Shown here piece by piece: positions 1 to 64,000 of a stretch of DNA of 64,000 nucleotides; within the stretch, counting starts at the first letter, position 1; each line of letters begins with the position of its first letter. This DNA comes from Ischnura elegans (Eukaryota; Arthropoda; Insecta; Odonata; Coenagrionidae): the NCBI RefSeq assembly GCF_921293095.1, contig NC_060252.1, positions 46,004,881 to 46,068,880 of the forward strand. Direction: 5' to 3'. A model generated the notes under the pieces. That model ran no database searches. It saw nothing but the letters and a program-made list of their open reading frames with translations, and was not told the origin of the DNA. A program made the position numbers and the translations under genes.

Positions 1-339
1 CAACCGCTCAAGAGCTTCCGCTTTCTCCTCCATAACTCTCCGACTTTTCTGAATTTCACATCTGCTACACCTCCAATCATCCCTTACACAATCCTCCAGC
101 TTGCTTTCGGTACAATTAAAATGGTACCATGCGCAGCATTCACTACATTGTACCCCATTTCTCAGAGTCCTATGGCAGAATGTGCACTTCACTTCCACCG
201 ATTTCGCCGCCCTTCCGTTCTTCATTTCCTCCCCAAAAGCAAGCTCCCCAGCGGTCAACACGACCTCACCCGCTGTCACTTTCCCTTCCCCACAGCACGT
301 CCGTAACCCACGAGTGCTAGTGACCAACTGATGACTCTT
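1..339 (-). CDS. Partial ORF with PHD-type zinc finger (retroelement ORF1-like)
   Basis: The minus strand is open from an upstream stop at 340-342 to the window edge. It encodes a Cys/His array of the form C-x2-C-x9-C-x2-C-x4-H-x2-C, then W-x-C-x2-C (core pieces CTFCHRTLRNG, CSECCAWYHFNC, DDWRCSRC). This is the PHD-finger spacing. A charged stretch likely to form a coiled coil (MEEKAEALERL) follows at the edge. PHD fingers followed by coiled coils are common in ORF1/gag-like proteins of insect non-LTR retrotransposons, so a LINE ORF1 is my preferred reading. A host PHD protein exon cannot be excluded because the rest lies outside the window. No start codon is defined. Confidence 0.55.
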
Positions 340-558
340 CTAAAATGCTTATATAAAATTTTCCGGGGCAAGGTCCCCGGTTTGGGCCCCCCAATATTTT
401 TTGTAAGTCGGCACCCCTGGGTTTGACTTTCCCTCAAACACCCCATTTCCCCTGTGGTGCACTTCAGTCCTACTTTATACGGTGGCCTGACAACCTTTAA
501 ATGGATCCTTGCTTTATCCCTTTAGCCAAGATATAAATTTGCAAAGAACAGCGGCACA

Positions 559-1074
559 TTATTTTGACGCCGATAGTAGGAGAAAACGCTGTCTTCTTGG
601 CTGGCAGTCGAATGTATGAGGAACAACGTTACTCTTTATTTTCATATTTCCTCCCTTGATTTTAAACATCATGCAATTTTCTATGTCCTTACGTAACTGA
701 AATTGAACAAGTGCCATAAATAATTCGAGTCCATCGTACCCATCGACAAACAAGTAGGTATCTCTAAGTTTTTATTCTAATGCGGCCGAATTATAGAAAA
801 ATCTCAGGTTCAAGTTATTCAGTCGATGAAATATGGAAATATTATTCATATTAGAGTTATCTTCGCGCACATAGCACACGGGTTTTGTCATTCCGTTTAT
901 TATACTCTTATTTTCCGTAACGCTCATCCCGTCGGACGGCATGCGTCGAGGCTTTTCTTTTAATTTCCTCCGTGGGAATGCTGACGAAATTTTTTTTGGG
1001 GTGTTATTGCACTGAGGAACAATGCACCATTTGTAGTTTTTCGTTATTTCAGCCATGTTCTCTTTTAAACGCAA
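559..1074 (-). pseudogene. THAP-domain protein remnant
   Basis: Two minus-strand reading segments look like the two ends of a THAP zinc finger of the kind found in mobile-element-derived insect proteins. Segment 1074-772 starts at a Met and has YKWCIVPQCNNT, giving the C-x4-C pair near the N-terminus. Segment 753-559 has DIENCMMFKIKGGNMKIK followed by VVPHTFDCQP, matching the end of such domains, where a [AV]VP-x-[IT]F motif is expected. The middle, with the W and C-x2-H residues, is poorly preserved and the frames are broken between 772 and 753. It sits directly beside the Transib-like insertion but is not part of it. Treated as a decayed gene; a spliced gene with a missing exon is less likely. 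Confidence 0.45.
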
Positions 1075-1152
1075 CGTGGCTCTTCCAAACCTGCATCTAC
1101 GACGTTACTTGGCTTGGATCTTGGACTCATACTGAATTATGACGAAACGGCG

Positions 1153-4100
1153 CACAGTGGTCCCAAATCGAAAAAAGCTGGCCAAAATTAATTACGCCGT
1201 TGTTATTATGTATATATTTGACCTAAATGTCCATTCTTATTGTTTTTGACCCGCTTATTCTGAATTTATAACTATTTTTTATGTATTTGCAATAATTTTA
1301 TCGCTATTTCACATTTTGTTTAAACAATTAATTTTTTTAACATTGGAATTTGAGATTATACTGGTGATAGTAAATTAAAATTATACATATCATAAAACTG
1401 AATTAGTTATTTAAAACATACATAAATGCATATAAAATGAATGCATTGTTTATTTTTGGACAAATTTTGAACAACTTATTTTGAATGAACCAAGAGAACA
1501 TTTTCTACTTTCTCATATGTTTGATCGTATTTGATACGAAAAATAAGTTAATATTAATTGGAAATTTATATTATAAGTATATTATTAATATTATTGTACT
1601 GCATTAATTGTTTAAAAATTATAATATCTAATTCTAATTAAGTAGACAATTTTATAGTTCCTTGTAACGTGCCAATGGATTTGGAAGCAATTTTAAACGG
1701 GGTTCCGTATTTCACAAGTTTCAACGGAGGCATTATTACAATCATTGAAATGTTATAAACAATATTTCATAACTCCTATAACTCAAGTTAACCGCCAAAT
1801 TTATTGATACGCTTGCAATAAGCTCTTTACGAAGTGAGGCATCAATTTAACGAGCACATGATTTGGTACGAAAAATTAAATGAGATTTTCCATTAATTTG
1901 GGCTTTTTTAATTATCAAAAAAATAAGTTAACATTTCTCCTTATCTTTCTCAGTCATTGTTACGAAAAAAATTTAAATACATTCATGATCACTATCCGAC
2001 AAATCCTCATCACAGTCGTCATCCACTCAATTCTTCCAGGATTAATAAACTCTTTACCTCGACTGGTAATTTAAGTAATTTCCTTCTTTGAGCCTTAGAA
2101 ATACTTGATATCATTGCATCTGAAGTTAGGAGTAATCTTTTAAACAGGTCTTCATTCGTTGCTATCCAGGAAAATTTCCTTGCATGGTGCTCCCTGAATC
2201 TTCTTATGTCCTTATTCCTCGCCTCCATTGCCTCCTCGGACAAGTGGACAATAGGAAGGGCAGCTTCTTTAGATGTCCGTCGGAGGAGCAAGTACTGATG
2301 TTTCGTGAAATTACCAGAAACGATCATGGAAAGGGCTTCTTCGTGGGAGATTTTACTTTGCCTCACATCCTTGGCTCTCCATTTTGATAACACTCGCCGC
2401 GCTCTTGAGAGAGTGGTTGTTGTCACCTCATTTATTATTTTCGCCACGAACTCATCACCTTTGCTTCGATAACTCATGGATGCTCTACTGGCGATGTGCT
2501 AGCTCTAAGATCCTCCGTTTTCCATCTCTAGGCCCTTTCACTGGACTTCTCAAATTGTTTAAATAAAGGTGGAGGAAATTTCAACTTCTCATTTAGGCAG
2601 TCAGCAAACTTTCTTCTAAAAAACCTGTCATTTCTTTTTCTTTCCTTCCACCGGCGAAGATAATTTGAGAGAAAAAACACTTCTCCGCAATTTTTTTAGG
2701 ATAACTATTGAATTAACGTCCTCATCTAACTCTAACTTGTTGCTCCAGCAATCCAATAAGTATTGGTTTTTAAACGATACGGACCCTCTTCCACTTTCAA
2801 GAAATTTTTCATGCATCTCAAGACGCGTGAAATTTTTCAGAGTTATCGAACTAAAACACTATGGGCACTCTTCTTCAACCCTACAAGTCTTCTTTAAAAA
2901 GTTCGAGGATACTCGACTTTTTCAAGACTCGATCATCACGCTTGAGGAAACTAACTTTCACGTCTTTCGTTTGGCAAAATCTGAGTAAAACTGAGTTTTG
3001 GCGAGAAAATTTCGGGCAAGCGATGTCTAGAAGTAATTTGGGTGTTCCACAGTGTGAGGTTCGCGATGCTATTATCTCCATTTTCTAGGAAATATCACAT
3101 TTGAAAGGTGAAAAGGCTTACTCCGTTCATCCCCGGTGGCCAAAGTGCAATTCATAACAAGTGTATAGAGAGCGGTGGTTGTGTTTTCCCGATGGGCGCA
3201 ATCAATAGCCTAGGCCTTTTCGGCCGTCGTTTGCCCTGCATGTGGTTGAGGAGGCCGCTAAGGAGGCGACAGAGGGACAATGTGCAGCGTGAGGGCGAAA
3301 ACTAACCCGTCTAACGGAAGGAAAGGGTGGAATAGCATTTGAGGGATTCTTTTTTGTTTTGAATGCATTCATGTTTTTGAGGATTACTATAAGCACAGCT
3401 GCGTACTTTCGTTCCATAAATATATCCTTCCGCTCGAGTCCTTAAGCAATTTTTATGAGAGCATGGGCACGCGTAAATAAAAGGTAAGGTCAAATGGAAA
3501 CTATTAATGATAAAACGTTCTACGTATGACAAGAGATGTTTATTCGTAGGGTAAATATTTTTTGTAGAAATAAAATATCCAACAATGTTGAATAACACCC
3601 ATAAATACTGGATTTCCTCGAGCCCTACCATGCGCCAGCCAGGCCGCCGCCCGCGTCAGCGCATTGCATCATTATAGTTAAATCAATGCTGAGGTCGGAG
3701 TAGCAACTAGTAGCAAAAATTTTCTTCACTACTGCGTTGCATATACTTTTCCCTTTGTATTGGTGCAAAAGACACCGTGCATTCACGTGCCTTTCTAAAC
3801 GATATTGTACATTTTATTTGAAAATTCGGGTAAAAAACACTAAAAGTTACAAAATATATATAAAATATTAAACATAGTAAAATCCGAATAAAATTTATGT
3901 ACCACTATGTAATAATGTTTATATTTGTAGTTAAAAATATTTTTGGCCAAATATATCGCGTAAAGGTTGTCCTGCATGACGCTGAACTTCCTCAAAATCG
4001 ACCGATTTCACGCAACTGTGATTTTTACGGTGAATGCTCCATGTTTGACGGATCACTGCAGCCGCTCTGATGAACAAAAATACTAACTTAGTAGTGTATT

Positions 4101-4205
4101 TTGTAGACCATATCCTGTAGAATCCGAAAATAAGGTTCAAAAATTCCTTGAAAATTTTCGAAAATATGACTTTTGGCCAGCTTTTTTCGATTTGGGACCA
4201 CTGTG
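1153..4205 (-). mobile_element. Transib-like DNA transposon, internally deleted
   Basis: The ends are inverted: 1153 begins CACAGTGGTCCCAAATCG, then about 17 more matching bases to GGCCAAAA, and the complement ends at 4205. Each end is flanked by the pentamer CGGCG (1148-1152 and 4206-4210), a perfect 5-bp target duplication. CACWRTG ends and GC-rich 5-bp duplications of the CGNCG type are the hallmarks of Transib elements, the transposon lineage related to RAG1. The element is 3053 bp. Decayed transposase pieces lie on the minus strand between about 3081 and 1973; the rest is AT-rich and non-coding. The catalytic middle of the transposase is missing, so this copy should be non-autonomous. 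Confidence 0.78.
1973..3081 (-). pseudogene. Transib/RAG1-like transposase remnant, N- and C-terminal parts joined
   Basis: Minus-strand pieces read in order: 3081-2881 (66 codons, Met start), 2816-2628, a piece near 2600-2540 with LNEKLKFPPPL, and the longest, 2477-2019 (152 codons). The last contains KISHEEALSMIVSGNFTKHQ (N-terminal type region), then abruptly HLSEEAMEARNKDIRRFR, ARKFSW and TNEDLF. The second block resembles the C-terminal end of RAG1/Transib cores, where the third catalytic acid lies in an E-x(2-3)-NK-x3-RRFR context; Glu85 of this ORF is the candidate. About 350-400 residues expected in between, carrying the two catalytic Asp, are absent; the joint is near codons 71-77 (about 2250-2265). 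A one-base frame slip near 2020 leads into an acidic tail ending at 1973-1975. Other frameshifts occur upstream, so it is a pseudogene. Confidence 0.65.
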
Positions 4206-4380
4206 CGGCGTAAGATTAGTGGGGGCGGTATTTATTAGCCCGCGAAATTAGTGAGACTTTTGGGAGTCATTTTCTAGTGTATAAACTGAATTTTAAGCGG
4301 AAAAAAATGTATTGCGGTACTAAGTATTTACTGTAGTATATCAGCACACTGTCTACAAAAAGTATGCAATTTCCCTATTA

Positions 4381-4478
4381 TTCAACCGATTCTTTTCAGC
4401 AGGATCATTTCCTTCGACTTGGAAAACAGCACTTGTTACTCCCATTTTAAAATCCGGCAAAAAAGATGATGAAAATGG
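4381..4478 (+). pseudogene. Non-LTR retrotransposon reverse transcriptase fragment
   Basis: About 32 codons translate in one frame to the start of a LINE reverse-transcriptase domain, with FNRFFSAGSFPSTWK followed by ALVTPILKSGKKDDENG. This matches the P-x-x-WK-x-A-x-V-x-P-[IL]-x-K-x-G signature of Jockey/CR1-type elements. The reading is cut at 4478 by the dispersed repeat that starts there. No other part of this LINE is visible nearby in the same orientation. Confidence 0.6.
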
Positions 4479-4632
4479 TAAATTTTAACCTCATTTGAAA
4501 AAGACCAGATTGGCGACCATGCGATCCACGTGACGTCACAGGGACCTAGATTCTACACGAGTATTCAGGAGTTTTACATCGTCTCAGATTACCAATGCAT
4601 GCATGTGGCACAGAGCTCAGGGAAACATCTTC
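4478..4632 (+). repeat. Dispersed repeat, copy 1 of 3
   Basis: This 155-bp stretch matches 14617-14772 and about 31338-31490 over its whole length. Shared blocks include AATTTTAACCTCAT, TGACGTCACAGGGACCTAG, GATTACCAATGCATG and CTCAGGGAAACATCT. The other two copies belong to a longer duplicated block, so this third, isolated copy shows that the segment is itself a mobile or repeated unit. No coding potential or termini recognised. Confidence 0.7.
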
Positions 4633-4800
4633 TATATATAAAAAATAAAGTCGAAAATCCTGTTAGTTAGAACACTTATAACGAGAACGGCTGCACCAAT
4701 TTTAATTATATTAGGTTACTTGGATTCGTCTCAGCCCTGGATAACATATAGAGTATTAAAAAATAGGAAAAGTTCACAAAAAAATTCATCCTTTTCTTAG
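4632..4800 (+). mobile_element. Possible Helitron 5' end
   Basis: The dispersed repeat breaks off at TCTATATATAAAAAATAAAG. It is followed by GAGAACGGCTGCACCAATTT, a phrase typical of the 5' region of insect Helitrons, which begin with TC. The orientation agrees with the Helitron helicase remnant at 12965-13745. No 3' partner with a hairpin and CTRR end was found in the same orientation, so element limits are uncertain. Confidence 0.35.
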
Positions 4801-4944
4801 GGATATGTTTTTAGGAGTTAGTAACACAACAACAATAGATACGTCGGTCAAAACTACAAATTAAATTATTTGTTTTGATTTTACCAATTTAATAACTAAA
4901 CTTCGTAACAATAAAAAATTATAAATACTAAATATATATAAAAC

Positions 4945-5170
4945 GAGTCGATAGGCGCTTGATTTCATCAAGCGGGTTCGAAAGGGGGGTGGGAACATGT
5001 TTATGTCACGCGTGTTCGAGTATTGGGTCCATAAGTTGCTTAAAAAGGGAAAGAAAACACTTACAATATCCTTTTAATAAATGAAATAGACGGAGGATAC
5101 GCTCTTTCGCTCTCAACAATACTTAACGTCGTCTTAGTAACCACGATGATATAAGCGTTAAGACCGTTTT
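4945..5170 (+). repeat. Inverted repeat A, left copy
   Basis: This segment is an inverted copy of about 11395-11625. Matching phrases (one side complemented) include ACGAGTCGATAGGCGCTTGA, AAGCGGGT, GGGTGGGAACA, and the block around 5100-5150 with AGTAACCACG. The copies differ at perhaps 20 percent of positions. No ORF is conserved. Confidence 0.65.
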
Positions 5171-5179
5171 GAATAGAAT

Positions 5180-6600
5180 ATTTACGTAATGGAGAGAAAT
5201 ATAAAATTAACGACGGATGCACTTGTGAAATATCACCGATTTTTCGCATTTTGACCCTTGTCCTAGAATTGTAGCTTTTCTCTTTCTGATTATGAAGATT
5301 AGAACCCAACATACTTAAAAAAATATAACAGCTTTTTTTTTACTATCGGACTGAGACCAATTCAATGCACCAATACCCAGCCGATCAAGTTAATTTCGAA
5401 GACAGAAATCCAAAAAGCGCGGATCTATTAAATGTTACCACTTTTCAACCGAGAAAAGCTCAAACGCTCTGTCCTCAAAATCCAGCATTCGCATATTCCT
5501 TGAGGTTTATTTATAAAAATTCGACAATTCATACACATCATAACTGTTCATCTATTCTTAAATATATGAGTGCGGAATAATCTGAAAGATAGCTATCGCC
5601 TGGCCTGTAAATTATTTTCACACACAGCCATAAAATTAGCTATTCTAAAACCTGCTCTTATTTGTGAGGTGGGAGATGGCAATATGAACGCGAAATATCG
5701 GGACACAAAAGTATCACCATGCACGAAAGTTTTTTTTTATTAACAATACACATGAAAATAGATATTCTAAAATATATTTTTATTATCACTGAATAGATGG
5801 CGCCACCAACGCAAATCAGCGTAACACGGCTTTCATAACCGGTCGCGCAAGATTTTTTCATAATCATTACATATTCACAGCAAATTGTCCTCGCCGGATT
5901 AACTCAATTTTTGGTTATGGCATTCATTTGTCGTGACGCCTTACGCGAACTTTATTAGATATCGATTCCCGACTTCTTGAATCCCATATAATGTAAAACA
6001 TTCTTAAACGATGAATTACGTGAGGGTGTAGTCTCCGTAACCCCAAATTTCAGCGTTGGTAAAGAAGTGTGCAACAGGCATAACATATAGGCCCTACGCA
6101 TTCTAGAAAATGTAATTACAAATTTTAATAGCAAACTATCCGTAATTTCGTGTAGTTAAATAACCACGGGAAAAAGCAACCCTGGTATATAATGGTCAGT
6201 ATTACCGGTTACTATGATTGAAATTATTCCGCACATTAGGCAATCAATAATGCGACTGAAATGATAATTTTTCGTATTTCAATGATGCATTGATGTAGTA
6301 TGTAATTTTGGAAAGGAGATATATTATCAAAGGGAAATTAAAACTGTTAAAACCAATCAAATATAAAAAAACATAAATACAGTTAAGCATTTTGAAATGG
6401 TGTAATGCATGCAAACGTCATTGAAAGTAAAAAAATAAGTCAATGTTTAAACCAAAATAATGAATTGGTTACGCTTACGTGTAGTAGAGTTGGTTTACCA
6501 GACATCAACAATCACTTCCAGCCTTAGCAACCACTTCGAAATCCTGAATGAAATCGTACGTAAAAACGATATGAGTGTATCGCCATTATTACGCTATTTA
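5180..6600. other. AT-rich stretch without recognised genes
   Basis: Only short ORFs (at most 71 codons) occur, none resembling a known family, and no terminal repeats were seen. It lies between inverted repeat A and the long inverted arm that starts near 6640. Confidence 0.5.
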
Positions 6601-6639
6601 AAGCTGGAAAGTAATTGATTGATTGGGTGATTGACACAA

Positions 6640-7640
6640 ATTAGTAGCCCAAACTGTGATAGGTGTGGATATTTGGCTTATTGGACGTAAAAGAAAAAAA
6701 AATTCATCGGGAGGAAAAATCTGAAAAGTTGAAAAAGTCGATTACTTTTCGAGATATATCGACTTGAATTAACATGGGAGCCTTATGGGACTAAAACTTT
6801 TTCACTTTAAATATGTATTTATAAATATGTGAGGAACATGACATTCCCTTGACATAAACTAGATTTTTTGGTTGATTTTTTGGTTTGGTTGTCAATGCGA
6901 TGAATTAATATTTAGTATTTTTTATGATTTTTTGAAAGTGCCCCATGCTTTTCTTATGGCACTACGTAAAGAATTTTTTTGACCAACTTGCAATCATCAC
7001 AGGACAAATTCCTTGAAACGCAAGATACTAGATTTTTTGATTGATTTTTTGGCTATCTCGGAATTTTCATATGTCGAAACAATTCCGAGGAATAAACGAT
7101 TTCGACTTTCCATTGTAGAGGTGGTCGAATTTTCAATCTTGGATTTCGGCGTTGAGACATGTGCCATATGAAAATTTGGAATCTCCTAGAAAAACCGTTA
7201 AGGGTTCTCCGAACCCTTACGTTTGAGCTCACTTTCTCCGTATCCCTCTTGGTTAATGAATAATTAAATTCCGAAAAATGTCCTGCAAGCGAAAAATCAT
7301 TGTCGCCATTTTTTTGTGGAGCATACAATCTTGAATATCTTAGCAACCATTTCAGCTAGATGAATGAAATTTTCAGGGTAATAGCATCATTAAAATAGTC
7401 AACATTTGCAATGATTGCCATTCCGCTCGATCGATTCACGTGCGAGTTATATCGATACCAATCTCCTTGGATACGCTTCAATCGCTAATAACTTTTTTGT
7501 TGATCAAATTTTGAACATGAAAGTATTACACAATACAACTGATAATGTCTTTCATCCGACAAAAGTTAAATCAAGCGGATCGATTGATTACACTCGAAGT
7601 TATGATCGATACAAGGTTGTATTCGATTGAGCCATTTTTT
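6640..7640 (+). repeat. Long inverted arm B, left copy
   Basis: About 1 kb that is matched in inverted orientation by about 11890-12890. Well conserved blocks include CCCAAACTGTGATAGG near the outer edge, ATTAACATGGGAGCCTTATG at 6770, AAACAATTCCGAGGAATAA at 7077 and GAGACATGTGCCATATGAAA at 7152. Similarity begins near AAAGCTG at 6600. A minus-strand ORF at 7346-7053 shares the phrase GFSRRFQIFIWHMSQRRNP with the right arm, but this follows from DNA similarity and no family is recognised. Confidence 0.75.
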
Positions 7641-7879
7641 GGGGTTATTTACATAGTTACGGAGATAAAAATGTTAACAATATGTAAGGAAAAGAATGAA
7701 TTATGCGCACACAGAAATTATTTAGATGAATTATGTTTCCTAATGAAAATACATCCATTTGAATTTATATCTTTTTGTATTAGGCCCCCGTAAGAAATAC
7801 ATGCATCCCGTCCAATTACGTCACCAATATAAGAACATAGGCTAAATTTTGAAAGCGGGGATATTAGTGACCATAGAAG

Positions 7880-10800
7880 GGATATCAATAGGATTGCGGA
7901 TTTTACAGTACAGATGTCAGCAGAGTCTAATGTACGATTCGATTAGTATAGCAAATACGCAAATTGGCATAACTTGATAAGTATATACGTTGGACCAATG
8001 AAACTTGGTAAACAGGTACATCTTGGTATTCCTCACGATACTCTATGGTAGTATGTTTTGTATTCAGTCTCACGTTCGATATATATCGAATCTACTTTTT
8101 CTTAAAATATGTCGAATTGCTATAACATATAGGATTTTACATCTAGGGACATAGTTGACCAGGAATTTTAAAGAAGTTACCCATACACTGGATGTTAAAC
8201 CAATAGCATTGCGGATTTTACAGTACAGATATCAGTATGATCGAAAAATCGATTCAATTATTATAGCAAATACACAAATTGGTATAACTTGAAAAGTATA
8301 CCCGTTGGACCAATGAAATTTGGCAAATGTGCACATCTTGGTATTCTTCACAATGCCCAAAAGAAATATGTTTTGTATGTTGTCTAACTTGCGATATATA
8401 TCGAATATGCTTTTTCTTCAAATATATCGAACTGCTATAACAAATAGGATATTACATCCAAGGGCATAGTTGACCAGGTTTTATATAGTAGATACCCATA
8501 GACAGAAAGTTAAACCAATAGCATTTCGGATTTTACAGTACAGATGTCAGTAGGATCGAAAAATCGATTCGATTATTATAGCAAATACGTAAATTGGCAT
8601 TACTTCAATACTATATACGCTGGACCAATGAAATTTCGTGAATGGGTAAATCCTGGTATTCCTCACAATGCACAATGGAAATATGTTTTGTATGTAGTCT
8701 CACGTTCGATATATATCGAATCTACTTTTTCTTAAAAGATATCGAATTGCTATGACCTATAGGATTTTACATCTAGGGACATAGTTGACCAGGGATTTTA
8801 AAGAAGTTACCCATACACTGGATTTTAAACCAATAGCATTGCGGATTTTACGGTACAGATGTCAGTATGATCGAAAAATCGATTCAATTATTATAGCAAA
8901 TACACAAATTGGTATAACTTAAAAAGTATACCCGTTGGACCAATGAAATTTGGCGATTGGTCACATCTTGGTATTCCTTACGATGCCCAACAGAAATATG
9001 TTTTGTATGCAGTCTAACGTGCGATATATATCGAATATGCTTTTTCTTCAAATATATCGAACTGCTATAAAAAATAGGATTTTGCATCCAAGGGCATAGT
9101 TGACCAGGTATTATATAGTAGATACCCATAGACAGAAAGTTAAACCAATAGCATTTCGGATTTTACAGTACAGATGTCAGTATGATCGAAAAATTGATTC
9201 GATTATTATAGCAAATACGTAAATTGGCATAACTTCAATACTATATCCGCTGGACCAATGAAATTTCGTGAATGGGTATATCCTGCTATTCCTCACAATG
9301 CCCAATGGAAATATGTTTTGTATATAGTCTCACGTTCGATATATATCGAATCTACTTTTTCTTCAAATATATCGAATTGCTATAACATATAGGATTTTAC
9401 ATCCAAGGGCATAGTTGACCAGGAACTATATAGTAGGTGACCATAGACTGGAAATTAAATAAATATCGTTGCGGATTTTACAGTACAGATGTCAGTATGA
9501 TCGAAAAATTGATTCGATTATTATAGCAAATACGTAAATTGGCATAACTTCAATACTATATCCGCTGGACCAATGAAATTTCGTGAATGGGTATATCCTG
9601 CTATTCCTCACAATGCCCAATGGAAATATGTTTTGTATATAGTCTCACGTTCGATATATATCGAATCTACTTTTTCTTCAAATATATCGAATTGCTATAA
9701 CATATAGGATTTTACATCCAAGGGCATAGTTGACCAGGAACTATATAGTAGGTGACCATAGACTGGAAATTAAATAAATATCGTTGCGGATTTTACAGTA
9801 CAGATGTCAGTATATTCGAAAGATCGATACGATAATTATAGCAAATACGCAAATTGGCATAACTTGATTGCTATATAAGTTGGACCAAAGAAATTTTGGG
9901 AATTGGTATATCATGATATTTCTCACAATGCCCAATAGAAATATGTTTTGTATATGGTCTCACATGGGATATATATCGAATCTTCATTTTCCAAATTATA
10001 TCGATTTGCCTTAACATTTAGGATTTTACATCCACAGTCATTGTTGACCAGGAATTATAGAGTAGATGACTATTAACTGGAATTATAATATACAGCGTTG
10101 CGGATTTTACAGTGCAGATGGCAGTTTAATCGATAGATCGAATCGATTATTGTAGCAAATATGCAAATTGGCATAATTTGAATAGTATATGCGTTGGACC
10201 AATGAAATTTGGTGAATGGGTACACATTGGTATTCCTCACAATGCCCAATGGGAAGATTTTTTGTATGTAGTCTCTCATTCGATATATATCGAATATACT
10301 TTTTCTTAAAATATATGGAATTGTTATAACACATCGGAATTTACATCAATGGGCAAAGTTGACCAGGAATTATATGGTGAATGGCCATGGACCGGAATTA
10401 AAATCAAACGCATTGCGAAATCTACATTACAGATGCAGTATAATCGAATGATCGAATCGATTATTATAGAAAATACGCAAAATTGCATAACTTGATTCTT
10501 ATATCCTTTGGAGCAATGAAATTTGGTGAATGTGTACATCCTGATACTCTTCACAAAGCCCAATCGAATATGTTTTTCATTTACCGTCTCATTAGATGTA
10601 TATCGATTCAGCGTTTTCTTAAAATATATATTGAATTGCTATAACATGCAGGATTTTACATCCGCGGGCGTATTTGACCATGAAATATAGAGTAGATGAC
10701 CTAACGGGAAGATAAATCAATAGGATTGCGAATTTATATTTTCACATGTGAGTATACTTGACAATTCGTTATGATTATGGTAGCAAATATGCTAATTACC

Positions 10801-10990
10801 GTATCTTTATTACTATTGATGTTAGACCGAAGAAATTTTATGAATATGATTATTAAAGCATTGCTCATGCTGCACCAATGAAATATATTCGCTTTGTATG
10901 CTCCCATTCGACACCTATCGAATATACTTTTTGTAAAATATATCAAACTGCTATTACTTACCGAATATAACATCAACGGGGACAGTTGAA
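7880..10990 (+). repeat. Satellite array, about ten monomers of ~314 bp
   Basis: The phrase GCGGATTTTACAGTACAGAT or a close variant recurs near 7900, 8212, 8526, 8842, 9157, 9472, 9786, 10100, 10415 and 10729, a period of 312-316 bp. Each monomer carries a TCGATATATATCGA-type palindrome, the phrase TTGGACCAATGAAATT and GGGCATAGTTGACCAGG. Monomers 9157 and 9472 are almost identical. Monomers 8212 and 8842 share one set of variants and 8526 and 9157 another, so part of the array has a ~630-bp two-monomer period. Repeats decay to the right after 10100. ORFs inside are shadows of the repeat. Confidence 0.9.
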
Positions 10991-11394
10991 CATTCTTCGG
11001 TTCTTTCTCCAATTCAAGTTTAATAACCGTATTAATATATTTATTGTAATCAATGCGTTTTGTTGTTATAAACCTTCCTTAGATATAAAAAAAATGACAG
11101 CATTGAGAGACATACATCGTCAGAGAAATCCGAACATTACTTCATTATTCGAGACATATTTATTCGGATAATCATTTCAGTAGTCTCTGTTCGTTTATTT
11201 TCTAATAATTATGTATTAAATTTCATTAAGTCTGCTGTATTCAAATGTTAAAAATCAAAAATGGAGGTGATACAATCCTAGGGTAAGGGCTAAAATATGA
11301 AAAATTGGCTACATTTCATAAGTTCATCCATCGTACACTACATATTTTTCTACATTGCGTAAATCATTCATATCAAAACGGTTTCCCGAAGCAT

Positions 11395-11625
11395 TGATCA
11401 CCGTGGTTACTAAGAAGGTCTTATGTATTGTTGACAGTGAATGAGCGTATTGCCCGCATATTTCAATCATTTAAACGATATTTGGGGTGTTTCTTTCGCT
11501 TTTTGAACCACTTATGGGCACATGACTCGGAAACATGTGACACAACTATGTTCCCACCCCCCCTAATTACCCGCTTGATGAATTCAAGCGCCCAATCGAC
11601 TCGTTTACTTTACATTGAAATTAAA
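11395..11625 (-). repeat. Inverted repeat A, right copy
   Basis: Inverted partner of 4945-5170. It lies inside arm B' rather than outside it, so the two inverted-repeat pairs are not simply nested: the order is A, B, satellite, A', B'. Confidence 0.65.
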
Positions 11626-11889
11626 TGTCGATATAAAATGAAAACTATGGTTGCCATGGAGCCCTTATTATAACGAAACATCTATATTACCGATCAGGTA
11701 CTACCCTGAAAATATCAGAGAGGTACGGTCAGTAGCAAAGGAGAAAATGAGTCCTATCGATATAATTTCATATCGATATATTTTCATTAGGAATCGATAC
11801 TCATAAAAATTATTTGCATGTGTGCATAGAGCTTTTCTATCTTACCAATATATTAAAATTTATATGCCCGTAACTATGTAAATAAGTCT

Positions 11890-12890
11890 AAAAAAGGCAT
11901 CTATCGAATCCACACTTTGATCGATAATTACTTCGGCTCTAATCATTCGATCCGCTTGATTTCATATTTGTCTGATAAAACATATTATCAGATTTTATAT
12001 ATCTGACTTTCATATTCAAAACTTGATTAACAAAAAAGTTATTAGCGATTAAAGCGTAACTAAGGAGATTGGTATCGATATAACTCGCATATGAATCGAT
12101 AGAGCGAAATGGTCATCATTGCAAAAGTTGACTTTTTTGATAAAAGTAATACCCTGAATATTTCATTCATCTAGCTGAAACGGTTGCTAAGATATCCAAG
12201 ATTGTATGCTCCACAAAAAAATGGCGACAATGATTTTTCGCGTGCAGGATATTTTTCGGAATTTTATTATGAATTAACAAAGACGGTTTCGGGAAAAGTA
12301 AGGTAGATCGTGAGGGCACGAAGTACCCTCTACGGTTTTTCTAGGAGATTCCAAATTTTCATATGGCACATGTCTCAACGCCGAAATCCGAGTTTGAAAA
12401 TTCGCCCTTCACGACAATGTAAAATCGAAATCGCTTATTCCTCGGAATTGTTTCGACGTATGAACATTTCAAGATATCCAAAAAATCAACCAAAAAATCC
12501 TACACCTTATATTTCAAGGAATTTGTCCTACAATTATTGCAAGTTGGTCAAAAAAATTCCTAAACTTTTTCCATAAGAAAAGGATAGAAAACGTACAAAA
12601 AATAATAAAAAATACTAAATATCAATTGGTCGCCATGACAAACGTACCAAAAAATCGACCAAAAAATCTAGTTTGTGTCCATTGAATATCATGTTCCTCA
12701 GACGTTTAAAAGCACAAAATAAAAGCGAAAAAGTTTTAGTCCCATAAGGCTCCCATGTTAATTCAAGTCGATATATCTCGAAAATGATCGATTTTTTCAA
12801 GTTTTAAGATTTTTCCTCCCGATGAATTTTTTTTTACTTTTACGTCCAATAAGCCAAATATCCACGCCTATCACAGTTTGGGCTGCGCAT
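11890..12890 (-). repeat. Long inverted arm B, right copy
   Basis: Inverted partner of 6640-7640, with similarity fading near 12925 at CAATTTGCAGCTTTAT. The inner part, 11900-12110, matches 7415-7630, with its cluster of ATCGAT motifs and GCTAATAACTTTTTTGTTGA. The helicase remnant begins only about 40 bp beyond the outer edge. Confidence 0.75.
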
Positions 12891-12964
12891 TGTGATGAGT
12901 CAGTCAGTGGGTAATCAATTTGCAGCTTTATTATATTTTAATATTGAAATTTTATTTAAAAAAT

Positions 12965-13745
12965 TTAATTCGAGATAATTGTAAGCCATGCTCGAGTTGA
13001 CACTTCACTACCGTGTTTGTAAACAAATCTCCAAGCAATTGTTGACAATCGGTAATGTCCGTGTTCCTGTCGAGGAATCGAGCAGCTTGATTTCACTTCC
13101 TCGGAATGTTTGCAAATTATTTCATTGGAAGGTGAGCTCATCAACAAAATGTTCCAGAATATGGCTGATCACCACTAAAATAAAAAAAATGATTGATTGA
13201 GCGAGCAATATCGACGGCCTATAACGAATATGTGGATGACTCAAACTAGGTAAATCAGGATCAAATAGTTGGTACTCTGCATGAATTCAAATCTTTTAAC
13301 TGTGTAATAAACGAAGACGAAGTCAAGAACTATCTATCTGAATATTTAAAGTACTTGGACGTACCATGCTTACCACGGCACGATTTACAGCTAAAGGTAG
13401 GCTCTTTGTTCATGATCTTTCGAAACCTAAACCAACCAAAACTATCAAACGAAACGCGTTTGAAAATTTAAAGAAACTGATAATGAATGTGATTCACGCG
13501 ACTATACTCAAAGGAAAATTCAAAGATGAGGAAGTTCTTAATCCGAAGATTCCATAAACCCAAATTATATACCCTTATGAGCTTAAACGTATTCAATATC
13601 CAATTCGTGATAACGATTAACAAATCGCATGGTCAGTCTTTCAGTTTTTGTGATGTTTGTTCTCATGTGCTAATAAAAACCCATGATTTTCTCATGGTCA
13701 GTTATATGTGGTATGTTTACGAGTCAGTAACCATCCGCTGTATTT
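12965..13745 (+). pseudogene. Helitron Pif1-like helicase, C-terminal fragment
   Basis: Interrupted plus-strand frames read like the end of a Helitron RepHel helicase. In order: SKQLLTIGNVRVPVEES and LISLPRNVCKLF (12988-13130); a block at 13296-13440 with EDEVKNYLSEYLKYLD and HDLQLKVGSLFMIFRNLN; VIHATILKGKFKDEEVL at about 13490; then ITINKSHGQSF and FSHGQLYV, matching helicase motif VI. Several stops and frame shifts separate the blocks. The Rep domain and earlier helicase motifs are absent; the inverted-repeat/satellite complex stands where they would be expected. Confidence 0.75.
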
Positions 13746-13930
13746 CTTCCTTCGCTTCAAGGGCGCAGCTAGGAATTGAGGGGGGTTTTAGGTGCACCTA
13801 ATACTGGCGGGTCTATAGGGTATAGAATTGGTTCAAAATGGTGGGTTTTGCGGCTGTATGAATAGTTAAATATATTTAGTTTGTGACTCATCCGTCCCCC
13901 TAATATTAGTAACAAAATGATTTATAAAAA
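13746..13930 (+). mobile_element. MITE fragment of the G-run family
   Basis: GGGCGCAGCTAGGAATTGAG, a run of G, then TTTTAGGTGCACCTAATACT matches the inner half-element at 61337-61400 (GCAGCCAGGAATTAAGG, TTTAGGTGCAACTAATACT). The far end has CCCCCTAATATTAG. Terminal CAGTGG is not preserved here. Confidence 0.5.
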
Positions 13931-13932
13931 GA

Positions 13933-14345
13933 CTAGCTGACCCGGCGAACTTCGTACTGCCTAACAATCAATGAACTTACAGTTTAGTCACACCATTTAT
14001 AAATAAAGAGCGGCTTTATCGTTTTTATTCATATTTGATTTATTATAATAAAATAAGGGTACAAATTCAATAAAACTACGTTAATGAGTATCAAAATTTC
14101 TTGTCAGAAAGACAATTTCTTTATTGAATTTACGTAGGGTGGATCGGAGCACGTTTACGCGGATTTTTTTCAATGAAATTTCTTACCTTTTAACTTAAGA
14201 AATTTTGGGCATTGTGGTTTTATAAAGCATTTAATGAAATAAAAATTATACGCATTCAGTTGTTGGCTTTTTATGCTATTAACCGTAAAAAAATGGTTTT
14301 AGATCTAAGTCTGTTGAGTAAACTTGGCTCGTTCACGGGTCACTT
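13933..14345 (-). mobile_element. Possible Helitron 3' end, minus orientation
   Basis: CTAGCTGACCCGGCGAACTT followed by CGTACTGCC, read on the minus strand, ends AAGTTCGCCGGGTCAGCTAG. This is a common CTAG-terminated end of insect Helitrons. The body to the right is AT-rich, and the displaced exon block begins directly after it. The 5' end was not found. Confidence 0.35.
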
Positions 14346-14348
14346 GGC

Positions 14349-15150
14349 TGGTCCACTATGGGATTCCAAGGTAGGATTGGAAAGAGCTAGGTGTATCAGC
14401 AGCAGGTGGACAACCCTGCTTTACATCAATAACTATGTGATGAATGATAAAACAGTGAGTAGAATAATTAAGTTACTTGTGGTCATCAGACACAATAGGG
14501 TAGTTCCCTTCATCGAAGAAAACGAAAGGCATTGATTGCGATTCGTTACTCACCGTTACAGTATTCATAATACACAAATTATTTGGTTTTAGAAATACCA
14601 GTCTAGACGAATGTTAATGGTCAATTTTAACCTCATTTGAAAAAGGCCAGATTGGCGTAATGCCACTCCATATGACGTAACAGGGACCTAGATGCTACAC
14701 GAGTAGTCAGGAGTTCTACATCTCTGAGATTACCAATGCATGGATGTGGCACAGACCTCAGGGAAACATCTCTTAATAATCGCCTATTAAAATTGCTTAA
14801 GGGCGGAAAATTTCCTTCGTTTTATGGGGTATTAATAATCCTTATTCAAGCCAAGCGTTACCTGCTAGCATGGTACTATGCTACCTGCAAGCAGCCTGGA
14901 TCGTAGCGGCGCTAATAAACTCACACCAAGGTGGCCTCACGCGTCGACTGCCAGAACTAGAATGACGTTCCACGGGCTTTTCCCAGCATTCATACTTAGC
15001 CATCGCGTTTTCGCGCGCTTGAAAATTTTCACTTTTCATTTAATCGCAAAAAACAGATATCGTCATTTAAAATCTAAAAGCATGAAATACGTACTCCAGG
15101 AGTTATAATATTTCTATTAAGGCAAAAAAACAGGAAACCACCCTATTTCC
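14349..15150 (+). repeat. Displaced copy of an NRF-6-like exon plus intron
   Basis: The segment 14349-14454 repeats the last ~105 bases of exon 7 of the NRF-6-like gene (31065-31169), including its GTGAGT donor. The peptide runs from GPLWDSKVGLER to NYVMNDKT with four replacements in 35 residues. Similarity continues through the intron (ATTAAGTTACTTGTG, the dispersed repeat, CAAGCAGCCTG) to about 15070. It then resumes with the sequence found beyond the piggyBac at 34785 (CTCCAGGAGT, CCACCCTA). There is no splice acceptor at the left edge and the first third of the exon is missing, so this is a non-functional copy 2.5 kb upstream of the gene. Confidence 0.88.
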
Positions 15151-15494
15151 AATTTATATCAATTTAGAAAAGATAGACCGAAAAAATGCGGTGACTGTAA
15201 TATAGTGGCGAAGGTTTCACGTCGATAGCATCGTACTTATCACTCCAATTAGAAAACTCGTTTAACGGAGCAATGTATTTGAAACTTTGTTTCACAGCAA
15301 CGTTATACAGGACCATCACGAACAGCCTTTTTTAACCCAAGTTTTGGAAATGTTGATTTTGGGAGATAGAAGAAATACACTTCATATGGTACACTATTTT
15401 GTACGCACGACCTAATGTAACTGTTATGAAACCCGGGTATTGCCCATTAAACATAGATTGTGACCCCTGACCAACTAATTGAAGAACCACGAAA

Positions 15495-15585
15495 ATCCTA
15501 TGCTAAGCGGTTGGCGAGGTGAATAAGCCTATGCCAGCCAAACCAAAAGTAGCGCGTTCGAGTCCCACTCAACATAAAATCCAGG
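15495..15585 (+). repeat. tRNA-like SINE head, doubtful
   Basis: The stretch contains TATGCTAAGCGGTTGG, resembling a pol III A box, and GCGTTCGAGTCCCAC, resembling a B box, about 50 bases apart. No cloverleaf could be drawn. A decayed tRNA-derived SINE is the best guess. Confidence 0.3.
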
Positions 15586-15589
15586 ATAT

Positions 15590-16974
15590 GGGAGGTTCTA
15601 CATTTGTTTCGTTTATACTAAAAGACTACTCATTGCATCCTTATGACATTAACATGGTTTTTATTATTGTAATCCGATTGAAAAGTAGCGGAGAAATGGT
15701 GACATATGGATGAGCTGTTGACATCACCAACCAATGATAGAGTCGATTTTTCGCCGCGAATACCCCGACTAGCAGGCGATAGATCGAGGGAATATTTATC
15801 CTTCAATTTAAATCAAAATCGAAAATTTAAAAAAATCACAAAGTTCTCATTATAAATGATCAACTAACGTATAAACCATGAAAGACAAGCCGAAAACCCT
15901 AGACTAACGCGATCTTCATCATCAGGTCGCAAGGCCGCATCCGGGGTGGATTTGGCAGGTACACACTAAGATGTACTCCCTCCGAAAGTTACCACCGCAA
16001 AGTATTTCAGGCGACGGTCTTGTAGCTCAGCATACTCTATTTCTATCAGCTGCAGTGAAAAAGTATAAGGAGACGAAAGGAAAACACCAACGGACGTGAA
16101 AAAAACGCAATGATTTCTGACTGAGAAATTTGCTGATCTGAGTTCGATCACTCTTCCTGCAAAACATAATTGCGGCGCGCACGGGAATTAACAAAATTTT
16201 TCCATTTCGCCACCGTACGGTCACTGTGAAACGCCCAGCCGTAAAACATCGACGACGCTGCTAGCGCGCAAACCGGTCGACAATCCGCACAATTCCCTCC
16301 CTATGAGGAGATATCGGAGGGGAAAACTATACCGACCTTAAAGACGCCCGATAAGATCGACAATGACGAGAAAACCTTGTTTCCGAAAACATCCAATGAA
16401 CTCCCGAAATCGACAAAGTCCGACCACCACCCCACCGTCACACCTCCGCGTCATTTCCTCAGCCCCCACCCGCACCATCACCTAGCTTCATTATATTTAT
16501 ACTAACGCGGGCAGCATGGGACACTCTTTTCCGCCCAGATAACTAGGTCGAGAGGGTCGCAGCCAAGCAAGGGCACAGACCGCCAACAGAGACCCCTTCA
16601 ATCAGCTCTCGTTTTCTACGTAGAAACGTCGAAGTGTTGACCTGATGAATGCGATCTATTGGTGATATACTGCAAGATCGGCTCGTGAGGACTAACCAAA
16701 GGTTTCGAGGTAAAGGAAACATTGTGGAGATCAGTTTTTCGATCGAAACCGCCCGAAGCTAATAGTGTTGGCGGCTTAAAATCCTCAGCATCGAACAGCT
16801 GATACAGAGCTCCAGTGTCCGAACCCTCTCTCAAGGGAGACACACTGGTTTCCACAAAAAATTTCGGTTTAACAACTACCCGAGGATTTTCAAAGAAAAA
16901 AGTAGCGGCAAAGAGTTTTGTTTTCTTTCTCCCGTATTCAGTCCTTTGTACGGGACTGGTAGTAAACATCCAAG
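15590..16974. other. Upstream region of the NRF-6-like gene
   Basis: No ORF or repeat is recognised. The part from about 16150 to 16970 is less AT-rich and has several CpG, unlike its surroundings, consistent with a 5' flank or 5' UTR. TATATTTATA occurs at about 16492, but no transcription start can be placed. A 147-codon minus-strand ORF (17059-16616) overlaps exon 1 and is taken as a shadow. Confidence 0.35.
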
Positions 16975-19900
16975 ATGCGATCGCGAGGAGAGTTCCGTTC
17001 GCGGGGTAGTCCCCTGCTGATTTTGTGTCTCTCGCTGGCGTTAAGCCCGGGATTATCATTCGGTGCAGCTAACACGTACAAGGAATATGCCGGGTTCCTC
17101 GGAATGGAAGGATTACCGCACTCGGCTTGGACCGACATGACGAAGACACCAGTTTTTCCGGTGCTCCCGTTGGTTGTCAGCCAGATCACGTCATCCGGAG
17201 GAGACGAGCTTTGCCGCACCCAGAGCGAAATCTTCCTAAGGAAGCTACGGAACTTCACTCTCTGGGCTGTGCAGAGTGAGTACATCCCCATGAATAGGGT
17301 ATACCTGAAATGTACCCCGCCATACAGCTGAATCTACGCTCAAGGCGAGCACACTATAAATTGGCAATATTGAATACTTACTATCGGAATACAATAATTT
17401 TTGAATTACAATAGCTAATATCAAAACGATATCCAACGTCATGATTAATTGCAGTGATATTTAACACGATAAAAATTATCTACCGATGAAACAGGATCAG
17501 ATTATTTGGCATGGTACACGATGATATCGGATATTTATGATACACTTATCATGATGTATATTCAATACATTTTTATTGTAAGTGGTCTTTAATTTTTGTA
17601 ATCCGTCTATACATAACGATTCTTAAAAGACAAGAAGGCATTGTCCAAACTCGACAATAGATTCCCAATATATTTAAATATTGTGATTTTTTCCGATATT
17701 TCGACAAATTTCCCAGGCCTGAGCCCACATTAGGCCCACTTTGGAAATAAAAAATGCAAAGTTGTGATTTAATAACTTATTATGACTAGAAAGTGTATAA
17801 ATAGACCACCAGGTCTCAAAGTGAGAACTCTCCAGGCAAAATGCGAGAATTACTGAGATTAGTGGTACCCTGGCGATATGCAGTCCGCAAACCAATGGCA
17901 CCGTAAGAGTGATTGCCAGCTTGGTGCCTACAGAGTATGGATAGGAGATAAGATTCATGTACTGCGGTTTCTGCGCTTTCTGAAAGAGAAATCTTGTAGT
18001 GAGCACCTATGAGAACCATAAAGCCGAGAAGGAATATTGGAGGCTTTGACGAGACTGTCAAAAAGTGGAGGGAAGAGGATGATGAACTATACGGGGGGAT
18101 ATCTATATGATTTAATTTCATTTAAGTGTTCCAGAGATAGTATTACGTTTATTTGATGTAAGATAGAAAAAAACTGCATAAAAATAATCTGAAGGAAGTA
18201 GGAAGCAATCAGATGATATCTTACATGAATACGAGCGTCAACGATATGAAGCCCTTACATTCATTTGAATAATATTTTCTATGAAAGGAAAATGTCTTTT
18301 TTAAACTAACTACACTGTTTTTGCTGTAATTCCATGAGTTTGGACAAAAAAAAATCTGTTAAATTCACACAGCAATGTGTAGACCCTACGCGATCACGGA
18401 GTTCAAACGAAATAGGGCAGCAAGGTTTAACTAAATATCCGTGCAATTCTAAAACTATTCCTTTTCGCAAATCACCTCTAAAAGAGTCAGTAAGTTCTTG
18501 ATAATATTAGTAGTCTATACAATCGTGCGATTTTATTAAATTAGACCAATGTCATCGGATCCTCATTTGAAAAGTATCAAAACATTAACGGTAGTCGGCA
18601 TGTTTTGTTCAAAGTAAAAAAAGACTTCGTTGAAGATAAAATGAATAACCATAGATAATCTGCCAATAAAATTTTTTACAGTCGTTGTTACTGCTCAAAT
18701 ATTTATTTCCCTAATCAAATGTTAAGTAAAGACCAGTATTCACTGATTAGTAATGAAACAAAACGCTCTTCCAGAGAATTTCAGTTCCATCCTTTCACTA
18801 AAAATCAATCGCAAACACACATAAAATCATAATTTATCGAAATAAGATCAATTCTACGACTCAAGTATTGGGCTGAGAAACCTGAAATTTCAAATGGGTG
18901 TCAATGTCGTATGAAATAGTAAATGTTCAATTGATGCTAGCATGCGTGTTGATGGCAGCTGAATAAATATCCTGTTAGGTAAGAATTCGTCTATATCATT
19001 TCTTAAGCGGAGTGGCATTGATTACGAAAGAATCTCAGGTGAATCAATCAGTCAATTAACCACTATAATGGCAGACTTGGACTAAAGAATCGGCTTCATA
19101 TGCTACATGCAATCATCTGCAACAGGAAATCCACGAGGGTAAACTCATCAGGGATAGTGAGGCAGCAGCCAAAGAAGTTATCTAAATCGGATGGGAGGAA
19201 CAGGAATGATGAGTTTTGATGAAGAGACATGGACAAAATAAGTGAAGTATGAAGCATGGTAGTAAATAAATAGAGAGAATTAATGAGGAGGGATAGGAAG
19301 CTAATAGTAATAAAATACGTGTGTCGCTTCTATATGACCCAAGTAATAACGGATTAAGGGTTCGCCCACCCCATAATCCCTAAATCTTTATAAAGATGGT
19401 GATTATTAAGGTGGCTCTACAAAGTAATTTTTTATTTTACAATATTAAAGAACAATGATAAAATATAATTGGAGAATATATAAAGGCCAATAGTCCACGC
19501 AGACAAATTATCGCTCAGCTGATGCATACCACCAATGCGCCGCGAAAGGTAGTGAACCACCCTCGAAAATCAATGACTAAAATCCGCTTCTGGCTCCATC
19601 TTAACCAACAGGATGGTGAGGAGAATACAAATATCAAAATTCGAAAATGGTTATTTATATTTTTCCATTTTTTGGATAATTTTTAGAGCATATCTCCAAG
19701 TCTCGGAAATTTCAAAATCGGAATGCCCCGCAAAATTTCGTCCCGAAAATAGTCACGAAGTTGATTAATTAATGTGATAAATATTAAAACATGTTTATTT
19801 AAGGCCACGTTGGCCATGTTGCTAGGCCACGCCTACTGTGTGCTGATTGGCAAAGGGAAAGTCACGTGTAGATAAACCTTCCCTCCTCTCAACCCAACTC

Positions 19901-22900
19901 GGTTAAGCCACACCAGCTCACCCGCAAAGATAAAGTGAACAGACCTTAGTTGCTCGCTTAATAAACGAATTACTCAAGCAGTCTATAGTATAGGGGCGGT
20001 CATCAACAACTTTTTTCGAAAGTCAAAGTTCGACATATTACAAAATGTAGCCTGAGGTACCAAATGAACAGAGAAAAAATTTTGTTCGTGTAGGTTGACA
20101 TCCTACGGTGGCACCAGAGCAGTTTATGTTGAGCGTAGGCAACCCGCAAAGCATACCCTCTTTTTACGCTATTTCGGCGATAAATATCGTGATTTTAATG
20201 GTTTTTTCAGCCGATTTTGGACCAGTCATGTCTGAAATAGTCGAGGTAAGCAACATAGACAGAATAATCACGTTTTTTATACAATCACCGGTATTAAAAT
20301 GCAAAGAAACGTAAAAAAACTTTGAAATTTTCTTAATTAATGGCGTATATATTTTAATTTGGTGTACTCGTATGGTCATACTCGCACTAATATAACCCTA
20401 CCGTTTATATAGAACAACACTTTTCCCCTCTCCTCATCTCCCTATGAACTAATGTCAACTCACTGCTCAGGCTACATCGTCCACGAAAATGGCTCCGTGT
20501 TCCAAATTTTGCAGTTCTTCGCCCATCATGAGAACAGGTGCCACTCTGCCGGTATCCTCTCCTCTTTCTCCATTTCCCCTCTATTCTCCCTTACTATATA
20601 TATTACCTGTACGCTATTGATGAATTATCTTGTACATGCGGATGGCCTTTCGCAAGGTTTGGTTAGGCAAGGATTTCGTGCCGAAGTGATTTTTTCAATG
20701 GAGAAGCACCTAAAATAAACATCGACAGTTGTTTGGGAGATATCTTCCCACATATGAAGATATTATGAAGTATTACTAGTGGGTGAAGATGGAAAAGACG
20801 CAACAAAGATGAGAATTTGATCAATCGGTTCAGGAGATTGCCCACGTTGTCGCCGACAGAGTGGACCAAGTGTAGAACGGCGTGTCTGGACCTATAATGT
20901 CGAACCGCGGCATCCTCATGGCAGATTAGAGATACCACCCGAAATGTAAAAAAAATATGAAGAGCACTAAGAAGAAAAATTCATCTGTTGTCCATCGAGA
21001 CTTGAAAAAATTAAAGAAAGATGTTAAAATACCGTTTGATTTTACTCAATGTGTCTTCCAAAATTGGCCCAGTGTATTCGTAAGCCGAGGACGTAAATTA
21101 AAATGAAGAAATGTCATTCCTATTAGACCAAAGAATAAATATCAACCGGAGAACTAGTAATTGGGACCATTGATTGGAAAACCACAAAAAAATATAGGAA
21201 GAAGGCTGCCAAAGAAAAAATTGATAAAAACGGAGGAATCATTTGAAACGAGGGCATCAACATCCTTTGTCCAGAAAATTGGTTCCAAACTCAAGTCTTA
21301 GTGCTCTAAAGTTCAAGATTACTCGCCACCTGTGCTCGACGATGAATGGCAACCATCCGCCCGCCTATCCTCAAGTAGCTCGTCGCGCAATATCCTGAAG
21401 CTGCCTGTGACCTGCCAATCGGTGAAAAGGCACAACGTAGCAAGCGGTTTGCAGCAACCCTCGTGACTGGAGCGTTTGAAAACGTCGCGTCGGCCAGGTA
21501 ACACCTGAAAATGCATCGATGATTGTCGACCGGAAGAAAATTGCGCGACAAAGGAAGAAATACAGGGAGCTTGCGACTTCAGAGGATATGGAAGAGACCA
21601 ACCGAGGATAGCATTGTTCTTCGAGGGAAGAAAAGACAAGACGAAAATCAGGGAATTGTGCAGCAACAATAAAGTGCGCATCACTCATCCGAAGAGCATG
21701 TAGTTATCCTCGCAGAACCCGGCGGGGTTCATTTGGGACATGCATAAACTGAAACAGGAGATACAGAATGTCTCGGAAACTCTATCCTCGAATTAGTTGA
21801 AGCCGCTATAATTGACACGTCTTCCATACGGTGCATCGGTTATGACGGAGCACCTTCGAATACCGCGACCGGCTGGAAGGGAGGCGCTATATGTTTTATC
21901 GACGTGCGTCTCGGGCGTGCCTTATAGATTTATGTGGGCCTTCTGCATTCAAATGAACTCCCTCTTCGACTTATAATGGAGAAATTTGATGGGCCAACGA
22001 CGGGGCCAAATATCTACACTGGGTCTATTGGTCGCCAACTGAAGACCTGTGTGCAGCTACCTTTAATGAAATTTCAGACGATTGATCTTGGTCTACCTGA
22101 TCCTGAACTAAATTCATCACTCATCAGCAAATACCAAAATTATTCGCTGGGCATGGCTCGTGGAATTGCCAGGGGACACATCCCACAAGAGCTGGCTCAT
22201 CGCGATAATGGAGAAATGAATAAAAGCAGATGGGGAATGACGGCCAACAGAGTGATCCGCGTTTACTTAGAAACAAGACGACCAACAGTGGCTTTGAATT
22301 CAATAACCGAGATTATGATGAAACTCTATATTCCTATGTGGTTCACAATAAAGAAAAATTGGAAGATTACAGAAGCAGAACATATCTGGGAAATGTTTAA
22401 GAGAATAAGACAGTTCCGTAAAAAGTACAGATCTTGAGAAATTCATCCAGAGCAAATCGTTCTTCGCTCATCCAGTAAACATCATCATTGGTGACTGATG
22501 AAAGGGACGAAGTGCGAAGCGCAGCCTTCCAAAGGATATTGCAAGCAAGAAAGACCTATTCGCCAGATGAAGGCATCAGGGCTTTTCACATCCCTGAGCA
22601 GTGCATTTACATCAGTTCATAGGCGGGCCATAGGGAGATGAGGAGATCCTTACTCTAGGATGAGAGAGGCTAAAAGTGTTGTTCTATATTAACGGTAGGG
22701 TCATATTAGTGCGATCATGCCCATACGTGTACACCAAATTAAAATATAAACCATTAATTAAGAAAATTTCAAAGTTTTTTTTTACGTTTCTTTGTATTTT
22801 AATACCGGTGATTGTATAAAAAACGTGATTATTCTATCTATGTTGCTTACCTCGACTATTTCAGACATGACTGGTGCAAAATCGGCTGAAGAAAAACCAT

Positions 22901-25900
22901 TTAAATCACGACATTTATCGCCGAAATAGCGTAAAAAGAAGGTATGTTTTGCGGGTTGCCTACGCTCAACATAAACTGCTATGGTGCCACCTTAGGATGT
23001 CAACCTACACGAACAAAATTTTTTCTCTGTTCATTTGGTACCTCGGGCTACATTTTGTAATATGTCGAACTTTGAATTTTGAAAAAAGTTGTTTGATGAC
23101 CGCCCCTGCTATACAGTCTTGTAGCACCATCGACCATAATGAGTGTCAGCTAATACTAAGCCTATTTTTAAATAAGAGTAGACAGATCTTTCAAGGTGAC
23201 GTTAACATTTAATGAAAGGTTGCATATCCTTAAAATTTTCAAGTTATCAATGGGAAAGCACTCTACTACGGGAAGTACCATTCCAGACGCTCTTTATGGT
23301 AAAGAATTTAATGGTGATAAGGGATTGAACAATTTGTTTCAGAAAACTATTTTCAAAAATTTGGCCAGCGATAACTTTACCTACCGAATGCCGCTTGCGT
23401 ACTGACATTCTGTAGCAGACCTCCACAGTCGATATGCAACATGCATAGCTTTGCAGGAAGATAAGTGCCCAACGTAGCTCCATTGGGTTAGTTTTCGTAT
23501 GGCACCCATTGTCCGAGAAGCAACCCGTCTGTCCGTTAATTTACATGATGCTGGTTGCTAGTAAAACCATTTGGGGTTAATATGAAAAATAATGAAATAT
23601 TTTTGAGTGAGTCAAACACCGAGAAATCGTTGTTTAAAATGTGTGCAAGCCTTTTTTTGTATAATCACACGGCCAGGGGAAGCGATAAAATTTATCAAAA
23701 ATATTTTTATTTTTGATTCAATTTGTAATATTTGCCAATAATTCTAAAATGTTACCTATTTCAAATCCAAGATAGTGGTCAGAAAATTCACCCTTAGTAC
23801 GAATTTTTGGATAAGTAAAAATACGCGCACTGCGTCATATATTTTGAGGCGATTCATTTAGAAACATGCCCGGATCTGCACGGACCAAAGAGTATAAATT
23901 TCACTAAATTAAGTACCATGCGCAAAATGGTATATATTGCTACCCTAGTTATGTAGATAATTGTAAAATACTGCATTATGCCAAAAGAAGAAAATTTTTA
24001 CAGCCTATTTTTATGTATAAAAATAAAATAATAATTTTTCAAATTAATTTACTATAATCCGACATGACCATCTAGATACATTTTTGATTATTAATTGAAG
24101 TGAAATTTGAAAAAAAAATCCATTGAATTAAAGAAACAATACCATCACAATAAATAACATTCCATTAAGATTCACCTAAGAATTGAACATTTTTCTAACT
24201 CATGAGTTAATTCTTTTCAGTGTTTGACGCATCCACAAAATTCCCAGATGGTGTAGTGAGTGGGAATTCATGCCACATGGGGAACTTTGACCAGTGCACA
24301 GGTATCAAAGTTGACCTCTCCAATAGTGCAGCACAAAACATGCTCTATGGGCAATATTGCTTGGCTGAAATCAACTTCATGGAAGAACAAGAGGTGCAGC
24401 AGATAAGGAATTACACTCTGGATCCCTACTCCATGAAATTCAATCCTAAGAGAACTGCATGGGATCGAATCAAAGTAAGGACATTGTATACAGTAGATAA
24501 CCAAGCATGGAGATAACCTCTTGATTTCAGAGTTATTTGCGACAAAAATTTGTGATAGTAAACTGAATAAAAATAGATTACCAATAATCAATTGACTGTA
24601 CATTCAGAAAAGATTTTGCTGAAAATTATAATCCTTAATCTTTTAAACTCATGAGTTTAAAAGATTAAGGATGTAATGATAATTAGAGTGTAGTATGAGT
24701 AATATTCACTTCAGACCTTTCAGGTACTCATGATCATTAATGAAATACTTGGAAAAAGTTCTTAAAAAAACATTTTTCTATTAACCTCTGATTACCTTTT
24801 TACATTATCTCATTCAATTCATGATACGGAATGTTATTTCTCAGAGAAAAAAGATGTTAGGATGACCACTAAGTCAACGAAACACAAGATGCCTGGATAT
24901 GAGGACAACATTTCTAATCTATATTGGAATGCCACTAGAAATAAAAGTATTTATTACCATTGAAGTTTCAATCTGATAATTAAAAAAATAAGCTCTTCAA
25001 GGGAATAAAAGAAAGTATCATGAAAAAAAATCTTGGGCAGAGTTTGAGGTTGTTGCCAGAGGAAGATGAATGGAACAACATCCTACTATTTAGGCAACCC
25101 CCTTCACAGAAACCTGTGACATTCATCGATTCATTCCTAGAGCGGTTTGGCATAAAATTTCCTTCCATCTGCAATGCTTTGCAAAGTGAGTTCTATCTGC
25201 TTAATGAAAAATGTATTTTTTGGAGGGCAAAAATAACTGAAATTTGTCCTGGTATTTTTTCAAAGAAATCTATACTCATTTAACCCTCCAGCGGGCGCGC
25301 TGTGGCACAAAGTGCAACATTGTGCCGTTTCGGTCTCACGTTATTAATAGTAGTTGGTCAGTGAACCAAACGCACCAATTATTCCTTCTGTGTATCACTA
25401 TGAAGATTTCTGTTATTGATTCAAGCGCCTGCCTTCTCGAATTTCAAAATAAAGCGAATAAGTAGATGAACTGGTCATCATTGTTGCACTCTGTGCAACG
25501 CGCGCCTGGTGATGTAGTACTATCCCGTAGTGGCAATTATTGATCAACATTGTTTATTTCTGTACGATGTAGCGTGAGGTTAGTTGGTGGGAACACAAGA
25601 GTTTTCACCATTCCTTCTCTGAATCAGGTTGAGCTAACAGCTAAGTGTGTGGTGTGTCGAAGCAGCTGTTTGTGGAAAGAAATTGACCTGTGGCATTTTC
25701 TCCAACGTGAGCCCTATGATGTGAATAAATTTTTTGGAATAATTTCCATAGGATATTTTGTTGTCCTTTTATGGGATTTCGATGTAGAAAAATTCAAAAG
25801 CTAATTATCACACTGCTTAGGGCACGAAGATTCATTGCCGAAGAAAACTATCTGAGTGTACTACAAGAGCTGTCAGACGAGGAACAGGAAGTCGGCATTG

Positions 25901-28900
25901 AGGAAAGCGATGACACGGATGAGGAGGAAAATATTTCCCCTGGTGATAACGGCAGAGACTCTGATGAAGCTAGGTCTGATGGTGACGTGGAAGAACCTAC
26001 TACTGCTGAAGATTGTGATATTGATGGTGAGAATAATTATTTTTTTGGAAAAGTTGATGAATCTTGCAAGTGGAAATAAACTTCTTTTTGCGGTGCTACA
26101 AAGATCAAGCGCAAAAACATTATGAAAACCCTACCAAGGACAAAACTCTGTGCAAGAAATACTCCTGATAAGGCTGCGGCTTTTCGAAAATGTATAGATA
26201 TAGACATTGATGAAATTGTGATGCAAACAAACGAGTAAATTCAAAATAAAATTGCTCTTGTCCACTATTCAAGGGATAGGGATTGTAACGAAACGACAAG
26301 AACAGAATTTATGGCTGTGCTAAGTATACTTTTTCTAATTGGCATGAAAAAAGGTTTTCATGCAAATTCTTTACACTTGTTGAGTGAAGATGGATCAGGA
26401 ATGCAAATTCTAAGGGCAGCTATGAGTTACAAGCGATTTTTGTTTATTTTGCGATCAGTAAAATTTGACGACAGAGCAAGTAGGGATTTCCGAAAACAAA
26501 CAGATAAATTAGCTGCAATCCGAACAATAATAAACTTGTTCATAGGAAATTGCCTAAAACATATAAAATGAGTGAATTTGTGCAATTGACGAAATGCTGC
26601 AACCATTTAGATGCCGTTGAAGTTTCATTCAATATATACCGAGCAAACCCGCGAAATACGGGATAAAGTTTTGTGCTATGTGTGATGCCAAAACATTCTT
26701 CACCAGTAATCTCGAAGTGTATTGCGGGAAGCAGATGAATGTGTTAGTGTCAAAGTGTGATATTTAGTGTCAAACTCACCAGTAGACGTTGTCAAGAGGC
26801 TGGTAAGATCAATTGAGGCAACTAATCGTAATCTTACCACAGATAACTGGTATACTAGTTATCCGCTTGTCAAGCATCTCCTCAGAAAAAAAATTACAAC
26901 CATTGGCACGCTGAAAAAAAAAAAAGAGATTTTCTGCCAGAATTTTTGCCAAACAAGACGTGCGCTGTAGGATCATCTCTCTACGGGTTTCAGAAAGACA
27001 TTACCCTTCTATCATATGTTACAAAGAAGAACAAGGCGGTGTTGTTGCTTTCAGCAATGCATGATGAGGGGATCACAGATGAAGGTTCAAATAAACCATG
27101 TATTATATTAGATTACGATGCAACGAAAACAGGTGTCGACACGGCTGACCAAATGTGTTTTATGTATTCTGTGTCCAGAATTACGAAAAGGTGGCCTTCA
27201 GTTTTATTTTATAGATTTTTGGACATCGCAGGAATCAATGCTCACATATTATATGGGGCAAACAATCCTACAAATGAACATTACAGGAGGACATTCCTGA
27301 AAACCTTATCGTACACATTGATGAATGCACACTTGAAAAACAGGTCAAACATATTATCTCTACCAGCTGACATTAAAATATTCTTGTCAAGTTATCAAAA
27401 TGAAGACTTGCAAGTTGAAGAGGTGAGCGAGACAGCAAGCAAGAAACGCGGAAAGTGCATATTGTGTGGCCGTGCAAAGAACATCTCAACGACAATCAAA
27501 TATGGGAGGTGTAATAACTTTTCTTGCCGAAAGCACTGTAAAACAGTTACTACCTGAAATAAGTGTACATAAATGACGTGAAAAACCTTAAGACATAAAA
27601 ACTGAGTTTTAGGCATTGCTTTAAAAAATATGATAAAAAATTTTGAATTATAAAAGTGTTTAAGAATCTGTACTATATGTCTAAATTATGTAAAGTTCTA
27701 TTAAAAAACAAGGTAATGAATGTACGCTTCTTAATTCGATTTTTTGTAATTAATATCAGCGGAAAACCAAGTGTTGCACTGAGTGCCACGAGCTCCCGCT
27801 AGTGTCAGAGAATATGGTGCGCCTGCTGGAGGGTTAAGGAAGGGAGCTTTTCAATTTTCTTATAGATATCCTCCCCCACAACTAACATAGACTCAATAGT
27901 ATGTAATACAATTTTTATTCCTATGACAGTCTAATTATTACTTTTACAGTCCTAAAATCAGTAATACTATTATTTATAACATAATTTGATGACCATAAGT
28001 GCCTTTCTAAAAGTAGAAGAGGGAATCTAACCTGAAATAGCATCTGAATCATTATATCAGTGACCAACTCCATCATTTATCACTCTTCAGTATGCAGGTG
28101 ACCCAACAAAATCAAGACGAGATGTCATTCACTGGTCACTGTGCATTCCAGCTTCATGCTCCCCAGCTTCAGTAGAAGATGCCCTAGTGCAAGCAATGAA
28201 TTGGGTTAATGAAGTTTATGGAAAGAGTTTGAATATTAAAGTAAGAATTCCAGAGAGGATGTGCATCACAAATAGAAATGACGAATTTCTCAATGCATAT
28301 GATATAACTTTCAGGTAAGTTGAATTCTCAATCTTCAATTACACACCATCTCATGTGATATTTCAAAGAAATCTGAAAACCTTATAACGAAAGATGAAAC
28401 AAATGATGCCTCATCCATTAATGATAACACCCATTGTGCCAAAAGGTTTGACAATGCAATTCCAATTTAATGAATGTGCATTGTATCCAATGATTTTTGT
28501 TTTATTTCAGTGTTTTCTTGACAACTTTATCATTTACAGTCATTGCTGCAACTGCATACGATCTCAACACTATGACTGATAACGAAGAAAATGCAGGCAC
28601 TAAAACAGGTAAAAAAACACTGATAAGGAAAACCTTTTCATTAAATATTATCTTCGATGATGATCACTGATGAAATAATATGAAGGGAAAAAATTAACCC
28701 TGGTATATTATCACTTTTGGGAGAAACAGGTATTTTGCATCTTCAAAGTAGAAGATTTAAAAATATCATATTAAATTAAATTCATATATTTTAAAAACGT
28801 AGAAAGAATAAGTTGACTACGTCAAATACATAAAACATTTGTTATTGATGATTGGTTTCCAGTTAATTTTGTCTTGACTCATATTTGGTGGACAACAGTT

Positions 28901-31900
28901 AAGAGCTAATTCCAGCTTCCGTCTTTGGGTCCAAATGATCATAAATTTTTCATCAGCTGATAAATGAGGCGAAGATCTATAATAAAAAGAATTTCAATTG
29001 GGAGAATGGCTATCCTTCAGCTTCATCATTCAAATGGCTCTTCCAACAATGGATTTCAAATCAAGCCAATCAGCGTGCACCTGACTAGCCTTATTTATAC
29101 AAATAATTGCAGCTCTGCATATCATTTGGATATGAAGACGGAAGCTGGAATGCACCTGTGACTGTCGTCCACCAAAAATGAGTCGACACGGAATTAACCG
29201 GGAAACCAATCATCATTTTAATCACTGCAGAAGCCTCCATAATATGTAATTATAAACATTAAAAGATTTAAAAATATCATATTAAATGTGAAAAGAATAA
29301 GTTGATTACCTCAAATACGAAAAACATTTGTTGTATCTTCTATTTAGATAGCAATTTGAAATAAAAGTTCCTTCAATCTGCAATGTTTTATAAATTGATT
29401 CCCTTTTTTTTTAAGATTAGATAGATGCTTGGAGTAAAAAAAAAGATGAAAGCATAAGCTTACTACGTACGTAAGAAATTCTTGTCAGCTTAAAAATCAA
29501 TTTTTGTCAACCCTGGGATACCTCATATGCTGTCCCTAAAAGTTGGAAAAATATTTTTGTGAATAGCAATATCATTTTATCAGTTTAACTAAATGTAATC
29601 TTTAAAAAAAATTATCACCAAAAAAATGTTCACAGTCACCACACTTCACAATTAATTTTAAGGAAGGGACAATATACACCATGCACTCACTCTTTCATGT
29701 GTGAGTGTAATGTTTCAGATGGTAGATCTGATATTTGAGCTTAACATCTTCTTTCTCTTATCCCCTTTTGCTGTTAGGCGTCGGGTTCCACCAGCCACTT
29801 TCTAAACTCCCTCCTATTCTGAACTTAATATTTGAGCTAAAAAGAATTCTAACCATCAGTAATTTAAGTGCTCTAAAGTAAGAATCCACAAAATTATCAA
29901 AAAAGTGTCCGATTCATGCTGTTCTTTCTCTCTTCCACAGGTATGGTGAAGAGGATAATCCTTTGCTTTTCTGCCCGAAAGAATTTCTTGAATATCTTCA
30001 AAGTCAAAGCATCAGAGGATAACCATGGATTGAACTGCATCCATGGCTTAAGATTTATGTCAATGCTGCTAATAATAATGGCCCATCGTGCACTAGCAAT
30101 CATCAGTGGACCACTATTTAACCCGGAGGTGGTTGAACAAGTAATGTTGGAAACTATTCTCATGTATAACAATGAGTTCAAAACTCTATGCACATTTATC
30201 CACTTAAAAATGCCGATAATTTCAATTCTATTTCATTCATAAGAAAATTAAAATTATCTGCCTCTCAGTACCTACCATGTATTCTATTTAATCATTACCC
30301 ATTGACCATATCCAAGGCTTTCACAAGCCTTCAAAACAGTAGAGAAAAAATCATTACAATTACCTTCGAACACAGATAGGATTTAACTCTGTTTTCCAAA
30401 AAAATTGCTGAAATTTTTTAGTAATGGGTTGAAATCAATAAATATTTTATTATCATTTATCGCGATAATTCACCAAAAAAAGGCAAATAAATTGCAGCAA
30501 CAAAATATTTTCCTTAATGCATAGAAACAGCCTTTTGAAGATGCAATAGCCCCGCTACATTCACAGATAATTTTTTCATTAATCATAGTATGTACTCCGA
30601 AATTAGGTAAAAAAATCATTTGCTTTTTGAAAACACAACACATGAATGTAATTAATGCTCAAACATAATAAATAATGCAACTAGAAAATGGCAGTTCATT
30701 ATCGAGAAAATTAAGTTTAACAACCCTTCATATTTCAGGCATATCGGCAACCAGAGGGTTCATTTCTCATCAATGGAATGATCATAGTAGATACATTTTT
30801 CCTATTTGGAGGATTACTAACTACATATTTCCTTCTGATCGAGCTTGACAAGAGGAAAAATCTTAACTTCATTAAGCTCTTCATCCTACGATTTGTCAGG
30901 TAATCATACCATGAACGCAGCCAAGTAACTGCACATACCAGCATGTAAATATGGCTATCAAGGAAACAATAAAAGTAGAACATAATTTAATTTATTCCAG
31001 ATTAACGCCAGTGTACGCTGTGGTTGTCATTTTCCATGCAACCCTATTTTATAAGATGGGATCTGGTCCACTGTGGGATTCCAAGGTAGGATTGGAAAGA
31101 GATAGGTGTATCAACAGCTGGTGGACAAACCTCCTTTACATCAATAACTATGTGATGAATGATAAAACAGTGAGTAGAATAATTAAGTTACTTGTGATCA
31201 TCAGACACAATAGGGTAGTTTCCTTCATCGAAGAAAACGAAAGACATTGATTGCAATTCGTTACCCACCATTAGAGTATTCATAGTACATATACAAATGA
31301 TTTGGTTTCAGAAATCCCAGTTTAGACTAATGTTAACGGTCAATTTTAACCTCATATGAAAAAGGCAAGATTGGCGTGATGCCACTCCATGTGACGTCAC
31401 AGGGACCTAATACGAGTAGTCAGGAGTTTTACATCACTGAGATTACCAATGCATGCATGAGGCACAGAGCTCAGGGAAACATCTCTTAATAATCACCTGT
31501 TAAAATTGCCTATGGTCGGAAAGTTTCCTTCGTTTGATAGGTATTAATAATCCTTATTTAAGCCAAGCACTAACTGCTAGCTGGGTACTCTGCTAACTGC
31601 AAGCAGCCTGCATCGTAGCGGTGCTCATTGCCTTGCACCAAGGTGGCAGCCAGAACCAGAATGACATCACATGGGCTTTTCCCAGCATTCATACTTAACC
31701 GTGGCATTTACGTGCTCTTGAAAATTTTCACTTTTCATTTAATCGCGAAAAATATATAACGTCATTTAACACCTTGAGTGCGGCATGACGTGATATCACG
31801 TCATGGTGCGCTATCCCCTGGTGCTGATGACGTGATATCACGTCATGCGTACCCCGAGGGTTCTGGCCCTCTGTAAGAGCTCAGTTATATTCTATTGTGA

Positions 31901-34900
31901 CATTTTGCCCCCCTAAGTTGCTCAGCAGGGATCTAGCAGCACATTTGTGAATGCTGTTTCAAACAACCTTTCCTGGGAGGATCGGGAAAAATTTTTTCTT
32001 TTATCTAAAGGTAAGCCAATTTCCATTCATATTACACCCTGTATTTTATGCTATTATTTTTATTTCTTTCTATTAATGCGCGAGTATGACAAATTTTATT
32101 TTAGTTTTATTTTACAAATCATATCTATTTACTATCAGGAACTTAATTATGTGTGTTTATTAATTTTTTATTCCGTTTTTATAATACTTGGCTAGAATAT
32201 AGATATTTTTTTCCATCCTTCCTTTCTTTCTTCTTGCGAGCCTAGTATTTTTCAAACCTTTATTGTCTGATGTTAATAAGTTTTATTCAATTAATGCATG
32301 AAGTACTGTGATTAGTTAAACTTTAATGTAAATTTAAAAATGCCATTAAATTTTATTTATGCAACGTAACATATCTCTAACTTTTGCACCCTTCCTTTGT
32401 TTGTCAGTGCAACTCCTAAGCAGGGAGGGGATCGACAAGCTGCAATATAACGAGAGAGAAGAAAGTTATTTACGGAAAAAGTGTAAGTTATTTATTATAT
32501 TTATTGTTGATATATGCACATTATGCACCTATAAAAATTCTTATTATAATTGCAAATAACTGTTTGAACATTATCCCATGGCTTGGCGAAGAAGTGATTC
32601 TAAGGAGTTGCTTTATAAAAATGCTTTTATTTTCTCGATAACTGTGAAATCAATGGCTTATGGGTGCTCTCAATTCTTAGTCTCGCCATTGTGAATATTT
32701 AGTTCTTTCTAGGCGAATGAACACGAAGAAGGAATAGCGGGAGCTCCTGGAAGAGAGCGGGATCAGGCATTCTCTGAAGACTCCGAGTTAGAAATTAGAG
32801 AGGAGGAGGTTGGGGAGGAGATTGAGCCCTCACAGTCAGGTACTCCGTTGCCTCCTTCTACGCCAGATCCCTTTATGTCAATCCCTGGCCCATCCCCTTT
32901 GTCCTATTATTTCCCTCTAACAATACAGTCAGTCCTTCTCCATCCAAACGTCCTTTGCGGTGGACCCGTAGTTCAGTGACCCCTCAAAATATCACTTTCA
33001 TAGAAAACCCAGCTCTCATCACTCCACCCCCTTCCAACGACCCAAGTGTTTTTTGCGTCTCCTTTTCCCAGACACCCTCTTTTGTATACAGACATACTTT
33101 CTTATAATCTCCGAAAGAATAGGTTAGCAATTGGAAACAATTGACCTATGAAGAGTTTTACCTTCATAGGCCTAATATTTCACAAGGTAGGTATTCCTAT
33201 AATCAATATATCCGACTAATGGAGCATTGCTTTCTTGTTTGATCTGCTTTGCTTTTGGAAATACATGAGTCGTGATTGATTCTTTAGCATTCTTCAAGCC
33301 TTTCATTTTTCACCGAACACCGGTCCAAACAGTTCAGAGCCTGAGTATTTCCTTTAAAAAAATTCGTCCGTTTTAGATTTGTTTCACTCCTCCATTCATT
33401 CCCTAATAATTCCTTCCCGAAAGCTATGCACGCTTTTTCATTTATCGTGAACCCGCCGAAAAGATTTCCCTTTATTAATTCCATCTTTCTGTCATTAGAT
33501 CCTTTATTCTTCCATCCAACATTCCTTATCCCAAGCCACTTTTACCATCAATATCTCAATCTTACTTCCCTGAACTTATCCAAGAGGAAGGTGGCAGAAA
33601 GAAGTATCGATGGTGCAAGTATTGCACTATTGCGGTGCAAGCACTCTTGGGCATAGGGAAGAGACCGCAGATATCGACACTGGCTGCAAGGATTCTCCTC
33701 TACTCTGTCCCGAGCTTCTTTTTTTCATAAGAAGGCATAAATAGTATTATATATTTTTGTATTAAATATTGCAAATAGTATTACAGGTTAAATATATTGT
33801 AATAAAATTTGTGAGAGAGGTATTTCCTACATTGGTAAAACATTCATGACCGTACGAAGTTGTATATAATATATAATTTGAAAATGGTCATCATTTCGAT
33901 TGTATTGAATTTGTTTTGGGTAAATATAATATTTTTTTCATGTCATGTGATTCCTTTTTTAAGTAGACTAGGGCTCTTACATAAATAAGAAGTAACTAAA
34001 AAGATTTCCAAGCACGATGGAATTAGTCTTTCCCTCGTGTAATTAGAAAGAAAACGCCATTGTTGCTTTCGGTAATCGGGTAAGTAATAAGGGGCATAGA
34101 TGCTGCAAATCTATTCCTAGCAAAACGTATTATTGAATGGTTTACTCGAATTGATATTATTATGCACCAAATGAAAAAATGTCTTTGCGGTAAAAATTTA
34201 CATCATGTTCAGATTTTCGCAGAATATTCATAGTAAAAACCGTGATTCGTGGTCTAAATGAAGATTACTTGTAAGATGTTTGCTTGCAAATAATATTAGT
34301 TCCAGTTTTTAAGCATTAATTTCTAACTCGGTCACATCATATTGCAAAAATATGATATTGGATTGAGTTCAGAAGATAGTAATGAGGAAGTTATGGGTTG
34401 ATTATTTCTGTTTCCACATCCATTTTTTTTTCGGCAACGGAGTCTATACCCCAATGACCCAAAAAGGACATGTATCAGCAAAAACTTTCCTCATACCATC
34501 CTCATCTTTTTGATGTGCCGATGGCACTCCCAAAAAAGTTAAAAGAAATGGTGGCGCGGGGAAAAAGCCAATAGTATGCAACCCGCATCACGTATCTATC
34601 CCCCTGTGCGGGTGACGTGATATCTAATCATAAATATAAAATTCATAGCTAACAAATTAGAGCCAAGAAAATTTTTTTATTATTTTTCCCAGCTCTTTTG
34701 GCATCCATGCATGCGTTTTGCATTAAAAAACGACAGCCGCACCCGGGGACGATTTTGAGTTTTACATGGTCAGCATTGAAAGTGTTAATAATGTAAAAAT
34801 TTGTAATATGTTCTCCAGGAGTAATAATCTTTCGATTTAGGCAGTAAAAAATAATAGGAAAGCACCCTATTATATACTTGGTAACATATTTCTTAGAATA

Positions 34901-37900
34901 TTTTAATTAAGTACATAATTATAATTTCTACAGTGAAAGAATCAAAAAAAGAATATTCAAGTTTTTATAGTTATATCTTCATTGAAACAGCAACTTTGAA
35001 TGCCTACCAAATGGGTTTTATGAAAAAGAAAGAAAAGAAGATGATAATAAAAACCTTCCAATTAAATAAGATTTTATGACACAACCAACCTCTTTTCCAT
35101 TTCAGTGTATGCCCCAATCTTGGTACTTGTCTTGTGACATGCAGTTCTTTATCCCATCACTGTTCATAGTTCATCTTATATGGAAGAAACCAAGAATAGG
35201 GTTGAATTTATTGGGCATTGCCACATTCCTGTCCCTCTTAATTCCATTTTTAATAATATTTATCGAAGAAAAGGATGCAATGCTGCTTCCTTACATACGG
35301 TAAGTACTAAGTCACTTGCAAATACTCTGAGAAAGAGGTAAATGCTGATGTGCCCTTGAACTTTAATGGCCTTTTTATTCAATACCTCACTATATAGTGT
35401 CATATTATATCCATCATAGTTTCTCTCACATTAAAAGTTGACAAAATATTGAAAATACCAACATACCAATCTTACTAAGCACCAAAACTGGATTATTTTT
35501 GTATTACCCCAATATCTAGACATTTCTTATAATGATTAATTCCACAAATCAATTTACCAAGTAAGGCAATTGCTGTGCGACCATTTTATTTTTAATGTGA
35601 GCATGAAAATCACTGTAATTCCAGAATTTATATTGTTAGCAAATTCCAAATTAGTCATATATTTCTCAAATATTTTTTTTTAATTTCAGCAATTTGAAGG
35701 ATATTCAGTCTTATGAGAATTTTATATCATTCTACATAAAAGCTCACAACAGAGCCTGCCCTTACTTGGTTGGAATAATTACCGGATTTATATTTTACAA
35801 ATTTCGAGATTCCAAATTCAAGTTCACCAAGGTAAGAAACTCACTACAGCCTATCAAACTTGCAACTACCTCATTAGATGCTAAGTAAAAAACATTCCCT
35901 TATGTAGCAATGTGAAAAAAATAACACTGAAGAAAGAGGGTATAGCCATAATACAGGCTCATTGAGTAAAATTTAAAATTGTTAATTGCGAGTTAGAAAA
36001 ATAAGGATATCCACATCTTTCCTTTTTTGGCCCATCACCTCTTTCTCTACCTATGCGTTCATGGCAAAAAATCAACAGACTTAATCCTTCTGCAGATAAT
36101 GTCTCATAATGACCTCTTCCCGAGTGTTTTGCCACACATGTATTAGTTAACCCTGCTCTGCTAACCCAGTATTGCTCTGTGGATACAATTGGTTCTTTAT
36201 CTTTTACACTCTGTAGAGCAATTTTATCCCTAAATGAAGTTATCCCTGACTGAGTTAACTGGAATTCTACTGACACCACTAGCTCCTGAAAAGTGGGGGT
36301 AATTTTCAGTTTTTTATTTTAAACTTATGAAAGAATCGCTGAATGAGGAAGATTTATTTTTCAACATAATTTATCTTACCTTCCACAATCCCAATTAAAG
36401 TATTTTTTTTAATTCACAGCTGTCCTAGGAGCACATCCTAGGATTTTGGGAAAAGAATAAACGATTCCATTCCCCCAAGGTCAGTGGCTCTCCACATGGC
36501 TATTCATTAGGACACAACACCTTGAAAACTTGGTTAAAATAGCATGGACAAAAATACTTCATCTGATGTACGAGCAGCTATATCAAAGCTACATGTAATT
36601 AATCGAAGTAAATATTCCAAAATTACCCTTCATCTGACTCTCTTTCTCTCAGAAATTTTATTTAAATCCTTTTTTCACAAATAAAATTTAATCTTTTTCC
36701 ACTACATTAACATACATCAAAGTTTTATTCAACAATCATGAAAGTGAAAAAAAAACACATAATCTGGTGGTATATCCTTTGAATTAGCATCCGTCAGTTA
36801 TTTGAAGGATGAAATATACAAGTATACCGAACAAGAAGTCTAACAGGGGGTTAATTAGAATTTTATTAAAAAATCATCATAAAATACATATATAGGGGAA
36901 CAGGGGGTAGAGTGAAACAAATAATCGAAATTTAGTTGTGAATCCACTTTTATTTATTTCAATGACGTTTTGATACATAGGATAATGAGATGCCTATTTG
37001 CCCATTGTACAACACAAATTTTATAGTTGAGAAATATTTTCTAGTGTCTGTTATTATAATTTGAAAATAACCTTGCATTTGTTTCAGTGTGCCCCACACG
37101 TGGGGCACACTGAAACAGGTGATGGGGCAGAGTGATACACACATTTGTAACATTTCAACATGAATCATTTATCAGGTTTTTAACCAAAATATATTATAAT
37201 AACAGTTTTTAGGTATTATGACGTAAAGAACTACACTTTTAATGCTGAAATGTTATTAGCTACTTAGAATTTATACATAAAAACTGGAATGTTTCATAAT
37301 AGTAGAAAAAGAATGTCCACAGCTACCGAAGAAATATAGCTCTTCAATGACTTTGAGGAAATGTTCATTGAGTTTTATCCCATATTGATAGAACAAAAGT
37401 CAATTCCAAATGATAAGTAGCTACTGAGTATTTTTGTTTGTCCAAACTGAACAGGTTTTGGGAGAATCATTTTTATTTGGCTATGCTGCACTGATGCAAT
37501 ACTGTCTTCAGCTGGTGGCTTTAGAAATGAGTTATCTTTTTTTGAGCTCCTCCTAAAAAAGCTTACTGAGTAGTCTTCTTCAGAGTCTCATTCTTTGGTT
37601 ACAACACCAACTTAATATTTGTTGCGGCCGGAGGTTTCAAATTGCACCAAGACATAATCATCTGCTTTTGGATTGGATAAACCCTAGGGAAAATCATCAC
37701 AGGTGGAATTGTGCTTCCATTAGCAGAAACAATGCAACATGCTGTCACACCTATTCCTTTTCCTGAACTCGTGCACTTGCTACTAGTTTTACACATTTTT
37801 CTGCCACTAATTTTGGAGGTTTTTGTACCGTACTAGTGCACTTTTCATCCAAATTAAATACCCTCAGTCTAGTTGCTAATTCAGGACATCCTGTATTAAG

Positions 37901-40844
37901 TGACTGCAAATTATTGAAAAATGTCTGAACATTTGATTTATTAAATGAAATGGCTCTAGAAAAACTACATCCCTCTAGTGTGCGAATACTTAATTTTGGA
38001 TTCCTTGCCAAAAATCCTCTAAACCAATCAACAACCGCTGCCTTCTGCTCATCCCAATTTGAAGGGTAGTGAGTTTTGTTGACAACCACCATTTCACTGA
38101 CTAGCTTCCTACACTGTTCAATTGGAAGGCCATAGAAAATTTAAGAACATATTAAAATGTTATCTGCTAATGCCTTCCACTGTTCAACAGAAAACACTTT
38201 TCTGCAATCATAATTGGGTCTAAACTTCAGTTCTCCCTGTTCACCATCATGCATTTTTGACTTACGTACATATCTTAAAAGAGTAGGATACTTCACACCT
38301 TTCATTTTAGCAGCTGCACGAATACTTATTCTGCTCTGGACAAGTTTGACAGCTTCTTTCGTCGAATCTCCAGAAAATGAAGCAATGTTCGTAGTTCTTT
38401 TGTAATTACAAACCACTTTTCACATCTGAAAAATTTTTTTTTATCATCAAATGTCTTAGCAAGGACATGAATTTACGTGTTAAAATTACTAAAAAATAAT
38501 AGTTTTGCAAAAATAATACATTTTAAAATCTTATGGGGCAGAGTGAAACGTTTCACTGTGCCCCAATGCTTTATGTTTCAATGTGCCCCACATGGCAGAG
38601 TCACAAAAACCAAGTTTTCACTAAAAAACTAACCGATGAACGTTAATTTCACTTACCTGCATCCATACTCCAGACAATACTGTTTTCAAAAATATAACAC
38701 ATTAATCCGTAAATACAAGTAAAATTTTTCAATTCCGATTATTGCGAAGCGTCAAAAATTTACTTTCTACCAGGAAAAACTAACATTCTAATCTTACGTG
38801 ACTCTATACAATGGCTGCCAGTTTAAAACTAAATCAACGGCAGGTAGTGCACTCACACTTACCTCACTTGTCAGATACCAATATTTTGTGGGAAAACTAT
38901 TTTGTTTCACTGTGCCCCATGTTTCACTGTACCTCATGTTCCCCTACCTTCTATCTTCTTCCAGATCCAGTCACATGTTGGATTCACCTGTTGCTTCATT
39001 TTGTCTGTGACAACAATAATATCTGGCAATTTGTTCTATTACCCAGGAAATCAGTACAATGCTCTGGAATCTGCATTTTATGGCTCCTTTTTCAGAATAT
39101 CATGGGCAGCTTCCATAGGATTTGGATTGTTTGTTTTCAGCAAGGGAGATTTAGGTAATTCAGATACAATTATTATGTATTTCCTAGACCTACTATAAAG
39201 ATATTTTTCAAATGATAAATATTTTTAACAATATTCGCAGATGTACGGAATATAAGAATCAGCAGAAGACAAAGAGAATTAACAATCCTATTTTTTCATC
39301 GTTACAGGTCCACTTAAGCGAACCGTTGAATGGAAAGCATTTATACCTTTGAGCAGACTAACGTATTGTGCATACTTGGTGCACACAATCATTCAGCTTT
39401 ACCACTTAGGTAGTCTGAGGAAACCAGAGTATATATCAGTGCGTAATGTAGTAAGTACAAATCCATATAATGAATCTGAATTGTTTTTCCTTATAATACT
39501 TGGAAATAGATTGACATGTATTATATCAAGATTACTATTTGAATGTGATAAAAAAATCTTCAGACATCTAGTTTTTCATGCAAATTCTTCTTGATCACTG
39601 AAACTTTCTACCTTTAATTGATATGGTGAAAATAAAATTAGATTTTACAAGAGCCAGTTCATGCAGGGAAGTGACACTTTGTCTCAGTGACAGCAAATCC
39701 CCATTGTTTATTTTCAACTTGACATTAAAACTCTTCAAAATTTTAGGATTGCGAGGTTACCTTTAAGTTATTATCCTCTTAGTTGAATCATTGCAATAAC
39801 AACTACAATAAAATTTAATTTTATCACAGCTTTGGCAAACAGCTGGAGACATATTTGTGACATTCCTAGCGTCCCTGCTATTATGCCTGTCAATTGAAGC
39901 ACCAACGAGAGCAATTGAGAAGGTACTGTTCAGAAGAAGCTGGTAAGTAGTCATAAGAAATTAAAAATCAGAGGCAGTAAAAAATAAAAAGAATAGTGAT
40001 TGAAAACTCAAATGTTTCAATTCATCAAAAAAATAGATCAAATTAAGTCAGTAGGATTAGATAGTTAGGTTATATAATTTGGAATTTGATAAAAATCTGT
40101 GAATGAATGAGGTAGTTATTACAAAAGGACTGAATACCGAATTCACCCATAGAAGCCGCGCAACTTTTATCCGGAAATGCCGGTGAATAAAAGGGTTGCG
40201 TGGCTTACACAAATCCTCCAAATTTTAATGCAAGCTGGGTGCCATTTTCCTTCATAATCTTTTTGTTTATGTCTTCAGAGTTTAGCATTGAACTAAGAAA
40301 CCTTCACAGGAAAATACATTTCTAACACTATTGTACCTTATTAATCACGGTAACGTAAATTTATTGATTTAGCGACGAACCATGAGTACCTATATTAGAC
40401 GGCACCCAAAAAGTGCTAAGAAGTTTTTTTTTTCCTCACCAGCCGGCCCAAAAATGGCATTGGGCCGGATACATAAGTAAATACGGATTCTGAGGTTCTA
40501 CTGTATTATGTGTCAAATTTACACTGAGATTGTGCATAAATAATGTCCTCACTACAGCATCTATGTGTGAACCAATATTTAAATAAGTGAAAAACCTCAA
40601 GTTTACTCATTAATCCAACGCTCATATACTACAGTTAAATAATAGAAAACCACAGTAGAATAATGCCTATTAAGAGATAACCAATACTGAATGGTCCAAC
40701 AATGAATATTTATCATTATTTTTCAAACCCATAATAAAATTCTCTTCCCTTTCAGAATAAAGACATTTCCCCTGCCACAGGATGAACAGGGTCCATGAAG
40801 AAGCGTCAGGGGATATCAAACCATCCCATTTAACAATGAAGTAA
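16975..40844 (+). CDS. nrf-6: NRF-6-like (nose resistant to fluoxetine) acyltransferase-3 membrane protein
   Basis: Thirteen exons join in phase to 750 codons: 16975-17275, 24221-24474, 28091-28314, 28511-28608, 29941-30140, 30739-30899, 31001-31169, 35106-35299, 35690-35831, 38965-39154, 39308-39450, 39830-39942, 40781-40844. All have GT donors and AG acceptors. Residues 1-30 form a signal peptide. Residues ~50-250 are the extracellular NRF domain, with the MFDASTKFPDGVVSGN block and SLCIPASCSP. From ~260 an acyltransferase-3 domain follows with about ten membrane segments: LNCIHGLRFM with the conserved His/Arg, DTFFLFGGLL, QSWYLSCDMQ, and LSRLTYCAYLVH. Family members move or modify lipids or drugs in epithelia (C. 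elegans NRF-6); the substrate is unknown. The last exon is the least certain: without splicing, the frame stops at 39944. Introns 2, 7 and 9 hold transposons. Confidence 0.9.
17276..19991. other. First part of intron 1, no genes recognised
   Basis: The longest ORFs here (110 and 101 codons, minus strand, 17674-18121) overlap each other in different frames and resemble nothing I know. No repeats with clear ends were found. From 19800 to 19950 a less AT-rich patch ends in CTCGCTTAATAAACG, which could be part of an LTR, but no partner was found. Confidence 0.4.
19992..23107 (+). mobile_element. DNA transposon with ~460-bp terminal inverted repeats, unclassified
   Basis: The left end, AGGGGCGGTCATCAACAACT, is mirrored by the right end finishing at 23107. 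The arms match to about 20450 on the left and from about 22620 on the right, at roughly 90 percent identity. Both contain GTCATGTCTGAAATAGTCGA (or its GACATGACTGG counterpart) and the promoter-side phrase ACAAAATTTTTTCTCTGTTC. A clear target duplication was not found: flanks are TATAGTAT and GCTATACA. The interior holds a broken transposase-like gene. It occupies intron 1 of the NRF-6-like gene. Such long arms recall Polinton-type or foldback elements, but the 3.1-kb size and the content do not settle the class. Confidence 0.8.
20985..22437 (+). pseudogene. Transposase-like protein of the long-TIR element, broken
   Basis: Plus-strand blocks include VHRDLKKLKKDVKIPFDF and FVSRGRKLK (21000-21100), KKIARQRKKYRELATSED (about 21535-21590), IRCIGYDGAPSNTATGWKGG (about 21830-21890) and HSNELPLRLIMEKFDGPTTG (21946 on). 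An open part at 21934-22437 holds ELAHRDNGEMNKSRWGMTAN and YIPMWFTIKK. The set D-G-x3-N-T-GWKGG, NELPLR and SRW-x3-AN occurs together in a family of arthropod transposon proteins that I recognise by sight but cannot name. Stops interrupt it, including one at 21925-21927 just before the open part. The end of the protein is lost. Confidence 0.55.
23108..24220. other. End of intron 1, no genes recognised
   Basis: AT-rich sequence with ORFs up to 78 codons and no family resemblance. The polypyrimidine tract and AG acceptor of exon 2 end it at 24220. Confidence 0.5.
24631..24672. repeat. Perfect 42-bp palindrome
   Basis: The arm ATCCTTAATCTTTTAAACTC (20 bases) is followed by AT and its exact complement, with no spacer; the centre is TCATGA. 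It lies in intron 2, 157 bp after exon 2 ends. The same centre, CTCATGAGTTAATT, occurs just before exon 2 at about 24200. Confidence 0.9.
25284..27833 (+). mobile_element. piggyBac-like element 1
   Basis: Both ends abut TTAA (25280-25283 and 27834-27837), the piggyBac target. The left end is CCCTCCAGCGGGCGCGC and the right end, complemented, is CCCTCCAGCAGGCGCAC, 15 of 17 matching. Length is 2550 bp. It lies in intron 2 of the NRF-6-like gene, between exons 2 and 3. The transposase frame is broken, so the copy cannot move by itself. Confidence 0.93.
25771..27557 (+). pseudogene. piggyBac transposase, frameshifted
   Basis: Blocks in order: an acidic N-terminal region (25771-26079, with EELSDEEQEVG-like wording and many Asp/Glu); MAVLSILFLIGMKKGFHAN and FLFILRSVKFDDRASR (26311-26571), the start of the DDE domain; TTDNWYTSYPLVKHLL (26830-26890), with the second-Asp motif; TGVDTADQM (about 27133), with the last Asp; then a C-terminal cysteine cluster, CILCGRAKN and CNNFSCRKHC, ending at 27557. 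Two or more frame changes and stops separate these parts, for example around 26080-26310 and 26570-26770. Order and spacing match a full-length piggyBac of about 590 residues. Confidence 0.88.
28847..29214. mobile_element. MITE in intron 4
   Basis: The ends GATGATTGGTTTCC and GGAAACCAATCATC are complementary, and the inverted similarity runs about 85 bp inward with gaps (GACTCAT, TTTGGTGGAC, ATTCCAGCTTCCGTCTT). The 368-bp element is flanked by imperfect direct copies of an 85-bp AT-rich host segment (about 28758-28846 and 29262-29340). Superfamily not determined. Confidence 0.7.
31065..31769 (+). repeat. Donor block of the displaced exon copy
   Basis: The end of exon 7 and the following intron, 31065-31769, match 14349-15070; the match continues at 34785-34885 beyond the piggyBac. 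This is the copy in the functional gene. The intervening 3 kb are absent from the other copy. Confidence 0.85.
31770..34784 (+). mobile_element. piggyBac-like element 2, internally decayed
   Basis: Flanked by TTAA on both sides (31766-31769, 34785-34788). The left end is CACCTTGAGTGC and the right end, complemented, is CACTTTCAATGC, 9 of 12 matching. The displaced exon copy upstream has CGTCATTTAAAATC at the same place without the insert, an empty site confirming the boundaries. Coding remains: an acidic N-terminal block near 32730-32850; YNLRKNRL at about 33105, then FIGLIFHKVGIPI and MSRD-FFSILQAFHFSPNTG (33150-33330), typical of the start of the piggyBac domain; and a C-terminal Cys region near 33575-33725 (YRWCKYC, then TGCKDSPLLCPELLFF in a shifted frame). 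The catalytic centre is deleted. It sits in intron 7. Confidence 0.88.
31785..31846. repeat. Two subterminal 20-bp palindromes of piggyBac 2
   Basis: The perfect palindrome ATGACGTGATATCACGTCAT occurs at 31785-31804 and again at 31827-31846. A half copy, GTGACGTGATATC, lies near the other end at 34612. Subterminal repeats often serve as transposase binding sites in piggyBac elements, which is the likely role here. Confidence 0.75.
35832..36894. other. Intron 9, first part
   Basis: No gene or repeat recognised. A 106-codon minus-strand ORF (36279-35959) has no visible family resemblance. Confidence 0.45.
36895..38944 (-). mobile_element. pogo-like (Tc1/mariner) transposon
   Basis: The ends GGGGAACAGGGGGTAGAGTG and, complemented, GGGGAACATGAGGTACAGTG lie between TA dinucleotides (36893-36894, 38945-38946), the Tc1/mariner target. 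Length is 2050 bp. The phrase GTTTCACTGTGCCCCA or its complement recurs near both ends (about 37081, 38545, 38575, 38907). These include a 36-bp palindrome at 37081-37116 with arm GTTTCAGTGTGCCCCAC and a 2-base spacer. Inserted in intron 9, with its right end only 18 bp from the start of exon 10. Confidence 0.88.
37599..38416 (-). pseudogene. pogo-type transposase, broken
   Basis: Minus-strand segments: 38416-38141 begins MVCNYKRTTNIASFSGDSTK and continues with ISIRAAAKMKGVKYPTL, a pipsqueak/CENP-B-type helix-turn-helix. Segment 38092-37751 holds a second DNA-binding part (AVVDWFRGFLARNP) and FNLDEK, which should carry the first catalytic Asp. Segment 37796-37599 holds VTACCIVSANGSTIPPVMIF, normal for the following strand of the DDE domain. 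Two frame changes separate them, and the rest of the catalytic domain is replaced by stop-rich sequence. Confidence 0.78.
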
Positions 40845-42439
40845 GATATTGAGTATGACAGAGGAGAGAAAAAGGACAAATAGACAAGGAAGTTTTGTGC
40901 TTACATATATTTGGATCATTGTATCTTTCTTCTCCCATGTCTAAATATAATCATCATTTGAATTTCATCGCCTGTGTTAGTGAAGACTGTAGCACACGAG
41001 TGGATAGTGTGATAATCCACCTAATTGTTGCTCTTCGGCCAAGTTTGACATGACTATTTCTATGATTACTGGCATTTTGCAGTGCCATAATTAATATTTG
41101 TAGGATTATCAAAATGGAAAAGATGTACACAGTTAATCCTCGTTAGATTAAATGTTATTTAACTTGTCTCACATTTGAAATCAAATGTTTAAATTGAGGA
41201 AAACTGACAGAATTGGTAACTATAGAACTTACCATTTTATAGGGAGTCACAAGGAAATTGGAGTCTTAGGTTAACTTTGTGATTGCTTTCCAGTTCAATC
41301 TGATCAGCACATTCCCTCATTAGTTATGTTGCCTTTATTTTTCTAAATATATCATACTGCTGATGAATAAAATCTTTTAGTATGCAAACCTGAATATTGT
41401 CTATGTTCCTTCATTCCCGAAACTAACTTCATTTCCTTAGGTGTGGCTGAGATGCTTAGACTTCAATAGAAAGTAACAGCTTCATACATAATTTTTTCTT
41501 TGAAGTTTACTCATGTTACCCCTACAGGGGTAACATAAACATGCACAAATGTTTGCGCAACAGATTTTCATTAACCGACCCAAGTTTCAACAAACTATGT
41601 ATATATGTATCTCTTTATCAAGGCCCCAACCTTCAAGGAGTCAGTTGAGTAATCAAGAGGGGGTGTTTCTCTCCTGGAAATTATTTTTTACTTTAACTTC
41701 TCAGAACTTAAATTAAGCCAAATTTCTGATGAAATTATTGTATAATACTGACTGGAGTAGCCAGCAGTGTGAAGTGCAGATGCCACACTTTTGATTTATA
41801 TGATTTTCTGGATGTCCCCACCCCTCTCTACCTGGACCCCACCTCTGCCTGCAATCTTCACACGCAATGCAAATACCCAAAAAAGGTACTTCCAAGCCCC
41901 AATTTCATTGAGATATACCAAATACCCCAAAGGTGCAAATTAGCTATTAATCAGTGCTTCCAAAACATGCCCTACATCCTACCTACATCCACTTACAGTA
42001 TAGCCATTTAAATAGACTTCCATAACGAAAACCTTGATAGCTTTAAAGCTGCTTTTTACTGCTAGCATGATTCAAAAAACCTTCTGTTTAAGAAAAACCT
42101 TTAGATTTCACAAATTGTTTCATTGAGATGATTACTTCAAAAATGTTCAAAACACAAAAATGTACGCTGCCAATTACCCCATTTTTTCATAAACATAAAA
42201 TTCACTGGTAGCAAGGAACATATCCAGGTAACAATTAATTCCTCAGGGATATATCTATCGCTTCAAACTGAGACTGAATTTTTGATTCAGAATTTTATTT
42301 CAGCATCAGCAACAAATAAAATTGAAACATAAAACATTCAAGAAAGAATGAAGAATTAACTAATGCAGATGCATTTTAGGATAACCACAAAATGATTACT
42401 ACAATCAATATGAAAAAAATGATCCAATTGCGCAGGGAA
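40845..42439. other. 3' flank of the NRF-6-like gene
   Basis: Probably 3' UTR followed by intergenic DNA. No protein-like ORF is recognised. Confidence 0.45.
41366..41371 (+). promoter_or_regulatory. Possible poly(A) signal of the NRF-6-like gene
   Basis: AATAAA lies about 520 bp after the stop codon at 40842-40844. It is the first canonical signal found in this flank on reading. Unproven. Confidence 0.3.
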
Positions 42440-42441
42440 TA

Positions 42442-44407
42442 CAGTGGAACTCCGATTTATCGTTCCCGCATTCATCGTTTTCCCGCATTGGCCGCTCTTG
42501 GTCCCAAATTAAGTTCCATAAGGACAATGTAATTTTTTCCCGCATATATCGTTCCCCGAAGTATCGTTTTCCCGCATTTATCGTTTGAAGATCGCGGTCG
42601 CGTCGTATAATTTTCCCGCATTTATCGTTTGACGAAAATGAGACGAAGTGTTTACAACGTGTTATTTATGGCTAATAACGACAGACACATAGTTTGAATC
42701 TTCCCCAGGAGATTGAAATACGATAGGGAGAAGCTGAGTGCCGTGGGATAGTCACATTATCGCATTTCCCAAGATCCGGTATCCCCCTCCATTCAGCACT
42801 CGCCTCTCCCCGTCTGAAGCTTTCCTCTTCTCCGAAATAAAAAAAGATCCCAGCTCGAGCAGGGATCGTATTACGAAGACCTTAGCTTCGAAAAAAATAT
42901 CAAGTTACTCGAGAACAAAAGAAACCTTTTTCACGCTTCCCCCTTTCTCGACTGCTGACTTTTTTTTAGCTGACTCGCTTCAAGGATCCCCACCTCTGGA
43001 TATCAACTGCTGCATGAATCACCTATTAGCCCAAAAGGTGTGTAAAAATGAATTTCGGCAATTGGTATTATACTTCTATTATATTGAGATATTAGTAATG
43101 TGCACGTAATTCAAAAAAGAATGATACCAAACACGACGTATTTCTAACGTTAATTAACCATTTTAAGCAAGAAAATACTTGGTATAATAAGATGGTGATT
43201 TCTGCCGAATATCGATATCCTCGCAGCTGATAGTGAGCTTCACGGCAGTTGAAGCGGATTTTTTTTTTTCGAAAACAGTGCGTCTGGTTACAATTTACGA
43301 GTTATGCTACAAGTCTCACCTGTCTGAGGTGCTAACGAAGCGATGTCTTCTCAGGATATTTTGTTTCTCCCTCCTAGCAATCTGAATTCATCTGCTCATC
43401 TAGAGCTACGCTACTTATTGTTAGAAATGAGTGGGTAAGTTGCCTTCTCTATAGGATAAAAAATTTAATTGCGCAGTCATATGGCCATGCTTCACCCTCT
43501 GCAGTAAGCTCTGCTTACGCCGTACGCGATAGCATTAGTGCCTAACTTGACCTCGTACGAGTGGTTCCGTACTTCCCAGGGTGGGTTGACTTAAAACCGG
43601 CGAGTGTTTTCCGTGTGGGTTCAATAGAGTCCGGTTTCATTTTTATTAGTTTTATTCTTTTTCGTCTTCGGACCATGGCCATTCCGAATAAACAAGTGAG
43701 AACTTTAAAAGATAGACTGAAAATAATTGAAGACGAAGAAAATCTGGGCTAGAAATGCGTGAATATTACAGCACGCCTCGGTATGTCCGCTGGCACATGA
43801 CGGCAGGGGTGGGGGTAGAGCGAGATCCTTGGTGAAAACAAGAAGTGGGATGAAGCCGAGGATCAGGTGGGCGTGCCGCTGACGATTAACGCCACATTGC
43901 CTCAATCATATTAAAAATTTAATTGCTAGAAAGGAACGTTTCAAATAATTAACTATTTTTGGCCTTCTTGATACATCCTATAGCCAATCCCTGCGACGGC
44001 GAAATCAGCTGTTTGAGGCATAACACGCACATTTCTCTCGTAAATACGTGTACTTTAAATGGCATTTGATGGATAAGAATTTTTACGTCGAACAGAAATG
44101 CATAATAGCAGTGAAAATTCCGAGTGGAGCGAAACATTTTTTTAGCAAAACGGCGTGTTCCTTCAGGATATCTGAAAGAGATATAATCCGAATCAACAAT
44201 ATGACATATGTGTTTCGATAAAGGAATAATATTCCTGTAATCAGCTAAAATCTTTTTTGAATCCATTATTGAATGTCATAATTCGCAAAAATCCAGCGTT
44301 TCCTGGGACATAGGCAACCCGGACAAACAATCCGCATTGATCGTTTTCCCGCATTCATCGTTTTTTTCATCCATCCCCCTGAAAAACGATAAATCGAGGT
44401 TCCACTG
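42442..44407 (+). mobile_element. Tigger/pogo-like element with subterminal repeats
   Basis: CAGTGGAACTCCGATTTATC at the left and, complemented, CAGTGGAACCTCGATTTATC at the right are each bordered by TA (42440-42441, 44408-44409). Length is 1966 bp. The ends carry several copies of CCCGCATTTATCGTTT or variants: about five on the left (42465-42630) and two on the right (44335-44370). Inside, 43675-43905 encodes a CENP-B-type helix-turn-helix (RTLKDRLKIIEDEENLG, a stop, then NITARLGMSAGT). The catalytic part is missing. It lies between the two host genes. Confidence 0.85.
43675..43905 (+). pseudogene. CENP-B N-terminal-type HTH remnant
   Basis: From the Met at 43675 the frame reads a basic N-terminus and LKDRLKIIEDEENLG, then TAG at 43750. 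It continues with KCVNITARLGMSAGT and ENKKWDEAEDQ in the same general alignment. This matches the DNA-binding start of Tigger/pogo transposases and agrees with the surrounding element's ends. Confidence 0.6.
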
Positions 44408-44490
44408 TACTCTATAAAGGGTTAAAATTTGAAGCACCTTTAGATTAAATCAAAATAATATGAAAATAAGCTGAAGGATTACCATGGAAA

Positions 44491-44644
44491 TACCGTATTT
44501 CTCCGAATATAGTCCCCCCCCCTAATTTTGAGGCTTCAGTTTTGGGAAAAGTTAAAAAAATGTGTTTGAATATAGTCCCCCCCTTTACTTTTACCTTGGG
44601 CATTTTTGGAAAAAAAGGGGTACTATATTCAGACGTATACGGTA
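44491..44644. mobile_element. Short MITE, 154 bp
   Basis: The ends are TACCGTATTTCTCCGAATAT and, complemented, TACCGTATACGTCTGAATAT. Two internal copies of GAATATAGTCCCCCCC and a terminal GGGGTACTATATTC make up most of the element. TA at the tips may be the target duplication. Confidence 0.75.
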
Positions 44645-45462
44645 ATCAATGACAGTGTTTACTCAATTCTCACTAGTTCCTAAGTACATTGAAGAAAATT
44701 TCCGTCCTCTCTTCAGCCAATAGGTATTTCCAACACAACAGAACAAAATTACTGGGCCAAATCATAATTTACTACGGGCCAAGGCAATACAAACTTCCAA
44801 AAATCCCTTCTGAAGACATCTTCCTCATTATGAAGGTTCTGCAGACAATAGATTACTATGATGGTTCAGGCAGAAAAAAATCTTATTGAGAGCAGGAGAT
44901 TCAAGAGACCATTTAAGTTAATGAAGAAGAAACCAAACAGAAATGGAAAAGGGTAGCATAATTGTACCACCAAAGAAATCAATAGACATATGGGGAAGAT
45001 TTAGCGGAGGATGCATAAAAAAATATGGAATTTAAGACCCTTTACATTACAAATTTAGATTAAACGCAGCAATTGATCAATTAGCAAATGTATCAAACCA
45101 TGATACACCTTTGCAACTACTATAATTAAAATGAGGAAATACTTAGCATAAAATTGCCAAATATTTATCAAGAAAATGTTTTTCTTCTTCAAGTTCAAGC
45201 CAAATTAAAGCCAACAAGTAATCACTACTATAGCAGAAAACATTTTAAATAGAGGTACACTAAGTATATGTACACGCACAAACTCATATAAAACCCAATC
45301 TCCCCCAAGCAAATTCCTGGGTATGATCCTTCCCGTACAAGTGAATCAAAGGTGTTTAGGGTATGGCCTTTTGGTTCCATTTTTCAAGTACATATACTGA
45401 CATTTTAGTCAAACAAATTAAAATTAATTGTTTGAGGCGTAACTTGGTGAAAGCGATTCATA
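44645..45462. other. Intergenic stretch without recognised features
   Basis: ORFs up to 66 codons only, none recognised. Confidence 0.4.
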
Positions 45463-45628
45463 ATTAAATTAAGAAAGAAGAACTTTGTACTTTCACATTA
45501 ATATTTATTCACGACCATGGTTTCAACGTTAGACGTCATCATCAGGTGATGATGACGTCTAACGTTGAAACCATGGTCGTGAATAAATATTAATGTGAAA
45601 GTACAAAGTTCTTCTTTCTTAATTTAAT
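45463..45628. repeat. Perfect palindrome, 82-bp arms and 2-base centre
   Basis: The left arm 45463-45544 is the exact reverse complement of 45547-45628, separated only by GG. I checked the arms base by base and found no mismatch. Inner ends read GACGTCATCATCA and TGATGATGACGTC. The outer ends ATTAAATTAAG/CTTAATTTAAT run into unique sequence. A 155-codon minus-strand ORF (46057-45590) runs into the right arm and is not recognised. Confidence 0.92.
45509..45549 (-). ncRNA. Hammerhead-ribozyme-like motif
   Basis: On the minus strand, 41 bases fit the hammerhead layout: TCAC (stem I), CTGATGA (core), GACG-TCTAA-CGTT (stem II, preceded by one extra T), GAA, ACC-AT-GGT (stem III), C as cleavage position in GTC, and GTGA closing stem I. 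The extra T before stem II departs from the canonical core, so activity is doubtful. The plus-strand mirror has GTGATGA instead of CTGATGA and does not fit. Short-stem-III hammerheads are known in Penelope-like retroelements and retrozymes of animals. Confidence 0.45.
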
Positions 45629-46140
45629 CAAACAAATTAATCCAAAAACAGAGAAGGGCAATTCTTCAATTTTTTTACCTTGAAATAGTCCTATATTGTC
45701 ACAGAATTCTGTTTGAGTTTTCCACTGAGAAATACTCTGACTACACGGTAGCATTTTGAACTGTTTCAACTGTGATGATCTAACACTTCCTCGAATGCCC
45801 CCTTTGTTTACCACTTCCCTAGAGCTTAAGGATCTGGAGCAGGCATTAATTTGGCTTTTTGTGCATGCTCTCCAGCAGAAAACGACCATGCCCACTAAAG
45901 CACTACCAATCACCATCAACCTTTTCTCCTTCCCTATCTTTTCCCTCTTCCTTCCCTTCCCTACCCTACATTTGTTCCTCCACTTCAAACATTGTTTTTT
46001 CCTGTGGTAATTCCTAAGTTTCACCTTTCTCCAGAAAGAATGGATGCTTGCCATCAAAATTTAGAGCAAACTCCCACTGTAAACTCCATCCTTTATTTTT
46101 TGACACTCTTATTAAGTGAGGTAATTGTAGCTATTAGTTG

Positions 46141-46339
46141 CAGTGGCGTAACTAGGAAAAAATTTTGAACAATGAAATTCCTGGAAATACATTTTACATC
46201 AACTTGGCACTAAAAATTTAACTTTAAGCAGAGGTAGTTATTATATGTCAAAACTAGACAATAGTTTTAAATAATTTCTCCGAGGCTTTGGGGGGGGGGG
46301 GATGTATCCCCCAACCCCCCTCCCATAGTTACACCACTG
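46141..46339. mobile_element. MITE of the G-run family, 199 bp
   Basis: The ends CAGTGGCGTAACTAGG and, complemented, CAGTGGTGTAACTATGG are inverted. A run of 12 or so G followed by a C-rich stretch lies near the right end. Related pieces are at 13746, 49190 and 60984. Superfamily undetermined. Confidence 0.7.
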
Positions 46340-47077
46340 CTTTCCCATTCAGAACAACTTTTAGTCGGGATTCCAAGGCAGAACAGACGACAACTCGATG
46401 ATGTGCATCACCCATATTTTTCATTGGCAGGTACCTTGATTGTCATATTTTTGGCAGTATGACATGAAATTATTAATTTTTGTCCGTCAAAACGTAAATA
46501 CTTGGAGTTTCATGCTGTTGGGGCAATAAAGTATGTCCCCTTGTTGACAATAATATCACAAATTCTATCCGTTCAAAGTTTTTTGTGCAGGGGCTTCCTC
46601 ATTGGCTGTCAAGAAAATTCTGAGGTTAGACTATATGTTTAAATGCTCATTTAACTAAAGTTATTTTCAATCCGTTTTTTTGGAGATCACAATCACATCT
46701 GATACTATGTATGTAATTCCATTGAACAAGAACTGCATTTCCCATCAGCACCATGCATCGGCAGTTTCCTCAGCACAAAGGCCTTTGGGGCTACCTGGAG
46801 GGGTTTGCACATACTATTATATCATCCATGCTCGTGATGCTACAATCCCAGGTTGGTTTAAACGATTATGCTAGCTCTCTTTTGAACACTCAGGAATGGG
46901 GTCTTATAACCTGAATTAACCCCATGCTGGATGGTAATTAGATGGGTACCAAATTAAATAATAATAATGTCTAACATAGGGATAATGGAAATTCATTACT
47001 TAAATTCTATCGAAAACGAGAGTGGGAGAGTTAAACACGTTATAGGCGCTTTTAACACGCAGTGAATGACCGTATAC

Positions 47078-47502
47078 CCCAGTCAACACAACAATTATGG
47101 CCACATTATGACCGAATTGTTGTTTACCTGCAGCAACTATGGCTATGGCTAGCCACAGCTTGCCATATTACGGCCCGACTGTGGTTGCCATGCGGCAAGC
47201 CATAGTTTGGCTTGCCAAACATGCGCAACTATGACCACACTGTGGATCATCTCAGGAAGGCCACAGATTGGCGAACCAAACATTTGCAAACATACGGATA
47301 TTACGGTTGCTATTGATACAGGTTAGTTGGTAAGTTATTAAAATGGAAGTTGGTTGATTAAATTGATATTAAGAAAGTGTATTATCCATACTTAAGCCAC
47401 ATTATGGCGGGCTGCACTTTGGCCACGCTATGGCCGGGGGTCAAAACCATTATGGGGCCATAATTGCAACCAACTATGGCCAAAATTGTTGTGTTAACTG
47501 GG
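47078..47502. mobile_element. MITE, 425 bp, TAC target duplication
   Basis: The ends CCCAGTCAACACAACAATTA and, complemented, CCCAGTTAACACAACAATTT are bordered by TAC on both sides (47075-47077, 47503-47505). The interior repeats variants of AACTATGGC and CACATTATGGC. No ORF. A 3-bp duplication would suit the PIF/Harbinger group, although the usual target there is TWA. Confidence 0.75.
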
Positions 47503-48206
47503 TACGTTTTTATGCCATTAGCCATGAATAAAACATTCTACCTTAGATGTGAGGATTTAAACTAATATTCATTCAAGGAGGAATTACGGGCAATATTTAC
47601 TAACTATATTTCCCAACCAGACGATCCTGCTCTAAAAATAGTCTTCTGATTACTTGAAAAATACCCATCACAGGCACATGCATCCATCGATATGACTACA
47701 CCATTGAATTGACACAAACAAGGCATTTTAAGGCATGCGCAAAGGGAGAACAGCAAATACTACTTATCTAGTTACACATATAATTTAAACGGCACAAATA
47801 ATCATCCTTAGGTCTCCTATTAATTTAGTTCATCATCAATGACCCACTCGAACCGGCATATATTGTTTCCCCTGTTTAATTTTTTTTCCACGGTAATTTA
47901 CACGAGCATATAATCGTAAATCGATTTTATCGTTTTAAAAATAGGTTGAATATACTCACATCCTTCAGTAACTACTGCTATTGCCAATTAATGGGCAATA
48001 AATAAATAAGAAAAATGTTCTAACCTTCTTCAAATTGGATTTCCACACTTTGATATCAGCGCCAAACTTCTCAAATGGTTGATGGCGAGAACCGCGAGAA
48101 CTAAATAACAAATGATTGTTGTAATTCGTCGAATGGAGAAGTGGGCGTCTGCTAATAGAGTAATGTTAATATTTTCGCTTATTGCTGTTATTCGATAGGA
48201 AACATT

Positions 48207-51200
48207 ATGGCATCTCCTTCCAGTAATAATGGGAATATTCTTAATACTCGAAAACCATCGCGTGGAACCAGCTCCGTTTATTGCGCCGCAGCATGGTGCA
48301 ACAACTTTGGTGGCTGCCGAGTTGATGAACCCCTTTCATTTTTTCGATTTCCGAAAGAGACTTCCAAGTTGGTTCAACTATTAAGTCACTGTCGTTATAT
48401 ATAGTATTGTTTGGTCAAACATGAACTCTCCGTTTTTGTTTTAAAATTTTTAGGGCCAAGGAGTGGGCGAAGTTTTGTCTTCGAGAGGACCTCTTATGGA
48501 GGGAGGGTAGCCTGAATAACTATCGCATCTGCAGCGAACATTTCAAACAGGAAGATTACAGACAGACATATCCACGCCGTCTTTTAAAGGCAGAAGCCAT
48601 TCCCAGTATTTCTCATAGTAAGTAATATTGGTTTATAAAAATGTGGTAATGCTCTATTTCCAATATGCTTTAGGATTGATGTGTGGTTGGAAGTATTTTA
48701 TGATTTTTATTCTTACAATGCGTTGGTTTTCCTGTAAATATTTGCGAACTATTTCAGTGCTGCGAGATGTTAATATCTAGCCGAAATACCGTTATTTGTT
48801 ATCTATATCGCATATATATTAATTCTCACTACATCCCTGAATTTAAAGTATTCTATTTTCTATTTTATCTTATGGGTTAATTTATTAGAGTTTCTGTGAA
48901 TAATTTATTCATATATTAATGTAGGTTGCCAGAAGTTAGCCAAGGACAATAATGGAAATGATGAAATGTGCTGTGACATGGAAGATTCCTTAAAAGATCG
49001 CTGCGACCTGAAAGATATCGGTGAGTCTAATTTTATTATCACATCTTTTGTGATTCTAATTTGTCATCAAATATAAAAAACCATAATGCATATAAGGATT
49101 TCTTGGACATTGCAGTTAAGTTTGTGGGAATAGAATCAATTTTTACACATCCCTTGTAATTGATAATGAGTGAATTCCCCATGGTTGCTCCCAGTGGTGT
49201 AACTATGGGGGGAATGAGGGGAACAGATCCCCTCTCAAAGCCTAAGGGAAATAAAAAAATTTTATCCTGGACCCCCAGTTGTCTGTGTGGGGGGTCGCCC
49301 CCAGGGCCACCAGTCTCCCCCTCTCCCTAAAGTGTTGTTAAAATAGTTTCACGAATGATGACGGATTTACATAAATAAGGGAGATTATCTTGGAATCGCA
49401 TGATGCATAAAAATACGTTCATTCAGCACAACCGCCATAACACAAGAATAGTACCGGAAGTCTTAGACCATATAATAAACTAGACCCGCCATGCTACACC
49501 TCTACCCATGGCTTGCTGTGTGGCCAACATCCCCCCTCCGCTCCCTTCCCTTCCACTTTTAAGGCGGCATGACGTCACACTTGGGAAGCGCATCGTTGTA
49601 GTGCATGGCTACGAATGGGGATTCACTGTATCACTGCGGTATTTTGACCATTTTCTTCGTGATTTTTCATTTAAAGTACTAATATTTATTGCGTTATGTA
49701 CGAGAAGTATTCTTTCAACCATGGTTGGATTGATGAACTAACAATTAATGAACCGTGGCATTTTTCGGCATTGGCAGCGACGAAAACATATTATGGCAGT
49801 AAAATGAAGAGAAAGCCCTTTGTACACTTGTGCAAATTTTTTTCTTATCTCGTTAGCGATGTAGCATCATTCGGAACATCGTTATAAAAGCATGAATTAT
49901 TTCAGATATCTTGCACATTAAAATTGGAAAGGGGGGGAATTTTAGAGAGGAAAAGGGTCATGGTGTGAAGAATTTGCCGGTCGTCCACGAAGTAATGCGG
50001 CAATGCCTTCGCATACCTTAATTTTTTTAACGGTCACTTATGTGATGCAAATTGAACTTTGTGCTAGTGCTATTAAAAAAGGTATGTCACAAATAGGCAT
50101 TCAGATGATTTAGGTAAGTAATTTAGTTCTTTCATAAATGCAAATTTTTTTATTTAGCAGACAGCTCTCGTGTTATTTATTTTTTGTGGTGGTGGAAAAA
50201 GATCTAGCGCAGGCCTTGCAATTGACACCTACGACTTATGTTTGCAACGGAAAATTCTGGGTATAAATTATACCTATTAATGCATTAATAATTTAGAAAG
50301 AAATAGAGGATTGGATTAAAATAATTTGAAAATAAATTTGCTTTATAACAATCAATTTTATTTAATTTATTAACTAACTTATTAAATATTTTCATGTAAT
50401 CATATAATTATGTACTTATGTAATTATACACATATATGTATGTATGTATTTACAGAGTTTTCAATTAAATTTTTGCAAACAATTTACGACATAATTTAAT
50501 TTTTTAGATTTTTGTCATAATGCGTAACAAAAGAGGATGCAAATTCAAAGATCATCTAAGAAGTGAATCTCATTTTATTTAAAAAAAAATCCAGAAGCGA
50601 TTACTTTGTCAAATGTGTGAAATGTAACGGATAATTTTCTATTTTGCACGGCAGTAGGAATGATATTTCGAAGCACTTGGAGATGAAGCACCCAAGAACA
50701 TAAAAGATATTTAAATACTGCTGCATCTTCCTCCAAAATACAGAATTTTTTTAGTAAAAATAACTTATGGAGACGAAGAAAAGAACTAGCATTAGCAGAA
50801 GGATGTCTTTCTATGCTACTTTTCATAATCATTCCTTCAGATCTAAGGCCTGTACATCACAAGTTATCAAAATGGTTTTGCATCACACTTGATACATAAT
50901 GCTGTTCAAACAGCTGCTGATTTGTTGCCTGCAGATGTGGAAAATATTGTTGTAAAAATATATTTTTATTTCTACATTACACTGTGCGTGTTCAAATGCT
51001 GAAAGAATTTTGTGGAACTGCGGAAGTGGTATATAAGAAAATACTTAGTAACTGCAATGGTGGTTGGCGTAACATGGTGAAACTCCTTCATGATGCACAA
51101 AGGTTAAGAAAACACTTAGCTGTTTCACAAAATAAAATATATTGCGACCGGTTTCGATACAGCTCTGGCCAGATGATGATACGCAATGATACCGGCCAAA

Positions 51201-54200
51201 TGACCGGTCGCAATATATTTTATTTTGTGAAACAGCTAAGTGTTTTCTTAACCTTTGTGCATCAATACTTAGTTACTGTAAAATGTGCTGGTGAGCTCTT
51301 TCGTCAACTGCAGATAGAATTTTTAAATTATACCACACTATGAAATCCAACTTTCTGTCACAGGTTTAATATCCTAGAATTTTAGAAGAGAGTTTTGAAA
51401 AAGAATCCTCAAATTTAGCTAGAGTTTATACACAATCAATCACCTCTTTTTCAAAATGCTATTGAAGTTATTGAAGGTATTTCAATTTTGGTTATCGAAG
51501 TAGCGAATGAAGTTAAAAATTTAAAATTTCTGCTTCAAAAGAGTTAGAGAGTAATAGTTACTTCTGTTAGAGAGTAATTTTCATCCGTTAACCATAGGTA
51601 AGAGTAAAAGTGAGCTCGAAGAGCAGGGTGCAATAAATCATGCAGATATCATGAATCACGTTAAAAATTTTTACAGTAACTGCATAGATCATTTACAAGA
51701 GCAGATGCTTTATCAAAATCATATTGAAAATTTTCATTGGATTACATTAAAACATGAACTTAATTGGAATGATGTTCGAAAGTCATTCGATCATTGTACA
51801 CAAAATTTCCCATATAACAATATTTCTGAAAATGATCTTTTTACTGAGGTATCATTATTAAAAAAAAATATATTGGTTAGAAAAGGGTAAAATCTTGGGC
51901 TTCAGCACAAATCTTGATGGAGTACAAATGGTTCTAAATATTTCATCATTTTGAAACAAAGCATATTCCATACAATAATGCCCTAAAATTAAGGAATATT
52001 CGCTGCCCGTACCACAATCGTCCCTTACATCAGGCCTCTCATAATTTTCTTAGAAAACAACATTTCTTGCCTTAATGACTTTTGAGGGATTATTTGGAGC
52101 AATTGGAGTATAACCTTTGTTGTTTCACCATACCCAACAAAAATTAGCCTTTTCCCCTTAGCATCCCACTAACTTCTTTTCTGATCAGGAACATGATCAT
52201 ATGCAGGACACTCAAAAACCCTTAAATGTTTCCAAGATGACATTTTTCCTCCGCACAACTCTTGTGGAGTCCTACCTTAAATGGCTCTATGTGGTACACA
52301 GTTTTTAATGTAGACTGCAGTGTTACAGGCCTCTGCCCAATAATAAGCCTGATAATCAAACAACATGCATCTAGCCGTTTCACATATTGTGCGATTAGCA
52401 CGTTCTGCCACACCATTCTGTTCAGGGGTATATGGGGTGCTATTCTGATGCTCTATTCCATGTACCCTTAAAAAAGAATCAAACTTTGGATTAACAAATT
52501 CAAGACCATTGTCAGATCTTACAACCTTTATCCTTTTATCAGTCCTGTTCTCAGCCCAAGCTGTTAATTCATGGTATCTATCAAATGTTTCACTTTTGGA
52601 CTTCAAAAAATAACAAAATAGCTTACAGGAATAATAAGTTAATCCACCTTGGTTGTTGAACATCATAGGTAGTTAAACTAGATACATACATGCATTGTTT
52701 ACGTAATTATAGTGGATGGATATAAATTATGCTGATACTTCTGCTGAAAGACGTTATTGTAGCTATGTACTCCCATAGCCATTCATTTTTTTAATAGAAA
52801 TTTAAAGTTCTTGAGTGAAACTGTACATGTAGATGTTTGATCTCCTTTTCTATCTTATTATTTTTTTGCCTATAACTGTAGATTAGCTTTTAATTTCCCT
52901 GGTAACCATTTATTGGAAGATGGCAGTACAATGATACATTGGGTGCATTCATCTAGGCTAGTGCTTAGCTAGTGAACAGCGCTTCTCGGGATTGAACGCT
53001 CCGCTGAGGAGTTTGCTACCTCCAGCGGACGCCATTTTCAACAGCGAAATTTTCCTATGCTCGCGGACTTACTGGTGTTCCCCGATTGGTTGCTATAGCG
53101 TGTTTACTGCAGACGAGGTTATTCGAACGAGGTAATCTGAGGTTTTTGTTGTTGAAAGGGAAACTGCACACTTTTTAAAAATAATATGGCCAAAGAGGAT
53201 GTGATAACTCTTGAATTTACCCACGGTGGAAGGTCCTACCATTCCAAAATATCTTCGGCGTTGCTTCCTTTGATGGAATCCGGTAATCATCAATTTTATG
53301 TTCGCTCTATAGATATATCGTTTTACGGTGAAGCTCTCGGATGGACCAGGTTTTATTTATTACCAATCTTGAATTTTATTTTCAAACCCTATTTCATTTT
53401 ATCATTTTAGACGATTCGTTCTGAAAAAGCGTATTAACGCAAATTATAAAAGCATCTTCGGACGGCGAGAAAGATAGGAATGAAAAAAAAAAAACAAACA
53501 GGAAACAACCAGCACTTCAGCAGAATCGTGCGAAAGATCCACAGAGAAAAAATCATTCGCCTTGACCGGGATTCGAACCCGGATCCCCCGATTTCCGGTC
53601 GAGTGCTTTAGCCAGTTAAGCTACCGAGGCGTCATTCTTCCCTCTGGATATTTTCGGACACTACCGGACAAGATTTTGCTGGACTGCAGAGCATATGATG
53701 CCACAAGCAGTCCAAATCGTGCGCACAGCGCCACAGCCGGAGAGCAGGCCCGGACGTAGAACACAAAGAGGTGTTTGCTCTAGACTAGTTCAAAGTATAC
53801 CGGGACTAGCCGCGGTGACAACTTTGACGGGAGTACGATTCGCACGATTGTGCATTGAGGGTGACTTCAGCAGAAGATTTATCATTCAAATGGGTCGATA
53901 TCAGCACCAAACTTCTAATTTCTGAGTACAGCAAAGAAGCATCAAAATTTCGTGATCCAAAAATTTAAAAAAATCATATTTGGCAAAAAATATCAAAGGA
54001 AATGAACTTGTCTGGCCACAAAACCACCCCAGAAGCCTGCGACCGAAATTATTGGTGGAGATGTGAAACGTTGAAAAATGTCAGAATTGACAAAATTTAG
54101 AAAAAATTCCTTGACATTCAGGAGAAAATTTCTAATGACCTTGTTCATTTGAATGAAGCGTACAAAAATAGTGTTCACCTGCAAGAAGAAAGGAACAATT

Positions 54201-57200
54201 TGCTAAGGAAATACTGGAGGAGTTTAGAAAGAACAATGCTAATTGTTGACGAATATTTCAATGTATATTTAACTTTTTCCTGTTTCCTTATTCATTTATG
54301 ATACGTATTAACCAGAATGGAGCCAAATTTCATTTAATAACATATTTTATTGATTAAATTTTTAAGCATTGTATTTATTTTCCGTGCATTTAAAATTCTT
54401 GCCTATTCTCAATAGCATTTAATATATTCAACATTATATTAGGGTGTACGTTGAAAAATATCCTTCATTATTCTATTTCTCTTTTTGGCTGCAGTTGGTG
54501 CATTTCTCATTAGGGGCTCCGCTAAATTTCTATTTACTGCATCGTCAATGTTTTCTTCGTCTCCTGATGTTGGGTTTTCATAATTTTGATCAACTTCATG
54601 TTGAATCAAAAAATTGTGCAAAACACATGCTGCTGATACTGTCAAACTAGCATATTCCAGATTCATGTCAAGGTATTTCAAATGCCTAAACTTCCCTTTG
54701 AGCCTCCTGAATGCCTGTTCAATTTTGCTCCTGGCTCCACTGAGAACAGAGTTAAAATTTGTTTGTTCATCTGTCTAATGTTCATTGTCTTTAAATGGCA
54801 CAAGGAGATTCATCATGAGAGGATAGGCACTGTCACCGATTAGATGGAATTGCAGAGGAATCATGGGGTTATCCTCACGATTTATGTGCTCGTATAAAGG
54901 GCTCACTCGAAACACTCGAGCATCATGCACACGGCCTGACATACCTATAAAAACATCTAAAAACTTAAGTTATCATCACACACTGCTTGCAATACAATTG
55001 AATGAAATGACTTTCGATTGAAGTAATCAACTGCATTATTTGGAGGACACTTTATGGGAACATGGCACCCGTCTATCGCTCCTATTATTCCAGGAAAACC
55101 AGTTCTTTGTTCGAAGTGTTCGGTGATTAAATGCGATTCATTTACATTTGGCCACTTTATGTAATCATTTATGATGCTTTTTAAAATTTTGCATATATCG
55201 ACATATATTACTGTGTGGCCTGTACTCTTGGCTAAATTGAATCAGTCACAGCATGCAAGAAAAGATTTCGGTTTTGACAACATCCAAACCACAAATAGAA
55301 CATTTTTTTCTACTGTTATTACCGATTGCTTCTCCATTCTATTTCCTATTTCATCAAACAGAATCTGAAAAATATAATAAACATTGATGAAAAACCCATT
55401 CATGAGGGTGATAATGAGGGGATTGTTAAAATAAAAAATTGAAATTTGGATCTTAATAATTAAATTTGAACGCCAACTAATAGCCGCAATCAAATCTAAG
55501 CTATGTGAACTAAACCCATATTTTTACCCGATTACCATATCTTTTACTGGTATTTTGAGAAAAGCTAAGTACTTATCAAAAATATATACATGGAAATTGT
55601 TAAACGCATGGTATTTCTCGACATTCGAAAATGTTTAAAAAAATCTTTAGGTTATTCTAATATTTAGCTTTAATCTGGGAATGACAATTTCATAATAATT
55701 AACATTCCGGACCGGTGTTTCCTCTTCTTCCTCAAGAATGTTTACAGAATTTGCGGCATCATTTAATTGACGTATTGCCGGTACTATGCCATTTAAAATG
55801 TTGCCATTATCATCGTCCAACTCATTAAATAAAATGTTCGGCACAATATCCATTTTGGTACCTATCTTATCCAAATTTATGCCTGAAACTGTTTTCAAAC
55901 ATACGCACGGTGTTATGTCATTCCCTTGGCAACAGCACGGCATTCACCCGAACCTAGTGCTAATACCTATAACAGCGCTGTTTGCTTCGCTAGCTCAGGG
56001 CTAGCCTGGCTGAACGAACCCATTGATACCGTGGCTGCGACTAGAGGTTATTAGGAAGTCCCTCCCCCCAGAAGGCTTGTACCCCATCAGAGAAATTTGA
56101 AATTATGGCAGCCACTCATCACACAGCACAGGCCTTTCATTTCTATGCTAAATTAGGTGAAATTTAGTTATGAGAAGGATACATTAAAAAATGTTATTGT
56201 TAGAAACCCCCCCAAAAAATAGGGGTACCCCCTTGACTCCCTGGAGGATGGGTAGGCCTGAGTATACTTTGAACATGGGTCCCAAAGGTTGAATTGCAAG
56301 AGTGCATGTTTTTGATTTGTATCAGTGAGTTAATCATTTTGACTGTGGTGCACATATATTGATATCCACATAGATAAGTCTAATTAGTTAGTTCACTATA
56401 GTTGAACATATAGATGGATTTGCTATGCCATTCCATTATAAATAATGTAATGTAAATTGTTTGTGGAACAAATGTCAAATATCAAAACTATAACATACTT
56501 TTCAAATTTTTGCTGTTTTAAAGCCATTTTTGGGCTGTAAACAATGTAGGTAATAGCTGCAGTCGAAGTGATATTTTAGCAATATAAATATGTAAATAAT
56601 AGTTTTTTCCCTTCAGGTATTGAAGAGGGCAGTTATAGAGCCATATTAATTTTTTGGGCTACAGTGTATTCTTGCTTTAGACTAAATTACAAGATGTATT
56701 TAGTATTCATGTATTATGAAATTAAATAAGAGTTTTAACTGCTATTAAACATCTTTTGTAAACCTTTTTTGGTGGTTCATTTATTGAGCTATACCAATGA
56801 TTCACTTCCCTGATTTATTTCAGAATGTGATGATTTAAACAAGTCCACAATAGATGACAACCTGGAAATAGTTGTTGGACTTTCTGATGACATAGATGCA
56901 CCTAATGACCTCACAGTTAGAGCTTTGAGGTGTTGGACAAGTAGTGATGATACTCTGGTGCTTAATCCATCCATGTCCCTGAGGCTGTAAGTAAGCTTAT
57001 TGGATATTTTTTGCTGTTTCCATTTAATTCCATTTTATGAGTGAAATTAAGGGAGCCCTACCGATGCTCTGAAGTATGCATGAATGTATTGAAAGGTAAT
57101 TGCATTGAACTGAAGGAATATCTTGAGCCTGTTTTACACAAAGCAGAATCTTTGTCTAAAAACATCTGTGTAATGAGCTCATTCACCAATTTTATTTTAT

Positions 57201-60200
57201 TGGCTATTGTGATAACCTCGAGAAAAATCTCTGGATTACTCTTCTCCTATGATAATCTTCCATTTATCTAGGAACAGTAAATTCAGTCTCCCCATTGGTA
57301 GCTCATGTAACCCTAATGATGCACCATGGTTCTGGCATTCTCTATCCCTTCCAATCCCAATACCTATCGATGGTGTTGGCTCCTTATTGTGCCAGTGCCT
57401 CATTTGGTGCTCCTTTGGCCCCAGGAGTGTACCCGTGGGCCTGCCCAGGTTTTTGTCTCCATTGTCCATTATGATGCAGTTAGAAGTTGTAGAGACCCTC
57501 ATTTTTCCATTTCAAACCCCATAGCCTACTTCTCAAAATATTTGCTGCAAAAATTCAATACCCAGAACCCTTTATATTTGTATAACCCAGATATGATGAT
57601 GGCGTCATTAACTCATTGCTTGCCACTACTCCTCAGTCTTGTGCGGGCTTCATGTGGTCTGCTGTAGTTTTATCTCATTTGAGCAATTCCTTTCTCAAAT
57701 GATAGGTTATCGTGGAAAAAGTTGACATCAATGACATCATCAACGCATGAAAAGTGGGTGGCAACTTTCATGTTTGTTTAATTTTCATCTTAATAGAGAT
57801 TAGCATAGTGAGGAATATTTATTTTTCAATTTAACCTATCTTTCCCTTCCATCTACCGAATTCTTTTTATAAAATGCCATTTTGGGTCTGGGTGAATGAC
57901 CCCATCGCTCAACCTAGCTCAACAATGTGCGCATAAACATGCTTCTCAAAATGCACCATGTAAAGGCATCGATTGCATGAATTGCAGTTATTTGATGATT
58001 AGCGATTGGTGAGAAAGCACCCATATGAAATAAAATTAGCATGTAAAGTGTATTTAAATGTGTGTGTGTGTCTATTGTTTTGTAGATGTCACCACTGGTC
58101 GAGAGTATTTGAGATGTATGTAACTTCTCTAGCGTGAGGGAGTGGGCGCCATGTTGTAACGGTACTGTGTTGGTTGTGAGTGTTATGTATGTTACTGTGG
58201 CATCCCACCCCCGACTCGCCCGGATACCACAATAGAACCGGGGGGAGACATCGCACAAAAATAAAAAGAAATATACAAATCCGCGAAGATCCCTCCCGCA
58301 TGGGACCTACGGGACAAAACTATGCCACTCACTTCTCGTAATTCACATAAATGAAAAATATTCCCCTTCTTTGAAGATGATTGCGGGTGGGGGGTTCCCG
58401 ATTCAAACTGATGGGTGACGTTCAGGCGCTGATGCACTCGTCCAACACGCATTTACGGGAAGGAAAACGGACGGGGCGAAAGGAAGGGCGAAGGATATTT
58501 TCCTTGGGGTGACCCGTGGAGGAATCAGAACAAAACACTTGCTCAAACACTTTCAATTAAACAAAATATAATTCACACAAATAAGGTTGCATATGACAAA
58601 AACAAAAGGAACCCTCTTATACGCTAATGAAATATGAATTGGTGAAAGCCACTTATGAAACATCAATGATAAATAAATAAAAAAAACCAACAACAACATA
58701 ACTTGGTTTCTAGATGAAAATCAATATAGAAAATGATGACAACAAAGTAAAGTTCGGTGGTGAACACGTAAATATGATACAAATTCAATGATTTCTTGAC
58801 TGGGGAGGTAAATGATAGTCCATCCCGACGAATGTAAATTTGGGTGCGTACGTTAATTGTACTTGGTGATTAATTTCACTTTCACTAATGTAACGGGTGC
58901 GTTCCGTGACTGTTTGTCTTAACTTGGCTTGGCAGGAGACACGAGGGGGCTTTGGGGGGGGGGATAGCTGCAATCTTACTTTATCGTTGTCCGAGTTTGG
59001 ACCAGGTTGGATCCAACAAACTCTCGTTCCATTTACTGCACTCCTTTCTCCCTTGTTGGAGGAAGCTGCATCCGGAACGGAGGTAATGCGTCCTCTTCAG
59101 CTGGTCCTTTGCTCCTTCGGACAGGGGGGGATTCTTCTTCCAGATCAATCTTTCTGAAATAATGTTTGGGCCCCTTGTCTCCTCCTGCTGTGCGTCGCAC
59201 TGATTTCGGGCATAGGCTCCGCCCGACAGTCACTTAAGAAATTCTCTCGCTTCTCTTACGCGCACCACCTTTTATTATCCCTCAACTGGGGGTGGGGGTA
59301 TCGCACAATGAAGAAAGGGAGGAGTAACACACCACTCACTCAGGAAAAACCCGAGCTCCCCTCCTCCCACACACACACACACACTCACACACAACCATAC
59401 AAAATAGGCGAAAACACATTCATCCCCTCTTACTCATCCACGCCTTCCTCCACGGGCCATGGTCTGGGGGTGGGGTTTTGGGAAAGGTCGTGGAAAGAGC
59501 GGGTAAACTGGTAGGGAAGAAAATGCGCCGAGGAGAAATGCACTGTAATGGGGCTTCTCTCGGGTGGTCTCGCACAGCCCTACTTATCAGTCAACACCCA
59601 TCACTCTGTTCAGAATTTTGCTACCTCCTCCATTCCATTGGCCTGTTAATCTTTATTTCATTATTTCAGCCACCTGTCCATTTCTAATATATGTGGAACT
59701 TCCTAGTCTTTTTTCGATTGAGTAATCTTCTCCTTTTTGTCAGCATTTGGGAAGTTTGTAGTTAAGAAAAAGAAATTTTAAAAAAATATCGTTATGCTTT
59801 AATTGTAGCAATAACTTGAGAATGTTTATGTGGATTGAAGTCGTTAAAATAGGTTTATATTCCCTTAAATGGTTTTATTTTGAATTTAATTTATAGAGAT
59901 TCTTCAGGCAGTAACCAAGAAAGTTTTGGAGAGTGGGATATTGATAACAATGTTAAAGGAGACCCCAACATGGATCAAGATGCAAGAATGAATAATGATG
60001 CAACACCATCAGAGATGGTATCTACATGTGATGAAGGTGGTTTGTCAAACTGCTTTGAAGCAGATAGCACTGATGGCTTGAGTGCTATCCTGTCAGAGAG
60101 TGCCCAAGAGAATAGTTTGGTTATGTTTTTTGCCAAGGCATTCCAGGTTGTGTGCAGTCTTCCTGAAGAGCTGCAGAATCAAATTAAGAAAGATATATTG

Positions 60201-60257
60201 GAGTCCATTGTCAGAGCTGAGAAACAACATCAAACAGCATCTAACTCTCTTGAGTAG
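48207..60257 (+). CDS. THAP zinc finger and BESS motif protein
   Basis: Five exons join in phase to 314 codons: 48207-48367, 48454-48617, 48925-49020, 56824-56986, 59897-60257. The THAP domain is in residues 26-108: C26-x4-C31, SFFRFPK, W58, C80-x2-H83 and EAIPSI in place of the AVPT box. The middle is acidic and Ser/Asn-rich. Residues ~275-305 fit a BESS motif: MFFAKAFQVVCSLPEELQNQ followed by IKKDILESIV. THAP domains bind DNA and BESS motifs mediate protein contacts in insect transcription factors, so a nuclear regulator is likely. The exon 1 donor (AA/GTTGGT) is weak, but the phase and the domain continuity W58-C80 support it. Exon 4 must use the donor at 56987, because reading on gives TAA at once. 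Intron 3 (7.8 kb) is filled with transposons. Confidence 0.88.
49190..49330. mobile_element. Fragment of the G-run MITE family
   Basis: CAGTGGTGTAACTATGGGGG at 49194 matches the right end of the MITE at 46141 in inverted orientation. The other end is not found; GGGGGTCGCCCCCAGGG follows at 49298. Lies at the start of intron 3 of the THAP-BESS gene. Confidence 0.5.
49331..50479. other. Intron 3, no features recognised
   Basis: AT-rich, ORFs up to 77 codons, no family resemblance seen. Confidence 0.4.
50480..51895 (+). pseudogene. hAT-like transposase, heavily broken
   Basis: Scattered plus-strand pieces: KRGCKFKDHLRSESHF (50530), then a shifted frame with ELALAEGCLS (50790), RPVHHKLSKWF (50855) and AVQTAADLLPADVENIVVK (50905-50960); then VQMLKEFCGTAEVVYKKILS (50990), a block typical of hAT-like proteins before the RW motif, here GGWRNM; and last HVKNFYSNCIDHLQEQM with NFHWITLKHELNW (51651-51890). 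The order agrees with BED-finger hAT proteins. It is interrupted by the palindrome at 51091-51264. No terminal repeats were identified. Confidence 0.5.
51091..51264. repeat. Inverted repeat, 62-bp perfect arms, 50-bp spacer
   Basis: 51091-51152 and 51203-51264 are exact reverse complements. The arms end inward in ATTGCGACCGGT. Read on the minus strand, the left arm and spacer give GAAACCGGTCGCAAT, the 3' half of a hammerhead with stem III ACC/GGT and cleavage triplet GTC. Upstream ATTGC could close stem I, but CTGATGA is missing; the spacer instead has GATGATGATAC on the plus strand. Inside the hAT-like remnant. Confidence 0.85.
51935..52670 (-). pseudogene. Ty1/Copia integrase fragment
   Basis: The frame 52666-52277 is open and reads KSKSETFDRYHELTAWAENR, VVRSDNGLEFVN with the second catalytic Asp, then NSTPYTPEQNGVAERANRTI with the catalytic Glu, and ends at CVPHRAI. 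A shifted continuation below 52260 has HLRVFECPAYDHVPD and KGKRLIFVGYGE, the normal sequel in Copia integrases. No LTRs, protease or RT were found, so it is an internal scrap. Lies in intron 3 of the THAP-BESS gene on the opposite strand. Confidence 0.85.
53186..54240 (+). pseudogene. Harbinger Myb/SANT-like DNA-binding gene, interrupted
   Basis: The first exon, 53186-53352, is open from Met (MAKEDVITLEFTHGGRSYHS) and ends GEALGWTR near a possible donor. The continuation from about 53915 has SEYSKEASKFRDPK, SYLAKISKEMNLSGHKTTPE and ACDRK, the trihelix-like pattern W..E....L...Y....FRDP..KKK..W..I...M seen in Harbinger partner proteins. A coiled end, LHLQEERNNLLRKYW-like, reaches about 54230. 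Frames change at least three times, and the tRNA-like insert lies between the two parts. Confidence 0.55.
53559..53630 (-). tRNA. tRNA-like sequence (tRNA pseudogene or SINE head)
   Basis: Seventy-two bases on the minus strand fold as a complete cloverleaf. Acceptor is GCCTCGG with TCAAGGC (one mismatch, one wobble), D stem GCTT/AAGC, anticodon stem CTCGA/TCGGG, loop CCGGAAA, T stem CCGGG/CCCGG with loop TTCGAAT. The anticodon would be GGA, but position 33 is C instead of T, and a Ser tRNA should have a long variable arm, which is lacking. No downstream repeat body is clear, though a run of T (minus strand) lies about 70 bases after it. A tRNA-derived SINE or pseudogene is more likely than a working tRNA. 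Confidence 0.55.
54439..55943 (-). pseudogene. PIF/Harbinger transposase, nearly complete
   Basis: Minus-strand blocks from 55500 down: ILFDEIGNRMEKQSVITVEK; FNLAKSTGHTVIYVDICKIL and WPNVNESHLITEHFEQRTGF (about 55235-55100); GIIGAIDGCHVPIKCPPNNA with the first Asp, and YFNRKSFHSIVLQAVCDDN (about 55090-54970); GDSAYPL with the second Asp (about 54830); then ARSKIEQAFRRLKGKFRHL with the Glu, and an open tail to 54439. Stops at about 55240, 54965 and 54777 break the frame. An N-terminal open piece, 55943-55647, precedes it and may be an upstream exon. Confidence 0.82.
56008..56823. other. End of intron 3, no genes
   Basis: No coding signal. CCCCCCCAAAAAATAGGGGTACCCCC at 56205 (split here by its A run) may be a scrap of the G-run MITE family. 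Confidence 0.4.
56987..59896. other. Intron 4 of the THAP-BESS gene, possible LTR
   Basis: No coding signal is recognised. From about 58196 (TGTGGCATCCCACCCCCGAC) to about 59600 the composition changes to GC-richer, with many G and C runs. This resembles a solo LTR of a Gypsy-type element, but no matching second copy, target duplication or CA end could be fixed. Confidence 0.35.
59370..59396. repeat. (CA)n microsatellite
   Basis: Nine or so CA units, an ACT interruption, then further CA units. Confidence 0.85.
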
Positions 60258-60673
60258 CCTTTCTGTGAACAACTGTGGAACTGAATCCCTATGAAATCAA
60301 TTCCTAAAATTGATTCATGTTGTGATGTATTAGATTTGATTTATCCAGTGTGTTACAAACTTCAGCTGCATATGATTCAAACGATCTGTGATCATTTCAT
60401 GTATTCTTTGCAGCTGGCCTTTTCTATTTTTATTTCAGTGAACAAAAATGGCACAATAATTCAGGTATTTTGTTCCATAAGCTCTTTGCATATGCATATA
60501 TGCACATACATTGAGAAAACAGTATTACAATGTATTTATTTACTGAAAATTACTTTATAATTTGTATATGCTAAATGTTTTTCATTTATATTATTATTTT
60601 GTTAAAGATGCTATTTATTTTTATGTACTCTATTTTTATGTTAAAATTTTAAATTATTAAGATTTTTTGAGAA

Positions 60674-60679
60674 AATAAA
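60674..60679 (+). promoter_or_regulatory. Possible poly(A) signal of the THAP-BESS gene
   Basis: AATAAA lies 417 bp after the stop codon at 60255-60257, in an AT-rich 3' region free of other features, and is followed by T-rich sequence. Confidence 0.4.
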
Positions 60680-60983
60680 TGCAATATTTTGCTTTGAATG
60701 GACAGCTCAATTTTTTATTGGAAAATTAAGAATGTTAAGTATATTGAGAATAGTATGCAATTGTCTGTCATTGGGATGTTGGAAGTATTTTCTTCAAAAT
60801 ATGATATGACTTTTGAATTTGTATAATCAATATGAGGTTGGCTAAGTATACACAATAAAAAAACAGGTAACTTGAGGATCAAAGCAGAAGTTTTCAAACT
60901 TTATAATGACTATGGATTTTACCCCAGCGAGGACAATGATAAAAAATACGGATAATAAAAATCTCCACATCTAATAAGCCAAT

Positions 60984-61632
60984 CAGTGGTGCAGCGAGGA
61001 TGAGGGGGGGGGGGGGGTTGGGGGATAAAATTCCCCCCCCCCCCCATAGCTCAGACAAATTTTTAAATTTAATCCATTTTACTTAATTTGACTGATATTA
61101 CTAATAGAATAGTGTAAGGATCAATAAAATTTCCCCCAGAAAGCCGTAAAACTCACCATTTTGAACCATTTGTCTTAAAATTCTGCAATTTATTAATCTT
61201 GCACCTACCACTTATCCTGGTGGGTATTCCATACCCCCACACACCCAGTTATTAGTTACACCTCCCCCCCAAGCCTTAATTCCTAGCTGTGCCTCTGAAG
61301 CCATTGACCGCAAAAATGATGATCTCTCTTTCAGGGGTGCAGCCAGGAATTAAGGCTGGGGGGGTTTAGGTGCAACTAATACTGGGGTGTGTGGGGGTAT
61401 GGAATACCTACCAGGATAAGCGGTAGGTGCGACATTAATAAATTGCGGAATTTTAAAATAAATGGTCCAAAATGGTGAGTTTTACGGCTTTCTGAGGGAT
61501 ATTTTATTAATCTTTACACTATTCTATTAGCAATATCTATCCAATTAAGTAAAATGGATTAAATTTAAATATTTCTCTGAGCTCTGGGGGGGGGGGGTTT
61601 AACCCCCAAAACCCCCCCTCGCTGCACCACTG
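60984..61632. mobile_element. Inverted pair of G-run MITEs
   Basis: CAGTGGTGCAGCGAGGATGA at the left and its complement at the right (GCTGCACCACTG) enclose two ~310-bp arms that are inverted copies at roughly 90 percent identity. Shared phrases include AATCCATTTTACTTAATT, ACCATTTTGGACCATTT-like text and CATACCCCCACACACCC. The arms are separated by about 60 bases at 61275-61335. Each arm starts with a run of 12-16 G. Confidence 0.75.
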
Positions 61633-63083
61633 CTCTCTTTATTGGTGAATATTAAAGCCATTATAAAGTGTTTCCAAGGAATATTGCATCGATGACAACT
61701 TCACCATAATGGATAATTATCAAATATGGAGCAAAAATGAATTCTGTAGGAAGTCAAAGGATTAGAAATAATCAAATGTCAGAGTCAGAAACCAAGTGTT
61801 ACTATGTCCCTATTTTTCACTGGCCTTGAGGGCAGAACCTCATTATTAGCCTCTGGTGCACATTTGAAATATTCCGCTGAATTATTTCACATTTATCAAA
61901 ACTATTTCTGTTTCAAAATATTGTCCGTAAAAAAGGCTAATTGCAGCTCATCCCTGGAGGTTGGAGCTCATCAATGGAGGATGTCCATCCAGATTTAGTG
62001 CAGTTGGGATGCATTAATTGTTGCTTTTCTTTCATTCTTGAGGAATTCAAGTTATCAAATAAATGCACTTGAATCCAGGGGAAAGGGAATGATTGATAAT
62101 GGCACAACTGTAACAAAAACATAAAGGGAAATGCATTTTTTTAATGCAGAAGATTTTGTTTATGAAACAAGGGTTGAAGGGAAGGAGATTATATGATAAA
62201 AATGTGACTGAGGAATAGAGGACCAAGTTGCAATTCTCAAGATCTTGAAAACATTTTCTTAATCCCTGCAAACTGGCCTTTTTGTTATTTTTTAATTCTA
62301 ATGAGATTTTGTTTCTGATATATGGGACCATATTCCTCATGCCATTGTTCCATAGTGTTAATATGAGATTAAATGTAAGTACCTACATATCTTTCATTAA
62401 TGCATGTATATGCAGTGAAACCTCTTTATATTGTAATGGAGGGGATCAAAATATGGGCAATTTGATGCATGGAGGTTCAGTATAGAGAGGTTTTAGTGAT
62501 ACATATGCACATTTTTTTCATATCCTTTGGAAATTAAAGGCACTACTGTTTTTTAAACCATTATATTTAAGGGTTTAAACAAATACGCATGCATTAGTGA
62601 ACATGTATTTATTATTTAATGATAACACAAAGCGAGCACTATCGCCTGATTTGGGATGAAATCCTATACCTCTCTGTTCAGCAAAATATCTCTCGCAGAA
62701 TATTGTTTCTGTTGGACCTAGAAAGTGAAGTTCTAAGATGGTTCTCTGAGTTACTCTGAAAGAAATCTATACTTAATTGCTCCAGCAATCTCAATGTTGC
62801 AAGTTGCCTCCAAGTCTCAAGGTACTCCCCAACTAATTTTTCTAAAAGCGGCATAATGCTTCCTGTTTGCTCTCGGCAGTTTTTGACAGATCCCACAGTT
62901 TTCCTAGGCATTTTATAAAGTTTGCAGACTAAGTATTTCTGTAATGGATTCCATAAGATAATATTAATAATATTTTTTTTATTTTTCCAGAGATCTGTAG
63001 GTTGAACACAAAATACAAATGTAGGACATGCCAATTTAGATACATAATCAATAAAAATTAAATTGAAATATATAAATTATATG
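61633..63083. other. 3' flank of the THAP-BESS gene to the LINE
   Basis: Apart from the small MITE at 62412, nothing is recognised. A 118-codon minus-strand ORF (63034-62678) stands just beyond the LINE coding end and resembles no family known to me. Confidence 0.4.
62412..62498. mobile_element. Tiny mariner-type MITE, 87 bp
   Basis: CAGTGAAACCTCTTTATATT at the left and, complemented, CACTAAAACCTCTCTATACT at the right. Such ends occur in Tc1/mariner-derived MITEs. Confidence 0.6.
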
Positions 63084-64000
63084 TTACAAATACAGAAGAT
63101 CATTAACTGAATAAAATAGATTTTTTTCCAGAAACTTCAGTAGTTTCTTCTTAAAGACCGAGGTCCTACTCTTATTTTTCACCTCTGGAGGCAACCCATT
63201 AAAAATCTTCAGGCCCATAGGTTTAGGACTTAGGGCAGTATTTTGAGTCCTGATAAAGTTTTGATGCAGGTCTTTACAAGTTCTAGTGTTGTGGCTGTGG
63301 TATAGGTCATTTGATGTGTACTGAAGAATGTTATTTTTTACATGCATACTAATGACATATATATATATATATGTATATGCATGAAAGTGGCAGGATACAC
63401 AGTTTTTTTAAAAGTGGAAGACTAGGTGCATCATAGGGGGCATTGCACATCAGCCTTATTATGCGCTTCTGAATTTTGAAGATTTCAGTAGCATGGGGAG
63501 AGGAACCCCAAAACAGGATACTGAAAATAATGTGAGAATAAAATTCACTGAAGTGCATAGACAATAAGACATCATTATTTACGGTGTTCCTGATGCTTCT
63601 TATGAGAAAGCATGTTGAACTAAGCTTGTAGCACAATTTGCTGATGTGCTTAACCCATGTTATATTTTTGTTCAGGGTAACTCCTAGAAACTGTGAACTG
63701 GAAATTTGTGGGAGTTGTTTCCCCTCTACTACAATTGGTATTGATTCAGGTGCTTTATTTTTGTTACAATAAGGCCAGACTTGTCAAGGTTCAGTTTAAG
63801 AAAATTATTTTGACACCATTCATAAAGGAGTTTAGTGGCAGTGACTGCTGTAAGGGACTAGGTATTCAATGATGGGGCTGATACAATAACATTAGTATCG
63901 TCAGCGTAGAGTATAGGTTTGACACCTGTGACAGATTTAAGAGTACCTGGTAGATCATTTATGTACAGCAAAAATAGAACAGGGCCCAAGACGGAGCCCT
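63084..64000 (-). pseudogene. LINE reverse transcriptase, C-terminal part, runs off the window
   Basis: On the minus strand from the edge: [17 protein letters not shown], then [11 protein letters not shown] with the YADD catalytic motif (about 63905), a stop, NNFLKLNLDKSGLIV, then the open frame 63636-63349 with HIIFSILFWGSSPHATEIFK and IQKRIIRLMC, and after a break 63347-63084 with HNTRTCKDL and FNGLPPEVKNKSRTSVFKKK, the usual end of Jockey/CR1-type proteins. At least two in-frame stops or shifts make it a pseudogene. The 5' part lies outside the window. Confidence 0.88.
63357..63378. repeat. (TA)n tract
   Basis: About eight TA units then TGTATATG, inside the LINE remnant at the break between its two last open pieces. 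The repeat may have caused the frame loss. Confidence 0.8.

Follow-up and report, generated by a model that had tools for sequence, protein, structure and literature searches.

A high-copy transposon family with CACAGTG ends and a fused Transib transposase frame in the genome of Ischnura elegans

The element and its ends

The window, by which we mean the whole stretch of 64,000 nucleotides that was analysed (G000:C7:46004881-46068880, within a searched genome of 1.72 Gb), harbours at positions 1153-4205 a complete DNA transposon that opens with CACAGTG (1153-1159) and closes with CACTGTG (4199-4205). The first 35 bp at its two ends form a perfect inverted repeat, and a comparison in which the flanks are taken in gives 46 bp at 93%. 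The terminal features are the following.

1148-1152, no strand: left target-site duplication CGGCG (read in the sequence; a single 5 bp in two related empty sites)
1153-1187, plus strand: left terminal inverted repeat, 35 bp, starting with CACAGTG (end comparison)
1153-1159, plus strand: terminal heptamer CACAGTG, matching the RSS consensus heptamer at every base (sequence; PMC8289069, in excerpt)
4171-4205, minus strand: right terminal inverted repeat, 35 bp (end comparison)
4199-4205, minus strand: terminal heptamer CACAGTG, CACTGTG on the plus strand (sequence)
4206-4210, no strand: right target-site duplication CGGCG (sequence; related empty sites)

Inverted ends starting with CACAGTG and flanked on both sides by CGGCG had been described in a first-pass annotation of this DNA; their positions are verified here, and copies of the element recur throughout the genome. 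An 18-base end pattern, allowing up to three mismatches, is found three times in the window, namely at both ends exactly and at one further place with three mismatches, versus a mean of 0.43 in shuffled sequences, where 1 of 100 reached three. The genome-wide recurrence of the element together with matching ends is a stronger argument against chance than these shuffles.

Elsewhere in the window, positions 7886-10735 consist of 9.1 tandem copies of a 315-bp unit, and a 232-aa frame at 26859-27557 on the plus strand matches Pfam DDE_Tnp_1_7 (E 2.7e-13) and is presumably a piggyBac-like remnant.

Copies across the genome

A genome search with positions 1148-4210 located the element at 39 other places with 96-99% identity, nearly always at full length, and as one more copy split in two pieces, among the best 40 of 1929 candidates scored. 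A 26-base pattern consisting of CACNNTG and 19 fixed bases, in which heptamer bases 4 and 5 are free and which is blind to change in the other five, matches 868 ends (431 forward, 437 reverse), compared with none when the pattern is read backwards. Among the 100 of these 868 ends that were listed, 99 carry CACAGTG and one CACGGTG. Neighbouring ends among these 100 form 39 facing pairs at distances of up to 12 kb, and 33 of the pairs span 2.9-3.3 kb.

Full copies numbering 39, the window copy among them, were cut from the fetched loci, with L076 and L077 (a single end each) left out; the sample is biased towards the CGGCG flank, since the ranking query contained CGGCG. The left heptamer is CACAGTG in 38 of 39 copies and CACAGGG in one, and the right heptamer is CACAGTG in all 39, so that the presence of this heptamer in other copies, on which the first-pass annotation depended, extends to 77 of 78 ends. 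Transib ends reportedly share the consensus CACWRTG, and 77 of the 78 ends counted here fit the rule CAC...TG, with CACAGGG as the exception.

Divergence from the family majority averages 0.94% over the 39 copies (range 0.33-2.66%), with 558 transitions and 564 transversions. The first 35 bp at both ends hold 4 mismatches in 2730 aligned bases, against 0.94% for the whole element, a low variation that is due in part to a filter rejecting ends with more than four mismatches in a 28-base core. Judging from its sequences, the family is young and has recently multiplied.

A protein search yielded 30 loci, 13 of which lie by coordinates outside the first copy set. Ten of these 13 have a CACAGTG end, with a CGNCG flank in seven of the ten; L021 and L022 are without CACAG, and L018 shows no end. 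In the left ends of L021 and L022 CACAG is missing and TGGTCCC remains, and over 195 bp the left flank of L022 and the right flank of L067 are 94% alike. L062 (G000:C3:61942018-61948686) holds two family copies in the same orientation, separated by 17 bp, and CGGCG borders each copy at both ends. Identical 200-bp flanks are found on both sides of L051 and L060, and L027 and L065 have the compared 80 bp of left flank in common; L051/L060, and L027 with L028 and L065, look like segmental duplications rather than separate insertions.

Target duplications and insertion sites

The target duplication is a perfect 5 bp in 38 of the 39 copies, the length expected from the window copy, and has the form CGNCG in 32 of those 38. 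By letters, CGCCG occurs 16 times, CGGCG 13 times, CGACG three times and six others once each, and L054 bears an imperfect duplication (CATCG/CGTCG); with their identical flanks, L051 and L060 count as one insertion.

When the window flanks were joined with one CGGCG and used as a query, 40 of 40 rows crossed the joint, starting at query base 1-4 and ending at 368-377 (best 40 of 864). The element is therefore inserted in a repeat whose length is 370 bp or more. Two related empty sites that were inspected run ungapped through the joint, with CGGCG in one and CAGCG in the other; they hold the 5 bp only once, and the repeated CGGCG is therefore a 5-bp target duplication and not an extension of the inverted repeat. 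The dispersed repeat surrounding the element (window 953-1152 and 4211-4380) has empty relatives that are 90-94% identical (40 of 40 scored). Another dispersed repeat is represented by L040, L049, L052, L059 and L072, where copies in both orientations apparently occupy the same CGNCG site, a target hot spot; the joined flanks of L072 are run through at the joint by 40 of 40 scored places.

The fused transposase frame

Coding capacity related to a transposase was found on the minus strand.

2019-2498, minus strand: 159-aa frame with its stop, an internally deleted Transib transposase (matches to 6pqn and L078:1373-3022)
2271-2498, minus strand: its N-terminal part, aa 1-76 (L078 from residue 31, E 3e-4; L079; 6pqn 8-35)
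2022-2270, minus strand: its C-terminal part, aa 77-159 (6pqn 403-460; L078 protein 450-525)
2223-2225, minus strand: codon of the retained catalytic glutamate, aa 92, equivalent to HzTransib E436 (6pqn alignment)

The frame aligns with residues 403-460 of PDB entry 6pqn (HzTransib) at E 2.3e-16, and a second, very weak piece (5.3 bits) covers residues 8-35. A PDB search with the N-terminal 77 aa alone found no Transib chain at E <=10, for which reason the assignment of this part relies on the genome relatives L078 and L079. Specifically, the protein of L078, the nearer of these two full-length relatives examined, is matched over residues 450-525 (52.6% over 76 aa, E 5e-17) and, in the same frame, more weakly from residue 31 (27.8%, E 3e-4), and the alignment of L079, a third Transib, starts at aa 3 of the window frame. 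These alignments therefore identify the frame as an in-frame fusion of the beginning and the end of a transposase, with about 370-390 residues missing between them (6pqn residues about 36-402).

The catalytic residues of HzTransib are D126, D225 and E436 (PMC6941560, in excerpt), corresponding to D109, D208 and E419 of the 6pqn chain by a numbering offset of 17 derived from the two aspartates. Both aspartates fall in the deleted stretch, and the glutamate is kept as aa 92 (chain 419). The intact DDE transposase of an autonomous Transib is thus absent, and because the core with both catalytic aspartates is missing the element is a non-autonomous internal-deletion derivative. The C-terminal motif of RAG1/Transib type noted in the first-pass annotation is indeed real, as the 6pqn match attests, and its matches to HzTransib and L078 place the frame with Transib rather than with another superfamily; the loss of the catalytic core had escaped that annotation. 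In Pfam, nine frames of the element and one adjacent frame gave only sub-threshold matches to CaMBD (E 0.0031) and IBR (E 0.031), and the 159-aa remnant had no Pfam match, RAG1 included.

Selection on the fused frame

Among the 39 copies the fused frame is open in 32 and interrupted in seven, either by a stop or by a deletion that shifts the frame (insertions uncounted), and it is without a stop in most of the protein-search rows listed. The KP derivative of the P element is a regulator or repressor of the full transposase, and the fused N+C protein might similarly be a maintained regulator, for instance a repressor of the full transposase, its frame being open in most copies for that reason. 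The frame does hold fewer distinct changes, 74, than the 109.5 predicted from the remainder of the element (Poisson p 0.0002), and among 477-bp windows across the element, which hold 71-119 changes, the dip lies mainly over the frame. Broken down by class, however, observed and expected changes are 14 versus 26.7 silent, 55 versus 76.7 missense and 5 versus 6.2 nonsense; the reduction is at least as strong for silent as for missense changes and hardly touches nonsense changes, so that the dip is not taken as protein constraint. Set against the neutral split derived from the mutation spectrum outside the frame (18.0 silent, 51.8 missense, 4.2 nonsense), the observed 14, 55 and 5 give a missense-to-silent ratio of 1.37 relative to expectation. 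The split is neutral and shows no amino-acid constraint, and at a mean divergence of 0.94% open frames are expected even without selection. A maintained regulator is therefore quite improbable.

Other Transib elements in the genome

At L078:1373-3022 (G000:C5:56107772-56109421) lies an open 550-aa Transib transposase frame, whose residues 37-507 align with 6pqn (chain 7-461) over 471 residues at E 7e-117 and which holds all three catalytic residues (D142, D255 and E465, counted from the motif positions). The same protein matches Pfam RAG1 at E 1e-8 and RAG1 chains at 3e-6 or weaker. A Pfam RAG1 search of the genome gave 12 weak matches, L078 among these and none above the cut-off. These values bear on whether the window element could be a RAG-like (RAG1L-RAG2L) transposon instead of a Transib, given that RAGL ends are also heptamer-like and accompanied by a 5-bp duplication (PMC7204232, in excerpt). 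Such an affiliation is extremely improbable: the fused frame matches HzTransib strongly and lacks a Pfam RAG1 match, its relative L078 is likewise far closer to HzTransib than to RAG1 chains, and this kinship of the transposase speaks for Transib over RAGL. Pfam RAG2 families were matched by none of the nine element frames, a count that applies to the scanned frames of a deletion form, other short frames lying outside it.

The L078 protein has at least 88 matches in the genome, several of them open over more than 500 aa without stops. Another Transib is present in three copies with 691-aa stop-free frames and similar scores (G000:C7:113932851, C11:75943332, C1:12574568), and has perhaps been recently active.

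The right end of L078, CACAGTGGTTCCCAGACGATGC, with CGGCG outside at about L078:3530, was found only through its likeness to the window end; self-comparison of L078 and L079 yielded no convincing inverted ends. The end CACNNTGGTTCCCAGACGATGC occurs with up to two mismatches at 33 places, with the heptamer CACAGTG at 25, CACAATG at three, CACCGTG at two and an alteration within CAC at three. Eleven of the 33, all with CACAGTG, sit 0.37-0.55 kb past the C-terminal end of transposase matches, on C1 (twice), C3 (twice), C4, C5, C7, C10, C11:89.9, C15 and C19 by coordinates. Ten of the eleven belong to the L078 family, with 74-100% identity at the C-terminal end, and the eleventh stands at 64%; the L078-family piece at C11:34.4 ends before the C-terminus, and no such end is found there. 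The flanks of the two right ends inspected in this second family are CGGCG (C5) and CGTCG (C4). As far as these comparisons of sequence tell, the exact heptamer CACAGTG is common to at least two families of the genome, one of them coding, and relatives with other heptamers occur too.

That these families make up a still active Transib system, with at least two families sharing the exact RSS consensus heptamer, is unlikely on present evidence. If it were true, a living transposase such as the 550-aa protein of L078 would cleave ends occurring in nature that might be recognised by vertebrate RAG too, allowing a direct test of how far RSS recognition predates RAG.

Searches for an autonomous partner with L078 as the query gave none tied to the window family (best 79 of 5340 candidates), and a chimeric query recovered no recognisable full-length parent (best 80 of 6052 candidates); neither search is exhaustive, since known deleted copies are absent from either list. 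On C1 and the first 47 Mb of C2, all 11 transposase places are more than 3 kb away from any pair of family ends, as judged over 100 of the 868 ends and over scored candidates. An unpaired family end at C1:157445126 is about 7 kb from a transposase match at C1:157451848.

Likeness of the ends to recombination signals

An RSS carries a nonamer 12 or 23 bp from its heptamer, and neither end of the element has one. At exactly 12 bp both ends match the nonamer at 4 of 9 positions, the best near 12 being 6 of 9 with a spacer of 11; at exactly 23 bp the matches are 3 of 9 and 4 of 9, and near 23, with a spacer of 22, they are 5 of 9 on the left and 6 of 9 on the right. Shuffles of the left end reach at least 6 of 9 in 5.4% and 5.8% of cases in two spacer brackets. 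The RSS likeness of the window ends is confined to the heptamer.

The identity of this heptamer with the consensus CACAGTG (PMC8289069, in excerpt), and the reported activity of HzTransib with mouse RAG2 on mouse RSSs (PMC8355894, in excerpt), might suggest a genuine RSS homologue in which heptamer and nonamer both function and which vertebrate RAG would cut as an RSS. With nonamer matches near 12 and 23 bp at the chance level of the shuffles, and with ends that are symmetric, this is highly improbable. Moreover, excerpts of the literature describe some Transib ends with heptamer and nonamer identical to the consensus (PMC6941560), state consensus-identical ends also for a few elements with 12/23 asymmetry (PMC8355894), and assign symmetric ends to most Transib families (PMC8289069). 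Heptamer identity is therefore not new. Being family-wide and already published, and coming with neither nonamer nor 12/23 spacing, it adds little on the origin of V(D)J recombination.

Proposed origin and mobilisation

The element is almost certainly a non-autonomous DNA transposon of the Transib superfamily, with ends presumably bound by a transposase made elsewhere in the genome. Both a homologous transposase (E 2.3e-16 for the remnant and 7e-117 for L078, against 6pqn) and a GC-rich 5-bp duplication (38 of 39 perfect, 32 of 38 CGNCG) are found, as in Transib. In HzTransib cleavage the flank is closed as a hairpin and the element is left blunt-ended, after which it inserts with a 5-bp stagger (PMC6941560, in excerpt). 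By analogy, a Transib transposase from elsewhere in the genome would bind the 35-bp ends and nick 5' of CACAGTG, producing hairpins on the flanks and blunt element ends as reported for HzTransib; the element would then insert at a GC-rich site with a 5-bp stagger, fill-in of which would create the duplication. The fused frame would be a leftover without catalytic ability. Since the searches described above recovered no autonomous element sharing the inverted repeat, among the candidates scored, we infer both the source of the transposase and the mobilisation of the element in trans.

Comparison with known systems

Transib is the transposon group that gave vertebrates RAG1. To this group the window adds a well-defined, recent, high-copy non-autonomous family. 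Its ends and target preference are known from 39 full copies, and open Transib transposase frames are present in the same genome, which makes the family a convenient source of natural substrates for biochemical work on Transib. The current view of how Transib relates to V(D)J recombination is left unchanged, and the excerpted text of PMC3442997 and PMC9435367 holds no content altering the assessment of the window family.

With vertebrate 12- and 23-RSSs the window ends share the heptamer CACAGTG (consensus in PMC8289069, in excerpt); unlike them they have no nonamer at 12 or 23 bp, are both alike, and are borne by a transposon. HzTransib of Helicoverpa zea (6pqn) belongs to the same superfamily and resembles the element in the C-terminal transposase sequence. 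Its 5-bp GC-rich duplication (GCTCG) and its length of 3518 bp are both similar to those of the window element (PMC1852546, in excerpt), and heptamer-like symmetric ends are common to both, those of HzTransib being known by description (PMC8289069, in excerpt). HzTransib encodes a whole transposase, whereas here the core and both catalytic aspartates are deleted.

The L078 family of the same genome is alike in its CACAGTG end, its CGNCG flank (two right ends) and its Transib transposase. It differs in coding a 550-aa frame with three catalytic residues, where that of the window family is deleted, and in its end sequence from base 10 on. About 10 transposase-bearing places were seen for the L078 family versus 868 ends for the window family. 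Autonomous Transibs typically occur in one or at most a few copies (PMC4411706, in excerpt), a pattern that the high copy number of a deleted form would fit.
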